Source of the DNA: Epibacterium sp. Ofav1-8
Lineage (GTDB): Bacteria; Pseudomonadota; Alphaproteobacteria; Rhodobacterales; Rhodobacteraceae
NCBI RefSeq assembly: GCF_022348185.1
Contig: NZ_JAKRFD010000008.1
Coordinates: 124,001-188,000, forward strand
Direction: 5' to 3'
DNA: 64,000 nucleotides
The position numbers were made by a program, and so were the translations under genes. The notes under the pieces are model-generated. The model was not told where the DNA came from, searched no databases, and saw only the letters and a program-made list of their open reading frames with translations. Below are positions 1 to 64,000 of this stretch, piece after piece (the first letter of the stretch is position 1; the number at the start of each line of letters is the position of its first letter).

Positions 1-66
1 GGCGCCTGCTATAACGAGACCTTCGTGGAGCTGCGCGCCTATGGCGGGCATCACGCGGCCGAGTAG
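1..66 (+). CDS. 3' end of an unidentified protein
   Basis: An open frame enters from the left edge and ends with TAG at 64-66. Only the last 21 residues are visible, ending in GGHHAAE. No motif is long enough to name a family. About 80 bases separate it from the next gene on the same strand. It could also be chance, but codon use fits the high-GC coding style of the window. Confidence 0.5.
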   Translation, partial: GACYNETFVELRAYGGHHAAE

Positions 67-144
67 CGATCCCGCCAAACGCGACCAAAAGGCCGGGCCA
101 TGTGTCCGGTCTTTGCTTGTGTGCAAATTGGCTGAGGCATAGCT

Positions 145-1575
145 TTGGCTTTGGATCACTCTGAACGGACCAATTCCATGCCCGGTGACACGCCCGCCTT
201 CATGCCGGATCGCACGTCAGATGTGCCGATCTTTGAGCAGATCTGTGCCTCGTTTCGGGGCCGTATCCGCTCCGGCGCGCTTGAGACCGGTGCCCGGCTG
301 CCCGCCACCCGCGCGCTCGCGGGGGATCTGGGGGTGGCGCGGGCCACGGTGGTCACCGCCTATGAACAGCTCGTCGCAGAAGGTTATCTCGCGTCGCGTC
401 GCGGTTCTGGTTACACGGTCTGCGCCATGGGTGAGGTGGAGCTGTCACCGGGCGCATCCGCAGCCCCTGCGCCCAAACTCAGCGAACGCGGCGATCTGCT
501 GCTGGAGGCGGGCCAGCCCGATATGCGGCTGTTTCCGCATCGTGCCTGGGCGAAATGCGTCGCGCGCCTGTGCCGGACCCGGCCCGAGGACATGCTGACG
601 GGCTGTGGCCGCTTTGGTCACCCGGAGCTGCGGCAGGCCATCGCCAGCCACGTGCGCGACTGGCGCGGGATCGCGGCACGTCCCGAACAGGTGCTGGTGA
701 CCTCTGGTGCGACCGAGGCGCTGGACATCTGCCTGCATGCGCTGGCCTCGGCTGAGGGCCGCGTCGGTGTCGAGGATCCGGGCTACCCGCCGATCCGCCG
801 CTTTGCCGAGGCACAGGGCCGCCGCACCCGCGATCTGGCGTTGGATGCGCAGGGGGCAGAGGTGCCGAGGCTTGGGGATGAGACCGATGTGGTGGTGCTC
901 ACCCCCTCGCATCAATATCCGCTGGGCGGCGCGATGAGTGCGGGCCGACGGCAAGAGTTCGTGCGCTGGGCGGCGCAGTCGCAGGGCTGGATCATCGAGG
1001 ACGATTACGATTCGGAGTTCCGCTACGCAGGCCGACCGATTCCGGCGCTGGCGGGCGTCGACGGGCAGGGGCGCACCGTCTACATCGGCAGCTTTTCCAA
1101 GATCTTCTCCAACAGCCTGCGGATGGGTTACATCGTGGCGCCCGAGGGGCTGATCGACCGGCTTGCGCAGGCGATGCGCATGAAGGGCGCGCGGGCCAGC
1201 GCCATGCCGCAGGCGGCACTGGCAGAGTTCATGCAGCGCGGCGAGTTCTACCGCCACCTGCGCCGCGTGCGCCGCACCTACGCCGAAAGACACCGCACGC
1301 TCATCGACCGCTTACGCCGGGATTTTGCCGATGTGGGTCACGTGGAGGATCATCACGCGGGCATGCAAGTGGTGCTGCACCTGCGCCCGGAGCTGTGCGA
1401 TCAGGCCATCACCGCGGCAGCCCGCGCGGGCGGGGTGGGGGCGGAATCGCTCTCGACCTACAGCCGTCGCGCCGGGGCATATAATGGGGTGGTTCTGGGG
1501 GCCTGTCTCAACGATCTGGAGGAGCAGGCAGAGGCGCTCACACACCTGCGGCGGGCGATTTCCTCAACAGGATAA
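145..1575 (+). CDS. MocR/PdxR-type GntR regulator with aminotransferase domain
   Basis: A 476-residue fusion. Residues about 27-95 form a GntR winged helix-turn-helix (LPATRALAGDLGVARATV). Residues about 110-470 form a fold-type I aminotransferase domain with the PLP lysine at K319 in the motif GSFSK. Proteins of this family sense PLP or an amino compound and do not act as real transaminases; many regulate pyridoxal or amino-acid/amine genes. The TTG at 145 was chosen because GAGG lies 7 bases upstream; an in-frame ATG at 178 lacks a ribosome site. No divergent partner gene is visible, so the target is unknown. Confidence 0.85.
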   Translation: MALDHSERTNSMPGDTPAFMPDRTSDVPIFEQICASFRGRIRSGALETGARLPATRALAGDLGVARATVVTAYEQLVAEGYLASRRGSGYTVCAMGEVELSPGASAAPAPKLSERGDLLLEAGQPDMRLFPHRAWAKCVARLCRTRPEDMLTGCGRFGHPELRQAIASHVRDWRGIAARPEQVLVTSGATEALDICLHALASAEGRVGVEDPGYPPIRRFAEAQGRRTRDLALDAQGAEVPRLGDETDVVVLTPSHQYPLGGAMSAGRRQEFVRWAAQSQGWIIEDDYDSEFRYAGRPIPALAGVDGQGRTVYIGSFSKIFSNSLRMGYIVAPEGLIDRLAQAMRMKGARASAMPQAALAEFMQRGEFYRHLRRVRRTYAERHRTLIDRLRRDFADVGHVEDHHAGMQVVLHLRPELCDQAITAAARAGGVGAESLSTYSRRAGAYNGVVLGACLNDLEEQAEALTHLRRAISSTG

Positions 1576-1642
1576 TCCCCCGCCGCGCATGCAAATAGGG
1601 CGTGCGTGAGTGGTGGAACGTGCCAGTTTTCAAAATGAAAAA

Positions 1643-1717
1643 TGGTACTCCGTAGGGGAATCGAACCCCTCTTTCCAGGTTGAAAACCTGGCGTCCTAAC
1701 CGATAGACGAACGGAGC
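1643..1717 (-). tRNA. tRNA-Glu (UUC), copy 1
   Basis: The minus strand folds as a complete cloverleaf: acceptor GCTCCGT paired with ACGGAGT, anticodon loop TTTTCAA with anticodon TTC, T-arm with GGTTCGATTCC, discriminator A and an encoded CCA. An identical tRNA body lies about 200 bases away at 1921-1995. The sequence just 5' of both genes is also nearly the same, so this is a tandem duplication that includes the leader. It charges glutamate for translation and for tetrapyrrole synthesis by the C5 route used by many bacteria; which route applies here is not shown. Confidence 0.95.
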
Positions 1718-1920
1718 ACACTTGGTGTGAGCGGGTGTTTACTGAAGCCACCCGGGCCGTGCAAGAGGAAAAATGCACAAACTGCAAAGTTTTTGCGACA
1801 GCCCGAATTTTCCGAATAATAGCATTTATATCAACGCGTTAAGCGCCGCATCTGAAGACAGAGCAGCGCAATCGCGACATCCACACGGGATGCGCATCAA
1901 ATTTTTACGGGAGGAGAAAA

Positions 1921-1995
1921 TGGTACTCCGTAGGGGAATCGAACCCCTCTTTCCAGGTTGAAAACCTGGCGTCCTAACCGATAGACGAACGGAGC
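1921..1995 (-). tRNA. tRNA-Glu (UUC), copy 2
   Basis: Identical in all 75 bases to the copy at 1643-1717, with anticodon TTC and encoded CCA. The 25-base 5' flank (containing TTGGTGTGAGCGG) is shared with copy 1 apart from two differences. Copy 2 lies upstream of copy 1 on the minus strand, so both could be read in one transcript or each from its own promoter. Confidence 0.95.
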
Positions 1996-2022
1996 ACTCT
2001 TGGTGTGAGCGGCTGTTTAGGG

Positions 2023-2068
2023 TTTTGCGCCCGGTGCCGCAAGCGAAAAAATCGCCTGCGGCGCAAAA
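2023..2068. repeat. Nested inverted repeat
   Basis: Outer arms TTTTGCGCC and GGCGCAAAA (2023-2031, 2060-2068) enclose or overlap inner arms CCGCAAGCG and CGCCTGCGG (2037-2045, 2053-2061) with one mismatch. It lies between the end of recJ and the tRNA-Glu leader. It may end recJ transcription, although no clear T-run follows on the minus strand. Confidence 0.5.
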
Positions 2069-2071
2069 TTC

Positions 2072-2080
2072 TTATCCACA
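2072..2080 (+). promoter_or_regulatory. DnaA-box-like 9-mer
   Basis: An exact TTATCCACA, the consensus DnaA box, sits between recJ and tRNA-Glu. A single box is expected by chance now and then, so a role in replication control is only an inference. Confidence 0.35.
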
Positions 2081-2109
2081 GGCAAAATCCCCGCCAGATC
2101 TGGCGCGGC

Positions 2110-3852
2110 TCAGGCCTCCGCCGCATCCTCCAGCCGCAATTGCGCGCTTTGGCGGCCGCCCCAGGTGTTCACTTCCAGCCGTCCGGCCACATGAAACCGC
2201 GCGCCGCCATGCTCCAGCAGGCGCGGCCCAAGGGGCGTGTCAAACGCGCCAAAGGCGATGGCGTCAATGTTGCCGCCCATACCATCGGTGAAACTCACCT
2301 TGAGGTGCGATTCCCCAACCCGCTTGGCAAAGCGCACCGCCAGATCGGGAAAACCATAGCGCGGGGCAGGGGCTCCGGCCCCAAACGGCCCGGCCTGTTC
2401 GATCTGCTCGATCAGCTCCACCGTGGCAGCACCGGGCATCAGCATCCCGTCCAGCTTCAGATCCGCCGGGCCCAGATCACCCGCGCCCTGTTTGTCTAGG
2501 AGCTCCGCCAGCCGCGCCATTGCAGGCTCCAGCTGGTCGCGCGCCACCGTGAGGCCCGCCGCCATCTTGTGGCCGCCGCCTTTGAGCAAAAGCCCCTCCA
2601 TCGCGACCTTCTGGATCGAGGCCCCAAGGTCGATGCCGGACACGGACCGTCCCGACCCTTTGCCCTCATCGCCATCAAGTCCGATCACCACCGCCGGGCG
2701 ACCGGTGGCTTCTTTCAGGCGCGAGGCTACGATGCCCACCACGCCCGGATGCCAGCCTTCGCCCGCCGCCCAGACCAGCGGCGCGTCAAAGCCACGCTCC
2801 TCGGCCTGTTCCAGGGCGGCGGCGCGCACGGCGTTTTCAATGTCGCGCCGCTCGGTGTTGAGTTGATCCAGCCGTTCGGCAAGGGCTGCGGCCTCATGCG
2901 GATTATCCGTCGACAGCAGCCGCGCACCCAGATCCGCCTTGCCGATGCGCCCGCCTGCGTTGACGCGCGGACCCAGCAGGAACCCGAGGTGATAGGTGGA
3001 GGGCGCCGAATCCATCCGGCTCACATCCGCCAGCGCCACCAATCCTGCGCGCTGACGCTGTCCCATGACCTTGAGGCCCTGCCGCACCAGCGCCCGGTTG
3101 GCCCCAATCAGCGGCGCCACATCCGCCACCGTCGCCAGGGCCACCAGATCCAGCATCGCCATCAGATCCGGCCCCGCGCCAAGCCCCTTTTCACGGGCCT
3201 GACGGCGCACCTCCACCAGCATCAGGAACACCACACCGGCAGCGCAGAAATAGCCCAGATCGCCGTCTTCATCCTGCCGATTGGGGTTCACCACCGCCAC
3301 GCAGTCGGGCAGGGTCTCGCCGCCGAGGTGGTGATCCAGCACCACCACATCCGCGCCCTTGGCCGCCGCGATCGGCCCATGCGAGAGCGTGCCGCAATCG
3401 ACACAGACAATCAGGTCGTGATCGCGCGCCAGCGCTGCCATCGCCTCGTCATTGGGGCCATAGCCCTCGTCGATGCGATCGGGGATATAGAGCGTCGCCT
3501 GCTGACCCATCTGCCGCAGATAGACCAGCAACAACGCCGCCGACGATCCGCCATCCACGTCATAATCGGCAAAGATCGCAATCCGCTCGCGCCGCTCCAC
3601 CGCGTGCAGGAACCGCGCAGCGGCGGTTTCCATGTCCTTCATCCGGCGCGGATCGGGCAGTAACTCCTTGAGTTGCGGTGTCAGGAATCCCGTTGCCTCA
3701 TGCGCAGGAACACCGCGCCGTGCCAGCACCTGACAGACCGCCGGGGGCAGGCCGGTTTCCTGCGCCAGATGTTCACCAGCACGGGCCTGCTCCACACCGG
3801 GACCGATCCAGGACCGCCCGGTCAGAGAGGTCTCAACACCCAGAAAACTCAA
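2110..3852 (-). CDS. recJ: Single-stranded-DNA-specific exonuclease RecJ
   Basis: A DHH-family 5'-3' exonuclease acting on single-stranded DNA in RecF-pathway recombination and mismatch or base-excision repair. With 580 residues it has the usual length. Motif DYDVDG at 96-101 and DHH at 173-175 give the metal-binding core; DCGT lies between them. The longer frame to 3912 would start inside the upstream terminator hairpin. The TTG at 3852 has GGGAGAG a few bases upstream and gives the expected N-terminus SFLGVE, so it is preferred. It follows glpX and hom on the same strand, an order I recognise from Rhodobacteraceae. Confidence 0.93.
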   Translation of the reverse strand: MSFLGVETSLTGRSWIGPGVEQARAGEHLAQETGLPPAVCQVLARRGVPAHEATGFLTPQLKELLPDPRRMKDMETAAARFLHAVERRERIAIFADYDVDGGSSAALLLVYLRQMGQQATLYIPDRIDEGYGPNDEAMAALARDHDLIVCVDCGTLSHGPIAAAKGADVVVLDHHLGGETLPDCVAVVNPNRQDEDGDLGYFCAAGVVFLMLVEVRRQAREKGLGAGPDLMAMLDLVALATVADVAPLIGANRALVRQGLKVMGQRQRAGLVALADVSRMDSAPSTYHLGFLLGPRVNAGGRIGKADLGARLLSTDNPHEAAALAERLDQLNTERRDIENAVRAAALEQAEERGFDAPLVWAAGEGWHPGVVGIVASRLKEATGRPAVVIGLDGDEGKGSGRSVSGIDLGASIQKVAMEGLLLKGGGHKMAAGLTVARDQLEPAMARLAELLDKQGAGDLGPADLKLDGMLMPGAATVELIEQIEQAGPFGAGAPAPRYGFPDLAVRFAKRVGESHLKVSFTDGMGGNIDAIAFGAFDTPLGPRLLEHGGARFHVAGRLEVNTWGGRQSAQLRLEDAAEA

Positions 3853-3876
3853 ATCCACTCTCCCGATCTTTTTGCA

Positions 3877-3911
3877 GAAAAGGCCGGACCCGCGCGGGAC
3901 CCGGCCTTTCA
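3877..3911 (-). terminator. Intrinsic terminator after glpX
   Basis: On the minus strand GGCCGG-type arms (3882-3887 and 3901-3906) surround an inner CCCGCGCGGG and are followed by TTTTC. It lies 58 bases past the glpX stop and separates glpX from recJ. Confidence 0.65.
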
Positions 3912-3969
3912 TCTTTTCCCAAATACCTAAATCCCGACCGCAGCTGCAAGCGCCGCGGCCCGATCAGGA

Positions 3970-4953
3970 TTACTGATGCGCGCTCAGCGGCGTGCGGTAG
4001 GTCATGCGGCGCACCGATCCGGTCTTGGAGCGCATCAACAGCGTGGTGGTCTCGACCCAGCCCGGCTGGCGCTTGATGCGCGGCAGCAGCGAGCCACCGG
4101 TGACGCCGGTGGCGGCAAAGATCACATCCTGCGTGACCATCTCGTCACGGGCATAGATGCGGTCCAGATCGGTGATACCGGCCTTGGCGGCGCGGGCTTT
4201 TTCATCGTCGTTGCGGAACAAGAGACGGCCAAAGATCTGGCCCCCCATGCATTTCAGCGCCGCCGCCGCCAGCACACCTTCGGGTGCGCCGCCCTGGCCC
4301 ATATACATGTCGATGCCAGTGACCTCGGCCTCGGCGCAGTGCATGACGCCGGCCACATCGCCATCGGTGATCAGGCGGATCGAGGCGCCGGTTTCGCGCA
4401 CCTCGGCGATCATCGCCTCGTGGCGGGGGCGTTCCAGAATGCAGACGGTGATGTCCGAGGGCGCGCAGCCCTTGGCCTTGGCCAGCGCCTCGACCCGTTC
4501 ACGCGGCGACATATCGAGCGAGACCACGCCCTCAGGGTAGCCCGGGCCAACCGCCAGCTTGTCCATATAGGTGTCGGGCGCGTGCAGCATGGAACCACGC
4601 GGCCCCATGGCGATCACGGTGAGCGCGTTGGGCATGTCCTTGGCGGTCAGCGTGGTGCCTTCCAGCGGGTCCAGCGCAATATCGACGCCGGGGCCGTTGC
4701 CGGTGCCCACTTCCTCGCCGATATACAGCATCGGCGCCTCGTCGCGCTCGCCTTCGCCGATCACCACCACGCCGGCAATGTCCAGAAGGTTCAGCTGCTC
4801 GCGCATGGCGTTCACGGCGGCCTGGTCGGCGGCCTTCTCGTCGCCGCGCCCGATCAGCGGGGCAGAGGCTAGGGCGGCCTGTTCCGCAACCCGGGCCAGG
4901 CCCAGGGACAGCAGGCGATCATGAAACGGCGCGTCGGCGGTGGTCGATGTCAT
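3970..4953 (-). CDS. glpX: Class II fructose-1,6-bisphosphatase GlpX
   Basis: Hydrolyses fructose-1,6-bisphosphate in gluconeogenesis (cytosol, metal dependent). The 327 residues match family length. GEGERDEAP (67-75) and DPLEGT (95-100) are the metal and phosphate motifs of the lithium-sensitive phosphatase fold. The ATG at 4953 is chosen over an upstream in-frame start because it gives the normal GlpX N-terminus and has AGGA about 9 bases ahead. It sits downstream of hom with a 180-base gap, so it may share the hom transcript or have its own promoter. Confidence 0.95.
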   Translation of the reverse strand: MTSTTADAPFHDRLLSLGLARVAEQAALASAPLIGRGDEKAADQAAVNAMREQLNLLDIAGVVVIGEGERDEAPMLYIGEEVGTGNGPGVDIALDPLEGTTLTAKDMPNALTVIAMGPRGSMLHAPDTYMDKLAVGPGYPEGVVSLDMSPRERVEALAKAKGCAPSDITVCILERPRHEAMIAEVRETGASIRLITDGDVAGVMHCAEAEVTGIDMYMGQGGAPEGVLAAAALKCMGGQIFGRLLFRNDDEKARAAKAGITDLDRIYARDEMVTQDVIFAATGVTGGSLLPRIKRQPGWVETTTLLMRSKTGSVRRMTYRTPLSAHQ

Positions 4954-5133
4954 TCCCAATATTCCTATCTCAAACTTGCGCGATCCAGCCCGGCATAGCC
5001 CGCCCGGCCCCAAAGGGGCAAGGCTGCGGCAGGGCTGGTGTCGCTAACAACACGTCTTTTGCGTTTCTCTGGCGCGGATCGGCGGCGCGTTGCCAGCCGC
5101 CGGTCCGCATGCGCCGATCTTAGGGCAGCAATG

Positions 5134-6420
5134 TCACAGTTCTTCGATGCGCAGCGCCACGGGCGCGCCTTCGACCACACCGGTGGCCGCCAGTGCCTCC
5201 AGCGCCTGGTCCAGCATGGCGGAGGTGCATTTGTGGGTCACGATCAGCACCGGCGCGACGGTGGTCGCGTGGTCATACTGGCGCATCCGGTGGATCGACA
5301 CGCCCGCATCCCCCAGCGCCGAAGCCACTTTGGCCAGCGCGCCGGGTTTGTCCTGCAAGGCCATGCGCACGTAGTAGGGCGCCGGCAGGCCGGTCTGGGC
5401 GGCGGGTTCCTCGGAGAGGGTGGCCGCGGGCTGACCAAAGGTGGCAATCCGCAAGCCGCGCGCGATGTCCAGCACATCGCCCATCACCGCGCTGGCGGTG
5501 GGGCCTTCACCGGCGCCGGGGCCGCGCAGCACCACCTGGTCGATGGCGTCGCCCTCGATCACCACCATATTGGTGCCGCCCTCCAGCTGCCCCAGCGGCG
5601 AATTCGCGGGCACAAGGCAGGGGGTCATGCGCTGCTCCAGCCCGCGGGCGGAGCGCTGCGCCACGCCCAAGAGTTTGATCCGGTAGCCCATGTCGGCGGC
5701 GTGGCGGATGTCCTCGATGGCGATGCGCTGAATGCCCTCGAGCTTCACATCGTCAAAGGCGGGTTTGGTGCCGAATGCGATCGAGGCCAGAAGAGCCAGC
5801 TTGTGACCGGCGTCGATGCCGCCCACGTCCAGCGTCGGGTCGGCTTCGAGAAAGCCCAGGTCATCGGCCTCTTTGAACACGGTTGCATAGGGCAGGCCGG
5901 CGGTCTCCATCCGGGTCAGTATGTAGTTGCAGGTGCCGTTCATGACGCCCATGACGCGGGTGATCTCGTTGCCCGCCAGCCCCTCGGTCAGGGATTTGAT
6001 CACCGGGATGCCGCCCGCAACGGCGGCCTCAAAGCGGATCACGCGGCCATTGGCCTCGGCCTGTTCGGCCAGCGCCTGACCGTGGATGGCCAGCAGCGCC
6101 TTGTTGGCGGTGACCACATCCTTGCCCGCGGCGAGGGCCGCTTCGGTTGCAAGCTTGGCGGGGCCCTCGTGACCGCCCATCAGTTCGACAAATACATCCA
6201 CGTCATCGCGGCGCGCCAGTGCAACCGGATCGGTCTCCCAGGCGTAGTCCTTCAGCGACACGCCGCGATCCTTGGTGGCGTCGCGGGCGGAGACGGCGGT
6301 GATGACCACCGGACGACCAGTTCGTGCCTCCAACAGGGCAGCATGGCGGCGAATGATCTTCACCACGCCAATGCCGACCGTGCCCAAACCTGCAATCCCC
6401 AGTCGAAGCGGTTCAGTCAT
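5134..6420 (-). CDS. hom: Homoserine dehydrogenase
   Basis: Reduces aspartate semialdehyde to homoserine on the way to threonine and methionine. The 428-residue protein starts with a Rossmann motif (GIAGLGTVG, 8-16), continues with the catalytic homoserine dehydrogenase domain, and ends with an ACT domain (about 350-428, PGALAKVASALGDAGVSI) that usually gives threonine feedback control. AAGGAC lies upstream of the ATG. It is first in the hom-glpX-recJ run on the minus strand, with a 96-base gap to the lipoprotein gene before it. Confidence 0.95.
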   Translation of the reverse strand: MTEPLRLGIAGLGTVGIGVVKIIRRHAALLEARTGRPVVITAVSARDATKDRGVSLKDYAWETDPVALARRDDVDVFVELMGGHEGPAKLATEAALAAGKDVVTANKALLAIHGQALAEQAEANGRVIRFEAAVAGGIPVIKSLTEGLAGNEITRVMGVMNGTCNYILTRMETAGLPYATVFKEADDLGFLEADPTLDVGGIDAGHKLALLASIAFGTKPAFDDVKLEGIQRIAIEDIRHAADMGYRIKLLGVAQRSARGLEQRMTPCLVPANSPLGQLEGGTNMVVIEGDAIDQVVLRGPGAGEGPTASAVMGDVLDIARGLRIATFGQPAATLSEEPAAQTGLPAPYYVRMALQDKPGALAKVASALGDAGVSIHRMRQYDHATTVAPVLIVTHKCTSAMLDQALEALAATGVVEGAPVALRIEEL

Positions 6421-6516
6421 AGTGGAGGTCCTTATTGTCTTGACGATCTATGGGTTCGATGTCGCCTTAGCGACTCTGGCCCGGCGGTGCAATGTTCAAC
6501 ACGGTGAAGCTGCGGA

Positions 6517-6813
6517 TCAGGGCTGGCGGCGGCGCAGCGCCTCCGCCCGGCTGCGCAACCGGTCCGCGCGGGCATCCAGCGCCTCCGAGAGTTCGGCGCT
6601 TTCCTCCTCGGGCAGCGGCTGCTGCGCCAGCGCGGTATCGAGCGGCAGCAGCTGCGGGTAGGGCTGGCTGCGCAGATCCGCGGGCAGGCGGTCCTCCAGC
6701 TGAGGCACGCGCGAGCAGGCGGCCGTCACGCTCAGGAGGGCACAGGCCGACAGCACCGTCAGGCGCGCCAGTCGGGGCGCAAGAGGCATCGGGGTGGTCT
6801 GTCTGGCAGGCAT
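6517..6813 (-). CDS. Small predicted lipoprotein
   Basis: A 98-residue protein with a basic start, a hydrophobic stretch (about 14-30) and a cysteine after SVTAA, which is a weak lipobox because position -3 is T. The rest is rich in Leu, Glu and Arg and ends in a probable helix (DARADRLRSRAEALRRRQP). The inner ATG at 6813 gives a compact signal peptide; the ATG at 6876 would add an implausible leader. It lies just upstream of hom on the same strand. Function unknown. Confidence 0.6.
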   Translation of the reverse strand: MPARQTTPMPLAPRLARLTVLSACALLSVTAACSRVPQLEDRLPADLRSQPYPQLLPLDTALAQQPLPEEESAELSEALDARADRLRSRAEALRRRQP

Positions 6814-6909
6814 GGCAATACCGCGTGTTCGGTCCGGGATTTCGCCCTTGATGCACAAATGCGCCTGCGGGTACAAGTTAATCCGCGCAGCACGCCATGG
6901 TGCTTTTAT

Positions 6910-6925
6910 CTGAACAGATGTTCAG
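6910..6925. promoter_or_regulatory. Likely operator of the TetR-type regulator
   Basis: A perfect inverted repeat CTGAAC-AGAT-GTTCAG lies 13 bases before the ATG of the TetR gene. Size and place fit an autoregulatory operator bound by a TetR dimer. It also lies in the gap shared with the divergent lipoprotein gene. Confidence 0.6.
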
Positions 6926-6938
6926 ATACCTTGGGTCT

Positions 6939-7526
6939 ATGGCACGTACCCAAGGTTCTCATTCCGATATCACCGGCCCCCGTATCCGCGCCGCAGCGCA
7001 GGAGCTGTTTGCCCGTCACGGCTATGCCGCCGTCTCCATGCGTCAGATTGCGGGCGCGGTCGGGGTGCAGGCCGGGGCGCTTTATAATTATACCGCTGAC
7101 AAGCAGAGCCTGCTGTTCGACCTGATGCAGGCGCATATGGAGGGGTTGCTGTCCGCATGGGCCGCAGAAGAGGTGCCGGTCGATGTGATGGGGCAGCTGG
7201 AGGGCTTTGTGCGGTTTCACATCCGCTACAATCTGGAACGCCCGGATGCGGTTTTTATCGCCTATATGGAGCTGCGTAACCTGACAGAAGAGAACTTTAC
7301 CAGGATCGAAGACCGTCGCCGCGCCTATGAGGATCAGCTGGAGGGCATCCTGAAGGCTGGCGTCGCGCAGGGGCTGTTTCAGGTGCCCGACACCAAGATC
7401 GCGGCACTCGCGGTGATTGCGATGCTGAATGGGGTTTTGACGTGGTATCGCGACGGCGGGCGGCTGTCTTTGGTGGAGGTGGAGACGCTCTATTGGGACA
7501 TGGTGCGCAAATCGGTGGGGGTGTAG
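6939..7526 (+). CDS. TetR/AcrR family transcriptional regulator
   Basis: A 195-residue repressor-type protein. Residues about 9-60 form the TetR helix-turn-helix (RIRAAAQELFARHGY ... IAGAVGVQAGALYNY), followed by an all-helical ligand and dimer domain. The ATG at 6939 leaves the palindrome at 6910-6925 outside the gene; the upstream start at 6897 would place it inside the coding part, so 6939 is preferred. The GNAT gene follows after 5 bases and is probably co-transcribed. The ligand is unknown. Confidence 0.85.
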   Translation: MARTQGSHSDITGPRIRAAAQELFARHGYAAVSMRQIAGAVGVQAGALYNYTADKQSLLFDLMQAHMEGLLSAWAAEEVPVDVMGQLEGFVRFHIRYNLERPDAVFIAYMELRNLTEENFTRIEDRRRAYEDQLEGILKAGVAQGLFQVPDTKIAALAVIAMLNGVLTWYRDGGRLSLVEVETLYWDMVRKSVGV

Positions 7527-7531
7527 GTCAC

Positions 7532-8020
7532 ATGGCACTGTTGGCCTTACAGTCGGAGCGGTTGCGGGCGGTTCCCCTCGCGCGACTGTCGCCACAGGAT
7601 CGCGAAGCGCTTTTCGAACCCGAGGTGGTGGCCTATCTGCCGGACGGGTTTCAGGGACTGGAGACGGATGCCGCACGTTGCGCGCTGCTGGACGGGGTGC
7701 AGCAGGAGGCGGAGGTCGTGGTGCTATCCACCCGGGCCGGCGAGGCGATCGGTCTGCTGATCCTGTCGCATGGGGCTGCCGGTGATCGCCTGCGTCATCT
7801 CGGGTATCTCTTTGTCCGGGCGGCCTGGGGGCAGGGATACGCCAGCGAGATGCTGCGCGCGCTTCAGGACCTGTATCGTGGCCAGCCTGTGATCCTGTCC
7901 GGTGGTGTGATGGCGGACAATGCCGCCTCTGCCCGTGTGCTGCAGAAATGCGGTTTTGTCCCGGGAGAGGCGAGCGAGGCTGGTGAGGTCACCTATATCT
8001 GGGATGCGCAGCGCGGCTGA
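7532..8020 (+). CDS. GNAT family N-acetyltransferase
   Basis: A 162-residue protein of RimJ/RimL-like layout. The stretch LGYLFVRAAWGQGYASEMLRAL is the acetyl-CoA binding region with a Q/G-x-G-x-A pattern, and DNAASARVLQKCGF is the usual C-terminal helix. The ATG at 7532 starts 5 bases after the TetR stop; the longer frame from 7442 overlaps TetR and is unlikely. Substrate unknown; control by the upstream TetR protein is an inference from spacing. Confidence 0.8.
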   Translation: MALLALQSERLRAVPLARLSPQDREALFEPEVVAYLPDGFQGLETDAARCALLDGVQQEAEVVVLSTRAGEAIGLLILSHGAAGDRLRHLGYLFVRAAWGQGYASEMLRALQDLYRGQPVILSGGVMADNAASARVLQKCGFVPGEASEAGEVTYIWDAQRG

Positions 8021-8191
8021 GGGTGCCAAGCGGAGCGCTTCCGCGCGCTTTTATTCTGCTGGGGGCGAGGTGATGGCTGTTTGCAGGCCGGAGTGTCTGG
8101 CGCTGGCGTTTTAGAACAAGGCTGCTGAGACGGTCCTGAGGGGCAGGTCTGCCCTCAGGAGCCGCGTTTAAGTGTGATGAGGTTGGGCGCG
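8021..8191. other. Intergenic stretch without a gene
   Basis: A weak hairpin (GCGGA/TCCGC near 8030-8042) follows the GNAT gene and could serve as its terminator. Nothing else was recognised before the inverted repeat that follows. Confidence 0.4.
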
Positions 8192-8238
8192 TCAAGGGCA
8201 CGCCGCCCGTGCCGGGCGGGGCCGCTGGCCCCCTTGAC
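8191..8238. repeat. Nested inverted repeat, possible dispersed element
   Basis: Arms GTCAAGGG and CCCTTGAC (8191-8198, 8231-8238) enclose a second GC-rich hairpin (CCGCCCG/CGGGCGG). Such GTCAAGGG...CCCTTGAC stem elements look familiar from roseobacter intergenic DNA, but no second copy is present in this window. Confidence 0.45.
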
Positions 8239-8291
8239 CCGATCCGCGTCTGTTGTGGGCTATTGCGACATGAAGAGTGAGCAGCGCTGAA

Positions 8292-8398
8292 GCGCCGCTC
8301 ACAGAGAAAAGTGGGCACCGGTTTTCCGGATCAGGGGGCGGGCCAGCGCCGCTCGCAGGGAAAAGTGGGCACCGGTTTTCCCGATCAGTGAGCGGGCC
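8292..8398. repeat. 54-bp tandem duplication containing a GGGCACCGGTTTTC core
   Basis: Two units start at 8292 and 8346. Both read GCGCCGCTC, then CAG, GAAAAGTGGGCACCGG, TTTTCC, GATCAG and end in GCGGGCC, with about seven differences. The core resembles the AAAGTGGGCACCGGTTTTC palindromic repeats found across alphaproteobacteria. The second unit runs 14 bases into the 3' end of the pirin gene and encodes its last residues. Confidence 0.75.
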
Positions 8399-9296
8399 TT
8401 ATAAATGTCCCGTTGCGCAGCTCGGCAAAGGCCTTTTGCAGCTCGGCCTGGGTGTTCATCACGATGGGGCCGTGCCAGGCTACGGGTTCCTCGATGGGCG
8501 CGCCGGAGATCAGCAGGAAGCGCACGCCCTCGGGGCCCGCTTGCACGGTGATCTCGTCGCCGGTGCCAAAGCGCACCAGCGTGCGGTCGCCGGACATGTC
8601 GCGGATGTTGACCTCCTGGCCTGCGACCTCTTTTTCCAGCAGCACGCCTGTGGGACGCGAGGCATCGGCAAAGGCCGCCTGACCGTCAAAGACATAGGCG
8701 AAGGCGCGGCGGTAGGTGTCGATCTTGAAGGTCTTTTTCACGCCCGCAGGCACATAGACATCGAGATATTGCGGATCGGCAGCAATACCGTCGACCGGGC
8801 CGCGCTTGCCCCAGAATTCGCCCACGATCACCTTCACCCGGGTGCCGTCGTCGTCGATCACCTCGGGGATGTCCTTGCCCTGCACGTCCTGATAGCGCGG
8901 CGCGCACATCTTCTGGCTGCCGGGCAGGTTGCCCCAGAGCTGGAACCCGTGCATCTGGCCCTTCTGGTTGCCGCTGGGCATCTCCTGATGCAGGATGCCG
9001 GACCCGGCGGTCATCCACTGCACATCGCCCGCACCCAGGGTGCCGGTGTTGCCGAGGCTGTCGCCATGTTCGACGGAGCCTTCCAGCACATAGGTGATGG
9101 TCTCGATGCCGCGATGGGGGTGCCATGGAAAGCCCTGTTGGTAGAGCTCGGGGTGATCGTTGCGAAAGTCGTCAAACAGCAGGAAGGGATCCAGCTCGCT
9201 GGGGTCCTGAAACCCGAAGGCACGGTGCAGATGCACGCCGGCGCCCTCCATCGTCGGTTGGGCGGCGCGTGTTTCCAGTATTGGACGCAGGGACAT
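8385..9296 (-). CDS. Pirin family protein (bicupin)
   Basis: A 303-residue bicupin. Iron ligands are seen as H59 and H61 in WHPHRGIET, H103 and E105 in LHQEMP. The family includes quercetin dioxygenases and redox-sensing regulators; the substrate here cannot be told. The ATG at 9296 has AGGAG 8 bases upstream. The final residues (RPAH) are encoded by the second unit of the 8292-8398 repeat, so the C-terminus may have been altered by repeat insertion. It stands alone on the minus strand. Confidence 0.88.
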   Translation of the reverse strand: MSLRPILETRAAQPTMEGAGVHLHRAFGFQDPSELDPFLLFDDFRNDHPELYQQGFPWHPHRGIETITYVLEGSVEHGDSLGNTGTLGAGDVQWMTAGSGILHQEMPSGNQKGQMHGFQLWGNLPGSQKMCAPRYQDVQGKDIPEVIDDDGTRVKVIVGEFWGKRGPVDGIAADPQYLDVYVPAGVKKTFKIDTYRRAFAYVFDGQAAFADASRPTGVLLEKEVAGQEVNIRDMSGDRTLVRFGTGDEITVQAGPEGVRFLLISGAPIEEPVAWHGPIVMNTQAELQKAFAELRNGTFIRPAH

Positions 9297-9511
9297 GGGG
9301 GTTCTCCTGATGAGAGGTTGCTGAGCCAAAGATAGGCGGATCTTGTGCCCGGTAAAATCTGCACAGGCTCACCGGGGCTGTGCATGGGTGCAGAGGAGGG
9401 GCGTCTGCTCCATTCCCGGCACCGGGCGCTGCGCCGATGTCGTTTTCACACGCGCCAGCGGCGGTGCGGCGGGTCAGGCTGGGGCAAACAGGGCGGCAGG
9501 GAGCGCAGATC

Positions 9512-10480
9512 ATGAGCGATGCAATGAAGGTCGGATTTGTCGGCCTGGGCAATGTTGGGGGCAAGCTGGCGGGCAGCCTGCTGCGCAACGGGATCGACCT
9601 GCGGGTGCATGATCTCGACGCGGTGAAATGCGCCGATTTTGTCGCCCGGGGCGCCACGCTGGCCGAAAGCCCGGCGCATCTGATGGCGACCTGCGAGGTG
9701 GTGATCACCTGCCTGCCGTCGCCCGCCGCCTGCGACGCGGTGCTGCGCCAGATGCTGCCGGAGGTGCGCGCCGGCAAGATCTGGATCGAGATGTCCACCA
9801 CCGACGCTGCCGAGGTGGCGCGGCTGGCCGAGCTGGTGGAGACCCGCGGCGGGCTGGCGATGGAATGTCCGGTCTCGGGCGGCTGCCACCGGGCCGACAC
9901 CGGCAATATCTCCATCTTCGTGGGCGGTCCGCGCGCGGGCTTCGACCGGGTGCTGCCCTTGATGACCATCCTCGGGCGGCGGGTTCTGCACACCGGCGAC
10001 CTCGGCACCGCCAGCACCCTCAAGGTGATGACCAACTACCTGGCCACGGCCAATCTGCTGACGCTCTGCGAGGCGATGGTGACGATGAAGGCCGCCGGCA
10101 TGGACATGGCCACCACCTACGAGGCGATCCGGGTCTCCTCCGGCAACAGCTTTGTGCATGAGACCGAAAGCCAGCTGATCCTCTCCGGCGCGCGCGACGT
10201 GAATTTCACCATGGATCTGGTGATGAAGGACATCGGCCTGTTCCAGGACATCGCGGATCGTCACAACGTGCCGCTGGAGCTGTCGCCCGAGATCATCCGC
10301 ATCATGGCGGACGGGCAGGCGCGGTTTGGCGAGCGGGCGCAGTCCGACCAGATCATCGAGCGGCTGGAGGAGGTCGCGGGTGTCAGCGTGCTGGCCGACG
10401 GGTTTCCCACAGCGCTGGTCGACGACGAACCCGAAGAGCGCGGCTACGAGGTCAGCGCCCGCCGCCAGGACGCGCAATAG
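9512..10480 (+). CDS. 3-hydroxyisobutyrate-dehydrogenase-like NAD(P)-dependent oxidoreductase
   Basis: A 322-residue beta-hydroxyacid dehydrogenase. GFVGLGNVG (8-16) is the dinucleotide site, CPVSGG (119-124) the substrate loop, and K171 in TLKVMTNYL the catalytic lysine. Family members oxidise 3-hydroxyisobutyrate, tartronate semialdehyde or similar acids, or reduce short aldehydes. The C-terminus carries an acidic extension (DDEPEERGYEV). The ATG at 9512 follows GGGAG and gives the standard N-terminus; the longer upstream frame is low in coding character. The exact substrate is open. Confidence 0.85.
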   Translation: MSDAMKVGFVGLGNVGGKLAGSLLRNGIDLRVHDLDAVKCADFVARGATLAESPAHLMATCEVVITCLPSPAACDAVLRQMLPEVRAGKIWIEMSTTDAAEVARLAELVETRGGLAMECPVSGGCHRADTGNISIFVGGPRAGFDRVLPLMTILGRRVLHTGDLGTASTLKVMTNYLATANLLTLCEAMVTMKAAGMDMATTYEAIRVSSGNSFVHETESQLILSGARDVNFTMDLVMKDIGLFQDIADRHNVPLELSPEIIRIMADGQARFGERAQSDQIIERLEEVAGVSVLADGFPTALVDDEPEERGYEVSARRQDAQ

Positions 10481-10542
10481 GGCTGTTCGCGGCGGATGTT
10501 TTTCGCTACCCCTGCCACGACGATCTGAGGGAGACGCGATCC

Positions 10543-11034
10543 ATGACCAGCCCGCATGACACTGACGAGGTCTTTGCCACCGTTGCGGCCTCGCCCGCAC
10601 GCCGGGTGATGGGGGTCTCCATGCTGGTGGGGCTGGGGCTGCTGACGCTTTATGTGGCGATGGCCAGCGCGCCGGGGCTGGCCTGGCAGGGGTTTCTGCT
10701 GCTGGTCTCGGGCGGTGCGCTCTGGATGGGCCATCGCATGTGGCAGGCCACCGCCCATCATATCGAGCTGACGGCCAAGGGGCTGCGCTGCTCCGACGGG
10801 ACCGAGATCATCCGCATCGCCGACCTTGAGGTGCTGGATCGCGGGTTCTTTGCCTTCAAGCCCTCCAACGGCTTTCTGATGCGCAGCAAGACCCCGGGCA
10901 CGCGCTGCTGGTATCCCGGCCTCTGGTGGCGCATGGGCCGCCGCATCGGCATCGGCGGCGTGACGCCGGGCTCGCAGACCAAGACGATGACCGAAATCCT
11001 CGCCGCCATGATGGTCGAACGCGACGCGGGCTGA
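10543..11034 (+). CDS. Small membrane protein, PH-like domain possible
   Basis: A 163-residue protein with two membrane helices (about 22-42 and 46-65) and a soluble part (about 70-160) of alternating strands (IELTAKGLRCSDGTEIIRIADLEVLDRG), reminiscent of bacterial PH-type or YdbT-like domains. GGGAG precedes the ATG. It begins 62 bases after the dehydrogenase. I do not recognise a named family. Confidence 0.65.
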   Translation: MTSPHDTDEVFATVAASPARRVMGVSMLVGLGLLTLYVAMASAPGLAWQGFLLLVSGGALWMGHRMWQATAHHIELTAKGLRCSDGTEIIRIADLEVLDRGFFAFKPSNGFLMRSKTPGTRCWYPGLWWRMGRRIGIGGVTPGSQTKTMTEILAAMMVERDAG

Positions 11035-11088
11035 GGTATTGGCCCGACGCGCCACATCCCCGGGGCGTCGGGCCTCTGCATGTCTCGT

Positions 11089-11322
11089 TCAGGTGACGCG
11101 TTGATAGACCCGGATGCTGTGGCCCGGATTGCTGCGCATATGATAATAGATTGCGTAGTGGATCTGCGAATTGCTCGTGGTCCAGCCCGTGATGGATCGT
11201 TTGTGGTGTAGGCAATAAGCGTTGTACTGAATGCCCTTGGCGTCATTTTCCGCAGGAACCTCAAACAGAGGCTCGGCGCCGGTGTCGTCAAAATCGACAA
11301 GAACTTCTTCAAAATCATCCAT
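11089..11322 (-). CDS. Small conserved-looking protein of unknown function
   Basis: A 77-residue acidic N-terminus (MDDFEEVLVDFDDTG) followed by a part rich in His and Tyr (YCLHHKR, IHYAIYYHMR). No signal or membrane segment. A strong ribosome site (GGAGGAAAAAG) stands before the ATG, which argues for a real gene. It is antisense to and separate from its neighbours. Function unknown. Confidence 0.6.
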   Translation of the reverse strand: MDDFEEVLVDFDDTGAEPLFEVPAENDAKGIQYNAYCLHHKRSITGWTTSNSQIHYAIYYHMRSNPGHSIRVYQRVT

Positions 11323-11646
11323 GATTCTTTTTCCTCCTCCGAAATGAATGCGCCCAGCCTAATCGGAACTCTGGCAGATTTCGACAATTCGCTGTTCAGG
11401 CGCCGTCAGCTCCCTTCTGGCGCGTGTCGCGCATCTGCACCGCTCTAAACGACAGGCTTGACGCAGGCCCGGGCAGGGGCTAAGCGCTGGGGCAGGGGTG
11501 CAGACCCCCGCCGCCTGCGGGCCCTTGGCCTTGGTGAAGTTCTGCGGACATCTCTGTCTATCGATCATCCTCCACGCATATCGCGCGGGTGGTAATGCGG
11601 GCTCCATCCTGTTCTTGCGCGACTCTTGCAAGAGGAGATCGGGGAT
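11323..11646. other. Intergenic stretch, with a palindrome near its end
   Basis: No gene recognised. A perfect 12-bp palindrome CTCTTGCAAGAG at 11623-11634 overlaps the ribosome site of the MATE gene and could bind a regulator or hide the site in a hairpin. Confidence 0.4.
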
Positions 11647-13035
11647 ATGACGTCTTCCCCCACCAACCATTTTTTGACCGGACGATTGGGTCCGACCTAT
11701 GCCAAAACCGCCTTGCCCATCATCTTTGTGATGGGGATGAACGGGTGTCTCACGGTGGCCGATGCGCTGTTTCTCGGCCATTTCGTCGGGCCGGAGGCGC
11801 TGGCCGCCGTCACCTTGATGTTTCCCGCCTATATGCTGGTGGTGGCACTGGCGACGCTGGTGGCCAGCGGCATGTCGAGCCGCCTTGCCCGACACCTCGG
11901 GGCGGGCGACACACCAGCGGCGCAGGCGGATTATGCCGGCGCGCACGGGCTGGCGCTGGCGGTTGCGGTGGCGCTGATGGTGGGCTTTGTGCTCTGGGGC
12001 GATGCGGTGACGCAGGCCGCCGCCGGGGGCGATGCCACACTGGCCGCCATGGGCCACACCTACCTGCGCATCACCGTGGGCTGTACGCCGCTGCTGTTTG
12101 TGCTGTCGGTCAACTCCGATGCGCTGCGCAACGAGGGCCGCGCCGGGCTGATGGCGCTGATGAGCCTTGTGGTCTCGCTCTCCAACATCGCCTTCAACTA
12201 CCTGCTGATTGCCGAGGCCGAAATGGGCGTGGCGGGCTCGGCGCTGGGCACCGCCCTGGCGCAGGCCCTAGCGCTGGCGCTGATCCTCGGGTTCCGGCTG
12301 CGCGGCGAGACGGTGCTGCGCCCGGCCGTGCTGTGGCAACAGAGCCTGCTGGCGGGCTGGGGGCGGATGCTGGCGCTGGGCGCACCGCAGAGCCTCAACT
12401 TCATCGGCATCGCGCTGGGATCGGCGGCGATCATGGTGGCGCTGCAATGGCTGCGCACCCCGGAGTACGCCCAGACCGTCGCGGCCTACGGGGTGATCAC
12501 CCGGCTTCTGACCTTCACCTTCCTGCCGCTTCTGGGGCTGTCGCACGCGATGCAGAGCATCACCGGCAATCTCTTTGGCGCCGGCGACGGGCCGCGGGTG
12601 CGTCAGAGCCTCCGGCTCGCGATCTGGATCGCGCTGATCTACTGCGCGGTGACGCAGGCGACCCTCAGCCTCGGGGCCGGGTGGATCGCGGGCTGGTTCG
12701 TCTCCGATCCGGGGGTGATATCCGAGGTGGCGCGCATCCTGCCGGTGCTGGGCGCGTTGTTCGTGCTGGCGGGGCCGCTGATGATGGTGGCGATGCATTT
12801 CCAGGCCATCGGGGATGCGGTGCGGGCGGCGGTGCTGGGGCTGTCCAAACCCTATCTGTTCTCGATCCCGCTGACCTTTGTGCTGGCGGCGCGGATCGGC
12901 GAGGGGGGCATCTGGCTGGCGGCCCCGGCGGCAGAGGCGTTGTTGTTGCTGCTGACCCTTGCGGTGCTGTGGCAGCGGCGCCGGTCACACAGGGGCGCCA
13001 CCGCGCGCCGCGCCGGGATGGAGGGACGCGCATGA
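11647..13035 (+). CDS. MATE family efflux transporter
   Basis: A 462-residue membrane protein with about twelve hydrophobic helices in two MatE halves (starting near ALPIIFVMGMNGCLTVADALFLG and near the GAPQSLNFIGIALG stretch). MATE proteins export cationic drugs or metabolites in exchange for Na+ or H+. The ATG at 11647 has AGGAGA ahead. The stop overlaps the start of the next gene by 4 bases (ATGA), so the two are translationally coupled. The transported compound is unknown. Confidence 0.9.
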   Translation: MTSSPTNHFLTGRLGPTYAKTALPIIFVMGMNGCLTVADALFLGHFVGPEALAAVTLMFPAYMLVVALATLVASGMSSRLARHLGAGDTPAAQADYAGAHGLALAVAVALMVGFVLWGDAVTQAAAGGDATLAAMGHTYLRITVGCTPLLFVLSVNSDALRNEGRAGLMALMSLVVSLSNIAFNYLLIAEAEMGVAGSALGTALAQALALALILGFRLRGETVLRPAVLWQQSLLAGWGRMLALGAPQSLNFIGIALGSAAIMVALQWLRTPEYAQTVAAYGVITRLLTFTFLPLLGLSHAMQSITGNLFGAGDGPRVRQSLRLAIWIALIYCAVTQATLSLGAGWIAGWFVSDPGVISEVARILPVLGALFVLAGPLMMVAMHFQAIGDAVRAAVLGLSKPYLFSIPLTFVLAARIGEGGIWLAAPAAEALLLLLTLAVLWQRRRSHRGATARRAGMEGRA

Positions 13036-13487
13036 AACCCGCTCTCCCCTCCCTTGCCGAGGCGAAGGCCCGCGCCCGCGACTGGCGTCGCCAGCAGGCC
13101 GACGCCGGCACCCCGGTGACCCACAGCGCGGCGCTGGAGCATGTGGCGCATGCGCTTGGCTTTCGGGACTGGAACGCCTGCGCGGCGATGCTGGGCCGGC
13201 AGCGGGCGCAGCGCCTTGCCCTCGGCGCCCGGGTGGCGGGCCGCTACCTGTCGCAGCCCTTCACCGCGCGGATCATCCGCGCCACCCCGGCGGCGGGGCG
13301 GCCCGGCTGGGTCCGGCTGGAACTGGATCTGGATCAGCCCGTGGATGTTGTCACCTCGACGCGGTTTTCCAACCTGCGCCGGCGCATCAGCGGTGTCATC
13401 GGACCCGACGGCCACAGCCGCGAACGGACCTCGGACGGGCAGCCGCATCTGGTGATCGACCCGCTTGCCCCCGACGGCGACAGCTAG
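13032..13487 (+). CDS. Glyoxalase-related (ToxA/Glyoxalase_8 type) small protein
   Basis: A 151-residue protein. The N-terminal 60 residues (SLAEAKARARDWRRQQ ... THSAALEHVAHALGFRDWNA) match the helical domain called glyoxalase-related in annotation, known mainly from sequence and of unclear role. The C-terminal part is strand-rich (GRYLSQPFTARIIRA, QPHLVIDPLAP). It overlaps the MATE stop by 4 bases, so both are made together; a link to detoxification or export is an inference. Confidence 0.7.
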   Translation: MKPALPSLAEAKARARDWRRQQADAGTPVTHSAALEHVAHALGFRDWNACAAMLGRQRAQRLALGARVAGRYLSQPFTARIIRATPAAGRPGWVRLELDLDQPVDVVTSTRFSNLRRRISGVIGPDGHSRERTSDGQPHLVIDPLAPDGDS

Positions 13488-13514
13488 CGCGCGTCTGGGG
13501 GGCGCAAACCAAAT

Positions 13515-13542
13515 GGACCGCCGGCATTCTGCGCGGCGGTCC
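13515..13542. terminator. Hairpin between convergent genes
   Basis: Arms GGACCGCCG (13515-13523) and CGGCGGTCC (13534-13542) form a perfect stem between the glyoxalase-related gene and the Tad-type gene. There is no T-run on either side, so termination is only likely from its position. Confidence 0.4.
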
Positions 13543-13602
13543 GATGTGCCATGTCCAGACAGCACCTCTGTGATGTGGGGCGATCCCGCCGCGGGGGCGG
13601 CA

Positions 13603-14208
13603 TTACAGGATCGCGTCATCCACTTCGTCATCATGGGCCGGGCCATCGCTGATGACCGAGCCCTCATAAGCCACCTGAGAGGCAAAGCGCGGGCGGGTGA
13701 ACACGAGGTTGTACATGTTCTGCGTGCCGATATTGACCGCAAAGACCGGCTCCACCACGTTCCAGGTTTCCACCACGATCACCCGTTCCTCGTCCGGCAT
13801 GATCGGCAGCTTGTCGGCGATGCCGCTGACGGTGTCGTCGGTCCAGACGTCCATCTCGTCGCCGCGTTCCACCGACCAGTCGACGTAATAGGCATCGGTG
13901 TCCTCGTCCCAGCGCACCACCGACACCCGCATCGAGATCTCGGTGTCGGAGCGGATCATCGCCTGCGACAGCGCATAGATACTGTCGATATAGTCGTCGT
14001 TCAGCGCCGTCGTCTCGCGCGAGATCAGGTCGGCGATCGTATAGGTCGCCTTGCTGTTCACCGCCTCCTGCCGGAACAGGTCAAACAGCGTGTAGGAGAC
14101 GGCAAAGACGATCAGCAGCAGCGGCAGCGACAGCGCCGCCTCGACAGAGACAAGACCGTCTTCGCGATGCCGGAACCGGCGCAGGGCAGGGAGAATACGC
14201 TGAAACAT
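13603..14208 (-). CDS. TadE/TadF-like pseudopilin assembly protein
   Basis: A 201-residue protein with a short basic N-terminus, the TadE-type Glu in VSVEAALSLPLLLIVFAVSY (about 20-40, one membrane helix) and a large periplasmic part. Proteins of this type are minor pseudopilins of Flp/Tad pili. It lies 3 bases after the second TadE-like gene and ends the operon. No tadA, cpaB or flp gene is in the window. Confidence 0.8.
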   Translation of the reverse strand: MFQRILPALRRFRHREDGLVSVEAALSLPLLLIVFAVSYTLFDLFRQEAVNSKATYTIADLISRETTALNDDYIDSIYALSQAMIRSDTEISMRVSVVRWDEDTDAYYVDWSVERGDEMDVWTDDTVSGIADKLPIMPDEERVIVVETWNVVEPVFAVNIGTQNMYNLVFTRPRFASQVAYEGSVISDGPAHDDEVDDAIL

Positions 14209-14211
14209 GAT

Positions 14212-14766
14212 CTACTTTGGCTCCTGTACAAAGGCGCTGGCGGCATAGAGGCGGATGCGCCCGTCACCGTCTTTCTGCAACTTGTCGCCCAGCCCCCAAT
14301 AGGGAAACAGCGGCGAGAAGCTCATGCAGGCGCGCAGGAACATCAGGTCGTTGGAGTCGCCGTTGACGAAGGTGGTGACCGGATTGACCTCCTCGACGGA
14401 CTCGACGCAATCGGGGGTGGTGTCGACCCCGGCCCAGTTGAACGGATCGAGCTGCACCATTTCCAGCCGCAGCGACTGCGTGCAGGTGGTGACCAGCCCG
14501 GTGCGGGCACAGATCGCATCGCGGATGGTGTCATGTTGCATGTTGCCGCCGGTGCCGAGCCGGATGTCGCGCACCGTCAGGTCCACGGCCCGGTCCAGCA
14601 TCACCTGGCGCAGGGTGATGACGCCCAGCTCCACCGAGGAGAACAGGATCATCATCAGCAGCGGGAACACCACCACGAATTCGACCGAGGCAACGCCCTC
14701 CTCGTGCCGGCGAAAGCGGCGCAGACAGGAGGCAAGACGCAGGCGAAGGGGCAGGCGGCGGGTCAT
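14212..14766 (-). CDS. TadE-like pseudopilin assembly protein
   Basis: A 184-residue protein. Residues 20-45 (HEEGVASVEFVVVFPLLMMI) are the TadE signature: Gly-x-x-x-Val-Glu before a hydrophobic helix. The C-terminal domain contains several cysteines (CTQSLRL, DCVESV, RACMSF) that could form disulfides in the periplasm. It overlaps the vWA gene upstream by 4 bases and leads by 3 bases into the next pseudopilin gene, so this is a tight operon. Confidence 0.82.
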   Translation of the reverse strand: MTRRLPLRLRLASCLRRFRRHEEGVASVEFVVVFPLLMMILFSSVELGVITLRQVMLDRAVDLTVRDIRLGTGGNMQHDTIRDAICARTGLVTTCTQSLRLEMVQLDPFNWAGVDTTPDCVESVEEVNPVTTFVNGDSNDLMFLRACMSFSPLFPYWGLGDKLQKDGDGRIRLYAASAFVQEPK

Positions 14767-16484
14767 TCTGTCAACCTCAGCTGGCGGATGGCAGAGGCGA
14801 TCGAGGCAAAGGCGTCCGAAATCTCCAGCCCGTCCACATCATAGTAATGCGAGTCGGAGCTGGCGCATTGACGCAGCACTTCCTGGCCGCCGTAGGGGGC
14901 TTCGAAACCGATGGTGAAGACGATGATGCCCGCTTCCTTGGCCGCGGTGCAGATCGCCTGCGTCCGGGTGTTCTTGGCGCTGGCGCCCACAGAGTTGTAG
15001 ACGTCGTAGTACCATTCGTCCCGGGCGTCGTAGAAATTCATCCAGTCGTAGAACAGGTAGTAGTAGATGTACTGCAACGGGGTATCCGCAAACAGCGCGG
15101 CAAAGCTCAGTTCCTCGGCCGTGCCGGGTTCGTCCACGGTCACGGTCTTCCAGCGCCCGTAGTAGCAGTAGCCGTTATAGACCGTGCCGGTGCAGACCTC
15201 GTCCTCGTAGGAGCCATTGCCATAGGGATGGTCCATCCAGCGGTTCTTGTTGTGCCAGTAGTATTTGTTGTAGGAGCGCTGCGGATTGTAGGTGGAGTAG
15301 ACGTTCGCGTCCTCATTGTACCAGACTTCTGAATTGCCGCTGCGGCGGCTGTCGTTGACCCGGGGCTGGTGGGTGTTCTGACCGTCGGTCATCAACACCA
15401 CCACCTTCAGCGTGTCGGTGTCGGAGTAGCTGGTGGGACGGCTGGCAAACTTGGCGTCGACCAGCGCATCCTCCCCCACCGTCAGGGCCGAGATGATCGG
15501 CTGGACTGACGGGTCGAGCAGCGCAACGCCCCATTTCATGCCGATGTCCAGCGACGTGTTCTCTGAATGGTTGAAATCGTCGATATAGTCCTGAAGCGTG
15601 TCGACATCGTCTTCGAGCAGGATCGTCGTGCGCTCCGGATTGTCATCATGCGAAGCGCAGGTCGGCTGGTAGACATGCCGATTGTTATCGCGCTGGTCAC
15701 TGGTGTTCCAGATGCTGAAATGCATCGTGCGTTCATAGGTCTTCAGCGTGCTGAGGCTGGTGGTGGAAAAATCGCTGCTGTCGAAATTCAGGCAGTAGGA
15801 GACGTCGTGTGCGTCCTCGACCGAGAGCTGGTCGAGGAACTGCGCCGGCATCGACACCTGGGTCGAATAGGGCACGATCGACATCGACATCTTGTCGTCC
15901 TCGGTATTGTCCGACATGGTCTGGACAAATTCCTTGGCCGCCAGCTTCAGGTTCACCAGCCGGTCGTTGTGCTGCATGGAGCCGGACACATCCAGCACCA
16001 GCGAGATTTCCACATTGCCGATGCTTTCCTCGGCGGTGGCCGCCGCATAGAGCGGCAGCGGATCCTTGACCCCGGCGACCTGCATCCATTCGGGATCAAA
16101 ATCGGCATCGACGCTGGCAGAGACCCGCTTCGAGGTGGGCGTCACCTGCGCATCCGGGGTGCGGTAGTATTCGCCAACGCCGGATTTGCTCATGTAGTCC
16201 TGCACCACCGCCGCCGGTTCCAGCTCCTGATCGAGGTCGGCAGCCGCCAGCACCGCCCGGTCCAGCGCGTATTGCACATGGGTGCGGTCGCGCTCCAGGC
16301 GCACCAGGTCGACCCCGATGCCAAGCACCGCCAGCATGCAGATGAGGGTCACGAACATCGGGTATTGCAGCACACCGCTCTCGTCGGCGCGGAACCGGCT
16401 CAGGCCCGCACGTCCGCGCGCCCGCCAGCTGTTCAGGCGCTCTGTTCCGGCCAGAGCTGTCGTCGTCCAGAAACTCACAGTCAT
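14763..16484 (-). CDS. TadG-like protein with von Willebrand A domain
   Basis: A 573-residue protein. Residues about 32-62 carry the TadG/TadE-type segment (ADESGVLQYPMFVTLICML) with one membrane helix. Residues about 160-560 form a von Willebrand A domain with MIDAS motif DVSGS (165-169) and VLMTDGQN. A long Tyr/Asn/Trp-rich insert lies in the middle, before the last helix. TadG-like proteins are thought to anchor or tip Flp pili. The ATG at 16484 has GGAAAG about 9 bases before it; the longer frame from 16586 is not supported. First gene of the three-gene operon. Confidence 0.85.
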   Translation of the reverse strand: MTVSFWTTTALAGTERLNSWRARGRAGLSRFRADESGVLQYPMFVTLICMLAVLGIGVDLVRLERDRTHVQYALDRAVLAAADLDQELEPAAVVQDYMSKSGVGEYYRTPDAQVTPTSKRVSASVDADFDPEWMQVAGVKDPLPLYAAATAEESIGNVEISLVLDVSGSMQHNDRLVNLKLAAKEFVQTMSDNTEDDKMSMSIVPYSTQVSMPAQFLDQLSVEDAHDVSYCLNFDSSDFSTTSLSTLKTYERTMHFSIWNTSDQRDNNRHVYQPTCASHDDNPERTTILLEDDVDTLQDYIDDFNHSENTSLDIGMKWGVALLDPSVQPIISALTVGEDALVDAKFASRPTSYSDTDTLKVVVLMTDGQNTHQPRVNDSRRSGNSEVWYNEDANVYSTYNPQRSYNKYYWHNKNRWMDHPYGNGSYEDEVCTGTVYNGYCYYGRWKTVTVDEPGTAEELSFAALFADTPLQYIYYYLFYDWMNFYDARDEWYYDVYNSVGASAKNTRTQAICTAAKEAGIIVFTIGFEAPYGGQEVLRQCASSDSHYYDVDGLEISDAFASIASAIRQLRLTE

Positions 16485-16980
16485 GTGTCCATACTTTCCA
16501 TCGGCCCGCAGGATCCCGGCGCGAACCCGGCGCGATCCCGTGCATCCCCTTGTCGCGGTCAGAATGGTCCACGCGTCCCGTTCCAAAAGGCTGCCAAGCC
16601 GTGCGGGTCTGCCCGGTTGGTGCGGGCGGTGACTCGCAGAAGGCAGGGCTGCACAGCTGGTGTCGCGCGGACGTGGTGCCGCTCTTTAGGATTGATTGAC
16701 AAAGATGGCTGAACTGGGGCAGCTCCGCGCCGCAAATGGCACTTTTCAGAAGAGTTTGAAGCTAATCCCAACAAGCGCCGCGCGGTTGTTTGCGGTCCGG
16801 AAACAATCCGCCGGAGCGCCGGGAAACGGTGTTCATTTCCGATTCGTTTCCGCTAACGTTTTCAAACTGCCGAAAATTTGTGCAAAAGCCCGGGATAAAT
16901 GGTCGCAGTCCGTAACGTTCTCTGCATAGATGGGGGGCACCATAACTCCTTGAGTCGTTTCAGAAGGACGGGATCATCCC
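16485..16980. other. Divergent intergenic region
   Basis: About 500 bases between tadG and the dehydrogenase, without a gene. It is less GC-rich from about 16740 to 16930 and must hold both promoters. I could not fix -35 and -10 boxes with confidence. Confidence 0.4.
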
Positions 16981-18411
16981 ATGAGCAATCTCAAAGAACC
17001 CAGCTTCCGCGAAAGTGTGGATCTCATGTTCAACCGCGCGGTGGCGCTGATGGACCTGCCGCCTGGACTTGAGGAGAAGATCCGCGTCTGTAACGCCACC
17101 TACACGGTGCGTTTCGGCGTGCGCCTGCGCGGTCAGATCCATACGTTCACCGGCTATCGCTCGGTCCATTCCGAACATATGGAACCGGTGAAGGGCGGCA
17201 TCCGCTATGCCATGGGCGTGAACCAGGACGAGGTCGAGGCGCTGGCGGCGCTGATGACCTACAAATGTGCCCTGGTCGAAGCGCCCTTCGGCGGTTCCAA
17301 GGGCGGTCTGCGCATCGACCCGCGCCAATACGAGGAACACGAACTGGAATTGATCACCCGCCGCTTTGCCTATGAGCTCGCCAAGCGCGACCTGATCAAC
17401 CCCTCGCAGAACGTGCCCGCGCCCGACATGGGCACTGGCGAGCGTGAGATGGCCTGGATGGCGGACCAATACGCCCGCATGAACACCACCGACATCAACG
17501 CCCGCGCCTGTGTCACCGGCAAACCGCTCAATGCGGGCGGCATCGCTGGCCGGGTCGAGGCCACCGGCCGCGGCGTGCAATATGCGCTGCAGGAATTCTT
17601 CCGCTACGAGGAAGACAAGGCCAAGGCCGGTCTCTCCGGCACGCTGGATGGCAAACGCGTCATCGTGCAGGGTCTCGGCAACGTGGGCTACCACGCTGCC
17701 AAGTTCCTCTCCGAGGAGGACGGCTGCAAGATCGTCGGCGTGATCGAGCGAGACGGCGGGCTGTTTGATGAAAACGGTCTCGACATCGAGGATCTGCGCG
17801 CCTGGATCGCCAAGCACGGCGGCGTCGATGGCTACCCCTCGGGGCGCTACATCAAGGACGGCGCCAAATATCTCGAGGCCGATTGCGACATCCTGATCCC
17901 GGCGGCTCTGGAAGGGGTCATCAACCTCTCCAATGCCGAGAACATCCAGGCCAAGCTGATTATCGAGGCCGCAAACGGCCCCGTGACCGCCGGCGCCGAC
18001 GAGATCCTGCGCAAGAAGGGCGTCGTGATCATCCCTGACATGTATGCCAACGCCGGCGGTGTGACGGTCTCCTACTTCGAGTGGGTCAAGAACCTGTCGC
18101 ACATCCGCTTTGGCCGCATGCAGCGCCGCCAGGAAGAGGCGCGCCACCAGCTGGTGGTCGATCAGCTGGAAATGCTGTCGGAAAGCATGGGCAAGGCCTG
18201 GTCGCTCGATCCCAAGTTCAAGGAGAAATACCTCCGCGGCGCGGGCGAGCTGGAACTGGTGCGCTCGGGTCTCGATGACACCATGCGCATTGCCTACCAG
18301 TCCATGCGTCAGGTCTGGCACGAGCGTGACGACGTCACCGACCTGCGCACCGCCGCCTATCTGGTCTCCATCGACAAGGTGGCCTCCAGCTACCGCGCCA
18401 AGGGCCTCTGA
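16981..18411 (+). CDS. Glu/Leu/Phe/Val dehydrogenase
   Basis: A 476-residue amino-acid dehydrogenase, most like NAD-type glutamate dehydrogenase. KGGIRY (71-76) and GGSKGG (104-109, catalytic K107) form the substrate site; GLGNVG near 220 is the dinucleotide site. It would interconvert glutamate with 2-oxoglutarate and ammonium. AAGGA lies about 12 bases ahead of the ATG. A clear terminator follows, so it is a single-gene unit. Leucine or valine use cannot be excluded from sequence. Confidence 0.88.
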   Translation: MSNLKEPSFRESVDLMFNRAVALMDLPPGLEEKIRVCNATYTVRFGVRLRGQIHTFTGYRSVHSEHMEPVKGGIRYAMGVNQDEVEALAALMTYKCALVEAPFGGSKGGLRIDPRQYEEHELELITRRFAYELAKRDLINPSQNVPAPDMGTGEREMAWMADQYARMNTTDINARACVTGKPLNAGGIAGRVEATGRGVQYALQEFFRYEEDKAKAGLSGTLDGKRVIVQGLGNVGYHAAKFLSEEDGCKIVGVIERDGGLFDENGLDIEDLRAWIAKHGGVDGYPSGRYIKDGAKYLEADCDILIPAALEGVINLSNAENIQAKLIIEAANGPVTAGADEILRKKGVVIIPDMYANAGGVTVSYFEWVKNLSHIRFGRMQRRQEEARHQLVVDQLEMLSESMGKAWSLDPKFKEKYLRGAGELELVRSGLDDTMRIAYQSMRQVWHERDDVTDLRTAAYLVSIDKVASSYRAKGL

Positions 18412-18435
18412 GGCACGCGGACGGCAATTAACAAC

Positions 18436-18463
18436 AACGGCGGGTCTCCCCCCGCCGTTTTTT
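18436..18463 (+). terminator. Intrinsic terminator after the dehydrogenase
   Basis: Arms AACGGCGGG (18436-18444) and CCCGCCGTT (18451-18459) with a 6-base loop, followed by a run of T to 18463. It lies 25 bases past the stop. Confidence 0.9.
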
Positions 18464-18533
18464 GTTTCAGCTCCCGAGGGAGATGTGCCGTTGTCGCGGA
18501 GTGGCGATGTCCCCGCAAACCGGGCCCGCTTGG

Positions 18534-19076
18534 CTAGCCAAAACCCACGTCGGGCGCGATGACCTGACTGATCCGTCCCCCGGTGTTCACCGCGCTGTAG
18601 ATTGATCGTGGCGGGCGGGCGGCGCTATCGACGCTGCGGCAGACCCAGTCCCGCGCCTCCATGGATTTCAACGACTGCGACAGCGCCCGATCCGTGATCG
18701 TCGGCAGCTGCCGCTTGATCTCGGTGAAATGGCTGGGCCGGTGCAGCGATGTCAGAACCGGCAACGTCCATGACCGGCGCAGCAGGGGCCAGTCCTCTTC
18801 CGTTGCAACATCGCGGATCTTGTCGGCAAGCGCCGCCACCGTCTTGCCCAGAGGTGTCAGCCGGAATTCCGGCCGCAGCGGGTGGCCGTAGCCCGGGTTG
18901 CGCTCCAGCAGGCCCAGGTCGATCAGGTGATCCATGCTCTGTGCAAAGGCGGTCCTGCCGGCCCCCGTCGCCGCCAGCAGCGGCGCCTGTCGCCCGGCGA
19001 CACCCGAATGCAGGCTCGACAAGATCGGCAGTGCCCAGGCCCGTGAGGTGATGTTGACAAACAGCCTAATGTCCAT
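18534..19076 (-). CDS. HxlR-like regulator with two tandem winged-helix units
   Basis: A 180-residue protein. Residues about 8-75 (ITSRAWALPILSSLHSG ... LGLLERNPGYGHPL, FRLTPLG) and about 98-150 (LLRRSWTLPVLTSLHRP ... ALSQSLKSMEARDWV) both read as HxlR-type winged helices, so one chain seems to carry two DNA-binding units. HxlR proteins respond to aldehydes, quinones or redox stress. It is divergent from a VOC-family gene with only 39 bases between, so it probably controls that gene and itself. Confidence 0.75.
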   Translation of the reverse strand: MDIRLFVNITSRAWALPILSSLHSGVAGRQAPLLAATGAGRTAFAQSMDHLIDLGLLERNPGYGHPLRPEFRLTPLGKTVAALADKIRDVATEEDWPLLRRSWTLPVLTSLHRPSHFTEIKRQLPTITDRALSQSLKSMEARDWVCRSVDSAARPPRSIYSAVNTGGRISQVIAPDVGFG

Positions 19077-19078
19077 AA

Positions 19079-19093
19079 AGTATAGTTAGTATA
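19079..19093. promoter_or_regulatory. Direct repeat in the HxlR/VOC gap
   Basis: AGTATA occurs twice (19079-19084, 19088-19093) in the 39-base AT-rich gap between two divergent genes. It overlaps the only room for promoters, so it is a good candidate for the regulator's binding site. Confidence 0.4.
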
Positions 19094-19115
19094 TTTTGAA
19101 TCATAAGGAAAGCCC

Positions 19116-19496
19116 ATGTCTCTTATTTCCGTCGACCAGACCATCACCCTTGCCCTGTCCGTCACCGACCGCCATGCCAGCGCCGACTGGTATCAAAACA
19201 TGCTGGGGTTCGAGCTGCTCTATCATGCCGATGACGCGGGCTGGTCCGAGATCCGCACCAACACGCCCGGAGTTGTCATTGGCCTGGGCGAGCACACCCG
19301 GCCCGCACCCGGCAACTGCGTGCCGGTCTTCGGAATCGCGGATCTGGACGCGGCGCGGCAGCAGCTGGAGCAGGCCGCGGTGAAATTCGATGGCGAGACG
19401 GATGTCGTCGAGGGCATGGTCAAGACCGCGACCTTTTACGACCCCGACGGCAACGCACTGATGCTGGCGCAGGACCTGACCGGCGCAAACGGGTAA
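19116..19496 (+). CDS. VOC (glyoxalase/bleomycin-resistance) family protein
   Basis: A 126-residue single VOC module pair: ITLALSVTDRHASADWYQNMLGFEL opens the first beta-alpha-beta unit and TATFYDPDGNALML closes the second, with the usual acidic metal ligand region. Members isomerise methylglyoxal adducts, bind antibiotics or act as dioxygenases; which applies is open. AAGGAAAG stands ahead of the ATG. The divergent HxlR-like gene suggests induction by a small reactive compound. Confidence 0.8.
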   Translation: MSLISVDQTITLALSVTDRHASADWYQNMLGFELLYHADDAGWSEIRTNTPGVVIGLGEHTRPAPGNCVPVFGIADLDAARQQLEQAAVKFDGETDVVEGMVKTATFYDPDGNALMLAQDLTGANG

Positions 19497-19850
19497 CCCG
19501 CTACTGTCGTCAGGCCTCCGCGCCGTGCTTGCGTCTTGCCGGCAGCGCACCCTTTGCATCCGACGCGCGGGCGCGGCACATTTCAGTGTCGCGCCCGTGT
19601 GTGGTGTGCCCGTCCGTCAGGCGCCCGTCCGTATTGTGCCCACCCCTGTGGCCGGGCTTGCCCGGGGCACGGATATTTTGCTCTAAAATTGCACTGGACA
19701 TAAGTGCCCAGTTCGTGGCCATCTGCGCAAGAGACTGCCGCGATGTCGCTGGTGGGGCTAGGAGCGGGCGCGCAAACCCGCTAGCACTAGGGCGACAGGG
19801 CGGGCCATCCGGCATGGCGCGGCAGCAAGACAGTGTTTGGGGAGTGGGCC
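19497..19850. other. Intergenic region ahead of the sox operon
   Basis: No gene recognised; a 101-codon minus-strand frame here has poor protein character. It contains two copies of GCCCGTCCGT close together near 19610-19635 and should hold the sox promoter, which I could not define. Confidence 0.4.
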
Positions 19851-21116
19851 ATGGGGATTTCAGATCGATTTTCGGGCTGGCGGGTGCTGAAGGAAGGGCT
19901 GACCGGCAACAAGGGCTGGACCGCCCACTGGCGCGACCCGGAACCGAAACGCGACTATGACGTGGTCATCGTCGGCGGCGGCGGTCACGGGCTGGCCACG
20001 GCCTATTACCTCGCCAAGGAACATGGCCTGCGCAATATCGCGGTGCTGGAAAAGGGCTATCTCGGCGGCGGCAATGTCGGGCGCAACACCACCATCGTGC
20101 GCGCCAATTACTACCTGCCGGGCAATTCGGAGTTCTATTCCCACTCGCTGAAGCTCTGGGAGGGGATGGAGCAGGACCTCAATTACAACGCGATGATGTC
20201 CCAGCGCGGCATTCTCAACCTGTTCCACAACGACGGCCAGCGCGATGCCACCATCCGGCGGGCCAATTCGATCATCAACCAGGGGGACGATGCGGAGATC
20301 CTCTATCGCGACGAGCTGAAAAAGCTGGTGCCCTTCCTGAATTATGACAACAATCGCTTCCCGATCATGGGCGCGCTGTTGCAGCGCCGGGCGGGCACCG
20401 CGCGCCATGATGCGGTGGCCTGGGGCTATGCCCGCGGGGCGGACCAGTTTGGCGTTGATCTGATCCAGAACTGCGAGGTCACCGGCATCGATGTCGAGGG
20501 CGGCAAGGTGGTAGGCGTGCAGACCGCGCGCGGCCCGATCCGGGCCAAGAAGGTCGCTTTGGCCGCCGCCGGCCGCTCCAGTCAGGTGGCGGCGATGGCC
20601 GGGCTGACCCTGCCGATCGAGAGCCACGTGTTGCAGGCCTTTGTCTCCGAAGGGCTGAAGCCGGTGATCGACCATGTGATCACCTTTGCCGAGGGGCATC
20701 TCTATATCAGCCAGTCCGACAAGGGTGGCCTGGTGTTTGGCAGCTATCTGGATTTCTACAGTTCTTATGCGGCGCGGGGGAACCTGCCGATGCAGGAACA
20801 CACGATGGAGGCGATTGCCGCCATGGTGCCTGCGGTGACCAAAGCGCGGCTGCTGCGCAGCTGGGGCGGCATCATGGACATGACGCCGGATGGATCGCCC
20901 ATTATCGATCATACGCCGATCGAGGGGCTCTATCTCAATGCGGGCTGGTGTTATGGCGGTTTCAAGGCGACACCGGCCTCGGGGCATTGTTTTGCGCATC
21001 TGATCGCCACCGACCGCCCGCATGCGGCGGCCACGGGGTTCAAGCTGGACCGCTTCCGCAGCGGCTATGGTCTGATGGATGAGGAGGGCACCGGTGCGCA
21101 ACATAATCTGCACTAA
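19851..21116 (+). CDS. soxB: Sarcosine oxidase beta subunit
   Basis: Flavin-bearing catalytic subunit of heterotetrameric sarcosine oxidase, which demethylates N-methylglycine to glycine with tetrahydrofolate as one-carbon acceptor and releases H2O2. 421 residues. DVVIVGGGGHGLATAYYL (about 37-54) is the FAD fold, and H186 in GTARHDAVAWG is by family analogy the covalent FMN site. GGGGAG precedes the ATG at 19851; a GTG at 19833 is possible. First gene of soxBDAG. Confidence 0.93.
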   Translation: MGISDRFSGWRVLKEGLTGNKGWTAHWRDPEPKRDYDVVIVGGGGHGLATAYYLAKEHGLRNIAVLEKGYLGGGNVGRNTTIVRANYYLPGNSEFYSHSLKLWEGMEQDLNYNAMMSQRGILNLFHNDGQRDATIRRANSIINQGDDAEILYRDELKKLVPFLNYDNNRFPIMGALLQRRAGTARHDAVAWGYARGADQFGVDLIQNCEVTGIDVEGGKVVGVQTARGPIRAKKVALAAAGRSSQVAAMAGLTLPIESHVLQAFVSEGLKPVIDHVITFAEGHLYISQSDKGGLVFGSYLDFYSSYAARGNLPMQEHTMEAIAAMVPAVTKARLLRSWGGIMDMTPDGSPIIDHTPIEGLYLNAGWCYGGFKATPASGHCFAHLIATDRPHAAATGFKLDRFRSGYGLMDEEGTGAQHNLH

Positions 21117-21139
21117 GCGCCTGTGGCGCAGCTGGGGAG

Positions 21140-21172
21140 CCTCCGGCGGGGATATTTTTAAGAAGATGAAGG
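21140..21172 (+). repeat. Gene-end motif GGATATTTTTAAGAAGATGAAG, copy a
   Basis: Between soxB and soxD lies CCTCCGGCGGGGATATTTTT followed by AAGAAGATGAAG. The same string, inverted, follows ribD at 32984-33012, and a looser form follows glpX at 3906-3935. All three start just past a stop codon. Function unknown. Confidence 0.6.
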
Positions 21173-21182
21173 GGCGGTTGTC

Positions 21183-21461
21183 ATGAGGATCACCTGTCCG
21201 CTGTGCGGCGCGCGGGATCGGCGCGAATTCACCTACAAGGGCGCGGCCTTGCCGGTGCCTGCTCTGGAGGATGGGGTGGCGGAATGGGACGCGCATGTGC
21301 ATCTGCGCGACAACCCCGCCGGACCCCTGGAGGAGCTGTGGCAGCATGACATGGGCTGCGGGGCGTGGCTGAAGGTCTCGCGCAACACCGCCACCCATGA
21401 GATGCTGGGCGTGGCGCTGGCGCAGGACGCGGGCCTTGCGATCGAGGAGGGCCAGTCATGA
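21183..21461 (+). CDS. soxD: Sarcosine oxidase delta subunit
   Basis: A 92-residue zinc-binding subunit. C5 and C8 in TCPLCG plus H55 and C59 in WQHDMGC are placed as the Cys3-His zinc site known for this subunit. It stabilises the SoxB-SoxA complex. It overlaps soxA by 4 bases (ATGA), so production is coupled. The 66-base gap after soxB contains the gene-end motif at 21140-21172. Confidence 0.93.
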   Translation: MRITCPLCGARDRREFTYKGAALPVPALEDGVAEWDAHVHLRDNPAGPLEELWQHDMGCGAWLKVSRNTATHEMLGVALAQDAGLAIEEGQS

Positions 21462-24403
21462 GGATCACGGGCAAGGGGCTGGTGTCCGGCAATCGGACCA
21501 TCAATTTTTCGTTTAATGGCAAGGATTACATGGGGCTGGAAGGCGACACGCTGGCCTCGGCCCTGTTGGCCAATGATGTGCATCTGGTGGGGCGGTCGTT
21601 TAAATATCACCGTCCGCGTGGCATCCTGACCGCAGGGTCTGAAGAGCCCAATGCGCTGGTCAGCACCGGCAAGGGCGCGGCGCGGGATCCAAACATTCGC
21701 GCCACCCAGCAGGAGCTGTTTGAGGGGCTGGCAGCGCAGAGCCAGAACTGCTGGCCCTCGGTCGAGCGCGATGTGATGGCGGTGAACGATCTGGCCGCGC
21801 CCTTTCTTGGGGCCGGGTTTTATTACAAGACCTTCATGTGGCCCGCGCCCCTGTGGGAAAAGCTTTATGAGCCGATCATCCGCCGCGCGGCGGGGCTTGG
21901 GGCCTTGTCCGGGGCGGCCAACAAGGACCCTTACGAGAAGGCCTTTGCCTTTTGCGATCTGCTGGTGATCGGGTCTGGCCCGGCCGGGCTGATGGCGGCA
22001 CTGACGGCGGGGCGTGCGGGGGCGGATGTGATCCTCGCTGAGGATGACAGCCGCATGGGCGGGCGTCTTCTGGCAGAGGTTGAGGAGGTCGACGGCAAGC
22101 CCGCGCATGTCTGGGTGGCAGAGGTGCTGGCGGAGCTGGAGGCCATGGACAACGTGCGTCTGATGACCCGCACCGCGGTCACCGGCGTCTATGATCACGG
22201 CACCTATTCGGCGCTGGAGCGGGTCTCGCACCACCTGCCGCCGAGCCAGTCCCTGAAGACCGCGCATCGCCCGCGCGAGTGTTTCTGGCGTATCGCCGCC
22301 AAAGCCTCGGTGCTGGCGGCGGGGGCTATTGAGCGTCCCATCGCCTTTCGCAACAACGACCGCCCCGGCATCATGATGGCGGGGGCGGTGCGGGCCTATC
22401 TCAATCGCTGGGGGGTGGCCCCGGGTGAACGGATCACCGTCTTTGCCAACAACGATGACGCCCACCGCACCGCGCGGGATCTGGTGGCGGAGGGCGTGCA
22501 TGTCACCGCCGTGATCGACAGCCGCCATGACGCGCCCGATAGTGGCGAATTCCCCGTCATCAAGGGCGCGATGATTTGCGACAGCGCCGGGCGGCAGCGG
22601 CTGGAGAGCGTCACCATCCGCAGCGTCAATGGCGAGGAAAAGCTGCAAACCGATTGTCTGGCCGTATCCGGCGGCTGGAACCCCTCGGTGCATCTGACCT
22701 GCCACATGGGCGCGCGTCCGGAGTGGAACCGGGAGCTGGCGGCGTTCCTGCCAAAACCGGATGCGGTGCCGGGCATGGTGGTCGCAGGGGCCGCCAATGG
22801 GGTGTTTTCCACCCATGGTGCGCTGGCCGAGGGGGCTCAGGCCGCCGTCACCGCACTGGCCGGCATTGGCATATCGGTTGACGCTGTTCCCCTGCCAGAG
22901 GCCAGCGATGCGCCCTACCGGATCAGCCCCTTGTGGGCGGTGCCGGGCAAGGGGCGGGCGTGGCTGGATTTCCAGAACGACGTCACCGTCAAGGATGTGG
23001 CGCAGGCGGCGCGGGAGAACTTCCGCTCGGTCGAACATATGAAGCGCTACACCACCCAGGGCATGGCCACCGATCAGGGCAAGAACTCCAACGTGGCCGC
23101 CTTGGCGGTGCTGGCCGATGCCACCGGGCGCAGCATTGCGGAAACCGGTGTCACCACCTTCCGCCCGCCTTTTGTGCCCACATCCATTGCCGCGATGGGG
23201 GCAGGGGCCGAGGATCAGGGCTTCAAGCCGCAGCGCTATCTGACCTCGCATAAGGCATCGCTGCAGCGTGGTGCGGCCAATATAGAGGTCGGCTTGTGGT
23301 ATCGCGCCAGCTATTTCGCCAAGGACGGCGAGAGCACCTGGCGGCAATCCTGCGACCGCGAGGTCACCATGGTGCGCAATGCGGTGGGCGTCTGCGATGT
23401 CTCGACGCTGGGCAAGATCGACATTCAGGGACCGGACGCGGCAGAGCTGCTGGATCTCGCCTATACCAATCTGTTCTCCACGCTGAAACTCGGGCGCGTG
23501 CGCTATGGTCTGATGCTGCGCGAGGACGGCTTTGTCATGGATGATGGCACCACCGCGCGGCTGGGGGAAAACCACTATGTGATGACCACCACCACCGCGG
23601 CGGCGGGGCAGGTGATGGCGCATCTGGAATATCTCACGCAGGTGGTGCGCCCGGATCTTGATGTGCGGTTCACCTCTGTGACCGATCAATGGGCGCAGTT
23701 CTCGGTGGCCGGTCCCAAGGCGCGCGATCTGATCGACGCGCTGGTGGATGAGGACGTCAACGCTGAGACCTTCCCCTTCATGGCCTGCGGGGCGATCACC
23801 GTGTCGGGCGTGGCCGGGCGCCTGTTCCGGATCTCGTTTTCGGGCGAGCACGCCTATGAGATCGCGGTGCCCGCGCGCTATGGCGAGGCGCTCTATCGCC
23901 TGCTGCTGGAGCGGGCTGAAACCTTAGGCGGTGGTCCTTACGGGATGGAGGCGCTGAATGTGCTTCGGATCGAGAAGGGCTTTATCACCCATGCGGAGAT
24001 CAACGGCACCGCCACCGCCTTTGACCTTGGCATGCAGGGGCTGGTCTCGAAAAAGAAATCCTGCTGGGGCGAGGCTTTGTCGGAACGGGACGGGCTGATG
24101 GATGACGACCGGATGCGGCTTGTGGGCCTCAAACCCGTGGGCGCGATGCAGGCGCTCAGCGCTGGGGCGCATCTCTTTGACCCGGACGCCACGGTGGAGC
24201 GGGTCAATGACCTTGGCTATGTGACATCGGTGGGGTTCTCGCCGACGCTGGGACATATGATCGGGTTGGCGATGCTGTCGGGCGGGCCGGACCGGATGGG
24301 CGATACCATCCGGCTGGTGGATCACACGCGGGGCATCGACACCCTGTGCGAAGTGGTGAACCCTGTGTTCTTTGACCCTGAGGGAGGGCGCGTTCGTGGC
24401 TGA
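21458..24403 (+). CDS. soxA: Sarcosine oxidase alpha subunit
   Basis: A 981-residue subunit. The N-terminal part resembles a ferredoxin-like fold without cluster cysteines (RSFKYHRPRGI). LLVIGSGPAGLMAALTAG (about 169-186) binds NAD. The C-terminal third (about 610-980) is a GcvT/aminomethyltransferase domain that takes the methylene group onto tetrahydrofolate. Start overlaps soxD, end overlaps soxG by 8 bases, so all are one operon. Confidence 0.95.
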   Translation: MRITGKGLVSGNRTINFSFNGKDYMGLEGDTLASALLANDVHLVGRSFKYHRPRGILTAGSEEPNALVSTGKGAARDPNIRATQQELFEGLAAQSQNCWPSVERDVMAVNDLAAPFLGAGFYYKTFMWPAPLWEKLYEPIIRRAAGLGALSGAANKDPYEKAFAFCDLLVIGSGPAGLMAALTAGRAGADVILAEDDSRMGGRLLAEVEEVDGKPAHVWVAEVLAELEAMDNVRLMTRTAVTGVYDHGTYSALERVSHHLPPSQSLKTAHRPRECFWRIAAKASVLAAGAIERPIAFRNNDRPGIMMAGAVRAYLNRWGVAPGERITVFANNDDAHRTARDLVAEGVHVTAVIDSRHDAPDSGEFPVIKGAMICDSAGRQRLESVTIRSVNGEEKLQTDCLAVSGGWNPSVHLTCHMGARPEWNRELAAFLPKPDAVPGMVVAGAANGVFSTHGALAEGAQAAVTALAGIGISVDAVPLPEASDAPYRISPLWAVPGKGRAWLDFQNDVTVKDVAQAARENFRSVEHMKRYTTQGMATDQGKNSNVAALAVLADATGRSIAETGVTTFRPPFVPTSIAAMGAGAEDQGFKPQRYLTSHKASLQRGAANIEVGLWYRASYFAKDGESTWRQSCDREVTMVRNAVGVCDVSTLGKIDIQGPDAAELLDLAYTNLFSTLKLGRVRYGLMLREDGFVMDDGTTARLGENHYVMTTTTAAAGQVMAHLEYLTQVVRPDLDVRFTSVTDQWAQFSVAGPKARDLIDALVDEDVNAETFPFMACGAITVSGVAGRLFRISFSGEHAYEIAVPARYGEALYRLLLERAETLGGGPYGMEALNVLRIEKGFITHAEINGTATAFDLGMQGLVSKKKSCWGEALSERDGLMDDDRMRLVGLKPVGAMQALSAGAHLFDPDATVERVNDLGYVTSVGFSPTLGHMIGLAMLSGGPDRMGDTIRLVDHTRGIDTLCEVVNPVFFDPEGGRVRG

Positions 24404-24953
24404 GACTGAGATGCAACTTGCCGCTAAAACCCCCTGCGCGGGGCTGGTGCCGCTGACCATTGGTGATGTGACCCTCACAGAGGACACCCCCGCCGCCATG
24501 ACCCTGATCGCGCCCTACAAGGGGCAGGAGAAACCGCTGAGCGATGCGTTGAACGCCGCGCACGGCATGGGGTTTCCAGCGCCCAACCGCGCCACCGGCA
24601 AGGCGGAGGCCCGCGCGATCTGGTTCGGCCGGGCGCAGGCGCTGCTGGTCGGCCCTGCGGCCGATCCCAAACTGGCGGCGCATGCAGCACTCACCGACCT
24701 TAGCGATGGCTGGGCGGTGGTGCGGCTGGAGGGCGCGCACGCCGAGGAGGTGATGGCCCGTCTGGTGCCCATTGATCTGCGGCCACAGGTGTTCAAACGC
24801 GGCCACACCGCCCGCACCGAGCTGAAACACATGATGGCGTCGATCACGCGGCTGGGGCCAAACACCTTGCAAATCATGGTGTTCCGCTCTTTTGCGGCGA
24901 CGCTTGTTCACGATCTGAAAAGAGCCATGGAAGCCGTGGCGGCACGGGGCTAG
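24396..24953 (+). CDS. soxG: Sarcosine oxidase gamma subunit
   Basis: A 185-residue subunit with a GcvT-like fold that completes the tetramer. Seen are the two family stretches ALLVGPAADPKLAAHAALTD and FKRGHTARTELKHMMASI. The GTG at 24396 is chosen because GGGAGG lies about 9 bases ahead; it overlaps the soxA stop by 8 bases. Last gene of the sox operon. Confidence 0.9.
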   Translation: MAETEMQLAAKTPCAGLVPLTIGDVTLTEDTPAAMTLIAPYKGQEKPLSDALNAAHGMGFPAPNRATGKAEARAIWFGRAQALLVGPAADPKLAAHAALTDLSDGWAVVRLEGAHAEEVMARLVPIDLRPQVFKRGHTARTELKHMMASITRLGPNTLQIMVFRSFAATLVHDLKRAMEAVAARG

Positions 24954-24991
24954 ATTAACCGGGATCACGAAACTGATTCCGGAGCTGATCC

Positions 24992-25351
24992 ATGATCCGC
25001 AAGATCCTTGTCGCCGCGACCCTCGCGGCGCCCCTTCTCGCCACCCCCGCGTTCTCCGCTGCCGAACTGGGCAAGGAGGAAAGCTGCAAATACCAGGGGC
25101 AGGTGATGGCCGCCGTGCAACAGGCGCGGCTTGACCGGGTGGCCGAGGACAAGGTCGAAGAGACCATCCGCGCCAGCGATCCCGAATGGCCGGAGAATTT
25201 CTCCAACGCGATCCCGCAGCTCACCCAGCATGTCTATCAGATGAAGCGCCGCGATCTGAAGAACATCGATCTGGGCGAGATTTTCGAGACCCAATGCGTC
25301 GACAACTGGGACCAGATCCAGGAAATGAAGAAGAACCTCTCTGGAAACTGA
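24992..25351 (+). CDS. Periplasmic protein of unknown function
   Basis: A 119-residue protein with a clear signal peptide (residues 1-22, MIRKILVAATLAAPLLATPA, cleavage near FSA-AE). The mature part is helical and charged, with two cysteines (C32 and C102) that may pair. I do not recognise the family. It sits between soxG and dnaG on the same strand. Confidence 0.7.
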   Translation: MIRKILVAATLAAPLLATPAFSAAELGKEESCKYQGQVMAAVQQARLDRVAEDKVEETIRASDPEWPENFSNAIPQLTQHVYQMKRRDLKNIDLGEIFETQCVDNWDQIQEMKKNLSGN

Positions 25352-25418
25352 TCTGAACCTGCGTTTGGGCGGCCCCGCACCGGGCCGCTCATCCCGCACA
25401 CAACTGGATTTTGTGTGA

Positions 25419-27428
25419 ATGTCGCTGCCGCCCGGATTCCTTGATGAATTGCGCACCCGTGTCAGCCTGACCGACGTGGTCGGGCGCAAGGTCATGTGGG
25501 ACCAGCGCAAAAGCCAGCCGGGCAAGGGCGACATGTGGTCTCCGTGCCCCTTTCATCATGAAAAAACCGCGTCCTTTCATGTGGATGACCGCAAGGGGTT
25601 CTATTACTGCTTTGGCTGTCACGCCAAGGGCGACGCGCTGAAATTCGTGCAGGAGACGGAGAATGTCTCCTTCATGGAGGCGGTGGAGATCCTCGCGAGC
25701 GAAGCAGGCCTTGAGATGCCCAAGCGCGACCCCAAGGCGGCAGAGAAACAAGACCGCCGCACGCAGTTGGCCGAGGTGATGGAACAGGCGGTGCACTACT
25801 TCCGCCTGCAACTCAAAACCCAAGGGGCGAGCGAGGCGCGCGCCTATCTGGCCCGCCGTGGACTGGATGCGGCAGCGCTGGATCGCTGGGAGATCGGCTT
25901 TGCCCCCGATGGCTGGCAGAACCTCTGGGACGCGCTCAAGGGCAAGGATGTCGCCGATGATCTGATCCTCGGTGCGGGGCTGGCCAAGCCCTCGAACAAG
26001 GGCAAGAAGCCCTATGACGTGTTTCGCAACCGGATCATGTTCCCGATCCGCGATGCCCGGGGCCGGGCCATTGCATTCGGCGGCCGCGCCATGGACCCCA
26101 ATGACAACGCCAAATACCTGAACTCGCCGGAAACCGAGCTGTTTGACAAGGGGCGCAACCTCTACAACCACGGTCCCGCGCGGGCGGCCTCGGGGCGGGG
26201 CAGCACGCTGATCGTGGCTGAGGGCTACATGGATGTGATCGCGCTGTCCGAGGCGGGGTTTGCCTCCGCCGTGGCGCCCCTGGGCACGGCGGTCACCGAC
26301 AATCAGCTGCATTTGCTGTGGCGGATGTCGGACGAGCCGGTGATTGCGCTGGATGGGGACACCGCCGGTCTGCGCGCGGCGATGCGGCTGATCGACATGG
26401 CGCTGCCCTTGCTGGAGGCCGGCAAGAGTCTGCGGTTTGCCATCATGCCCGAGGGCAAAGACCCGGATGACCTGATCCGCGCTGAGGGGCCGGAGGCGGT
26501 GCAGGCAGTGCTGGATCAGGCGATCCCGATGGTGCAACTGCTGTGGCGCCGCGAGACCGAAGGCCGCGTCTTTGACAGCCCGGAACGCAAGGCGGCGCTG
26601 GACAAATCCCTGCGCGAAAAGATCAAGCTGATCCGCGATCCTTCGATCCGGCTGCACTATGCCGAGGACATCAAGGAGCTGCGCTTTCAGCTCTTTCGCG
26701 GCAACCGCGGTGGCGGCGCACAGGGGGGCACCGGCTATGGCCAGCGTCCCGGTGGCTACCAGCCGCGCTCCCGTGCCCAGGGCGGGTTTCGCGACGGCCA
26801 GCGGGTGCCCTGGGGCGCGCCGCCGCCGCCGCGCAGCACCACCCGGGCCTCGATCGTGGCCGCGGCCGAGGAACAGGAGTTCGCCCGGGTGCGCGAGGCG
26901 GTGATTCTGGCCACCGCGATCACCACCCCGACGGTGATCCCGGAATTCGAGGTCAACCTGGAACGGCTGCAATGTCAGGACATGGAGCATGCGCATCTGC
27001 GCGACCTGATCCTGCGCTACGGAATCGACGCGCCGGAGCGGCTGCGCGATGAAATTGCCTATGCTCTGGGACCGGATGCCCTTGAAAACCTGCTGTCGCT
27101 GCGCCATGTGGCTATTAGCCCCTGCGTGCGAAAACCCGGCGATCTGGATATGGCCAGCCTGACCCTGGCGGAGGAATTCGCAAAACTCGAAAGCATGGCG
27201 GGGCTTCATGCCGAGCTGGCGGAAGCCGAGGAGGATCTGGACGGTCTGGCGGACGAGGCCCTGACCTGGCGTTTGCGTCAGGCGGCAGAGGCCCGCAACC
27301 GGGCTGTACGCAGCGAGAATGAGGACAAGGCAACATATGATGTGGGTGAAAACGGGGCGCGACTCAATCGGGATGAGCGCGATGCCTTCGGCGACCTGCT
27401 CAAGCGAATCGGTTTCACTGGCGAATGA
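25419..27428 (+). CDS. dnaG: DNA primase
   Basis: Makes RNA primers for replication. 669 residues. The N-terminal CHC2 zinc ribbon has C43, H46, C64 and C67 (CPFHHEK and CFGCH). The Toprim core has VAEGYMDVIAL and the DGD motif in VIALDGDTAGL. A Gly/Arg-rich linker (about 425-470) leads to the helicase-binding C-terminus. It is 165 bases ahead of rpoD, the usual macromolecular-synthesis order. The ATG has only a weak ribosome site. Confidence 0.96.
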   Translation: MSLPPGFLDELRTRVSLTDVVGRKVMWDQRKSQPGKGDMWSPCPFHHEKTASFHVDDRKGFYYCFGCHAKGDALKFVQETENVSFMEAVEILASEAGLEMPKRDPKAAEKQDRRTQLAEVMEQAVHYFRLQLKTQGASEARAYLARRGLDAAALDRWEIGFAPDGWQNLWDALKGKDVADDLILGAGLAKPSNKGKKPYDVFRNRIMFPIRDARGRAIAFGGRAMDPNDNAKYLNSPETELFDKGRNLYNHGPARAASGRGSTLIVAEGYMDVIALSEAGFASAVAPLGTAVTDNQLHLLWRMSDEPVIALDGDTAGLRAAMRLIDMALPLLEAGKSLRFAIMPEGKDPDDLIRAEGPEAVQAVLDQAIPMVQLLWRRETEGRVFDSPERKAALDKSLREKIKLIRDPSIRLHYAEDIKELRFQLFRGNRGGGAQGGTGYGQRPGGYQPRSRAQGGFRDGQRVPWGAPPPPRSTTRASIVAAAEEQEFARVREAVILATAITTPTVIPEFEVNLERLQCQDMEHAHLRDLILRYGIDAPERLRDEIAYALGPDALENLLSLRHVAISPCVRKPGDLDMASLTLAEEFAKLESMAGLHAELAEAEEDLDGLADEALTWRLRQAAEARNRAVRSENEDKATYDVGENGARLNRDERDAFGDLLKRIGFTGE

Positions 27429-27593
27429 CGAATCAGCGGTGTTTGTGGCGGTCAACTGTGACCCCGACGCCGCGATGAGTCGTTTTGCTAAGGAAGCCTG
27501 AAGAAAAATTGGGTAAACGGGGTGACGAATCAGATGACCGCTCTAAAGATTCGCTCCACCCGAATCGCCCGCAGCCCCTTAGAGGAGCAATGA

Positions 27594-29594
27594 ATGGCCG
27601 CCAAAGATACTGACGACCGCAAGCCTGACGACCAGGAGCCTGAAATCTCGCTCGACATGAGCCAGGCCCAGGTCAAGAAGATGATCGCCGAAGCCCGTGA
27701 AAAGGGCTACATCACCTACGATCAGCTCAACCAGGTCTTGCCGCCGGATCAGGTCTCCTCCGAACAGATCGAGGACGTCATGTCCATGCTGTCGGAAATG
27801 GGCATCAACATCATCGAGGATGAAGAGGCCGAGGAGGAGGAGAACAAGGGATCCACCGAGCTGGTCTCCACCGAATCCAACCGCGAAGTGGCGGTGGCCG
27901 GGGCCCAGGCGGAGAAGCTGGACCGCACCGACGACCCCGTGCGCATGTACCTGCGCGAGATGGGCTCGGTCGAGCTGTTGTCGCGCGAGGGCGAGATCGC
28001 CATCGCCAAGCGCATCGAGGCCGGTCGCAACACCATGATCCTCGGGCTCTGCGAAAGCCCGCTGACCTTCCAGGCGATCACCATCTGGCACGACGAACTG
28101 CTGTCCGAGGACATTCTGCTGCGCGACGTCATCGATCTGGAGGCCACCTTTGGCAACCAGATGGATGAAGAGGGCGACGTGGCCGAGCCGGTCGTCGACA
28201 CCAGCGCCGTTGCCGGTGCCGCCAAGCCGGAAAAGGACAAGGACACCAGCCCTGAACTGGACGCCGACGGCAATCCGATCCTCAACAACGACGACGATGA
28301 CGACGATGATGACGATCAGGCCAACATGTCCCTCGCGGCCATGGAAGCGGCGCTGAAGGATCGGGTGCTGGAAACGCTGGAACGGATCTCCAGCGACTTT
28401 GCCATGCTGTCGGAAATGCAGGACCTGCGGATCTCGGCGACGCTGAACGAAGACGGGTCTTTCTCGGCCGAGGACGAGGCCAAGTATCAGCAACTGCGCT
28501 CCGAGATCGTGGAACTGGTGAACGGGCTGCATCTGCACAACAACCGCATCGAGGCGCTGATCGACCAGCTCTATGGCATCAACCGCCGCGTGATGCAGAT
28601 CGACAGCGCGATGGTGAAGCTGGCCGACCAGGCCCGCATCAACCGCAAGGAATTCGTCGACGCCTATCGGGGCCGCGAGCTGGACCCGAACTGGCTGGCG
28701 GAAATGGGCGAAAAACCCGGTCGCGGCTGGCAGATGTTCATCGAACGCTCCACCGACAAGGTCGAAGAGCTGCGCGCCGACATGGCGCAGGTGGGCCAGT
28801 ACGTCGGTCTCGACATCTCGGAATTCCGTCGCATCGTGCAACAGGTGCAAAAAGGTGAAAAAGAGGCCCGTCAGGCCAAGAAGGAAATGGTCGAGGCCAA
28901 CCTGCGCCTCGTGATCTCCATCGCCAAGAAATACACCAACCGTGGCTTGCAGTTCCTCGACCTCATTCAGGAAGGCAACATCGGCCTGATGAAGGCGGTG
29001 GACAAGTTCGAATACCGCCGCGGCTACAAGTTCTCGACCTATGCGACGTGGTGGATTCGTCAGGCGATCACCCGCTCGATCGCCGATCAGGCGCGCACCA
29101 TCCGTATTCCGGTGCATATGATCGAGACCATCAACAAGCTGGTCCGCACCGGCCGTCAGATGCTGCACGAGATCGGCCGCGAGCCGACGCCGGAAGAACT
29201 GGCCGAAAAGCTGCAAATGCCGCTCGAGAAGGTCCGCAAGGTGATGAAGATCGCCAAGGAGCCGATCTCTCTCGAAACCCCGATCGGGGACGAGGAAGAC
29301 AGCCAGCTGGGCGATTTCATCGAGGACAAGAATGCCGTGCTGCCCTTGGACAGCGCCATTCAGGAAAACCTCAAGGAGACCACCACACGGGTCCTGGCCT
29401 CGCTCACCCCGCGCGAAGAACGGGTTCTGCGGATGCGGTTTGGCATCGGCATGAACACCGACCACACGCTCGAAGAGGTCGGCCAGCAGTTCTCGGTGAC
29501 CCGCGAACGGATCCGCCAGATCGAAGCCAAGGCGCTGCGGAAGCTCAAGCATCCGAGTCGGAGCCGCAAGCTGCGCAGCTTCCTCGACCAGTAA
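27594..29594 (+). CDS. rpoD: RNA polymerase primary sigma factor (sigma-70)
   Basis: Housekeeping sigma factor, 666 residues. Region 1.1 is at the start ([20 protein letters not shown]), an acidic insert with nine Asp in a row lies near residues 230-240, region 2 carries [17 protein letters not shown], and region 4 carries the helix-turn-helix [24 protein letters not shown] precedes the ATG. It follows dnaG and ends in a strong terminator. Confidence 0.97.
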
Positions 29595-29676
29595 GCGCGG
29601 CCAGACCTGCATGACCAGGCCGGCGCGAGCCGTCCGGGGCGACAAGACTGGAACAACCAGACTGGCACATCAAAAC

Positions 29677-29708
29677 GGGCGTCCCTCGCGGGGCGCCCTG
29701 TTTTTTTG
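29677..29708 (+). terminator. Intrinsic terminator after rpoD
   Basis: Arms GGGCGTCCC and GGGGCGCCC (one G-U pair) with a 4-base loop, followed by a run of seven T. It lies about 85 bases beyond the rpoD stop. Confidence 0.9.
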
Positions 29709-29896
29709 CCACAATCGGCTGCCCGCGGCGGGCCCTTTGACCGCTGGCGGAGCGGCCCTGCACCGCGCCCCGAGCGCCTTGGGTCGAGGGTGTGCGTTAA
29801 CCATTCGGAAACCCGGATTATTGATTAGAATTTTCGATCAATTATTTTCCTCCTGCGGGGCTGTGCTAGCCTGCGCACAGACACCGGGGGGTGAAG

Positions 29897-30190
29897 ATGA
29901 GTGGACAAAACGACATGGCGAGCGCGCTGGGGGCGCTCGACCGCAAGCTGGATGCGCTGGACACGATGACGGAGGTGAACTCCTTTCTGGTGTCGGTGCT
30001 GCGCGAGCATGAGCAGGACCTGATCCGCATGAGCCCGCAGGAAACCCGCGAATTGCTGCGGCAAAAGGCGCGCGCGGTCTATCGCCCGGATGGCGGCACA
30101 AAACCCAACGCAAAGGCGCTGGAGCTGCTGGAGGAAACGCTGGGGCAGGGTCAGAGCGCGGACATCATTCCGTTTCCGACACGCCGCTGA
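29897..30190 (+). CDS. Small helical protein of unknown function
   Basis: A 97-residue protein, mostly helical and charged (ALGALDRKLDALDTM ... ETRELLRQKARAVY), ending in SADIIPFPTRR. No signal or membrane segment. A purine-rich ribosome site (GGGGGGTGA) supports the ATG at 29897. The stretch before it (29709-29896) has TTAACCAT near 29797, which resembles a CtrA half-site. Family not recognised. Confidence 0.6.
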   Translation: MSGQNDMASALGALDRKLDALDTMTEVNSFLVSVLREHEQDLIRMSPQETRELLRQKARAVYRPDGGTKPNAKALELLEETLGQGQSADIIPFPTRR

Positions 30191-30306
30191 TCAGGGGCGA
30201 ACCGGGGGGCTGACCCGCCGCACCGGGGGGGGCGGGGGCGATCTGATGCGCGACGGGTTGTCGTCAGCCCGCGCGCGGATTACATCAGGGACACCCGGTC
30301 AAAAGG

Positions 30307-30774
30307 ATGTCCCGCATGCCCGCACGTTTCTTCGCCACCGTCCAGACCCGCGCCCTTGCTGCCGGAGCCGCCGCGCTGATGGTGGCGGGCTGCACCGAGA
30401 TGCCGGACCTCGGTCCACAGGCGGACTATTATTCGACCCGCACCCAGGCCCGCATCTACGTGCTGGACAATGGCGATTTCGAGGTGGTGCCTCCGATCGG
30501 CGCCGAAGGGGCCGCCTATTGGTGCGCCGCCTCCGACTATGCCCGGCTCCGGTTGCAGGCGGATTACGCGCAGGATCTCTATGTGGTGAAGGGGCGCGCC
30601 CCCAGCACGGTGACGGGACGGATCGACACCATCACGTTTTCCCTCAACGGGGTGCCGCGCGCCGAAGAGCCCCCCTTCATCCGCCGCTCCTACAGCTTCA
30701 AGCCGGGCGACAGCTTCAGCGTCTCCGCCGCCGAGAGCTTCTGCCGGGATCTCCAGCCCTATCTCCTGTTCTGA
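30307..30774 (+). CDS. Predicted lipoprotein
   Basis: A 155-residue protein with signal sequence and lipobox LMVAGC (C29). The mature domain has strands and a pair of cysteines (YWCAASDY and SFCRDLQ). It lies 6 bases ahead of the YjbQ gene and likely shares its transcript. Function unknown. Confidence 0.75.
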   Translation: MSRMPARFFATVQTRALAAGAAALMVAGCTEMPDLGPQADYYSTRTQARIYVLDNGDFEVVPPIGAEGAAYWCAASDYARLRLQADYAQDLYVVKGRAPSTVTGRIDTITFSLNGVPRAEEPPFIRRSYSFKPGDSFSVSAAESFCRDLQPYLLF

Positions 30775-30780
30775 GCGGTG

Positions 30781-31200
30781 ATGCTGCAACGGGAGGTCAG
30801 CGTTTCGACCCGGGGGCAGGGGCTCTACGAGGTCACCCGCGAGATCCGCGCCCTGGTGGCAGATTGGGGGCGGACGCAGGGGCTGCTGACCCTGTTTGTG
30901 CGCCACACCTCCTGCTCGCTGCTGATCCAGGAGAACGCCGACCCGGAGGTGCAGGGCGATCTCAGGGCCTATTTCGGGCGTCTGGTGCCGCCCTCGACCC
31001 ACCCCGACATGTCCTACCTGCGCCACACCTACGAAGGCCCCGATGACATGCCCGCCCATATCAAGGCGGCGATGATGCCGGTGAGCCTGTCGATCCCGGT
31101 GTCGGAGGGGCAGATGGTGCTGGGCACCTGGCAGGGGATCTATCTGTTCGAACATCGCGACGCGCCGCATCAGCGCCGCATCTTTGCGCATCTCGCCTGA
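30781..31200 (+). CDS. YjbQ-type (UPF0047) secondary thiamine-phosphate synthase protein
   Basis: A 139-residue protein. Family marks are [16 protein letters not shown], the middle [24 protein letters not shown] stretch with conserved His, and [13 protein letters not shown] near the end. YjbQ proteins can form thiamine phosphate in vitro, but the physiological role is unsettled. A GTG three bases upstream is an alternative start. Confidence 0.85.
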
Positions 31201-31294
31201 GCGGCGCCGGCACCGGCGCAATGGGCACGCAGATTGTCCAAGGTCTAGCGGTTGCATTTCCCCTCTACCCAAACCCTAGCTGCTCCCCTATAGT

Positions 31295-31303
31295 TGTGGA
31301 TAA
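31295..31303 (-). promoter_or_regulatory. DnaA-box-like 9-mer upstream of nrdR
   Basis: TGTGGATAA, the exact complement of TTATCCACA, lies 52 bases before the nrdR ATG. It is followed by TGCGCA-AACC-TGCGCA (31305-31320), a second inverted repeat. Both could act in control of nrdR, tied to the replication cycle; this is inference. Confidence 0.4.
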
Positions 31304-31355
31304 ATGCGCAAACCTGCGCACAAGAACGATCTGTCTCGAGGGGAGGGGCCCGAGC

Positions 31356-31823
31356 ATGCGCTGCCCGTTTTGCGGAAATGTCGATACGCAAGTGAAGGAT
31401 TCGCGCCCGGCGGAGGATCATGTCTCGATCCGACGGCGCCGGTTCTGCCCGGCCTGCGGCGGCCGTTTCACCACCTACGAGCGGGTCCAGCTGCGCGACC
31501 TCGTGGTGGTCAAGACCAATGGCAAGCGCGAGGATTTCGACCGTGACAAGCTGGAACGCTCGATCCGGATCTCGATGCAGAAACGCCCGGTGGAGCCGGA
31601 ACGGATCGACCAGATGATCTCCGGCATCGTGCGCCGTCTGGAGAGCATGGGCGAGACCGATATCGCCTCCAAGAAGATCGGCGAAATCGTGATGGAGGCT
31701 CTGGCCCGCATCGACACGGTGGCCTATGTTCGCTTTGCAAGCGTCTACAAGAACTTCCAGGCGGCCGATGATTTCGAGGACTTCGTGCACGAGCTGCGCC
31801 CCCCGGTGCCGCCCGAGGCCTAA
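31356..31823 (+). CDS. nrdR: Transcriptional repressor NrdR
   Basis: Zinc-ribbon and ATP-cone repressor of ribonucleotide reductase genes. 155 residues. Zinc cysteines are C3, C6, C31 and C34 (CPFC and CPAC); the ATP-cone spans about 46-136 ([16 protein letters not shown] ... [13 protein letters not shown]). The ATG at 31356 follows GGGGAGG and gives the standard start MRCPFCG. It leads into ribD after 47 bases, the usual alphaproteobacterial order. Confidence 0.96.
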
Positions 31824-31870
31824 GTCCCGGCCCGGCTGCCTGAACACAGCCCGGGGAAAGGTCTGATCCA

Positions 31871-32971
31871 GTGAGCAAAAGCGACCATCGGTTCATGGGG
31901 CTTGCCCTGTCGCTCGGGCGACGGGGGCAGGGGCGCACCTGGCCAAATCCGGCGGTGGGCTGCGTCATCGTAAGTCAGGGCCGCGTGGTGGGCCGGGGCT
32001 GGACCCAGCCCGGTGGCCGCCCGCATGCCGAACCCATGGCGCTGGCGCAGGCCGGTGCAGCCGCCCGCGGGGCCACCGCTTATGTCAGCCTGGAGCCCTG
32101 CTCGCATCACGGCAAGACACCCCCCTGTGCGCAGGCGCTGATTGATGCAGGCATCGCCCGCGTGGTCGCCGCGATCGAGGACAGCGATCCCCGCGTCAGC
32201 GGTCAAGGCTTTGACATGCTGCGCGCCGCGGGCATCGAAGTCACCACCGGGATCCGCACCGAGGAAGCCGGCTTTGACCACGAGGGGTTCTTTCTCAGAA
32301 CCGAACAGGGCCGCCCTTTTGTGACGCTGAAACTCGCCTCCAGCTTTGACGGGCGCATCGCCACCGGATCGGGGCAGAGTCAGTGGATCACCGGCCCCGA
32401 GGCCCGCCGCATGGTGCATGCGATGCGCGCGCGTCACGACGCGGTCATGGTCGGGGCAGGCACCGCGCGCGCCGATGATCCCTCGCTCACCGTGCGCGAT
32501 CTTGGCATCGATCACCAGCCCGCCCGCGTGGTGGTCTCCCGCCACCTTGACCTGCCGCTGATGAGCAAACTGGCCCGCAGCGCCGCGGACATCCCGCTCT
32601 ATCTGTGTCACGGAACCGGTGCCGACACAGAACGCCTGCGCGCCTGGGAGGGGCTGGGGGCCCAGCTTCTGTCCTGCAACACCCTCGGCACCCAGCTTGA
32701 CCCGCATGACGTGCTGCACCAGCTGGGCAGCGCCGGGCTGACACGGGTGTTCTGCGAGGGCGGTGGCGCACTTGCCGCCACCCTGCTGGCGCATGATCTG
32801 GTGGACGAACTGATCGGTTTCAGCGCCGGTGTGGCGATCGGGGCCGAAGGCCTGCCGTCCATTGGCGCGCTTGGCATTGGCCAGCTGGCCGAGGCGCCGC
32901 GGTTCGACCTGATCGAGACCCGCCCCGTCGGCGCCGACATCCTGCACCGCTGGCGCCGCCCCCAAAGTTGA
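31871..32971 (+). CDS. ribD: Bifunctional riboflavin deaminase/reductase RibD
   Basis: Deaminates and then reduces the pyrimidine intermediate of riboflavin synthesis. 366 residues. The deaminase zinc site is HAE (52-54) with C77 and C86 in PCSHHGKTPPC; the reductase half begins near 157 (VTLKLASSFDGRIA). Start is GTG with GGGAAAGG upstream. It follows nrdR. The next rib gene lies 4.8 kb away beyond the antisense capsule genes. Confidence 0.95.
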   Translation: MSKSDHRFMGLALSLGRRGQGRTWPNPAVGCVIVSQGRVVGRGWTQPGGRPHAEPMALAQAGAAARGATAYVSLEPCSHHGKTPPCAQALIDAGIARVVAAIEDSDPRVSGQGFDMLRAAGIEVTTGIRTEEAGFDHEGFFLRTEQGRPFVTLKLASSFDGRIATGSGQSQWITGPEARRMVHAMRARHDAVMVGAGTARADDPSLTVRDLGIDHQPARVVVSRHLDLPLMSKLARSAADIPLYLCHGTGADTERLRAWEGLGAQLLSCNTLGTQLDPHDVLHQLGSAGLTRVFCEGGGALAATLLAHDLVDELIGFSAGVAIGAEGLPSIGALGIGQLAEAPRFDLIETRPVGADILHRWRRPQS

Positions 32972-32983
32972 GACCGCCCCCCC

Positions 32984-33012
32984 CTCTTCATCTTCTTAAA
33001 AATATCCCGGAG
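32984..33012 (-). repeat. Gene-end motif GGATATTTTTAAGAAGATGAAG, copy b
   Basis: The minus strand reads CTCCGGGATATTTTTAAG then AAGATGAAG, nearly identical to 21140-21172. It lies between the convergent ends of ribD and kpsC. Confidence 0.6.
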
Positions 33013-33038
33013 CGCGAGGCAGCGCCTCGCATCCTGGC

Positions 33039-35078
33039 TCAGCGCCAGAGCGGCGCGAATGAGGCAAACAAACCCTGCAGTTTCGACAGGCTGCGGTTCA
33101 TCGGGCCGGGGGCGGGCAGATCGCCCTTGATCAGCCGATCCACCGCCACTTCCGGCGAACAGGGCAGGTTGGAAACCGGGTCGAAATAGCGCGGATAATC
33201 AATCAATGCCGCATGGGCCAGCCCCAAAATGCCGGGGCGTGCATCGCGCCAATGGGGCGCTTCCAGCCGATCTCGCGTCAGCCCCCAGCCTGCATAAAAC
33301 GGCAGCCCCACGCAAGTCACCGGCACCCGGCGCAGCAGGGCTTCAAACCCCAGAAGCGAGGTCATGGTCCAGACCTCATCGACGCTGTCAATCAGCGCCG
33401 CCGGATTGGCGTGTTCGGCCACCACATCGGCCCAGGTCTCGGCATGCTTGATGCGCCCCTTGCGCAGGCCGGCCTCCACATCGGGATGCGGTTTGTAGAT
33501 CACCACCGCATTTGGGCGGGCGGCGCGCACCGCCTGCAACAGCTTCATATTGCTGTTGATCTTGCCCGCGCCGAGTAGGATCGAGGCGTCATCCTCGACC
33601 TGACCGGGCACCAGCACCCGGTGGCCTTTGGGCAGATCCGGCAGCGTGCCGTCGAGGTTATATTTCGTGACCTCATGCTTGATCAGCCGCATCACCAGTG
33701 TTTCCACCCGGCGTTCCTGTTGCGGCGTCAGCGTCACCCGCTCGCGGATCAGATCGTCCAGATCGCTGTGGCGGGTGGGGTCGTAGTAGATGCCCTGACG
33801 GTCGAGCACGAGCGAGAGCGGCGGCACCAGTTCCGCCCCCAGCCCGCGCGAGCGCAGAAAGCCATCCTCAAGATGATGCGCCCCGGCGTGGTCCTTGGTG
33901 GCCTTGCTGGCCCAGACCATCCAGTTCTTGCCGCTCTTCTTGGCGGTCTTGGTCTTCTCCGTAAAGGTCATGCGCTTGTGCTGACCAAAGAACCGCTGTA
34001 AGGGCGCGCGTTTCCACAGGCGGATTTCCGATGCAGCCCAGCCCGCGCGGTCCTCGCGCCACGCCCGCACCTGCGCCTCCAGCGAGTCGATCACCTGTTC
34101 GAGCTGGCACAACCGGTCGTGATGGGGATCATACCATGTGGGATAGAGGATCATCGCCGCCGCAAAAAGCTGCGCGCGCGTCAGGCGACGGTGGCGGCCG
34201 GGTGGGGGAAATTCGTCCTGCGTCAGCCCCCAGCCCGCATAAAACGGCTGGCCAAAGATGCGCGGGTTGTGACCGGCCAGAATAGCCTCGAACCCCAGTT
34301 GCGACGACACCGTATAGACGCCGACCGCGCCCTCCAGCAGCAGATGCGGCGAGACCGGCGCGTCAAACAGCTCCACCCGGTCACTGGTATCGCGCGCGTC
34401 GAAATAGCCCGGGCGGTGGCCCTTGCTGGTTTCGGGGTGGGTCTTGATCAGCACGCGCGCGCCGGGGTTTTCCTCCTGCGCAAAGGCGAGCATTTCCTGA
34501 AACCGCCCCTGATCGGCACCGGGAAAGGGGATGGACGCCTTCACAGAGGCATCCTCGCGCAGCTGATCCACCACCAGCACATAGCCGGGTTCTGGCGGCG
34601 GCACATCGGGGTGGAAGGCGTTGTATTTGCTCAGATGTGCGTCCTGCAAACGCGCCATGGCATCGCGCGCCCGTTTCATTAGGGCGCTGTCATCAAGCGG
34701 GTGGTCTTTCAGCAGCGTGACCAGATCGCTCGACAGGGAGGGGTCAAAATGCACGCCGGTGCGGTCGATCAGCAGGCCCAGCGGCGGCTCTCCGCTGCGA
34801 CCCGGATGCACCGAGCGCAAGAATGCATCCTCAATCCGCACCAAGGGCGCGCCATGCTCCTCGGCGATTTTCTTGCCGCGATGGGCGGTGGGGCTGTCGC
34901 CCCAGATGCCGACCAGATCGCCCTCCTTGGGCAGGCCAAGACGGATGTCATACCCGGCCAGATCAAGGATACGGCGCACGCGGGACTGGGTCAGAAAGCC
35001 GCCGTTATACACAAACAACCGGGAGCGCTGGCTCCCGGTTTTTGTCTCCTCCGGATGCGGCAAAGGCCCTTGCATCAT
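33039..35078 (-). CDS. kpsC: Capsule polysaccharide beta-Kdo transferase KpsC-like
   Basis: A 679-residue protein made of two similar halves: about 20-310 (LFVYNGGFLTQSRVRRIL ... FAGHNPRIFGQPFYAGWGLT) and about 375-660 (HLEDGFLRSRGLG ... PVTCVGLPFYAGWGLT). This duplicated capsule-synthesis fold is typical of KpsC, whose two domains add beta-Kdo residues onto a lipid to start capsule chains. It starts 6 bases after the export lipoprotein gene. A perfect hairpin at 35017-35040 lies in its first codons, so the true start may be the TTG at codon 21. Confidence 0.85.
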   Translation of the reverse strand: MMQGPLPHPEETKTGSQRSRLFVYNGGFLTQSRVRRILDLAGYDIRLGLPKEGDLVGIWGDSPTAHRGKKIAEEHGAPLVRIEDAFLRSVHPGRSGEPPLGLLIDRTGVHFDPSLSSDLVTLLKDHPLDDSALMKRARDAMARLQDAHLSKYNAFHPDVPPPEPGYVLVVDQLREDASVKASIPFPGADQGRFQEMLAFAQEENPGARVLIKTHPETSKGHRPGYFDARDTSDRVELFDAPVSPHLLLEGAVGVYTVSSQLGFEAILAGHNPRIFGQPFYAGWGLTQDEFPPPGRHRRLTRAQLFAAAMILYPTWYDPHHDRLCQLEQVIDSLEAQVRAWREDRAGWAASEIRLWKRAPLQRFFGQHKRMTFTEKTKTAKKSGKNWMVWASKATKDHAGAHHLEDGFLRSRGLGAELVPPLSLVLDRQGIYYDPTRHSDLDDLIRERVTLTPQQERRVETLVMRLIKHEVTKYNLDGTLPDLPKGHRVLVPGQVEDDASILLGAGKINSNMKLLQAVRAARPNAVVIYKPHPDVEAGLRKGRIKHAETWADVVAEHANPAALIDSVDEVWTMTSLLGFEALLRRVPVTCVGLPFYAGWGLTRDRLEAPHWRDARPGILGLAHAALIDYPRYFDPVSNLPCSPEVAVDRLIKGDLPAPGPMNRSLSKLQGLFASFAPLWR
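35017..35043. terminator. Hairpin within the first codons of kpsC
   Basis: Perfect 10-base arms AACCGGGAGC and GCTCCCGGTT (35017-35026, 35031-35040) with a 4-base loop. On the plus strand it is followed by TTTG; on the minus strand by TGTTTG. On the minus strand it lies 45 to 68 bases past the stop of the export lipoprotein, so it may damp read-through into kpsC. Confidence 0.45.
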
Positions 35079-35084
35079 CTGCGC

Positions 35085-36221
35085 TTAGCTGCCGCCGAAC
35101 AGGGTCTCGACACTTGCGGCCGTGGACAGCGGGCTGGTCAGAAGCGACAGCGTCTTGGTCCACTGGGCATAGGGTGCTTCGGTCACATAGATGGTGTCAC
35201 CGTCGCGGATCACGAAGTCGCGGGCGATGAACAGACCGTTGGGTTGGGTGAGGTTCAGCACGTAGATCATCCGCTGTGCGCCGATCAGATCGTCCCGGCC
35301 CAGCACCTGATTGGAGATCGCCTCGGCCTCGTTGCGGAATACAAAGACACCGGTGGGGTCGGAGGCGGTGGCAATCAGGCCACCGACCTGCGCGATGGCC
35401 TCCAGCGCGGAGAGGTTCTGGCTCTCGAAGGGCACGCGGGCCTGTGCGGCGGTGGCCCCCAGCGCGGTAAAGGCGCGGGTGTCGCCCTCCACCAGGATCT
35501 TGTCGCCGTTGCGCAGCGCGATGTCGAGCTCGGGGTGGTCATAGAGGTCCTCGAACCAGATCTTGCCGGTGTGGCCGCCGCGAATGACGGAGACCTGCGC
35601 GATCTCGGGTTCGATCGCCACGCCACCGGCCTGCGCCAGCATGGTGGCCAGCGTCCGGGTGGGGCGTTCGATCGGATAGACACCCTGCGCGCCGACGGCG
35701 CCGGTCAGGCTGACGGTGGCGCCATCGCCCGCAAGCCGGCGCACCTGCACCTGCGGATCGGGGGTCTGATCTTCGAGCTTCTTGGTGATCGCCTCGCGCA
35801 GCTGGTCGGGCGTATTGCCGGAGGCGCGCACGCGGCCCGCATAGGGCACAAAGATATAGCCTGCACCGTCGACCTGCACTTCTTCGAGCAGGGTGGCATT
35901 GGCCCCGGCGCTGGCCAGGAGGCCGTCGTCGACGTTTTCCCAGATCGTCAGACCGAGGATGTCGCCGGGGCGGATGATGTCGGAGGTCAGAACGGATGCA
36001 TTGGCGAACTGGTCGGAAAAACCAAGTGCGGGCACCACGGCGGTGGCACGGGCAACGCGGTCATTGACCGCCACCACAAAGGCGTCGCCCTGTTTCTGCA
36101 CGGACCCTGCAAAGATCTGACGTTTGTTCGGGCCCACCTTGGGCAGCCCGCATGATGCTGCGAGGGCGACCGCAGCCAGCAAGGCCACGGGGCGCGCCCA
36201 TCGTAAAGTCATGGGTTTCAC
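35085..36221 (-). CDS. Capsule polysaccharide export lipoprotein (Wza/KpsD family)
   Basis: A 378-residue outer-membrane export protein. Signal and lipobox ALAASC give an N-terminal lipid. It contains the Poly_export domain (IIRPGDILGLTIWENV ... VDGAGYIFVPYAGRVRASG) and SLBB-type repeats (VSLTGAVGAQGVYPIERPT). GTG at 36221 with GAGGAG upstream is chosen; the ATG at 36212 is also possible. Between kpsS and kpsC on the minus strand, so the three act together in capsule export. No ABC exporter (kpsMT) or KpsE is in the window. Confidence 0.88.
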   Translation of the reverse strand: MKPMTLRWARPVALLAAVALAASCGLPKVGPNKRQIFAGSVQKQGDAFVVAVNDRVARATAVVPALGFSDQFANASVLTSDIIRPGDILGLTIWENVDDGLLASAGANATLLEEVQVDGAGYIFVPYAGRVRASGNTPDQLREAITKKLEDQTPDPQVQVRRLAGDGATVSLTGAVGAQGVYPIERPTRTLATMLAQAGGVAIEPEIAQVSVIRGGHTGKIWFEDLYDHPELDIALRNGDKILVEGDTRAFTALGATAAQARVPFESQNLSALEAIAQVGGLIATASDPTGVFVFRNEAEAISNQVLGRDDLIGAQRMIYVLNLTQPNGLFIARDFVIRDGDTIYVTEAPYAQWTKTLSLLTSPLSTAASVETLFGGS

Positions 36222-36317
36222 TGCTCGGTCTCCTCGACCTATGTTTATTTTGCCTCAAGTTTTGCGCCCAAATTAGCGGACTGTCACGCAAAAATCCAGT
36301 CGCGCCTGTATTCGGGT

Positions 36318-37610
36318 TCAGCTCACAACGCGCAAGTGTTGCCGTGGTGCTGCTGTCCCGCGCAGGAGCGCATCATAGGGATCGTCGGCAGAAAGCATCA
36401 TATCCACCACTTGCCGCAGCAATTGCCGCCGCCCGGAGCGGGAATAGAACCCGCCGGGAAACTGCGAGGTTTCCAGCAGATAGCGGCGATATTGCTTGTA
36501 GGCGCGGCCATCGGGGCGGGCGGGGGTGGCAAAGAACTCCGCCAGGCTCTGGGTCGAGGAAAATTCAGGCTTGTCGTAGACCGCGCGGCCAAAGACCTTG
36601 AGCGGCAAGCCGCGCCACAGCACCTGCTGACCGGCGGTGGAGTTGACGGTGACGGCGGTGCGGGCCTCGTTCAGAAGGCCCGCGAGCTTGCCTCCGCGCA
36701 CGTAGTGGACCCGCCCCTCGACGCCATGTTCGGCTGCAAGCCGTTTGAGCGCGCGCCGGATCGGGGCGCGGCCATCCTCAAGCGGATGTGCCTTGAACAC
36801 CAGATGATGGTGGCGCGGCGCGCCCTCGGCAAATCCGGCCACGACCACCTCGAGGAATTCGGTGATGGTGGAAAAGGGCGAGTGGGCCTGAAAGGCGCTG
36901 TCATGCTCCAGCTGCAACAGCGCCAGATGATAGGGAAAGCCGCCGCGCTGGATGCCGGCGGTGGCAAGACGGCGGTGCAGCGCATGCAGCGGCATCATCA
37001 GCAGGCGGTTGAGATAGAGCTGGAATTCCTTGGTCACCGGCAGCGCGCGGTGGGGGCGGAAATTGCGATAGCCCTGGTTCCAGAACATGACGAACCAGTG
37101 ATAGAGCGCGCCATAGATCACATGCTGACGGGTGTCGCCCCAATGCGCCGGGGGCATCGGCAGCTCCAGCTCGCTACGGGCCAGCGCCTGTTTCATCTTC
37201 GCCACCGGCATCTGCATCAGGCGCGAATTGCCATTGGTGCCGTCGCGTTCGTAGGTGACCCAATAGGGGCGCAGATAGCCCTCTTCGAAGGTGTGCACGG
37301 TGACGCCCCGGCTCCGTGCGATTTCGATCGCATGGGCGTGGACCGGGCGGGTGTCGCCATAGAGCACGATATCGGTGACCGCATGGTCCTCCAGCAGCGC
37401 CGCAAACCGATCGGGCCAGGCCTCCGGCGTGTCGCGATAGGCGATATAGCTGTGTCGGTCGGGCCAGAACATGCGATCCCCGGCGTTGAAGCCAACCCGG
37501 CGGACCGCGCATCCGGCGGCCTTCAGCATGCGTCCCAATGCGCCAAAGAAGGGTCCATGCGGCCCTTGCAGGAACAGGAAACTGCGTGTGTCGTGCGAGT
37601 TCTGCGACAT
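36318..37610 (-). CDS. kpsS: Capsule polysaccharide Kdo transferase KpsS-like
   Basis: A 430-residue protein with one capsule-synthesis domain. FEEGYLRPYWVTYERDG and VTVNSTAGQQVLWRGLPL are family marks. KpsS adds the first Kdo to phosphatidylglycerol and KpsC extends it, so the pair builds the capsule anchor. It is the first gene of the minus-strand block; 96 bases separate it from the export lipoprotein gene. The 207 bases to the divergent ribE contain no gene. Confidence 0.85.
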   Translation of the reverse strand: MSQNSHDTRSFLFLQGPHGPFFGALGRMLKAAGCAVRRVGFNAGDRMFWPDRHSYIAYRDTPEAWPDRFAALLEDHAVTDIVLYGDTRPVHAHAIEIARSRGVTVHTFEEGYLRPYWVTYERDGTNGNSRLMQMPVAKMKQALARSELELPMPPAHWGDTRQHVIYGALYHWFVMFWNQGYRNFRPHRALPVTKEFQLYLNRLLMMPLHALHRRLATAGIQRGGFPYHLALLQLEHDSAFQAHSPFSTITEFLEVVVAGFAEGAPRHHHLVFKAHPLEDGRAPIRRALKRLAAEHGVEGRVHYVRGGKLAGLLNEARTAVTVNSTAGQQVLWRGLPLKVFGRAVYDKPEFSSTQSLAEFFATPARPDGRAYKQYRRYLLETSQFPGGFYSRSGRRQLLRQVVDMMLSADDPYDALLRGTAAPRQHLRVVS

Positions 37611-37817
37611 TTATGCTCGATCTGGCCTCTTGGCGGGCGAGGATGGCGGCGGCCACCTGCAACATGGTTACGCTGGCTTTAACCGCAATCTATGGGGAAA
37701 GTATGACCATTTGCTTGCCGGGGGCAAGCTGGCTCTTGAGCCGGGGGCGGGCAGGGGCTAGCTCTGGTCGGGAGGCGCCCGCACGACACGGGCGCGGCAC
37801 TATCAAGGAGTTCGCCC

Positions 37818-38423
37818 ATGTTCACCGGGATCATCACCGATGTGGGAACCATCACCGAGCTGGAGCAGGAAGGCGACCTGCGCGCCCGCATCCAGACGGC
37901 CTATGACACCGGCAGCATCGACATGGGGGCCTCGATCGCCTCGGACGGGGTCTGCCTGACGGTGGTGGCGCTGGGGCCGGATTGGTATGACGTGCAGATC
38001 TCGGCCGAGACCACCTCCAAGACCAACATCGATGCGCGCGGCAACCACAAGGGCTGGTTTGTCGGCAAGCGGGTCAATCTGGAACGGGCGCTGAAGGTCG
38101 GCGACGAGCTGGGCGGCCATATCGTGTCGGGCCATGTGGATGGCGTCGCCGAAGTGGTCGAGATGCGCGACGAGGGTGACAGCACCCGCGTGACGCTGCG
38201 CGCGCCCAAGGATCTGGCGCGGTTCATCGCGCCCAAGGGCTCGGTTGCGCTCAACGGCACCTCGTTGACGGTGAATGAGGTGGAGGGCTGCGATTTCGGC
38301 ATCAACTTCATCCCGCACACCAAGGAGGTCACCACCTGGGGCGATGTCAGCGTCGGCGATCTGATCAACCTCGAGATTGACACGCTGGCCCGCTATGTGG
38401 CGCGCTTGCAGGAGAGCCTGTGA
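37818..38423 (+). CDS. ribE: Riboflavin synthase alpha subunit
   Basis: Dismutates two lumazines to riboflavin. 201 residues with two lumazine-binding repeats: MFTGIITDVG ... SDGVCLTVV and GGHIVSGHVDGVA ... LNGTSLTVNEV. The ATG follows AAGGAG. Stop and next start overlap as TGATG, so translation of the following gene is coupled. No FMN riboswitch was seen upstream. Confidence 0.95.
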   Translation: MFTGIITDVGTITELEQEGDLRARIQTAYDTGSIDMGASIASDGVCLTVVALGPDWYDVQISAETTSKTNIDARGNHKGWFVGKRVNLERALKVGDELGGHIVSGHVDGVAEVVEMRDEGDSTRVTLRAPKDLARFIAPKGSVALNGTSLTVNEVEGCDFGINFIPHTKEVTTWGDVSVGDLINLEIDTLARYVARLQESL

Positions 38424-39034
38424 TGGCAGCTGGCAAAGGGTCGGGGCCGGGACAGGCGCCGGGACTGGGGCACAATGGCGGCCCCAGCATGGAGCCGGGG
38501 CGGCTGTGGCGCACCCATGCCTGGCGCTCGGCGCAGAAGAAGCTGATGCCCAACACCATTCCCAAGCTGGTGCTGCACATGCGCCTGAAACGCGCCGCTG
38601 AGCTGGGCATGGACTACAAGACCTATGCCAAGGTGCGCCAGACCTCCGGTCAGGACGTGCTGGGGCTGTTGTTCTCGGCCAATGCGCTGCGGCTGTTTGG
38701 GGGTCCTGCGATCCCGGCGACAGAGGCGGCGGTGCTGGGGCAGCTGGACGGGGCCGGGCGTCTGGCCCTGGTCTATCGCCCGCTGCGGCCCGCGCAGGTT
38801 CAGGCCGCAAACCCGGCCACGCTGGATGCGGTGGGGCCGGCGCCGGTCTTTACCGAGGGCTGGGGCGCGATGCGCGACAAGGTGCAGGGCGTGATGCGCG
38901 AACGTGGCCTGTCCGGTGCCTCGGTGGTGGTGATCGGGGATGCGCCGCTGGAGCGCGAATGGACCACCGCCGGCCGGGCCGCGGCCTATCTGAGCGCGGC
39001 GGAATATTTCGGCGGCAACGCGACGCGGGCGTAA
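38423..39034 (+). CDS. Conserved-looking protein of unknown function in the rib cluster
   Basis: A 203-residue protein with a Gly-rich start (GLGHNGGPSMEPG), a basic helix region (WRSAQKKLMPNTIPKLVLHMRLKRA) and a domain ending in GRAAAYLSAAEYFGG. No membrane segment or signal. I do not recognise a named family. GGAGAG precedes the ATG, which shares a base with the ribE stop; this suggests a function near flavin synthesis or a hitch-hiker in the operon. Confidence 0.65.
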   Translation: MAAGKGSGPGQAPGLGHNGGPSMEPGRLWRTHAWRSAQKKLMPNTIPKLVLHMRLKRAAELGMDYKTYAKVRQTSGQDVLGLLFSANALRLFGGPAIPATEAAVLGQLDGAGRLALVYRPLRPAQVQAANPATLDAVGPAPVFTEGWGAMRDKVQGVMRERGLSGASVVVIGDAPLEREWTTAGRAAAYLSAAEYFGGNATRA

Positions 39035-39423
39035 CCCGCGCGTCGAAACCCCGGGCACGCTGTGTCGCGCCCCGCCGGTGGCCCGTTATATCGGGCGGTG
39101 ATCTGTGCGCTGCGGTGATGCGAGATCAGATCCTGTGATCGGTGTCAGATCAGATGACTTCAGGTCAGTCAGATAAAGAGGGCGGCGCCGCCACAGGGGC
39201 GGAGGTGGCCGGGGGTATCCCCCGCGTGCTCAACGTTATCTCTGCACTGCTCCCCACGTGGGGAAGCCGTTTCCTGGTGTTTGGCCGGGGGCTTTACTCC
39301 CGGCCGGGGATCGCGATCCGGTGCAGACTAGCGCGGCGGGGTGAGGAAATCGCCACCAGGGCGCGCGGAGGGGTGGCAACGGCGCATGGCATATCGTTGC
39401 CCGTCGATGCGCAGGGGAGGGCG
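39035..39423. other. Intergenic region, first part
   Basis: No gene. Holds repeated CAGATCAG/TCAGATCAGAT strings near 39121-39170 and a perfect palindrome CCCCACGTGGGG near 39251-39264. An FMN riboswitch was looked for ahead of ribBA and not found. Confidence 0.4.
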
Positions 39424-39520
39424 CCCGCCCGCAGGTTGGGAAGATAAGTTCCCGCCCGCAGGTGAGACAGGGGGGCTCCCGCCCACAGGTTAAACGGGGG
39501 GGGCTCCCGCCCCCGGGGCA
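39424..39520. repeat. Tandem 27-bp repeat
   Basis: Units beginning CCCGCCCGCAGGT start at 39424, 39451, 39478 and 39506 (last one degenerate), spaced 27, 27 and 28 bases. Between them lie variable strings. 27 bases equals nine codons, and on the minus strand an open frame reads repeated LTCGRE-type peptides, but no start or ribosome site supports a gene. Confidence 0.7.
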
Positions 39521-39766
39521 CGCATCACGGATGCGCCCCCCGGCGTTGGGCCGGGCGCGCCGCCCCTGCCGGGGCGGCGCGCGGCGCAGGCCGCAGTGGT
39601 GTCGCAAAACCGAGCCTCTGTGCAGGGATGCGCCGGTCGCGTGCAGGGATGTGCCGCTTGCGGGGCTGGTATTTGCCCCATTCGTGGTCTATCCCGACGG
39701 ACACAAACCTGGCGCGGACGGGGCTTTCCCGCTCGCGCGCCCCCATCAGCAAAAGGCCATCCGCCC
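39521..39766. other. Intergenic region, second part
   Basis: GC-rich leader of ribBA without a recognised gene. It contains hairpin-forming CCGCCCCTGCCGGGGCGG near 39560-39578 and repeats GTGCAGGGATG twice near 39618-39651. Confidence 0.4.
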
Positions 39767-40891
39767 ATGAGCTATGAAACGCCCGGTCCCGTCGAAGCCG
39801 AACTGCGCGACGCCATCAGCCCCATCGAAGAGATCATCGACGCCGCTCGCGCCGGTCAGATGTATATCCTGGTGGACCACGAGGATCGCGAGAACGAGGG
39901 CGATCTGGTGATTGCGGCGGAGTTTGCCGATGCGGAGGCCATCAACTTCATGGCCACCCACGGGCGCGGGCTGATCTGCCTGCCGATGACCGCCGAGCGC
40001 ATCGACCGGCTGGGGCTGCCGATGATGGCGGTGAACAATTCCTCGCGCCACGAGACCGCCTTTACGGTGTCGATCGAAGCGCGCGAGGGGGTCTCCACCG
40101 GGATCTCGGCCGCGGATCGGGCGCTGACCGTCGCCACCGCGATCAACGAGCAGAACACCATGGCGGCGATCGCCACGCCGGGCCATGTGTTCCCGCTGCG
40201 GGCCAAGCGGGGCGGGGTGCTGGTGCGCGCCGGCCATACCGAGGCGGCGGTGGATATCTCCCGTCTGGCCGGCCTGAAACCCGCCGGGGTGATCTGCGAG
40301 ATCATGAAGGAAGACGGCACCATGGCGCGGCTGCCGGACCTGGTGGAGTTTGCCAAGCAGCATGGCATGAAGATCGGCACCATTTCCGATCTGATTTCCT
40401 ATCGGACCAAGAACGACAATCTGGTGGATGAGACCGCCCGCTCGACCGTGACCTCGGAATATGGCGGCGACTGGGAGATGCGGATCTTCACCGACCAGAC
40501 CCATGACGTGGAGCATGTGGTGCTGATCAAGGGCGACATCTCCACGCCCGAGCCGGTGCTGACCCGGACCCATGCGCTGCATGAAGCCTCGGATCTGTTG
40601 GGGCTGGGGCCAAAACCGGCGGGCGAGCTGCCCAAGGCGATGCAGCTGGTGGCCGAAGAGGGGCGCGGTGTGGTCTGCCTGTTCCGCCAGCCGCGCAATG
40701 CGCTCTATGCCTCGGACGAGGACGGGGTGCGCACGATCAAGCAGACCGGCCTTGGCGCGCAAATTCTGAATAAACTCGGCGTCGAGGAGCTGATCCTGCT
40801 CACCGACTCGCCGGAAACCAAATATGTTGGGCTGGATGCCTATGGGCTGTCGATCGTCGGCACCCGTCCGATCCTGTCCCGTGACAGCTAA
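39767..40891 (+). CDS. ribB: DHBP synthase with degenerate GTP cyclohydrolase II domain
   Basis: 374 residues. The N-terminal half makes 3,4-dihydroxy-2-butanone 4-phosphate from ribulose 5-phosphate: DHEDRENEGDLVIAAE, MATHGRGLICLP and GHTEAAVDISRLAGL are its motifs. The C-terminal half (about 205-370) is GTP cyclohydrolase II-like but lacks the zinc cysteines: where C-x-x-D-V...C-D-C is expected, THALHEASDLLGLG is found. So the RibA activity is probably lost. AAGG precedes the ATG at 39767; ribH follows 14 bases later. Confidence 0.93.
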   Translation: MSYETPGPVEAELRDAISPIEEIIDAARAGQMYILVDHEDRENEGDLVIAAEFADAEAINFMATHGRGLICLPMTAERIDRLGLPMMAVNNSSRHETAFTVSIEAREGVSTGISAADRALTVATAINEQNTMAAIATPGHVFPLRAKRGGVLVRAGHTEAAVDISRLAGLKPAGVICEIMKEDGTMARLPDLVEFAKQHGMKIGTISDLISYRTKNDNLVDETARSTVTSEYGGDWEMRIFTDQTHDVEHVVLIKGDISTPEPVLTRTHALHEASDLLGLGPKPAGELPKAMQLVAEEGRGVVCLFRQPRNALYASDEDGVRTIKQTGLGAQILNKLGVEELILLTDSPETKYVGLDAYGLSIVGTRPILSRDS

Positions 40892-40905
40892 AGGAGGCCT
40901 GCGTC

Positions 40906-41430
40906 ATGGCCGGACATGAAAGCCATTACATCCTGCCGCGCCCGGAATTCGACAAGCCGGTGAAGCTGCTGATCGTGGTGTCGCCCTATTACAAGGACAT
41001 TGCCGACAATATGGTCGCCGGTGCGGTGGCCGAGATCGAGGCCGTGGGCGGCTCTTACGAGGTGGTCGAGGTCCCCGGCGCGCTGGAGATCCCCACCGCC
41101 ATCGGCATTTCCGACCGGGCGTCGAACTTTGACGGCTATGTGGCGCTGGGCTGCGTGATCCGCGGCGAGACCACCCATTACGACACGGTCTGCAATGACA
41201 GCTCGCGGGCGATCCAGCTCTTGGGTCTTCAGGGGCTGTGCATCGGCAATGGCATCCTGACGGTGGAGAACCGCAAACAGGCCGAGGTGCGCGCCGATCC
41301 CGCCGACCAGAACAAGGGCGGCGGCGCGGCGGCTGCGGCCTTGCATCTGATCGCGCTCGCGCGTAAGTGGGGCGCCCAGACCAAGGGAGTCGGCTTCAAG
41401 CCTGCCTCCGACTCCTATCGGCTCGCTTGA
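40906..41430 (+). CDS. ribH: 6,7-dimethyl-8-ribityllumazine synthase
   Basis: Joins the pyrimidine and the butanone phosphate to lumazine. 174 residues. VPGALEIPTAI, GCVIRGETTHYD and NGILTVENRKQAEVRAD are family motifs; H in THYD is the catalytic region. A strong AAAGGAGG lies before the ATG. It is followed by nusB after 26 bases, as in many proteobacteria. Confidence 0.96.
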   Translation: MAGHESHYILPRPEFDKPVKLLIVVSPYYKDIADNMVAGAVAEIEAVGGSYEVVEVPGALEIPTAIGISDRASNFDGYVALGCVIRGETTHYDTVCNDSSRAIQLLGLQGLCIGNGILTVENRKQAEVRADPADQNKGGGAAAAALHLIALARKWGAQTKGVGFKPASDSYRLA

Positions 41431-41456
41431 TTCTCTAACAACGGAACGCCCCCGCC

Positions 41457-41951
41457 ATGACCTCGACAGACGCCCCGAACCCGGGCCCCAAACCGGGCAA
41501 GAACAAGACGCAGGCCCGCTCTGCCGCGCGTCTCTATGCGGTGCAGGCGCTGTTCCAGATGGAGCATAGCGATCTGTCCTTCGACAAGGTGATCGCCGAG
41601 TTCGAGAACCACCGCTTCGGGGCCTCCTACGAGGAGGGCGAGTTTGCCGAGGGCGACACCAAGCTGTTTCGCAAGCTGTTGCGGGACGCGGTCAATCATC
41701 AGGCAAAGATCGACCAGATGACCGACCGCGCGCTGGTGGCGAAATGGCCGATCGCCCGCATCGACCCGACCCTGCGGGCGCTGTTCCGCGCGGCGGGAGC
41801 GGAGTTCGTCGAGAGCGATACGCCGGTCAAGGTGGTGATCAACGAATATGTCGACATCGCGCGCGCCTTCTTTCCCGAAGGGCGCGAGGCGAGTTTCGTC
41901 AATGCGGTGCTCGACCATATGGCCCGCGAGGCCAAGCCCGAGGCGTTCTGA
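41457..41951 (+). CDS. nusB: Transcription antitermination factor NusB
   Basis: RNA-binding factor for rRNA antitermination with NusE. 164 residues, all helical. ARSAARLYAVQALFQMEHS is the arginine-rich RNA-binding start and VVINEYVDIARAFFPEGREASFVNAVLDH the C-terminal signature. It ends the rib-nusB operon. Confidence 0.95.
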   Translation: MTSTDAPNPGPKPGKNKTQARSAARLYAVQALFQMEHSDLSFDKVIAEFENHRFGASYEEGEFAEGDTKLFRKLLRDAVNHQAKIDQMTDRALVAKWPIARIDPTLRALFRAAGAEFVESDTPVKVVINEYVDIARAFFPEGREASFVNAVLDHMAREAKPEAF

Positions 41952-42346
41952 ACGCTGCGCTTGCGGCGGTTTCCCCCGAACCTTTGGACCCTGACCCCGG
42001 AGCGCGCGCTGGCGCGCTCTGTTCGTGTGTGGGGGGCTTTGCAGGGCGATAGGCGGGCATTGCACCGTGACAAGACGCGCCGGGCGCCGCGTTCGGACAT
42101 CGGTGCCGGTGGCTGTGGCGCGCCTTCATGATGCATCAATGCGACGGGTTGTTGATGCTTTGCGACGTGCGGGCGGCGTGCAGCGCCCGCCAACCCCTAT
42201 ATTATGCACAATAAACAACCAGTTGTTTGCTTTGCCCCGCAAAACCTGTCAGCTTATAGGCCAAGGACAGTTGTTCCAATTTCGGGAACCAACTGCCGAC
42301 CCGGAAACAAAAACGCCCACGGGGGCTGCCAGAAACAGGAGGGGAA
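41952..42346. other. Intergenic region ahead of the stress protein/BCCT pair
   Basis: No gene. An AT-rich part (42199-42230) reads CCTATATTATGCACAATAAA and is a promoter candidate. A stem AGTTGTTCC/GGAACCAACT (42268-42294) follows in the presumed leader. Confidence 0.5.
42213..42228. promoter_or_regulatory. Palindromic site AAACAAC-CA-GTTGTTT
   Basis: Perfect 7-base arms with a 2-base centre, right after TATATTATG, about 120 bases ahead of the stress-protein ATG. It fits an operator for a dimeric regulator of the Usp/BCCT genes. Confidence 0.45.
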
Positions 42347-42763
42347 ATGTTTCAGAAAATAGTCGTGCCAGTGGACCTGGCGCATGAAGCCGCATTGCAG
42401 AAAGCGCTGCAAGTGGCGGTGGGGATGGCGAAGGCCCATTCGGCCGAGCTGTGTTATGTCGGGGTGGCCTCGGCTACTCCGGGCGCCGTTGCCCGCACGC
42501 CCGAGGAATACAAGGACAAGCTGGAGAAATTCGCCGAAAGCCAATCCGCCAGCCATGGGGTGCAGGCCAGCAGCCATGCCATCATGACCCATGATCCCAC
42601 GACGGATCTCAACAAGGCGCTGGAGCAGGCGATTGCCGACCTCAAGGCGGATCTTGTCGTCATGGCCACGCATGTTCCGAATATCTCGGATTACATCTGG
42701 GCCGGTCACGGGGCCCATGTGGCTGCCCATAGCACCGCCTCGGTGCTGTTGGTGCGGGATTGA
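42347..42763 (+). CDS. Universal stress protein UspA family
   Basis: A 138-residue cytosolic protein with the fold FQKIVVPVDLAHEAALQKALQVA at the start and DLVVMATHVP ... STASVLLVRD at the end. The ATP-loop glycines of classical Usp are only partly kept (WAGHGAHVAAHSTAS), so nucleotide binding is unsure. AGGAGG precedes the ATG. It is 40 bases ahead of the BCCT gene, which suggests it tunes the transporter, as seen for other Usp-transporter pairs. Confidence 0.85.
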   Translation: MFQKIVVPVDLAHEAALQKALQVAVGMAKAHSAELCYVGVASATPGAVARTPEEYKDKLEKFAESQSASHGVQASSHAIMTHDPTTDLNKALEQAIADLKADLVVMATHVPNISDYIWAGHGAHVAAHSTASVLLVRD

Positions 42764-42803
42764 CTGACATCGAATTGAAACTCCGAAACGAAAGGCGGTA
42801 CCT

Positions 42804-44453
42804 ATGACCGACCAAACGCCGGAAACGTCCGACGGCATCCCAAGCCCGGACGGCGCAGCACATATCATCGAAACGGAATATGAAATCGGCCAGGACAATG
42901 TGGAGGGGTCTGTCGGCCCGTTGGGGTTTGACATCCACAACCCGGTCTTTGCCATTTCGGGCCTCGCGATCGTGGCCTTTGTGTTTTACACGCTTGCCCT
43001 GCCAGAGCAGGCGGGCTCCATTTTCTCCTGGCTGTTCAGCACGGTCACCAAGGGCTTTGACTGGTTCTTCCTCGGTGCCGCGAATATCTTTGTGATCTTC
43101 TGTCTGTTCCTGATCGTGACGCCCTTTGGCAACGTCAGGCTGGGCGGCACCGAAGCAGAGCCCGACTACAGCTATATCGGCTGGTTCGCGATGCTGTTCG
43201 CAGCCGGTATGGGCATCGGTCTGATGTTCTACGGCGTTTCTGAACCGCTGAGCCACTTTGCATCCTCCATGGGCGGCACCGCCGCCGAGGATGGGGTGCG
43301 CACCGACTGGGCACCGCTGGGGGCCGCCGGGGGCGACGAGGCCGCAGCCGTGCGTCTGGGCATGGCGGCGACGATCTTTCACTGGGGTCTGCACCCCTGG
43401 GCGATCTATGCCGTGGTGGCGCTGGCGCTGGCCCTGTTCAGCTACAACAAGGGTCTGCCGCTGACCATCCGCTCTGCCTTCTACCCGATCTTTGGGGATG
43501 CGGTCTGGGGCTGGGTTGGTCACGTGATCGACATCCTGGCGGTGTTTGCAACGCTGTTTGGCCTGGCGACCTCGCTCGGCTTTGGCGCGACGCAGGCCAA
43601 CGCGGGTCTGAACGAGCTGTTTGGCATTGCGGTCAGTTCCACCACCGAGGTGATCCTGATTTCGGCCATTACCGCGATCGCGCTGGTCTCGGTCATGCGC
43701 GGCCTCGATGGCGGCGTGAAGGTGCTGTCCGAGATCAACATGGGTCTGGCGTTCCTGCTGCTGATCTTTGTGCTGCTGGTGGGTCCGACCGTGTTCCTGC
43801 TGTCGCTGTTCTGGGATTCGCTGCTGGCCTATCTGCAGTTCCTGCCGGCGTTGTCGAACCCGGTGGGGCGTGAGGACGTCAACTTCATGCAGGGCTGGAC
43901 CTCGTTCTACTGGGCCTGGTGGATTTCCTGGTCGCCGTTTGTGGGCATGTTCATCGCCCGCGTCAGCCGGGGCCGCACCGTGCGGGAGTTCATCACCTGC
44001 GTGCTGCTGATCCCGTCGCTGGTCTGCGTGTTGTGGATGAGCGTCTTTGGCGGCACCGCGATGTTCCAGGTGATCTCCGATGGCTACACCGCCGCGCAAG
44101 AGGCGGACCTGCCGGTGAAGCTGTTCAAGATGCTCGACGTGATGCCGCTGGCCGGGATCACCTCGCTGGTGGGCATCGTTCTGGTCATCGTGTTCTTCGT
44201 GACCTCCTCGGACTCCGGCTCGCTGGTGATCGACACCATCACTGCGGGCGGCAAGGTCGACGCGCCGGTGCCGCAGCGGGCGTTCTGGTGCATCTTTGAG
44301 GGTGCGGTGGCGATCGTGCTGCTGCTGAGCGCCGGAGGCTTGCAGTCGCTGCAGTCGATGGTGATCTCCACCGGCCTGCCGTTCACGGTGGTGCTGCTGG
44401 TAATGTGCTACGCGATCCTGCGGGGCCTGATGAGCGAGCGCAAGAACACCTGA
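42804..44453 (+). CDS. BCCT family betaine/choline/carnitine transporter
   Basis: A 549-residue secondary transporter with about 12 helices for quaternary ammonium compounds such as glycine betaine, choline, carnitine or DMSP. The Trp-rich signature WAWWISWSPFVGMFIARVSRG with following RTVREF is present. The N-terminal tail is short and acidic. AAAGG precedes the ATG. Co-transcribed with the Usp gene and ended by a clear terminator. The substrate cannot be told from sequence. Confidence 0.93.
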   Translation: MTDQTPETSDGIPSPDGAAHIIETEYEIGQDNVEGSVGPLGFDIHNPVFAISGLAIVAFVFYTLALPEQAGSIFSWLFSTVTKGFDWFFLGAANIFVIFCLFLIVTPFGNVRLGGTEAEPDYSYIGWFAMLFAAGMGIGLMFYGVSEPLSHFASSMGGTAAEDGVRTDWAPLGAAGGDEAAAVRLGMAATIFHWGLHPWAIYAVVALALALFSYNKGLPLTIRSAFYPIFGDAVWGWVGHVIDILAVFATLFGLATSLGFGATQANAGLNELFGIAVSSTTEVILISAITAIALVSVMRGLDGGVKVLSEINMGLAFLLLIFVLLVGPTVFLLSLFWDSLLAYLQFLPALSNPVGREDVNFMQGWTSFYWAWWISWSPFVGMFIARVSRGRTVREFITCVLLIPSLVCVLWMSVFGGTAMFQVISDGYTAAQEADLPVKLFKMLDVMPLAGITSLVGIVLVIVFFVTSSDSGSLVIDTITAGGKVDAPVPQRAFWCIFEGAVAIVLLLSAGGLQSLQSMVISTGLPFTVVLLVMCYAILRGLMSERKNT

Positions 44454-44478
44454 GCCGCGAGCCCAGTGTGAAACGAGA

Positions 44479-44504
44479 AACGGCGCCCCGGTGGGCGCCG
44501 TTTT
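44479..44504 (+). terminator. Intrinsic terminator after the BCCT gene
   Basis: Arms ACGGCGCCC and GGGCGCCGT with a 4-base loop, then TTTT. It lies 26 bases past the stop. Confidence 0.9.
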
Positions 44505-44519
44505 GCATTGCTGGTGGGG

Positions 44520-46070
44520 TCAGCCCTTGGCCGGTTTGTCCAGAAGGGCCTGCAACTGGCGGCGCGTCGCCTCGTCCAGCCGGTCCAGATGCACCGTCAG
44601 GCTTTTGCCGTCGGCGCTGGCCTCGGTCGGGGGCAGGGTGCCGGCACGGCCCGGGGCGATGGCATAGGGGTGCACGTCGCGGGTGATGCCCTTGAACTGC
44701 ATCGGCGGCATCGGCTCGGCGGCCACGAAGTCGCGCACATGGGCGTAGGTTTCATGGCTCATCACGATGCCGCCGGGTTCCGCCGCCGCTTCCAGCCGCG
44801 CGGCGAGGTTCGCCTCGGCACCGATGATGGTGTAATCCATCCGCGCCTCGGAGCCGAAGTTGCCGACGTTGCAATAGCCGGTGTTGATGCCGATGCGGGC
44901 GCGGAAGGGGCGGTCGATGCCGCGGGCGCGCCACTCCTGTTCCAGCTCCGCCAGCCGCTCTTGCATCTCCAGCGCCATGCGCACGCAGGCGCGGGCGTCC
45001 TCGGCGGTGCCCAGGGTTTCGGGATCGCCAAAGAAGGCCACGATGGCATCGCCGATGAACTTGTCGATGGTGGCGCCGTGTTTGGCGGCGATCGCCGACA
45101 TCTCGGTGAAATACTCGTTCAGGAGCGCCGTCAGCTCCTCGGGTTGCAGGGTCTCGGCGGTCTGGGTGAAGTCCTTGATGTCGGAAAAGAACACCGTCAG
45201 CTTCTTGCGTTCGGTCGAGATCGAGGCGTCCTTTTCGCCGGAGAAGATCGACCGGTAGACCTGCGGTGACAGGTAGCGCGAGATCTTCATCGAAATGCCG
45301 GCGAGGAATTCGTTGTTGGAGCTCAGCTCCTCGCTGATCTTGCGGAACCGCTGCGCCAGCCGCAGCTGATGCACCGCAAACAGGATACCCAGCCCCCCGA
45401 CCACCACCATATAGAGCAGCAGGTGGCTGAAGGAGAACAGGCTGGTCGCGACCTGCTGGGCGATGCTGTAGGACTGCACGCCGCGGATGTCGCCGACCTG
45501 CCAGTCGGTCTTGGTGCTGTCGGGGTGGCTGTTGTGGCAGGCGACACAGGCCTCCTCCATCACCACCGGGGTCACCATGGTCAGGTGGTGCGAGAACAGC
45601 CCGGCCTCCGCGCCGCGAAAATACAGCAGATGATCCGCGCTGCCGTCACGGTAGAGGCTCAGGGCGCGTTCTTCGGCACTGGTCAGGGTGACGGTCTCAC
45701 GCCCGGCAAAGGGGTAGTCGGAGGCAAAGCGATAGGAGACATCCAGCCCGTGCCCGGCGATCTCGTCGCCCAGTTCGATCGACATGGTGGCCGGGATCGG
45801 GATCGCGCCTGCGCGGTCGTGGTAGTCGTGGGTGGCAATGGTCTGGCCGTCGGGGTCCAGCCGGGCGATGACATTGCGGGCGTAGTAGCCGCGCACGGTG
45901 TCCAGCACCGCGTCCAGCGCCTGGCCCTGGCGGCGCAGGGACTGGTCGGTGATCGCCATCAGGTCGAGCCAGACCACCACCGGCAGGGCGAGGATGGCCA
46001 GCGCCAGCCCCCAGTTGATCAGATGCGGCTGGTTGACGAAAAAGCGCCCGATCCGGCGTTTGAAGGTCAT
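44520..46070 (-). CDS. Membrane adenylate cyclase with heme-type DUF3365 sensor
   Basis: A 516-residue protein. TM1 (about 18-40), a periplasmic DUF3365/Tll0287-like domain with heme motif CVACH (175-179), TM2 (about 212-234), then a class III cyclase domain (about 285-460). Metal Asp are D297 (FFSDIKDFT) and D341 (KFIGDAIVAFFG); K337 favours ATP over GTP. It should turn a redox, gas or heme signal outside into cAMP inside. The ATG at 46070 gives a normal start. Its stop is 16 bases from the BCCT terminator. Confidence 0.88.
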   Translation of the reverse strand: MTFKRRIGRFFVNQPHLINWGLALAILALPVVVWLDLMAITDQSLRRQGQALDAVLDTVRGYYARNVIARLDPDGQTIATHDYHDRAGAIPIPATMSIELGDEIAGHGLDVSYRFASDYPFAGRETVTLTSAEERALSLYRDGSADHLLYFRGAEAGLFSHHLTMVTPVVMEEACVACHNSHPDSTKTDWQVGDIRGVQSYSIAQQVATSLFSFSHLLLYMVVVGGLGILFAVHQLRLAQRFRKISEELSSNNEFLAGISMKISRYLSPQVYRSIFSGEKDASISTERKKLTVFFSDIKDFTQTAETLQPEELTALLNEYFTEMSAIAAKHGATIDKFIGDAIVAFFGDPETLGTAEDARACVRMALEMQERLAELEQEWRARGIDRPFRARIGINTGYCNVGNFGSEARMDYTIIGAEANLAARLEAAAEPGGIVMSHETYAHVRDFVAAEPMPPMQFKGITRDVHPYAIAPGRAGTLPPTEASADGKSLTVHLDRLDEATRRQLQALLDKPAKG

Positions 46071-46271
46071 GGTCTGTCGTCCCTCTGGCTCTGGGTCCGT
46101 GGCATCTGTGGCCCGGTTGTGTCTCTGGTCGCGGCGCTGCCGGGGCGGTGCCCGCTGCCGGTGCTGCATACTATACGTGCGGGCGCGGCCAAATCGTCGC
46201 AGATTCTGTGTCGGACTGGACGTGGCAGCGGGCGCGCCCTACCTTTTGACTGTATTGTCGAGGAGAGTGCC

Positions 46272-46586
46272 ATGCCCGAGTTGATCAAGCTTTACATTCG
46301 CAGCGCCCTCTGGGGGCTGGTGCTGGCGGCGCTGTTCGTGGGCATCCTGCTGTGGTTCAATGTCGCCAACCTCGGGGCGCTGGTGTTCGGCTCCGACGCG
46401 GGTGTCGTCGCGGTGCTGGCGCTGTGGATCTCCAACGCGGTGGTGTTTGGCGGCGTGCAGTTCGGGTTCAAGATCATGGCCATGGCAGAGCGCGACGAGA
46501 CCCCGCGCGGGGGCACTCCGGTGGGCCCGGCGCTGCGTCCGGTTCTGGTGCCGGCCAAGGCGGCAAAGCCGGGCCGTCGCGCCTGA
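46272..46586 (+). CDS. Small membrane protein
   Basis: A 104-residue protein with two membrane helices (about 12-32 and 38-66: LWGLVLAALFVGILLWF and VVAVLALWISNAVVFGGV) and a basic Pro-rich tail. AGGAGAG stands before the ATG. It is divergent from the cyclase gene. I do not recognise a named family. Confidence 0.7.
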   Translation: MPELIKLYIRSALWGLVLAALFVGILLWFNVANLGALVFGSDAGVVAVLALWISNAVVFGGVQFGFKIMAMAERDETPRGGTPVGPALRPVLVPAKAAKPGRRA

Positions 46587-46794
46587 GCGCCTGTCCTGCG
46601 CCCGAATGATCTGCCCTCAGTGCCTGCTCTGGTGCCCGCAGTAAACGGGCCGGAGCGGCGCGAGGGAGCAAATCCTCTGGGGTGCGGGTTCTTGGTCTGC
46701 TGAACTGTTATTCTTGAACGGAGGATGCCCTGACCGGTCTGTGCGCGCGATAGCTGCGCATCAGGCTGTGTCGAGTCGGATTGTGCAACGGAGA

Positions 46795-46985
46795 TGGCAG
46801 AAGTGGCGGGAACCACCAGTCAACCGTGCGGCTTTGATTCCCGAGGACCTGTATGTACAGGTGGGCGCCAGGTAAACGGACCAGGATCCGCACAGAGCCA
46901 GCTCCCTCGGATTTGCTTAAGGCCACCAGAATGCTGCCTGTCACGAGAAGGGCAGAACCCGCCTGACGCACTACCTAGTGCGGCG
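46795..46985 (+). ncRNA. Candidate structured RNA, family not assigned
   Basis: The 486 bases between two plus-strand genes hold no convincing gene but several perfect stems: GGCGGG/CCCGCC closing 46805-46963, GTGCGG/CCGCAC (46826-46831, 46888-46893), ACCTGT-ATGT-ACAGGT (46847-46862), CTGCC/GGCAG (46934-46955) and CGCACTA-CC-TAGTGCG (46967-46982). A T-rich stretch after CCCG/CGGG (about 47026-47045) could end the transcript. Not recognised as 4.5S, tmRNA or RNase P RNA; 6S RNA is possible but not shown. Strand is inferred. Confidence 0.35.
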
Positions 46986-47072
46986 ATGGGCCGGACACAA
47001 GGGGGCGGAGACATGCGATCTGCACCCGGTTGCGGGCTTGATTTTTGTTCATGAATTGTTCACGGTTGTCTC

Positions 47073-47642
47073 ATGACCCAGCCAGAGCTTGATGATCTTG
47101 ATGATGACGCCTTTGACACCGGCCCCCTGCGCGACAGCGGGGCGGCTGCGCCGGATGAGGACGCGCCGCTGGCCCTGATGCAGCCGGGGCAGCGTCTGGC
47201 GCGCGGCGTCAGCCGCTATCTGCGCTCCATGGGGTTTGCCGCGATCGAGGAATTTGTGCCCCTGCGCGGGCTGCGGGTGGACGTGATGGCCCTGGGGCCG
47301 AAGGGCGAGCTGTGGGTGATCGAGTGCAAATCCAGCCGCGCCGATTTTCAGAGCGACAGCAAATGGCAGGGCTATCTGGAGTGGTGCGACCGCTATTTCT
47401 GGGCGGTGGATGTGGAGTTCCCCACCGAACTGCTGCCGGAAGAGACCGGCCTGATCCTGGCGGATGCCTATGATGCCGAGGTCGTGCGCATGGCGCCGGA
47501 GCACAAGCTGGCACCAGCGCGGCGCAAGAAGGTGATCCAGAAGTTCGCCATGGACGCGGCGCGCCGGTTACAGAGCCTGCGCGATCCGCGCCCGGGGCGG
47601 GACGGGCAATTGTTCACACCGCTGTCGTCTGAGGAGGGCTGA
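47073..47642 (+). CDS. mmcB: MmcB family DNA repair protein
   Basis: A 189-residue protein. The core LRVDVMALGPKGELWVIECKSSRADFQSD has the D-x(n)-E-x-K layout of PD-(D/E)XK nucleases; KWQGYLEWCDRYFWAV is the family signature. In Caulobacter MmcB acts in SOS-linked repair; the substrate is not settled. An acidic N-terminal tail (DDLDDDAF) precedes the domain. GTTGTCTC before the ATG is a weak ribosome site. Convergent with the next gene. Confidence 0.88.
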   Translation: MTQPELDDLDDDAFDTGPLRDSGAAAPDEDAPLALMQPGQRLARGVSRYLRSMGFAAIEEFVPLRGLRVDVMALGPKGELWVIECKSSRADFQSDSKWQGYLEWCDRYFWAVDVEFPTELLPEETGLILADAYDAEVVRMAPEHKLAPARRKKVIQKFAMDAARRLQSLRDPRPGRDGQLFTPLSSEEG

Positions 47643-47690
47643 AGGCTCCGCGCCGTGCGTGTCCGCCGCCGGGCGGCGGCGATCAGGCGG

Positions 47691-48812
47691 TCAGGCGATC
47701 AGATCCATGGCCGCCTTGGCCGGGGGCACCACATAGATGATGTCGTTGGTGCCTTCGAGGTGCAGGGCCATCATCTGCTGTTCGGCGGCGGCATCCGCTG
47801 CTGCACGGAGTGGATCGCGGTCATAGGGCGGTGACACCGCCATCAGCGGATCCTGCGGCGCTGTCCGCTCGGGTGATCCGCTGTGCGGTGTGGCCGCCAC
47901 GGAGGTGGACGCCAAGGGCTCCGGCCGGGTCGAGAGGCGCTCTGCCGTGCGGTCGGAAGGGGCGGGCTGCGACAAGGCCCCGGTCAGCCCCACGGTCTCG
48001 TCCGAGATCAGGGCACCGGTGGTGTCCTCGGCTGGAGAACGCGCGGGGAGCGCGCCGGAGGCAGGCTGCAACTGGGCATAGGCCTTGCGGGCCAGGGCGA
48101 TCAGATCCTGACTGGCCTGTTTCTGCGCGTCGGTCAGCGGCAGGTTGACCACGGTTGCTGTGGACGGCGCGTCCTTGGCCGCGTTGCGCGGTGCCTCCGC
48201 CCGAAGCTCCGAGGCCGCAGCCTGTGGTGACCGGTCCGCTTGCGCCGGGGCGGCGGTCGCATCGGTGGCGCGATCAGCGCGCGTCCCGGGATCGGCGGGT
48301 TCAGGCGGCAGGCCGACAATGACCACGCCATCCTCCATCACATAGATCACCCGGGGTGGGCGCGCGGGCGCTGTCGCGGCCGTGTCAGCGGCGGCACCGG
48401 TGGACACCGTCGGGGATTCTGCCGCCGACGGGGGAGTGTCCGACGTCCTGCCGGACTGCTGCATCGCCGCACCGGAGGGGTAAACCGCGAGGGCTCCCAT
48501 GTCCTTCTCCGGCGTGGCAGGCAGAGCGGCGGCCTGTGACTGGAGAAAGGCGAGCACCTTCTCCATCTGCTCGACCGTGTCGGCGACCTGGTTCATGGCG
48601 GTCTTCCAGCCGGGTTCTGGCGGCTTGGACACCTGCTCGATCAGTTTCTCGCGCACACGGCGGGCCTGGGTGACGTGGTTCTGTAGCTGGTTTGCCGTCA
48701 GGCTCTCGGTGCTGGACAGCGAGAGGGCGGCCGCCTTGGGTCCGTTGGCCGAGGCGATCGCGCCGGGCAGGGTGACCATATGTCCCGACGGCGGGATGGC
48801 AAACTGATACAT
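47691..48812 (-). CDS. Low-complexity protein of unknown function
   Basis: A 373-residue Ala/Pro/Thr-rich protein. A helical N-terminal part (about 38-100: NQLQNHVTQARRVREKLIEQ, AMNQVADTVEQMEKVLAFLQ) is followed by disorder, two strand motifs (RVIYVMEDGVVIVGLPPE and NDIIYVVPPAKAAMDLIA at the very end). No signal peptide is clear. Hook-length or scaffold proteins look like this, but no evidence ties it to flagella. A CtrA-like site lies 54 bases upstream. Confidence 0.65.
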   Translation of the reverse strand: MYQFAIPPSGHMVTLPGAIASANGPKAAALSLSSTESLTANQLQNHVTQARRVREKLIEQVSKPPEPGWKTAMNQVADTVEQMEKVLAFLQSQAAALPATPEKDMGALAVYPSGAAMQQSGRTSDTPPSAAESPTVSTGAAADTAATAPARPPRVIYVMEDGVVIVGLPPEPADPGTRADRATDATAAPAQADRSPQAAASELRAEAPRNAAKDAPSTATVVNLPLTDAQKQASQDLIALARKAYAQLQPASGALPARSPAEDTTGALISDETVGLTGALSQPAPSDRTAERLSTRPEPLASTSVAATPHSGSPERTAPQDPLMAVSPPYDRDPLRAAADAAAEQQMMALHLEGTNDIIYVVPPAKAAMDLIA

Positions 48813-48865
48813 TACATACGCTCCAAGCAGAAACTTGACGTCTCTTAATCATTTGGAGAGTGAGG

Positions 48866-48880
48866 TTAACAGGAGCCTAA
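48866..48880. promoter_or_regulatory. CtrA-like site
   Basis: TTAA-N7-CTAA, one base off the alphaproteobacterial CtrA consensus TTAA-N7-TTAA, upstream of the minus-strand gene starting at 48812. Single near-matches occur by chance. Confidence 0.3.
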
Positions 48881-49020
48881 TTCCAGTAAATAGAACGCCT
48901 CAAATTCGATGAATTATTCCGCCCATACAAGGGTGTTAGCCAGTTAACCCTGGGCTCTTGCGGTAAGATTACGGTCGCGCAAAGGGCCGGATTGGGGCGG
49001 GGTTGCGGCGGTGGCAGACA

Positions 49021-49047
49021 TAAAAAAGCCGGGCGCGCGGCCCGGCT
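49021..49047 (-). terminator. Intrinsic terminator after the DUF6324 gene
   Basis: Arms AGCCGGGC and GCCCGGCT (49027-49034, 49040-49047) with TTTTTTA following on the minus strand. It lies 29 bases past the stop. Confidence 0.92.
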
Positions 49048-49075
49048 CCGATGCTCTGACGTGGCAGAGGGCTGT

Positions 49076-49264
49076 TCAGGACGCGACGGCCCGCGCCGCC
49101 TGCGCCGCGGCGCGAATTTCGTCAGCGATTTCCTCGGCTTCCTCCGGATCGAAGTCCATGGGAATCTCCAGGCCATCGGCTTCGATGAAGATCCGGACCA
49201 TGCCGACATCGGTGGGGCCGATCTGCATGTTCGCTTCGATGTCACGTTCGGTGTTGATACCCAT
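49076..49264 (-). CDS. DUF6324 family small protein
   Basis: A 62-residue acidic protein (GINTERDIEANMQIGPTD ... IPMDFDPEEAEEIADEI). The layout, strands followed by an acidic helix, is that of small conserved roseobacter proteins annotated DUF6324; role unknown. AAGGAG sits 6 bases ahead of the ATG at 49264, so the longer frame to 49300 is rejected. It ends in a strong terminator. Confidence 0.8.
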   Translation of the reverse strand: MGINTERDIEANMQIGPTDVGMVRIFIEADGLEIPMDFDPEEAEEIADEIRAAAQAARAVAS

Positions 49265-49486
49265 GCGCAGCTCCTTCGGGCGGCAGTTCGCGGTGAGCAT
49301 CCCTGCTATCTCGCAAGCGCCTAAAAAGCAAGATGTCGCCCCGCGCGCCCGCCTGCGCCGAACAGGGCTTGATGCCGCGCGGTGCCAGGCCGTGCGGTGC
49401 CGGACAAGAGATTTTGCCTTCGTGTAAAAAACTTGTGCAGAGACCTCTTGCGCTCCGGGATTCTGTGCTATAAACGCCCCCGCAGT

Positions 49487-49563
49487 GCCGCCTTAGCTCA
49501 GTTGGTTAGAGCGCCTGATTGTGGATCAGGAGGTCCCCCGTTCGAGCCGGGGAGGTGGTACCA
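49487..49563 (+). tRNA. tRNA-His (GUG)
   Basis: Cloverleaf with acceptor GCCGCCT/AGGTGGT, anticodon loop TTGTGGA (anticodon GTG at 49521-49523), T-arm CCCCG-TTCGAGC-CGGGG, and encoded CCA. The discriminator (49560) is A and the base before position 1 is T, so the usual G-1:C73 identity pair is missing. This is the known alphaproteobacterial variant of tRNA-His, matched by a changed HisRS. Confidence 0.95.
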
Positions 49564-49877
49564 CCCTCACCAAAATCATCGCTCTGACATGTGAATACGC
49601 CGCCCGGCGTTGGTCGGTGCCGTTGTGGCTCTCGGCCGTTGCGGAGGTCGCGAGACCGCTGCCCGCGCCATGCACGGCGCAGGCGGGTGAGGCAGGGCAT
49701 GGGTCGTGAGGAGACAGGGGCGGGAAGGCGTTTTTGCCAACCGGTGTCACTGCACAGGCCACCGCAAAACAGCTGAGATCCGTACCCCAACCCGAGGCGC
49801 GCCCGCCAAAGCCGCGGCCGCGCTTGAGACAGCGGTCGGGGCCGTGGATGTATTGGTATAGAGCGGCTGCGCCGGGG
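49564..49877. other. Intergenic region after tRNA-His
   Basis: No gene recognised. It contains small hairpins (GCC/GGC near 49603-49613; GGTC-GCGA-GACC near 49648-49659), neither with a T-run. Confidence 0.4.
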
Positions 49878-50246
49878 TTATTCCGGTTCGGGCTCCGGGT
49901 CGTCCGAGGCGGCTGTCGTGGTGGTCGCGTCGGAGCTGGAGGTGGCCACGGTCAGCGCCACGGCTGCGGCCACGGCGCCCACGGCAACGCCGGTGCTGCC
50001 CAGTCCGCCGGTGCCGAGGCTGTTGCCCGTGCTGCCGCTGTTGGAGGCGTTGGAGGAGCTGGGCGCATTCTGGCGGCAGGTCACCTGAAGCAGACCGCCG
50101 GGAATATAGGTTGCCGAGACCACGGTGCCGGAGCCACAGACCAGCCGGGCCCGCGCTTCGGCAACGGCGGCGCCCTGCGCCGGTGCGAGGGAAGGGAGCA
50201 GGGCAAGACAAAGGCCTGCAAAACCGGTGTGGAGGCGTGGCATCAT
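49878..50246 (-). CDS. Secreted Ser/Thr-rich small protein
   Basis: A 122-residue protein with a signal peptide (about 1-23, cleavage near APA-QG), a short domain with two cysteines (RLVCGSGTV and LQVTCRQN), a Ser/Gly-rich linker, a hydrophobic stretch (VAVGAVAAAVALTVATSS) that may be a membrane segment, and an acidic tail (DDPEPEPE). GAGAGGG precedes the ATG. Family not recognised. Confidence 0.65.
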   Translation of the reverse strand: MMPRLHTGFAGLCLALLPSLAPAQGAAVAEARARLVCGSGTVVSATYIPGGLLQVTCRQNAPSSSNASNSGSTGNSLGTGGLGSTGVAVGAVAAAVALTVATSSSDATTTTAASDDPEPEPE

Positions 50247-50461
50247 GAAGCCCTCTCGTATCAGTTGGACGCTGCGTTTGCGGGATAGTCTGCCACGCGA
50301 CTATAGCCCGTCCACGGGGAATTTTCGATGATTTTTCTGGTGGAGATGCTGCGAGGGCCTTGGGACAAAGGCGCTGCGGCTTTGCGGGCTTCGCAGAGAG
50401 GCGATCCTGAGGTAGCCTAGAGGGCATACTGCAATTTGCATTCGCCAATGGAGATTCTGAG

Positions 50462-51025
50462 ATGAAACAGACAGCGGCAGCACTGGCAACGGCCTTTCTC
50501 GTGGCAGGCGGGCAGGTGGCGCAGGCCCAACAGCAGCTGGTTTATACCGTCGTGGTGCCCTCCGGTCAGTTCGGCTCGGCGAATTTCCTCAAGGAGCTGG
50601 TACGGAGCCTGGCCACGATCCAGGCCTTCTGCGGCGGGCTGGAGGATCGCAGCTACCGGGTCGACTGTATGGCGGAGCGCTTGCAGGCGGTGTCGGGAGA
50701 GATCCCGGAGGGCACCGATTATGACGAGGTGCGCAGCGTGCTGGCGGAGGCCTCTGCCAAGCTGGAGACCCTGGCCCGCGACAACCGGGATCGCAGCAAG
50801 GGGCGCATCAACGTGTCCAGTGCCAAGGCCGGTGGCGGTGCAACCGCGCGCCCGCTGGTGGCAGTGGATGCGGCAGAGCTGGCGGCGGTGAACCAGCAGG
50901 CCGAGGCCATTCTGGACGAGGCGCGCACGGTACTGCTGCGCAGCGCCGGGTCCCGCCAGCGGCAAAGCCAGTACACGCGGATTGCGCAGGCGCTGGATTC
51001 CAGCAAGGTTCTGCTGCGCTCCTGA
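50462..51025 (+). CDS. Secreted protein of unknown function
   Basis: A 187-residue protein. Signal peptide 1-22 (ALATAFLVAGGQVAQA-QQ). The mature part is helical with two cysteines (AFCGGLEDRSYRVDCMAERL) and a second helical half after a Gly/Ala linker. GGAGA precedes the ATG. It is divergent from the preceding small secreted protein, with 215 bases between. Not recognised. Confidence 0.7.
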   Translation: MKQTAAALATAFLVAGGQVAQAQQQLVYTVVVPSGQFGSANFLKELVRSLATIQAFCGGLEDRSYRVDCMAERLQAVSGEIPEGTDYDEVRSVLAEASAKLETLARDNRDRSKGRINVSSAKAGGGATARPLVAVDAAELAAVNQQAEAILDEARTVLLRSAGSRQRQSQYTRIAQALDSSKVLLRS

Positions 51026-51147
51026 TCCCGACCGCGCGCATTGGCGCGTCGCGTCGGCGCGGGCGTCATCTCCGGGCGGTCTCAGCCAGCGTCACGCCTC
51101 CGTCCGTCTAGAGGGTCAGTCTCCCTAGATCCTCCGAGCGCCCAAGC

Positions 51148-51471
51148 TCAGTCCGCAGGCGCGGGCTGGATCTGCAGGGTCTGGCGCAGGGCGCCGGTCT
51201 CGCTGTCCAGGATCAGGATCTGATCTTCTGTCGTCACCACGGCGACCCAGCCGGTGCCGAAGGTCACCGCCCGCGCGGTGGCGCCATCGGGCAGGGTGAT
51301 ATCGGCTGGCAGCTGCGGCGCGGCATCGCCATCCGACAAACGGATGACAAGCAGCGCGATTACCACTAGAACCCCGCCCACCATGATCACGGTCAGCGTG
51401 GTCACCAGGCGCCGCAGGAATCGCAGCTGCGCCGGTTCGTCTATGGTTTCAGACTCGGAAGGATGTGTCAT
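51148..51471 (-). CDS. DUF6476-like small membrane protein
   Basis: A 107-residue protein with one membrane helix (about 20-48: LVTTLTVIMVGGVLVVIALLVI) and a beta-rich tail that resembles a propeller blade (AVTFGTGWVAVVTTEDQILILDSETGALRQT). Its ATG (51469-51471) overlaps the rluD ATG on the other strand within one CATG. Small proteins of this kind stand next to rluD in other roseobacters. Role unknown. Confidence 0.75.
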   Translation of the reverse strand: MTHPSESETIDEPAQLRFLRRLVTTLTVIMVGGVLVVIALLVIRLSDGDAAPQLPADITLPDGATARAVTFGTGWVAVVTTEDQILILDSETGALRQTLQIQPAPAD

Positions 51472-52507
51472 GGCCAGCCGCCGCATTGAATTTGTGATCG
51501 CGGAGAACCCGCCCAAGCGGCTTGATAAAGCGATCGCGCGCGATGTGCCAGAGGAAGCGAACCTGTCGCGCACCCGTCTGGCCCGGCTGATCGAGAGTGG
51601 CGGCGTCGCCGTGGATGGGGCGGTGGCCCGTGACGCCAAGGCGCGCATCCCGGAGGGCGCGCAGGTGGCGATCACCGTGGAGGAGGCCGAGGACAGCCAT
51701 ATCGGCCCCGAGGACATCCCGCTGGATGTGATCCACGAGGATGATGATCTGATCGTCGTCAACAAACCGGCAGGCATGGTGGTGCATCCGGCCCCCGGCA
51801 GCCCGTCGGGCACGCTGGTCAATGCCTTGCTGCATCACTGCGGCGCGGATCTCTCCGGTGTGGGCGGGGTCAAGCGCCCCGGCATCGTGCATCGGATCGA
51901 CAAGGAGACCTCGGGCCTGCTGGTGGTGGCGAAATCCGATGCGGCACACCGGGGGCTGGCGGTGCAGTTCGAGCGCCACAGCGTCGAGCGCTACTATCAG
52001 GCGGTCTGCTACGGGGTGCCGGACGGCAATGATCCGCGTCTGCGCGGTGTGCGGGGGGCGCGGTTCGAGCCGGGCAACATCCTGAAGATCACCACGCAGC
52101 TGGCGCGCCACAAGACCGACCGCCAGCGTCAGGCGGTGCTGTTTGAGGGCGGCCGTCACGCGGTGACCCGGGCGCGTATCGTCGAGGCCTTTGGAACGCC
52201 CGTGGTGGCGTCATTGGTGGAGTGCTGGCTGGAAACCGGGCGCACCCATCAGATCCGCGTGCATATGGCGCATGCCGGCCATGGGTTGCTGGGCGATCCC
52301 ACCTATGGCGGCAAGCGCAAGATCTCTCCCAAAGCGCTGAGCGCGGCCGCGCTGGCGGCGGTCAACGGGTTCCCCCGGCAGGCGCTGCATGCCGCGGTGC
52401 TGGGGTTCGAGCACCCGGTGACCGGGGCAACCCTGCGGTTTGAAGCGCCGTTGCCGGATGACATGCAACAGCTGATCACAGCGCTGCGCGGAGCAGCCGC
52501 GGCCTGA
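51470..52507 (+). CDS. rluD: 23S rRNA pseudouridine synthase RluD-type (RluA family)
   Basis: A 345-residue enzyme that turns uridines of 23S rRNA (helix 69) into pseudouridine. An S4 RNA-binding domain (about 15-75) precedes the catalytic domain; D144 in HRIDKETSGL is the catalytic Asp. AAGGA lies 8 bases ahead of the ATG at 51470. The 5' untranslated part therefore lies inside the divergent DUF6476 gene. RluD or a RluC/RluA relative cannot be fully separated. Confidence 0.9.
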   Translation: MASRRIEFVIAENPPKRLDKAIARDVPEEANLSRTRLARLIESGGVAVDGAVARDAKARIPEGAQVAITVEEAEDSHIGPEDIPLDVIHEDDDLIVVNKPAGMVVHPAPGSPSGTLVNALLHHCGADLSGVGGVKRPGIVHRIDKETSGLLVVAKSDAAHRGLAVQFERHSVERYYQAVCYGVPDGNDPRLRGVRGARFEPGNILKITTQLARHKTDRQRQAVLFEGGRHAVTRARIVEAFGTPVVASLVECWLETGRTHQIRVHMAHAGHGLLGDPTYGGKRKISPKALSAAALAAVNGFPRQALHAAVLGFEHPVTGATLRFEAPLPDDMQQLITALRGAAAA

Positions 52508-52552
52508 GCGTGCCGCATGCCCAAGGCGGCGATGGCATGGGGCGGTGGTGCG

Positions 52553-52674
52553 AGGTGTTTCGCTTCGGGCTTTGCCCGAAGCGACCCGCGCCGCGGGCCC
52601 AGCGGGCCCGCGGCGCGGGGCCCAACCCTCCGATGGGGCCGTCAGGCCACGAGGAGGGGCGGGAGCGCTCCCGG
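52553..52674 (+). repeat. Hairpin-rich dispersed repeat, copy 1
   Basis: Starts AGGTGTTTCGCTTCGGGC, forms hairpins CTTCGGGC/GCCCGAAG and CCGCGGGCCC/GGGCCCGCGG, continues with GGGGCCCAACC, CGATGGGGCCG and AGGCCAC, and ends in GGGCGGGAGCGC. A second copy sits at 61641-61763. Both lie just behind or between genes. Confidence 0.8.
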
Positions 52675-52704
52675 TTATGCGGGTTTGGTGCCGACGCCCC
52701 GGGA

Positions 52705-53133
52705 TCAGAGGGGGAGAGCGCCGGTGACGGTCTCGCGAAAATAGTCGAGCTTGCCGTCTTTTTCATGTGACAGGATATAGGTGAGGCTGGTCACCTCATA
52801 GCCTTTGACCCCGTAGTAGAACTGCTGATGGAAGCGGGTCAGATGCCAGCCGTCGGACAGCGGTTGCACGTGGATCTCCAGCGCCTCGGTGCCGCGTGGA
52901 AACACATCCGTCGCCAGCCGCCCGAGAATGCGGCCCATGGCGTCGATCCCGTGGCCGGCTTGCCAACTGGCATCAACGTCATCGGCGTAGTGATCAATGC
53001 GAAAATCGATGTCATCCGCGAGATGCGACATCAGATCCGGCGCGCCCGCGACGAATTTATGCAGAACGGTGTCGATGACAGGGTGGGCGGAGCCGGCAGA
53101 TCGGGTGGCGGCGGCGGTTGGTGCTGTGGTCAT
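52705..53133 (-). CDS. SnoaL/NTF2-like small protein
   Basis: A 142-residue alpha+beta barrel protein: HPVIDTVLHKFVAGAPDLMSHLADDIDFRIDH is the usual opening helix and strand, WHLTRFHQQFYYGVKGYEV the closing strands. Members are small isomerases, hydrolases or binding proteins. AGGAG stands 8 bases ahead of the ATG at 53133. Divergent from a LysR gene with 100 bases between, so LysR control is likely. Substrate unknown. Confidence 0.75.
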   Translation of the reverse strand: MTTAPTAAATRSAGSAHPVIDTVLHKFVAGAPDLMSHLADDIDFRIDHYADDVDASWQAGHGIDAMGRILGRLATDVFPRGTEALEIHVQPLSDGWHLTRFHQQFYYGVKGYEVTSLTYILSHEKDGKLDYFRETVTGALPL

Positions 53134-53198
53134 GAGATATCTCCTGTACGACCTGAAAGGTGACACCAGAGATGGCGGTTTGTGCGCACATAGGATAG

Positions 53199-53210
53199 GC
53201 TGATGTCAGC
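53199..53210. promoter_or_regulatory. Palindrome in the LysR divergon
   Basis: GCTGA-TG-TCAGC is a perfect inverted repeat, flanked by ATAG/CTATG, 24 bases ahead of the LysR ATG. It could be the LysR-binding site for both genes. Confidence 0.45.
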
Positions 53211-53233
53211 TATGTTTCGCATAGGATGATCGT

Positions 53234-54067
53234 ATGTTCGAAATCACCCCGCTGCGCTATTTCCTGAGCGCGTATGAGACCGGGTCCATCAGCCGCGCCG
53301 CGCAGGTCAACAATGTCAGCCAACCGAGCGTTTCCGCCGCCATCCAGCGGCTGGAGCGCGACCTTGGCGGGGCGCTGTTCCTGCGCTCGCGCCAGGGCTT
53401 GCAGGTCACCGCGCTGGGGACACAGCTCTATCGCGAAGCGGCGGCGAGTGTCAGCCATCTGGCCGATTTGCCGGCACGGTTGCGGCCGCGCGTGCCGCAG
53501 GCGGTGCGGATCTACTGTCACCCGGATATGGTGCTGGCGCCGTTTGCGGCCCCGCTTCAGGCGCTGACCCGGCGGCGACCGGAGGTGATGCCCGAATTCA
53601 CCGATGACCCTGGCAGTTGCGACATCGCCTGCATTGCCGAGCCCTGCACCCCGGCGGGATATGTGTTCCTGCCGCTGTGGGAGGACAGCTACGGGGTGGC
53701 GCTGCCCGTGGGGCACCGGCTGGCGCAGCGCGAGACGGTGGCGCTGGCGGATCTGGCGGGGGCGCCCTTCATCCAGCGGCCCTATTGCCCGCAGGCGGAT
53801 ATGCTCCATCTCCTTGCGGAAGAGGGGCTGGCGCCGGGCCGCGCCGGGGCGGCTGCGACCAATGACCCGCAGCTGCTGGATCTGGTCGCTGCCGGTCTTG
53901 GCGTTGCCTTTGTGCCGCTGCGCCATGGGGCCCAGCATGCGGGGGTGTGCGTTCGCCCCGTGCGGCCCGGCCCGCAGGTGCGCCGGCGGGCGGGGCTGGC
54001 GCATCGCCGGACGGTCGCGGCGCGTGAACTGGCCGAGGAGATCGCAGCGCCATTGAGAGAAATATGA
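53234..54067 (+). CDS. LysR family transcriptional regulator
   Basis: A 277-residue regulator. Residues 5-64 are the winged helix (LRYFLSAYETGSISRAAQ ... QPSVSAAIQRLERDLG), the rest a substrate-binding domain that is shorter than the usual 300-residue family length. It faces the SnoaL-like gene, which is its likely target. No strong ribosome site is seen. The inducer is unknown. Confidence 0.88.
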   Translation: MFEITPLRYFLSAYETGSISRAAQVNNVSQPSVSAAIQRLERDLGGALFLRSRQGLQVTALGTQLYREAAASVSHLADLPARLRPRVPQAVRIYCHPDMVLAPFAAPLQALTRRRPEVMPEFTDDPGSCDIACIAEPCTPAGYVFLPLWEDSYGVALPVGHRLAQRETVALADLAGAPFIQRPYCPQADMLHLLAEEGLAPGRAGAAATNDPQLLDLVAAGLGVAFVPLRHGAQHAGVCVRPVRPGPQVRRRAGLAHRRTVAARELAEEIAAPLREI

Positions 54068-54073
54068 TTGTTA

Positions 54074-54087
54074 TCAATGCATTGATT
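54074..54087. promoter_or_regulatory. 14-bp palindrome behind the LysR gene
   Basis: ATCAATGCATTGAT is perfectly palindromic, in AT-rich DNA ahead of rpoH. Possible regulator site. Confidence 0.35.
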
Positions 54088-54140
54088 GAAAGATGAGTTT
54101 TTTTGACGGCTTTTGTGACACACTTCACAGAGGACGTGCG

Positions 54141-54167
54141 TTGTCCTTTGTATAACACTGGACAACA
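54141..54167. promoter_or_regulatory. Inverted repeat over the rpoH promoter region
   Basis: GTTGTCC (54141-54147) and GGACAAC (54161-54167) are perfect arms around TATAAC (54152-54157), a -10-like box about 90 bases before the rpoH ATG. It fits an operator or an RNA stem in the leader. Confidence 0.45.
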
Positions 54168-54244
54168 GCGCACTTGAATTGCGCGCCGGAGACAACCAAT
54201 TGGGCTGATGTTAAGTCCTTGAACATTCGAAAGGGACAGATCTG

Positions 54245-55144
54245 ATGGCAAATTATGCAAACCTGCCCGCCCCCTCTCCCGAAGGTGGCCTCAATCGCTA
54301 TCTGCAGGAGATCCGCAAGTTTCCGCTGCTGGAGCCGGAAGAGGAATACATGCTGGCCAAGCGCTGGGTCGAAGAGCAGGACACCGAAGCCGCGCATAAG
54401 ATGGTGACCTCTCACCTGCGTCTGGCGGCCAAGATTGCCATGGGCTACCGCGGCTATGGTCTGCCACAGGCGGAGGTGATCTCCGAGGCCAACGTGGGCC
54501 TGATGCAGGCGGTCAAACGCTTTGATCCCGAAAAGGGCTTTCGCTTGGCGACCTATGCCATGTGGTGGATTCGTGCGTCGATCCAGGAATACATCCTGCG
54601 GTCCTGGAGCCTGGTGAAGCTGGGCACCACCTCGGCGCAGAAGAAGCTGTTCTTCAACCTGCGCAAGGCCAAGGCGCGGATCGGCGCGCTGGAGGACGGC
54701 GACCTGCGTCCCGATGTGGTGAAGAAGATCGCAACCGACCTGGGCGTGACCGAGGACGAGGTGATCTCGATGAACCGCCGCATGTCCGGTGGCGATGCCT
54801 CGCTCAATGCCATGGTGGGCAGCGACGGCGACAGCACCATGCAATGGCAGGACTGGCTCGAAGACGAGGATGCGGATCAGGCCGGAGATTACGAGGCGCG
54901 TGACGAGCTGGAGGCGCGGCGCGAGTTGCTGACCGAGGCGATGAGCGTGCTAAATGATCGCGAGAAGGACATCCTGACGCAACGCCGGCTGGCGGAGCAG
55001 GCCAAGACCCTGGAAGAGCTGAGCCTGCAATATGACGTGAGCCGCGAACGCATTCGCCAGATCGAGGTGCGGGCGTTCGAGAAGCTGCAGAAGAAAATGC
55101 GGGAGCTGGCGACCGGCAAGGGCATGATGCAGCAGCCCGCCTGA
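54245..55144 (+). CDS. rpoH: RNA polymerase heat-shock sigma factor RpoH (sigma-32)
   Basis: A 299-residue sigma factor. Region 2 shows YAMWWIRASIQEYILRSWSLV, the RpoH box is SAQKKLFFNLRK (about 137-148), and region 4 ends in [22 protein letters not shown]. It directs heat-shock or, in roseobacters with two copies, partly oxidative-stress genes; which paralogue this is cannot be told. GGGACAGA before the ATG is a modest ribosome site. It ends in a strong terminator. Confidence 0.94.
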   Translation: MANYANLPAPSPEGGLNRYLQEIRKFPLLEPEEEYMLAKRWVEEQDTEAAHKMVTSHLRLAAKIAMGYRGYGLPQAEVISEANVGLMQAVKRFDPEKGFRLATYAMWWIRASIQEYILRSWSLVKLGTTSAQKKLFFNLRKAKARIGALEDGDLRPDVVKKIATDLGVTEDEVISMNRRMSGGDASLNAMVGSDGDSTMQWQDWLEDEDADQAGDYEARDELEARRELLTEAMSVLNDREKDILTQRRLAEQAKTLEELSLQYDVSRERIRQIEVRAFEKLQKKMRELATGKGMMQQPA

Positions 55145-55199
55145 CCCGGCGCGACACGATTTGTCATCAGCACCTTTCTCCCTCGGTGCCGACAAGTAT

Positions 55200-55228
55200 G
55201 GGGCCACCACAGCGGTGGCCCCTTTTTG
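55200..55228 (+). terminator. Intrinsic terminator after rpoH
   Basis: Arms GGGGCCACC and GGTGGCCCC with a 5-base loop, then TTTTT. It lies about 55 bases past the stop. Confidence 0.92.
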
Positions 55229-55893
55229 TGTTGCCCTAAGGTGGGGGCGCCGGTGTTCGGCGTCGCAAGCGTTTTGCGCCGGGGGCTCAGGCGGCGTCTG
55301 GTTTGCGCGCAACGGGACAGGCAAGCGCCGCTGGGCAGCGACATGCCAGACCGCCCATAGCCATGCCCGAATATGTCGCGGGCGGGCGTTTGGCGGCAGC
55401 CATGCGGCGAGGTTGTCTGTGCGGTGGGAGGTGCCCGCGCGTCACGTCAGAATGGCGGGCAAAGGTCACAGGTGCGGGCAAGAGCGGCGCGCAAAGGGAC
55501 CCGATGCGATTGGCCCGATCAACTGGCACGACATGTGATGGAAGAGCGCTGCGGTGCTGGCTGCGAGAGGCGTTGCGGGCAACAGCGGTCACTGCATTGG
55601 CTGGCTGGGTGAGGTTGGGTGCTGGCGTGGCTGGCGTGGCTGGCGATCTGGCTGGGTCCCGAGGGGCCTGGCTGGAGAGCGAGCTGCGCGCTGCCGTGTC
55701 ATCTGGCTTGCTGCAGTTGCGTTATGGATAGCCGCTCCAGCATACGGGGTCAACAAAAAACCGAGCAAAATCAAATAGTTGACTGATGTTGTCGGGTATT
55801 GTTTCCGACCAGGAGACTCGGGATTTGCCATGTGGGGCAGAAAATCGCGCCGCATCAACGCGATGCAGGATTGCGGTGATGACAGGGCGGGGC
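55229..55893. other. Long intergenic region without a convincing gene
   Basis: 665 bases. A 142-codon plus-strand frame (55303-55731) looks non-protein-like (Arg/Ala/Gly rich, no ribosome site). GTGGCTGGC occurs twice in a row at 55627-55644 with further GCTGG strings around. An AT-rich patch (55745-55810) carries GTCGG/CCGAC arms (55791-55809). Nothing recognised. Confidence 0.45.
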
Positions 55894-57066
55894 TCAACCA
55901 AGCCGCGCACGCAGGACGCGCAGCATGTTTTCGCCGGCGACCTTGCGGATTTGGGCCGGTGACAGCCCCTCATCCAGCAGCGCCTGGGTCAGGGCGGCCA
56001 GTTCGGAACTGTCGAACGCGGTTGTGACCGAGCCGTCGAAGTCCGAGCCAAGGGCGACGTGATTCTCGCCCACCACCTCGATCGCGGCGCGGATCGCCCG
56101 CGCCACACCCGCCGGGCTGGGGTCACAGACGGCATCCGCCCAATAGCCGATCCCGATCACGCCGCCGCTGGCGGCGATCTGCTGCATCAGCGGATCACGC
56201 AGGTTGCGCTTGACCGGGCAGGCCCGGTGGATGCCGCCATGGGACAGGATGATCGGCACATCCGTCATCGCCAGCACATCGCGCACCACCTGCGGGCTGG
56301 AATGGGCCACATCGAGGATCAGCCCCTGGTCCACGCTGGCGGTCACCACCGCGCGGCCAAAGTCGGTCAGCCCTTGGTTGCCGCTGCCATGCAGCGAACC
56401 GCCAAGCGCATTGTCAAAGAAATGATGCAGGCCAATCACCCGGTAGCCGGCGTCGATCAGCGCCTGCAACTTGCTCAGGTCGCCCTCCAGCGGATGCGCC
56501 CCTTCAAGGCCAAGGAGGCCGCCCACCACGGGCTCTCCGGCGCGCTTCAGGTCCAGCAGCGCGTCCAGATCCGCTTTGGTCCGCAAGATCCGCAGGCGCC
56601 CGTCGGCGCGCTCCTGAACCCGGTGCAGCTTTTTGGCCTGGTAGAGCGCCCGCTCGTGGAGCGACGACCAGGTCGGCAGCGGCCAGAGCTGCCCGATGGC
56701 GAGCAGGGTGATATTGTCCCGGGCGTTGGCGTCGTTGTGATCGTAGTTCTGTCCGGCGGGGGATTTCGTTACTGCGGTAAAGACCTGCACTGCCACATTG
56801 CCCTCGATCAGCCGGGGAATGTCCACATGGCCGCGACTGCCGCGTTTGGTCAGATCGCGTTTCCACAGCAGCGAATCGGCATGCAGATCGCCGATCAGCA
56901 GGCTGTCATGCAGGGCGCGCGCCTCGGCGCTGACCGGATAGGGGGCATGGTCGGTTACCCGGTTGCGGGTCTTTTCGACATAGGCCGGGCCAAACAGCAG
57001 GACGCCGATGACCGCCGCCGCGCAGAGGAGGAGCAGCCGCCCGATCCATTTCGCCAGTGTCGCCAT
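55894..57066 (-). CDS. Membrane dipeptidase (M19, renal dipeptidase family)
   Basis: A 390-residue zinc peptidase anchored by one N-terminal helix (about 5-27). Zinc ligands: H and D in GDLHADSLL, E in LEGAHPL, H in LHHFFDN, and H in LSHGGIHRA. Family members cleave dipeptides, also D-amino-acid ends. The ATG at 57066 has GGAGG upstream. It is divergent from the Gfo/Idh/MocA gene. Substrate not known; a periplasmic place is likely. Confidence 0.9.
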   Translation of the reverse strand: MATLAKWIGRLLLLCAAAVIGVLLFGPAYVEKTRNRVTDHAPYPVSAEARALHDSLLIGDLHADSLLWKRDLTKRGSRGHVDIPRLIEGNVAVQVFTAVTKSPAGQNYDHNDANARDNITLLAIGQLWPLPTWSSLHERALYQAKKLHRVQERADGRLRILRTKADLDALLDLKRAGEPVVGGLLGLEGAHPLEGDLSKLQALIDAGYRVIGLHHFFDNALGGSLHGSGNQGLTDFGRAVVTASVDQGLILDVAHSSPQVVRDVLAMTDVPIILSHGGIHRACPVKRNLRDPLMQQIAASGGVIGIGYWADAVCDPSPAGVARAIRAAIEVVGENHVALGSDFDGSVTTAFDSSELAALTQALLDEGLSPAQIRKVAGENMLRVLRARLG

Positions 57067-57235
57067 TGTCCTGATCCTCCGTGTGGTGTGTCGGCAGGCT
57101 ACGTCAGGGGGCGTGCCGTGCAAGGGGTTTTCCCGCAAAGGGAGATCCCGGCGCATTTGCCCCGGAGGATTGCAGGCTCTATGCTGCGGCGATATGTGAG
57201 CGCAAACATCCATTCCTGTGCAAAGGAGAGTGACC

Positions 57236-58225
57236 ATGCCGAACCCCGTCCGTTGGGGCATCCTCGGGGCTGCCAAATTCGCCCGTGAACACATGGGACC
57301 CGCAATTCACGCCGCCAGCGGCGCAGAGCTGACGGCGCTGGCGACCTCCAGCGCAGAGAAGGCGGCACCGTTCCAGGCCTTTGCGCCGGGGCTTCGTGTC
57401 TTTGACAGCTATGAGGCGCTGCTGGCCGATGCGGACATCGATGCCGTTTATATTCCGCTGCCCAACCACCTGCATGTGGAGTGGGCGCTGAAGGCGATGG
57501 CGGCGGGCAAGCATGTGCTGGTGGAGAAGCCGGCAACACTGCAGGCGGCGGAGTTCGACCAGCTGATCGCGGCGCGGGAGGCGGCCGGTGTGCTGGCGGC
57601 CGAAGCCTATATGATCGTGCATCACCCGCAGTGGCAGCGGGCGCGTGATCTGGTGCAGGGCGGCGCGCTGGGCCAAGTGAAACATGTGTCGGGCAAGTTC
57701 TCCTTCGACAATCGCGCCGATACCACCAACATCCGCAATCGCCCCGAGACCGGCGGCGGTGCGCTGCGCGACATCGGGGTCTATGTCTTTGGCGGCGCGC
57801 GGTTTGTCCTTGGGGCCGAGCCCGAAGTGGTCAGTGCCCAGATCGAATGGGAAAACGGCGTTGACGTGGTCTCCGACGTGCAGGCGCGGTTTCCGGGCGT
57901 GCTGTACAGGGCCTATGTCAGCACCCGCATGCATCCCTACCAGGAAATGGTGTTCCACGGGGACAAAGGCGTGTTGCGCCTGACCGCGCCGTTCAATCCG
58001 CGGGTCTTTGGCGAGGCCCGGCTGGAGCTGCATCAGGCGGGGCCTGCGGGGGCTGCTGGGCAGGTGCTGGAGGAACGCTTTCCGGTGGCGGATCACTACA
58101 AGCTGCAGGTCGAGAGCTTTGGCCGCGCGGTGCGCGAGGCGGCGCCCTATCCCTGTCCGCTGGAATTCTCGCGCGGGACGCAGGAGGTGATGGATCAGGT
58201 CTTTGCGGTGGCGACGGATCTCTGA
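57236..58225 (+). CDS. Gfo/Idh/MocA family NAD(P)-dependent oxidoreductase
   Basis: A 329-residue protein. Rossmann start WGILGAAKFAREHMGPAI, then the EKPAT motif (HVLVEKPATL, residues about 98-107) with catalytic Lys and the C-terminal alpha/beta domain (TGGGALRDIGVYVFGGARF). Members oxidise sugars or inositol derivatives or act on trans-dihydrodiols. A strong AAAGGAGAG precedes the ATG at 57236. It stands alone; substrate unknown. Confidence 0.88.
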   Translation: MPNPVRWGILGAAKFAREHMGPAIHAASGAELTALATSSAEKAAPFQAFAPGLRVFDSYEALLADADIDAVYIPLPNHLHVEWALKAMAAGKHVLVEKPATLQAAEFDQLIAAREAAGVLAAEAYMIVHHPQWQRARDLVQGGALGQVKHVSGKFSFDNRADTTNIRNRPETGGGALRDIGVYVFGGARFVLGAEPEVVSAQIEWENGVDVVSDVQARFPGVLYRAYVSTRMHPYQEMVFHGDKGVLRLTAPFNPRVFGEARLELHQAGPAGAAGQVLEERFPVADHYKLQVESFGRAVREAAPYPCPLEFSRGTQEVMDQVFAVATDL

Positions 58226-58275
58226 TCCGGGCGCTGGTCCGCGGCGGCGGGCGGGGAGGCTCCCGCCCGTCCGCT

Positions 58276-58337
58276 CTGCATGAAACATGCAGACCGGCCC
58301 GTTGGGCCGGGCAGGCCGCGCCGAAGGCGCGGCCTGC
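58276..58337. repeat. Three consecutive hairpins
   Basis: Three perfect stems in 62 bases: CTGCATG-AAA-CATGCAG (58276-58292), CCGGCCC-GTT-GGGCCGG (58294-58310) and GCAGGCCGCGCC-GAA-GGCGCGGCCTGC (58311-58337). They follow the oxidoreductase gene. A transcript would fold into three adjacent rods; no T-run follows. Confidence 0.65.
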
Positions 58338-58475
58338 CGCCGGGCGACGTGCGTCGCACGGCGCAACCCCTCTGTGACCTGCGGCTCTGCGAGATCATGC
58401 GCGTGCGGCTTGCACCCTTGGAGGGGGCGGCGCTAGGATGGCGGCTCTTGCTGTGAGTGTGAGGAGGCGCGACGG

Positions 58476-58745
58476 ATGGCCGGAGGCTGGGCAAAAGATG
58501 GTGCGGTCAGCGAACAGATCGAAGCGTCGATCTCGGATGAGCTGGCCCGGTTGAAGACGCGGCGCGCCCCTGTGGGCGAGAGCCTCCGCCATTGTGCTGA
58601 TTGTGAAGAGGAGATCCCCGAGGCCCGCCGTCAGGCGATCCCGGGGGTGAAGCTCTGTATCGACTGCCAGCAGGATCGAGACGGAACCCTGCGCGCCCGG
58701 AGTGGCATCAATCGGCGTGGCAGCAAGGACAGCCAGTTGAAGTGA
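58476..58745 (+). CDS. Small DksA/TraR-type C4 zinc-finger protein
   Basis: An 89-residue protein with HCADCEEEIP and LCIDCQQ giving four zinc cysteines, the DksA/TraR finger, behind a coiled start (AVSEQIEASISDELARLKTRR). Such short forms may bind the RNA polymerase channel like TraR. GGAGG precedes the ATG. It is convergent with the GNAT gene. The 186 bases between them hold no gene. Confidence 0.85.
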   Translation: MAGGWAKDGAVSEQIEASISDELARLKTRRAPVGESLRHCADCEEEIPEARRQAIPGVKLCIDCQQDRDGTLRARSGINRRGSKDSQLK

Positions 58746-58931
58746 GGGTGTTGCGCGCCGGGGCTGGGCTCGGTGGGAGTGCACTCTGTGAGCGCGTCTG
58801 TCCACGCCGGTCGCGGTTGGGATGACCCTCTCGGGGCGCGGTTCCGGCGGGGGCTGCGATGACCCTGCAATGACTGAGCGGGAATCCGGCGACGATCGGC
58901 GGCGGTGAGGGCGTTTTCGGTGTCCGGCGCA

Positions 58932-59423
58932 CTAGCTGTCCGGCAAATCCAGCCGCATGACATGCTGTGGTCCAGCGAGACCGCCTTCGTGGATTTCGCC
59001 GGTGTCGACAAACCCCGCCCGGCGATAGCTGCGCACGGCGATCTGGTTGCGGATGTTGACGGTCAGCACCACCGCCGTGGCCGCCGGATAGAGCCGGTGC
59101 AGCATGCCGGGCAGGGCCGCCAGCGCTGCGGTTGCGATGCCGCGCCCCTGATGGCGGTGATCGATCATGAAGGCGCGCAGCCCGAGATCGCCCGCGCGGG
59201 CAAACCCGTAGGTCTCGGGGTATTTCAGGTCGATCTTGAAGAACCCAACCGGAGCCCCCGCCGCCCGGATGGCATAGAGGTTGAGCCGCTTTTCGGTCGA
59301 GGCAAACGCCATGTCGACGGTGCCGCAGTAGACGATCTGCTCCGGCGCCACTTCGATATGGCGCACCAGATGGTGATCCGAGTGGGTCAGTCGCAGAAAG
59401 TCGATGGGCGTGGGCGTCGTCAT
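58932..59423 (-). CDS. GNAT family N-acetyltransferase
   Basis: A 163-residue acetyltransferase. The acetyl-CoA loop is RHQGRGIATAALAALPGML and the C-terminal signature VNIRNQIAVRSYRRAGFVDTG. The substrate is not known. It lies behind the pepF terminator on the same strand, so it has its own promoter or depends on read-through. Confidence 0.85.
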   Translation of the reverse strand: MTTPTPIDFLRLTHSDHHLVRHIEVAPEQIVYCGTVDMAFASTEKRLNLYAIRAAGAPVGFFKIDLKYPETYGFARAGDLGLRAFMIDHRHQGRGIATAALAALPGMLHRLYPAATAVVLTVNIRNQIAVRSYRRAGFVDTGEIHEGGLAGPQHVMRLDLPDS

Positions 59424-59441
59424 GTCGCGTTAAAGATGCAT

Positions 59442-59473
59442 AAAAAAGGCCCGCCGTCACGATGCGGCGGGCC
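59442..59473 (-). terminator. Intrinsic terminator after pepF
   Basis: Arms GGCCCGCCG and CGGCGGGCC (59448-59456, 59465-59473) with an 8-base loop; on the minus strand TTTTTT follows. It lies 67 bases past the pepF stop. Confidence 0.92.
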
Positions 59474-59539
59474 GAACTGTTCGAATTGTCGGCGATTTTC
59501 AGCGCATGCGCCAGGAGGTGACGCCTGCGCCGAAGGCCG

Positions 59540-61360
59540 TCAGTCCTCCATCGCTTCCAGCTCGTCGATGAGGCCGGAGATCATCGACAGGCCCTTGTCC
59601 CAGAATTTGGGGTCGGAGGCGTCCAGGCCAAAGGGCGCCAGCAGCTCCTTGTGGTGCTTGGAGCCCCCGGCCTTGAGCATGTCGAAATACTTGTCCTCAA
59701 ACCCTTCGGCGCCCTCGGCGTAGACCGAATAGAGCGCATTCACCAAGCCGTCGCCAAAGGCATAGGCATAGACGTAGAAGGGCGAATGCACGAAATGCGG
59801 GATATAGGCCCAGAAGGTCTCGTAGCCCTCCATGAAGTCGAACGCGTCGCCCAGGGATTCCGCCTGAACGCTCATCCACAGGGCGTTGATGTCCTCGGGA
59901 GTCAATTCGCCCTCGGCGCGGGCGGCGTGCAGTTTGCATTCAAAGTCGTAAAAGGCGATCTGGCGCACAACCGTGTTGATCATGTCCTCGACCTTGCCGG
60001 CGAGCAGCACCTTGCGCTCTTCCTTGGTTGCGGCCTTCTCCAGCATCTTGCGGAAGGTGAGCATCTCGCCAAAGACAGACGCGGTTTCCGCCAGCGTCAG
60101 CGGTGTCGACGACAGCATTTCGCCCTGATCGGCGGCCAGCACCTGATGCACGCCGTGGCCCAGCTCATGCGCCAGTGTCATCACGTCGCGCGGCTTGCCG
60201 AGGTAGTTCAGCATCACATAGGGGTGCACATTGGTGACGGTCGGGTGGGCAAAGGCACCGGGGGCTTTGCCGGGTTTCACGCCCGCGTCGATCCAGCCTT
60301 TGTCAAAGAAGGGCTGTGCCAGCTCGCCCATGCGCGGATCAAAGGCCTCGTAGGCTTCCATCACCGTGGCGCGGGCCTCGTCCCAGTCGACAATGCGGGT
60401 GGTTTCCATCGGCAAGGGCGCGTTGCGGTCCCAGACCTGCATGCGGTCCAGACCAAGCCATTTGCGCTTCAACTCGTAATAGCGGTGGCTGAGCTTGGGG
60501 TAGGCGGCCACGACCGCCTCGCGCAGGGCCTCGACCACCTCGGGTTCGACGTCGTTCGACAGGTGGCGGCCCATCTGCGGGCTGGGCATGCCGCGCCAGC
60601 GGTCGATGATCTCTTTCTCCTTGGCCTGCGTGTTGTGCACGCGGGCAAAGATCTTGATGTTGTCGGCAAAGACGCGGGCGAGTTCGCGCGCGGCCGCCTC
60701 ACGCTTGCTGCGGTCCTGTTCGGTCAGGAAGTTGAGCGTCGCCTCGATGCCCAGTTCCTCGCCGTCGATTTCAAACGTCAGCCCGGCGATGGTCTCGTCA
60801 AAGAGTTTTTCCCAGGCGTCGCCAACGATGCCGAGGTCATGCATGAACCGTTCCAGCTCGTCGGAGAGCTGATAGGGTTTCATGGCGCGGATGCGGTCGA
60901 ACACCGGCTTGTAGCGGGCGAGGTCGGCATTGGCGGCAAACAGCGCGTCCAGGGTCGCATCCTCGATCCGGTTGATCTCCAGCGTGAAGAACACCAGCGG
61001 CGTGGTGAAGACGGTGACCTTTTCCTGTAGATCGGAGAGGAACTTGGCGCGGCCCGCATCTGTGGTCAGCTGGTAATAGCGCAGGCCCGCATAGGACATG
61101 ATGCGCCCGGCGATATTGTTGATCTTCTCGTTGCGCAGCACGCAGTCGAGCAGCCCCTGGGCGTCCAGGTCGGCCAGTTTGCCCTCGTAATCGGCGGCAA
61201 AGGCGGCGCATTCCTGTTGCAGCCAGTCGAGGTCGCGGCTCAGCTCGGGGGCGTCTTCCGCGGCGTAGAGATCGGTGAGATCCCACTCCGGCAGCGGTCC
61301 CAGATCATCCGATCCGGATGAGGCATTGGCGTCGTGCACGGGGAAGGGGAGTTGGAACAT
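59540..61360 (-). CDS. pepF: Oligoendopeptidase F (M3 metallopeptidase)
   Basis: A 606-residue cytosolic zinc peptidase of short peptides. The metal motif is HELGH at 398-402 with the usual third ligand about 25 residues on. The pepF_N domain (about 120-190) precedes the M3 domain. The ATG at 61360 follows GGAGG. The longer frame to 61459 has no support. Single-gene unit with its own terminator. Confidence 0.93.
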   Translation of the reverse strand: MFQLPFPVHDANASSGSDDLGPLPEWDLTDLYAAEDAPELSRDLDWLQQECAAFAADYEGKLADLDAQGLLDCVLRNEKINNIAGRIMSYAGLRYYQLTTDAGRAKFLSDLQEKVTVFTTPLVFFTLEINRIEDATLDALFAANADLARYKPVFDRIRAMKPYQLSDELERFMHDLGIVGDAWEKLFDETIAGLTFEIDGEELGIEATLNFLTEQDRSKREAAARELARVFADNIKIFARVHNTQAKEKEIIDRWRGMPSPQMGRHLSNDVEPEVVEALREAVVAAYPKLSHRYYELKRKWLGLDRMQVWDRNAPLPMETTRIVDWDEARATVMEAYEAFDPRMGELAQPFFDKGWIDAGVKPGKAPGAFAHPTVTNVHPYVMLNYLGKPRDVMTLAHELGHGVHQVLAADQGEMLSSTPLTLAETASVFGEMLTFRKMLEKAATKEERKVLLAGKVEDMINTVVRQIAFYDFECKLHAARAEGELTPEDINALWMSVQAESLGDAFDFMEGYETFWAYIPHFVHSPFYVYAYAFGDGLVNALYSVYAEGAEGFEDKYFDMLKAGGSKHHKELLAPFGLDASDPKFWDKGLSMISGLIDELEAMED

Positions 61361-61640
61361 GGGACCTCCGTCAGATGTCTGGTCGCGCCCGGGGCCGCTA
61401 GGACCTGCGAAAGGCAGGGGCGTGCGGCGCCGGGCGCGGGATTTGGTTCTCAACGACACTTAGGTCGCCGCTCCCGCAGGCACAAGCGCAGAGCAGGGAT
61501 CGGGCGGAGAAACCGCCGCGCAAACCTGTGCCGGGAGGCGGTTCAGGGCAGGATTGGGCCGGGGCCAGTTTGGGACCGGATTGCGGTCCGGGCGGGGACA
61601 TCCCGGGGACGGGGATGAGCCAGGGATGAACGGAGGCGAC
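61361..61640. other. Intergenic leader of pepF
   Basis: No gene recognised. GC-rich sequence with scattered GGGACC/GGGGAC strings; the promoter was not defined. Confidence 0.4.
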
Positions 61641-61763
61641 AGGTGTTTCGCTTCGGGCTGCGCCCGAAGCGACCCGCGCCGCGTGCCCATCGGGCACGCG
61701 GCGCGCGGCCCAACGCCTCGATGGGGCCGCGAGGCCACAAGAGGGGGCGGGAGGGCCCCCGTC
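61641..61763 (+). repeat. Hairpin-rich dispersed repeat, copy 2
   Basis: Starts with the same AGGTGTTTCGCTTCGGGC as copy 1 at 52553, has hairpins CTTCGGGC/GCCCGAAG and GCCGCGTGCCC/GGGCACGCGGC, then CAACGCCTCGATGGGGCCGC, AGGCCAC and GGGCGGGAGGGC. The loop and stem bases differ from copy 1 in ways that keep pairing. Confidence 0.8.
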
Positions 61764-61806
61764 TTAACGCATCAGAGGAAACGGGTATTGACGTGCGGTC
61801 GGGAGA

Positions 61807-62766
61807 TCAGCGCGCGGCGCGCATATGGGCCACGATCTGGTCGAGCACCCGGGTGCGAACCGCGGGACGCTCCATCAGGATCTCGTGCTGGGCCTCCGCC
61901 ACCAGCTCCAGCCGTCCGCCGGGCCAGCGCGCCATGCGCTCATGGATCGGGCCGGTCGCCACGATCTGTTCGCTGTCGCCGAGGAAGGTGAGGCAGGGCA
62001 GATCCGGCGAGGGCGCCTGCGCGAGGGCGGCGCATTCCAGCATCGCCGCGCCCAGCCACTGGACGGTCGGGCCGCCCAGCACCAGGTCCGGCTGGCGTTC
62101 CATCTGCATCTGGAGAAAGGCATACATCTGCGGATCATTGGTCAGCGTATTGCCGGCGAAGGGGGTGACCTGCACATATTGCTCGATCGTGGTGGTCGGC
62201 ACCAGCCGGTGGTTGAGCCCCATGTGGCGGCCAAAACGCGTCAACGCATAGGCCAGCGGGCGCAGCGCAACGGGGATCCGGATGCCCCACATGGGCGCGG
62301 TGAAGATGCAGCTGGCCACGTCCAGCCCGTCCATCAGCGCGCGCAGGCCGATCGCCCCGCCCATCGAATGGCCAAGCAGGTGCCAGGGGCGGGGCAGGTC
62401 CAGGGCCGCGGCATGGGCCAGGAGCGCCGCCATATCCTGCTGGAATTCGTCGAAATGCCCCACATGCCCCAACCGGCGGTCCGACAGGGCCCGATCTGCC
62501 AGCCCCTGACCGCGCCAGTCCACCGCCAGTACCGCATAGCCACGCGCGGTCATGTCGGCGGCAAAGGGGCCGTATTTCTCGATATATTCGGTGCGGCCGG
62601 GGCAGAGCAGCAGGGTGCCCTCAGCGGCGCCCGCCGCCGGGCCCACGGGCCGCCAATGGCCCGCGCGGATGCGCAGGCCATCGCCTGTGGTCAGCCAATG
62701 CGCCTGTGCCTCTGCCGGGCCCTGCGCGATATCGGCGAAATAGGGCGCGGGGGAGGCTGGGGCCAT
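61807..62766 (-). CDS. Alpha/beta hydrolase, monoacylglycerol-lipase-like
   Basis: A 319-residue serine hydrolase of the lysophospholipase/PldB type. The nucleophile S134 lies in GHSMGG; RGYAVLAVDWRGQGLAD is the oxyanion region, and the His near the C-terminus lies in EAQHEILME. The ATG at 62766 with AAGGA ahead is chosen over 62781. It follows the SCP2 gene by 32 bases on the same strand. Likely acts on monoacylglycerols or lysolipids. Confidence 0.85.
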   Translation of the reverse strand: MAPASPAPYFADIAQGPAEAQAHWLTTGDGLRIRAGHWRPVGPAAGAAEGTLLLCPGRTEYIEKYGPFAADMTARGYAVLAVDWRGQGLADRALSDRRLGHVGHFDEFQQDMAALLAHAAALDLPRPWHLLGHSMGGAIGLRALMDGLDVASCIFTAPMWGIRIPVALRPLAYALTRFGRHMGLNHRLVPTTTIEQYVQVTPFAGNTLTNDPQMYAFLQMQMERQPDLVLGGPTVQWLGAAMLECAALAQAPSPDLPCLTFLGDSEQIVATGPIHERMARWPGGRLELVAEAQHEILMERPAVRTRVLDQIVAHMRAAR

Positions 62767-62798
62767 CGGCTGATCCTTCATCGCGATCAGACCCGCGA

Positions 62799-63086
62799 TC
62801 AGGCCAGAGCCTGGGCCAGCTGCATCGCCACGCCCATGTCGCCGTCGATGGTCAGCTTGCCGCCCATGAAGGCCGCGGTTGGGTTCAGCTCGCCCGAGAG
62901 GATCTCCTGAAAGGTCTCCGCATCGGCGGTCATGGTGACATCGGCCTCTTCGTCGCCGACGCGGGCGCCGTTGGAGTCGAGCATGATGGCGCCCATGCCG
63001 GTGATTTCGAACTTGGCGGAGCTGTCGAAGCCGCCGTCCATCTTTTCGTTCAGCGTTGCTGCTGCCTGTTCCAGGGTGTCGCTCAT
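62799..63086 (-). CDS. SCP2 sterol-binding domain protein
   Basis: A 95-residue single SCP2-type lipid-binding domain: KMDGGFDSSAKFEITGMGAI at the start and GELNPTAAFMGGKLTIDGDM at the end. AGGAAAG precedes the ATG at 63086. Next to the lipase-like gene, so a shared role in lipid handling is plausible but unproven. Divergent from the TPR gene. Confidence 0.88.
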   Translation of the reverse strand: MSDTLEQAAATLNEKMDGGFDSSAKFEITGMGAIMLDSNGARVGDEEADVTMTADAETFQEILSGELNPTAAFMGGKLTIDGDMGVAMQLAQALA

Positions 63087-63186
63087 GTCGTCTTTCCTAA
63101 CTGGGGCTCTGCGCATCCTGCACAAAACTGTGAAGCTTTTGTTCCGGGTACTGGATTTTGCACCCTTTGCCGTTACCTTTCCAGTT

Positions 63187-63777
63187 ATGGGCAGAACTTG
63201 CGCGAATCTCAAAGCTATCGTGGCGGCAATCTCGCTGGCCGTCATCCCCTCATTGCCGACCGCGATCTCGGCGCAGGAGGCGGCGGCTGTCAACCTCTCG
63301 GATCTGGGCGAGGGGGATCTGCTGACGCGGCTACAAGAGGCGGATCCGGCGGATGCCGCGGCATTGGACCGCGAGTTGCAGGCGCTCTGGAGCCGCAGCG
63401 GATCGCCGGCGATGGATCTGCTGCTGCGCCGGGGGCGGGACGCGATGGCACGCGGCGAGTGGCGCCTGGCGATCGAACATCTGACCGCGCTGACGGATCA
63501 CGCGCCGGAGTTTGCCGAGGGCTGGTCGGAACGGGCGCGGGCCTTTTTCAATGCCGAGCGGTTCGGACCGGCGGTGGCCGATCTGGAGCGCGCCCTGGCG
63601 TTGAACCCGAATGACTACAATGCGATCTTTGGCCTCGGCCAGGTGTTTGAATATTTCGGCGACCCGGACCGGGCCTATGACGCCTATCAACGCGCCAAGG
63701 CTATACATCCGCATCATGAGGAAGTAACCAAGGCGCTGGATCGCCTGTCTGCCGAGGTGGAGGGCCGCGCGCTCTGA
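63187..63777 (+). CDS. Periplasmic TPR protein
   Basis: A 196-residue protein with a signal peptide (about 1-29, cleavage near ISA-QE) and two to three TPR units (AEGWSERARAFFNAERFGPAVADLERALALNP, YNAIFGLGQVFEYFGDPDRAYDAYQRAKAIHP). TPR proteins of this kind serve as scaffolds. The ribosome site is weak; other in-frame starts exist further 5'. It lies 83 bases ahead of the helicase. Confidence 0.78.
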   Translation: MGRTCANLKAIVAAISLAVIPSLPTAISAQEAAAVNLSDLGEGDLLTRLQEADPADAAALDRELQALWSRSGSPAMDLLLRRGRDAMARGEWRLAIEHLTALTDHAPEFAEGWSERARAFFNAERFGPAVADLERALALNPNDYNAIFGLGQVFEYFGDPDRAYDAYQRAKAIHPHHEEVTKALDRLSAEVEGRAL

Positions 63778-63860
63778 GCCGGCCGCACCGGGCGAATCCC
63801 TGAAATGGAACCCCTGACGCCGTCGCGTGAAACGGAGCAGGGCGCGTGGAGATAGATGCA

Positions 63861-64000
63861 ATGACCTCTGCATCCCGGGTCATGGCCGTGCTCGGCCCGA
63901 CCAATACAGGCAAAACCCACTACGCGATCGAACGCATGCTTGGCTATCGGACCGGGATCATGGGGTTCCCGCTGCGCCTGCTGGCGCGCGAGGTCTATGA
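63861..64000 (+). CDS. Start of a Suv3-like RNA helicase (runs off the window)
   Basis: The first 46 residues are visible. GPTNTGKTHYA (12-22) is the Walker A of DExH helicases, and the start resembles the mitochondrial Suv3/alphaproteobacterial helicase group. GGAGATAG stands before the ATG. The gene continues past the right edge, so domains beyond motif I are unseen. Confidence 0.8.
   Translation, partial: MTSASRVMAVLGPTNTGKTHYAIERMLGYRTGIMGFPLRLLAREVY

Follow-up and report, generated by a model that had tools for sequence, protein, structure and literature searches.

A predicted periplasmic sCache_heme sensor joined to a class III adenylate cyclase in Epibacterium sp. Ofav1-8

The stretch of Epibacterium sp. 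Ofav1-8 DNA analyzed here (64,000 nucleotides in full length; hereafter the window) contains an intact gene for a protein of 516 residues, whose ATG lies at position 46070 and whose stop codon ends at position 44520 of the minus strand; this is exactly the span that a preliminary description of the DNA had assigned to it. From its N- to its C-terminus, the encoded protein is predicted to consist of a membrane helix, a periplasmic Tll0287-like domain, a second membrane helix, a long helix, and a class III cyclase (Table 1). A domain search for DUF3365 and the cyclase, as proposed in the same description, found both above their cut-offs: residues 43-203 matched the Tll0287-like family PF11845 (formerly DUF3365) with 57.4 bits (cut-off 24.1), and residues 288-459 matched Guanylate_cyc (PF00211) with 92.8 bits (cut-off 21.9). 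Apart from these two families, no Pfam match was obtained in the protein at E <= 0.01, and HAMP was not listed. Since stretches rich in Lys and Arg precede the hydropathy window 22-40 and follow the window 215-233, the sensor domain is predicted to be periplasmic and the cyclase cytoplasmic. A structural model of the full-length monomer had a mean pLDDT of 83.9 and a pTM of 0.47, and was weak at about residues 261-290 and 401-420.

Table 1. Positions of the receptor gene, its encoded parts, and adjoining features in the window.
Feature	Position	Strand	Evidence
sCache_heme (Tll0287-like) receptor adenylate cyclase gene, 516 aa	44520..46070	minus	translation, Pfam, alignment with 83 other distinct full-length proteins
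first membrane helix, about residues 17-36 (predicted)	45963..46022	minus	top hydropathy window 22-40; model helix 15-68
periplasmic Tll0287-like / sCache_heme domain, residues 43-203 (predicted)	45462..45944	minus	PF11845; fold match 5b82 Tll0287
CxxCH heme c attachment motif CVACH, residues 175-179	45534..45548	minus	translation; complete in 83/84
segment PIPATM, residues 91-96, approximate place of the Cys of stand-alone redox-type members	45783..45800	minus	alignment; register may be off by a few residues
second membrane helix, about residues 211-235 (predicted)	45366..45440	minus	hydropathy window 215-233; model helix 211-264
class III (IIIb-type) cyclase domain, residues 288-459	44694..45209	minus	PF00211; CyaB 3r5g match
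BCCT transporter, convergent neighbor, judged to lie outside the system	42804..44453	plus	PF02028
terminator-like hairpin (putative function) in the gap separating the BCCT gene from the cyclase gene	44477..44504		A-run/T-run at stem foot

The preliminary description had noted one CxxCH motif (CVACH) in a DUF3365-like domain located between two membrane helices, and the PF11845 match together with the two hydropathy peaks bears this out. The Cys residues of this motif are the only ones in the sensor domain (the entire protein possesses Cys only at positions 175, 178, 362, and 400), and when the protein sequence was shuffled 20000 times, any CxxCH motif arose in 13 cases. A ccmE gene is present in the genome from which the window derives. 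When the sensor domain was modeled by itself (pLDDT 88.3), the top Foldseek match was Tll0287 (5b82; E 3.1e-05), the only one with E <= 0.001 among the matches listed. The VIA comparison likewise placed 5b82 at the top with a moderate score (Z 8.2 over 131 residues at 4.5 A), the only match with Z >= 8; it was followed by erWalK (Z 6.2), GSU0935 (3b42; Z 6.1), and GSU0582 (3b47; Z 6.0), which we regard as tied. The latter two proteins, ranks 3 and 4 in VIA, were absent from the 50 Foldseek matches listed. Since a sequence profile of the sensor found no match among PDB chains even at E 10, this domain is linked to solved structures through its fold match alone.

The C-terminal half had been described as a class III cyclase with both metal-binding Asp residues and an ATP-type Lys, and this assignment held. 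The closest solved cyclase domain was CyaB (3r5g; E 2.8e-65), an enzyme of P. aeruginosa that carries MASE2, a different membrane domain, in the place where the window protein possesses its heme sensor. Asp297, Asp341, Lys337, Thr414, Asn421, and Arg425 are present in 84/84 aligned sequences. We take Asp297 and Asp341 to be the metal-coordinating pair, Lys337 the ATP-type Lys acting with the IIIb-type Thr414, and Asn421 and Arg425 the transition-state residues; with these roles, the PF00211 match and all six catalytic residues place the domain among the class III adenylate cyclases of the IIIb type. The window genome contains eight PF00211 matches vs. a single match to PF11845.

A scan of genome contigs yielded 487 stretches encoding a relative, the best 80 of which were kept. 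The alignment of 84 distinct full-length sequences comprises the window protein and 83 others; left out were L001 and L002 (self), L007-L013 (cyclase-only matches), and L020 (identical to L003). The set was picked by full-length match, with start codons guessed from the nearest Met, so that the fusion of sensor and cyclase is kept in it by construction. The CxxCH motif is complete in 83 of the 84 sequences, and the sensor residues Y63, P91, E99, F115, S117, F121, R124, E133, D189, W190, G193, R196, and Q199 occur in all of them. In the exception, L025 (8001-9518; Pseudophaeobacter leonis), Gly replaces the first Cys of the motif while the remaining protein is conserved; it is possible that this protein is a natural single-thioether or heme-less form, or that the change reflects a sequencing error. 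PF11845 (at E <= 0.001) and PF00211 were both found in 42/42 members scanned, the window protein and 41 others. The domains, the fold match, and the conserved residues thus lend good support to the preliminary assignment, which predicts a periplasmic sensor of the heme type fused to an adenylate cyclase.

Relatives occur in, among others, Tritonibacter, Shimia, Aurantimonas, Mesorhizobium, and Bradyrhizobium, and the sensor-cyclase type is sparse. A match covering the sensor was present in 5 of the 198 genomes drawn from the family. Among 289 genomes drawn from the class, the sensor profile matched in eight at E <= 2.3e-70 and in 21 at E <= 1e-20, counts that do not take fusion partners into account. 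In the draw from the phylum, 91 of 249 genomes contained a PF11845 match at E <= 1e-10.

We compared the distal side of the putative heme site in an alignment of 15 members of the cyclase family and 30 wide relatives, the latter chosen for having a CxxCH motif and therefore uninformative on its conservation. The Cys of three short proteins of stand-alone length (L117, L122, and L123) aligns at or beside residues 91-96 of the window protein. A relative encoded by a long ORF (L110) likewise shows a Cys close to this distal position in the alignment, so that in this sample such a Cys is not confined to stand-alone forms. When two relatives were each used as a single query, 5b82 was matched at E 1.3e-09 and 0.015; since both alignments stop short of the axial Cys, the distal place rests on the multiple alignment and is uncertain by a few residues. 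In the 84 sequences, positions 91-95 are identical in 82 to 84 cases, and the residue that follows PIPAT is Leu in 70, Met in seven (among them the window protein), Ala in six, and Phe in one. Within the uncertainty of the alignment register, the cyclase family has no conserved Cys, His, or Met in the region of position 96. Because no Cys or His is conserved there, the distal heme face of the predicted sensor is likely to be open or weakly held, and a sensor switched by a gas or by redox changes would be in keeping with the lack of the axial Cys that redox-type members possess.

Both halves of the protein and their fusion have been catalogued previously, and the window protein is a well-conserved further member of this type. 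A recent preprint (bioRxiv, February 2026; PMC12889525) names the DUF3365/Tll0287-like PF11845 domain sCache_heme, reports the CXXCH motif to be conserved to 99% in one data set and to 99.4% in another, and mentions Guanylate_cyc among the frequent sCache_heme partners (legend to its Fig. 2); the sensor-cyclase architecture as such is thus already known. The window protein belongs to PF11845 above the curated cut-off, possesses a CxxCH motif, and matches the Tll0287 fold. As in the signaling proteins of that report (Cluster 2), its CxxCH-containing Cache domain is flanked by two membrane helices, a signaling output (PF00211) is fused to it, and the axial Cys is absent. The preprint also describes a HAMP-linked signaling member from Pseudomonas azotoformans without an axial Cys, which bound NO, released it slowly (koff 6.25e-4 per s), and formed no stable O2 complex; unlike this protein, the window protein has no HAMP domain listed. 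No cyclase-fused member is found among the proteins assayed in the portions of PMC12889525 considered here, and the open-licence PubMed Central library searched yielded no assay of an sCache_heme protein with a fused cyclase.

Tll0287 of Thermosynechococcus elongatus, the best fold match of the sensor, is a stand-alone protein with Cys/His heme ligation (PMC12889525), whereas the window sensor lacks such a Cys; the stand-alone Cys/His member treated there appears to be redox-like. GSU0582 and GSU0935 (3b47 and 3b42) resemble the predicted sensor as periplasmic heme c sensors of membrane receptors; PMC8396549 reports His/water or His/Met60 ligation for them, and binding of NO and CO. They differ in their chemotaxis output, their swapped dimers, and the possible Met60 ligand, a Met being found at this place in 7/84 sequences of the window family. 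CyaC of Sinorhizobium meliloti, according to PMC10463352 a diheme-b, redox-controlled cyclase that responds to quinones, is likewise an alphaproteobacterial class III adenylate cyclase of the membrane that contains heme and is sensitive to redox state, but its two heme b are bound by a membrane anchor of six helices instead of the periplasmic heme c predicted here. A CyaC-type diheme-b cyclase was considered for the window protein and rejected, its 12 best hydropathy windows falling in two places with PF11845 between them. From the reports on sCache_heme, the GSU proteins, and CyaC, heme-sensing cyclases as such are already known.

The carriers for an analysis of NO-linked genes were the 29 loci judged, by title and similarity, to be from Rhodobacteraceae among the 80 kept (best 80 of 487). 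The family draw of 198 genomes supplied the controls, 193 genomes that are not carriers; the five carriers of this draw were excluded from both groups. The genome of L020 apparently corresponds to G193, one of these carriers, and the control set is untouched by this. We scored nirK by TIGR02376 over its cut-off and NnrS by PF05940 at E <= 1e-30. Without phylogenetic correction, neither gene was enriched: nirK was present in 3/29 carriers vs. 24/193 non-carriers (Fisher p 1.0), and NnrS in 16/29 vs. 83/193 (Fisher p 0.24). Of the five carriers in the family draw, only the window genome (G000) has nirK, and three (G000, G038, and G193) have NnrS. Since the two genes are not enriched in carriers, genome content gives no support to NO as the signal, which we nevertheless regard as a plausible natural one. 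A segment of about 11 kb in the window genome (G000:C11:464454-475635) contains nirK, NnrS, and a cNMP_binding match, and is likely a nitrite/NO gene cluster. With both nirK and NnrS in its genome, the organism may well meet NO.

Taken together, these data make it quite probable in our judgment that the gene encodes a membrane receptor adenylate cyclase, in which a periplasmic heme c Cache sensor switches the cAMP output of a class IIIb cyclase. This reading builds on the computed domains, the fold match, the conservation of the motif and of the catalytic residues, the predicted topology, the ccmE gene, and the nine cNMP_binding matches of the window genome. Counting against it are the lack of enrichment of nirK and NnrS in carriers, the neighbor representatives without NO-linked matches, the altered CxxCH motif of L025, the missing HAMP domain, the moderate fold score with no PDB match of the sensor profile, and the Cys of L110. 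The periplasmic Cache-type domain would hold one covalently bound heme c, with His179 as its proximal ligand and Cys175 and Cys178 forming the thioether bonds; its distal face, with the axial Cys missing, would be open or weakly held. A diatomic ligand (most likely NO) or a redox-driven ligand change may then alter the sensor domain, and the signal would cross the membrane via the second membrane helix, which runs on without a break as a cytoplasmic helix, to the cyclase. The latter presumably acts as a homodimer whose cAMP output changes upon stimulation, and the cAMP formed would be read by one or more CRP-type proteins. That cAMP may report redox state or a gas from outside the cell, as the preliminary description had suggested, is a reasonable inference by analogy with the related sensors (PMC12889525 and PMC8396549). 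The narrower proposal that the protein belongs to a distinct HAMP-less alphaproteobacterial subfamily of sCache_heme cyclases, which has no distal protein ligand and converts periplasmic NO into intracellular cAMP, is a doubtful one at present.

The natural input could instead be the periplasmic redox state, acting through a change of the distal ligand, with NO binding being incidental. A redox-linked ligand switch involving Met60 has been proposed as the signaling mode of Geobacter GSU0582 and GSU0935 in PMC8396549, Met96 of the window protein lies 83 residues ahead of His179 (the spacing of Met60 and His144 in GSU0935 is 84), and the missing enrichment of NO-linked genes in carriers points the same way; the occurrence of Met96 in only 7 of 84 sequences, vs. 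Leu in 70, argues against it, as does the lack of any conserved His, Met, or Cys in this region, whose register is uncertain. We view such a redox-switched receptor as a tenable possibility, though not a probable one; it is a special case of the heme-switched receptor preferred here, and the likelihoods of the two overlap. Alternatively, the heme might be structural, with the cyclase responding to another input, e.g., bicarbonate or a protein partner. Bicarbonate control is known for IIIb-type cyclases, and the window enzyme is of this type by its Thr414 and is near to CyaB; however, the 84 sequences (a set selected for full length) agree without exception at many sensor positions, near to the motif as well as far from it, and we consider a merely structural role of the heme improbable.

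The preliminary description had also pointed to a neighboring transporter for methylated solutes, and the cyclase gene might accordingly work with the BCCT transporter in osmolyte or methylamine metabolism. A BCCT gene indeed adjoins the cyclase gene in the window, and it is also found in L014-L017 (three from Tritonibacter or a Rhodobacteraceae MAG, one from a Phaeobacter sp.). The suggested link did not hold: the two genes are convergent, a hairpin lies between them (-22.5 kcal/mol, z -4.0; an equally stable one was found in 0/200 shuffles), and BCCT was found in just these four of the 80 loci (best 80 of 487). We therefore rejected the transporter as a partner. In four loci from Aurantimonas (L044, L045, L053, and L067), the strand of the cyclase gene also carries, 210-231 bases upstream of it, a gene for an MttB-type trimethylamine methyltransferase (L044 5839-7653, by Pfam), whose cluster also occurs one gene further upstream in Pelagibius L052. 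The direct upstream position in Aurantimonas would speak for a role in methylamine metabolism, but the cluster is present in just 5/80 loci (best 80 of 487), four of them from one genus. Overall, we judge a joint function with the BCCT transporter to be very improbable. In the window, a gene for a small membrane-type protein (46272-46586, plus strand) is divergent from the cyclase gene, and a similar ORF (cluster C40) occupies the same place in L015, L017, L018, and L020. The largest neighbor cluster, a response regulator, is represented at 14 loci (best 80 of 487) and never adjoins the cyclase gene. An AraC-type regulator cluster (its L049 member by Pfam) is located downstream on the same strand in 8/80 loci (best 80 of 487), immediately so in L039, L042, and L049, and beyond two opposite-strand ORFs in the other five; since all eight are from Shimia or other Rhodobacteraceae, the arrangement is clade-specific. 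A Pfam scan of 18 neighbor representatives gave no match linked to NO, and five of the 18 gave no match at all. Several loci possess little flanking sequence, so that the absence of a gene there means little. Because the neighbors change from clade to clade, we rejected an operon or neighborhood meaning, and the comparison of relatives lends the link to methylated solutes no support.

The preferred reading, a heme-switched receptor adenylate cyclase, has a counterpart in the way soluble guanylate cyclase (H-NOX) works, which couples a heme-gas input to a class III cyclase output; that enzyme differs in its cytoplasmic heme b, its unrelated sensor fold, and its product cGMP. If periplasmic NO were indeed converted into cAMP, the window protein would be the outside-in equivalent of that enzyme, with heme c taking the place of heme b. 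Should the receptor respond to NO or redox changes, it would tie the periplasmic gas and redox environment to cAMP signaling in alphaproteobacteria, and it would provide a handy single-protein system (heme in, cAMP out) for Cache heme signaling across the membrane.
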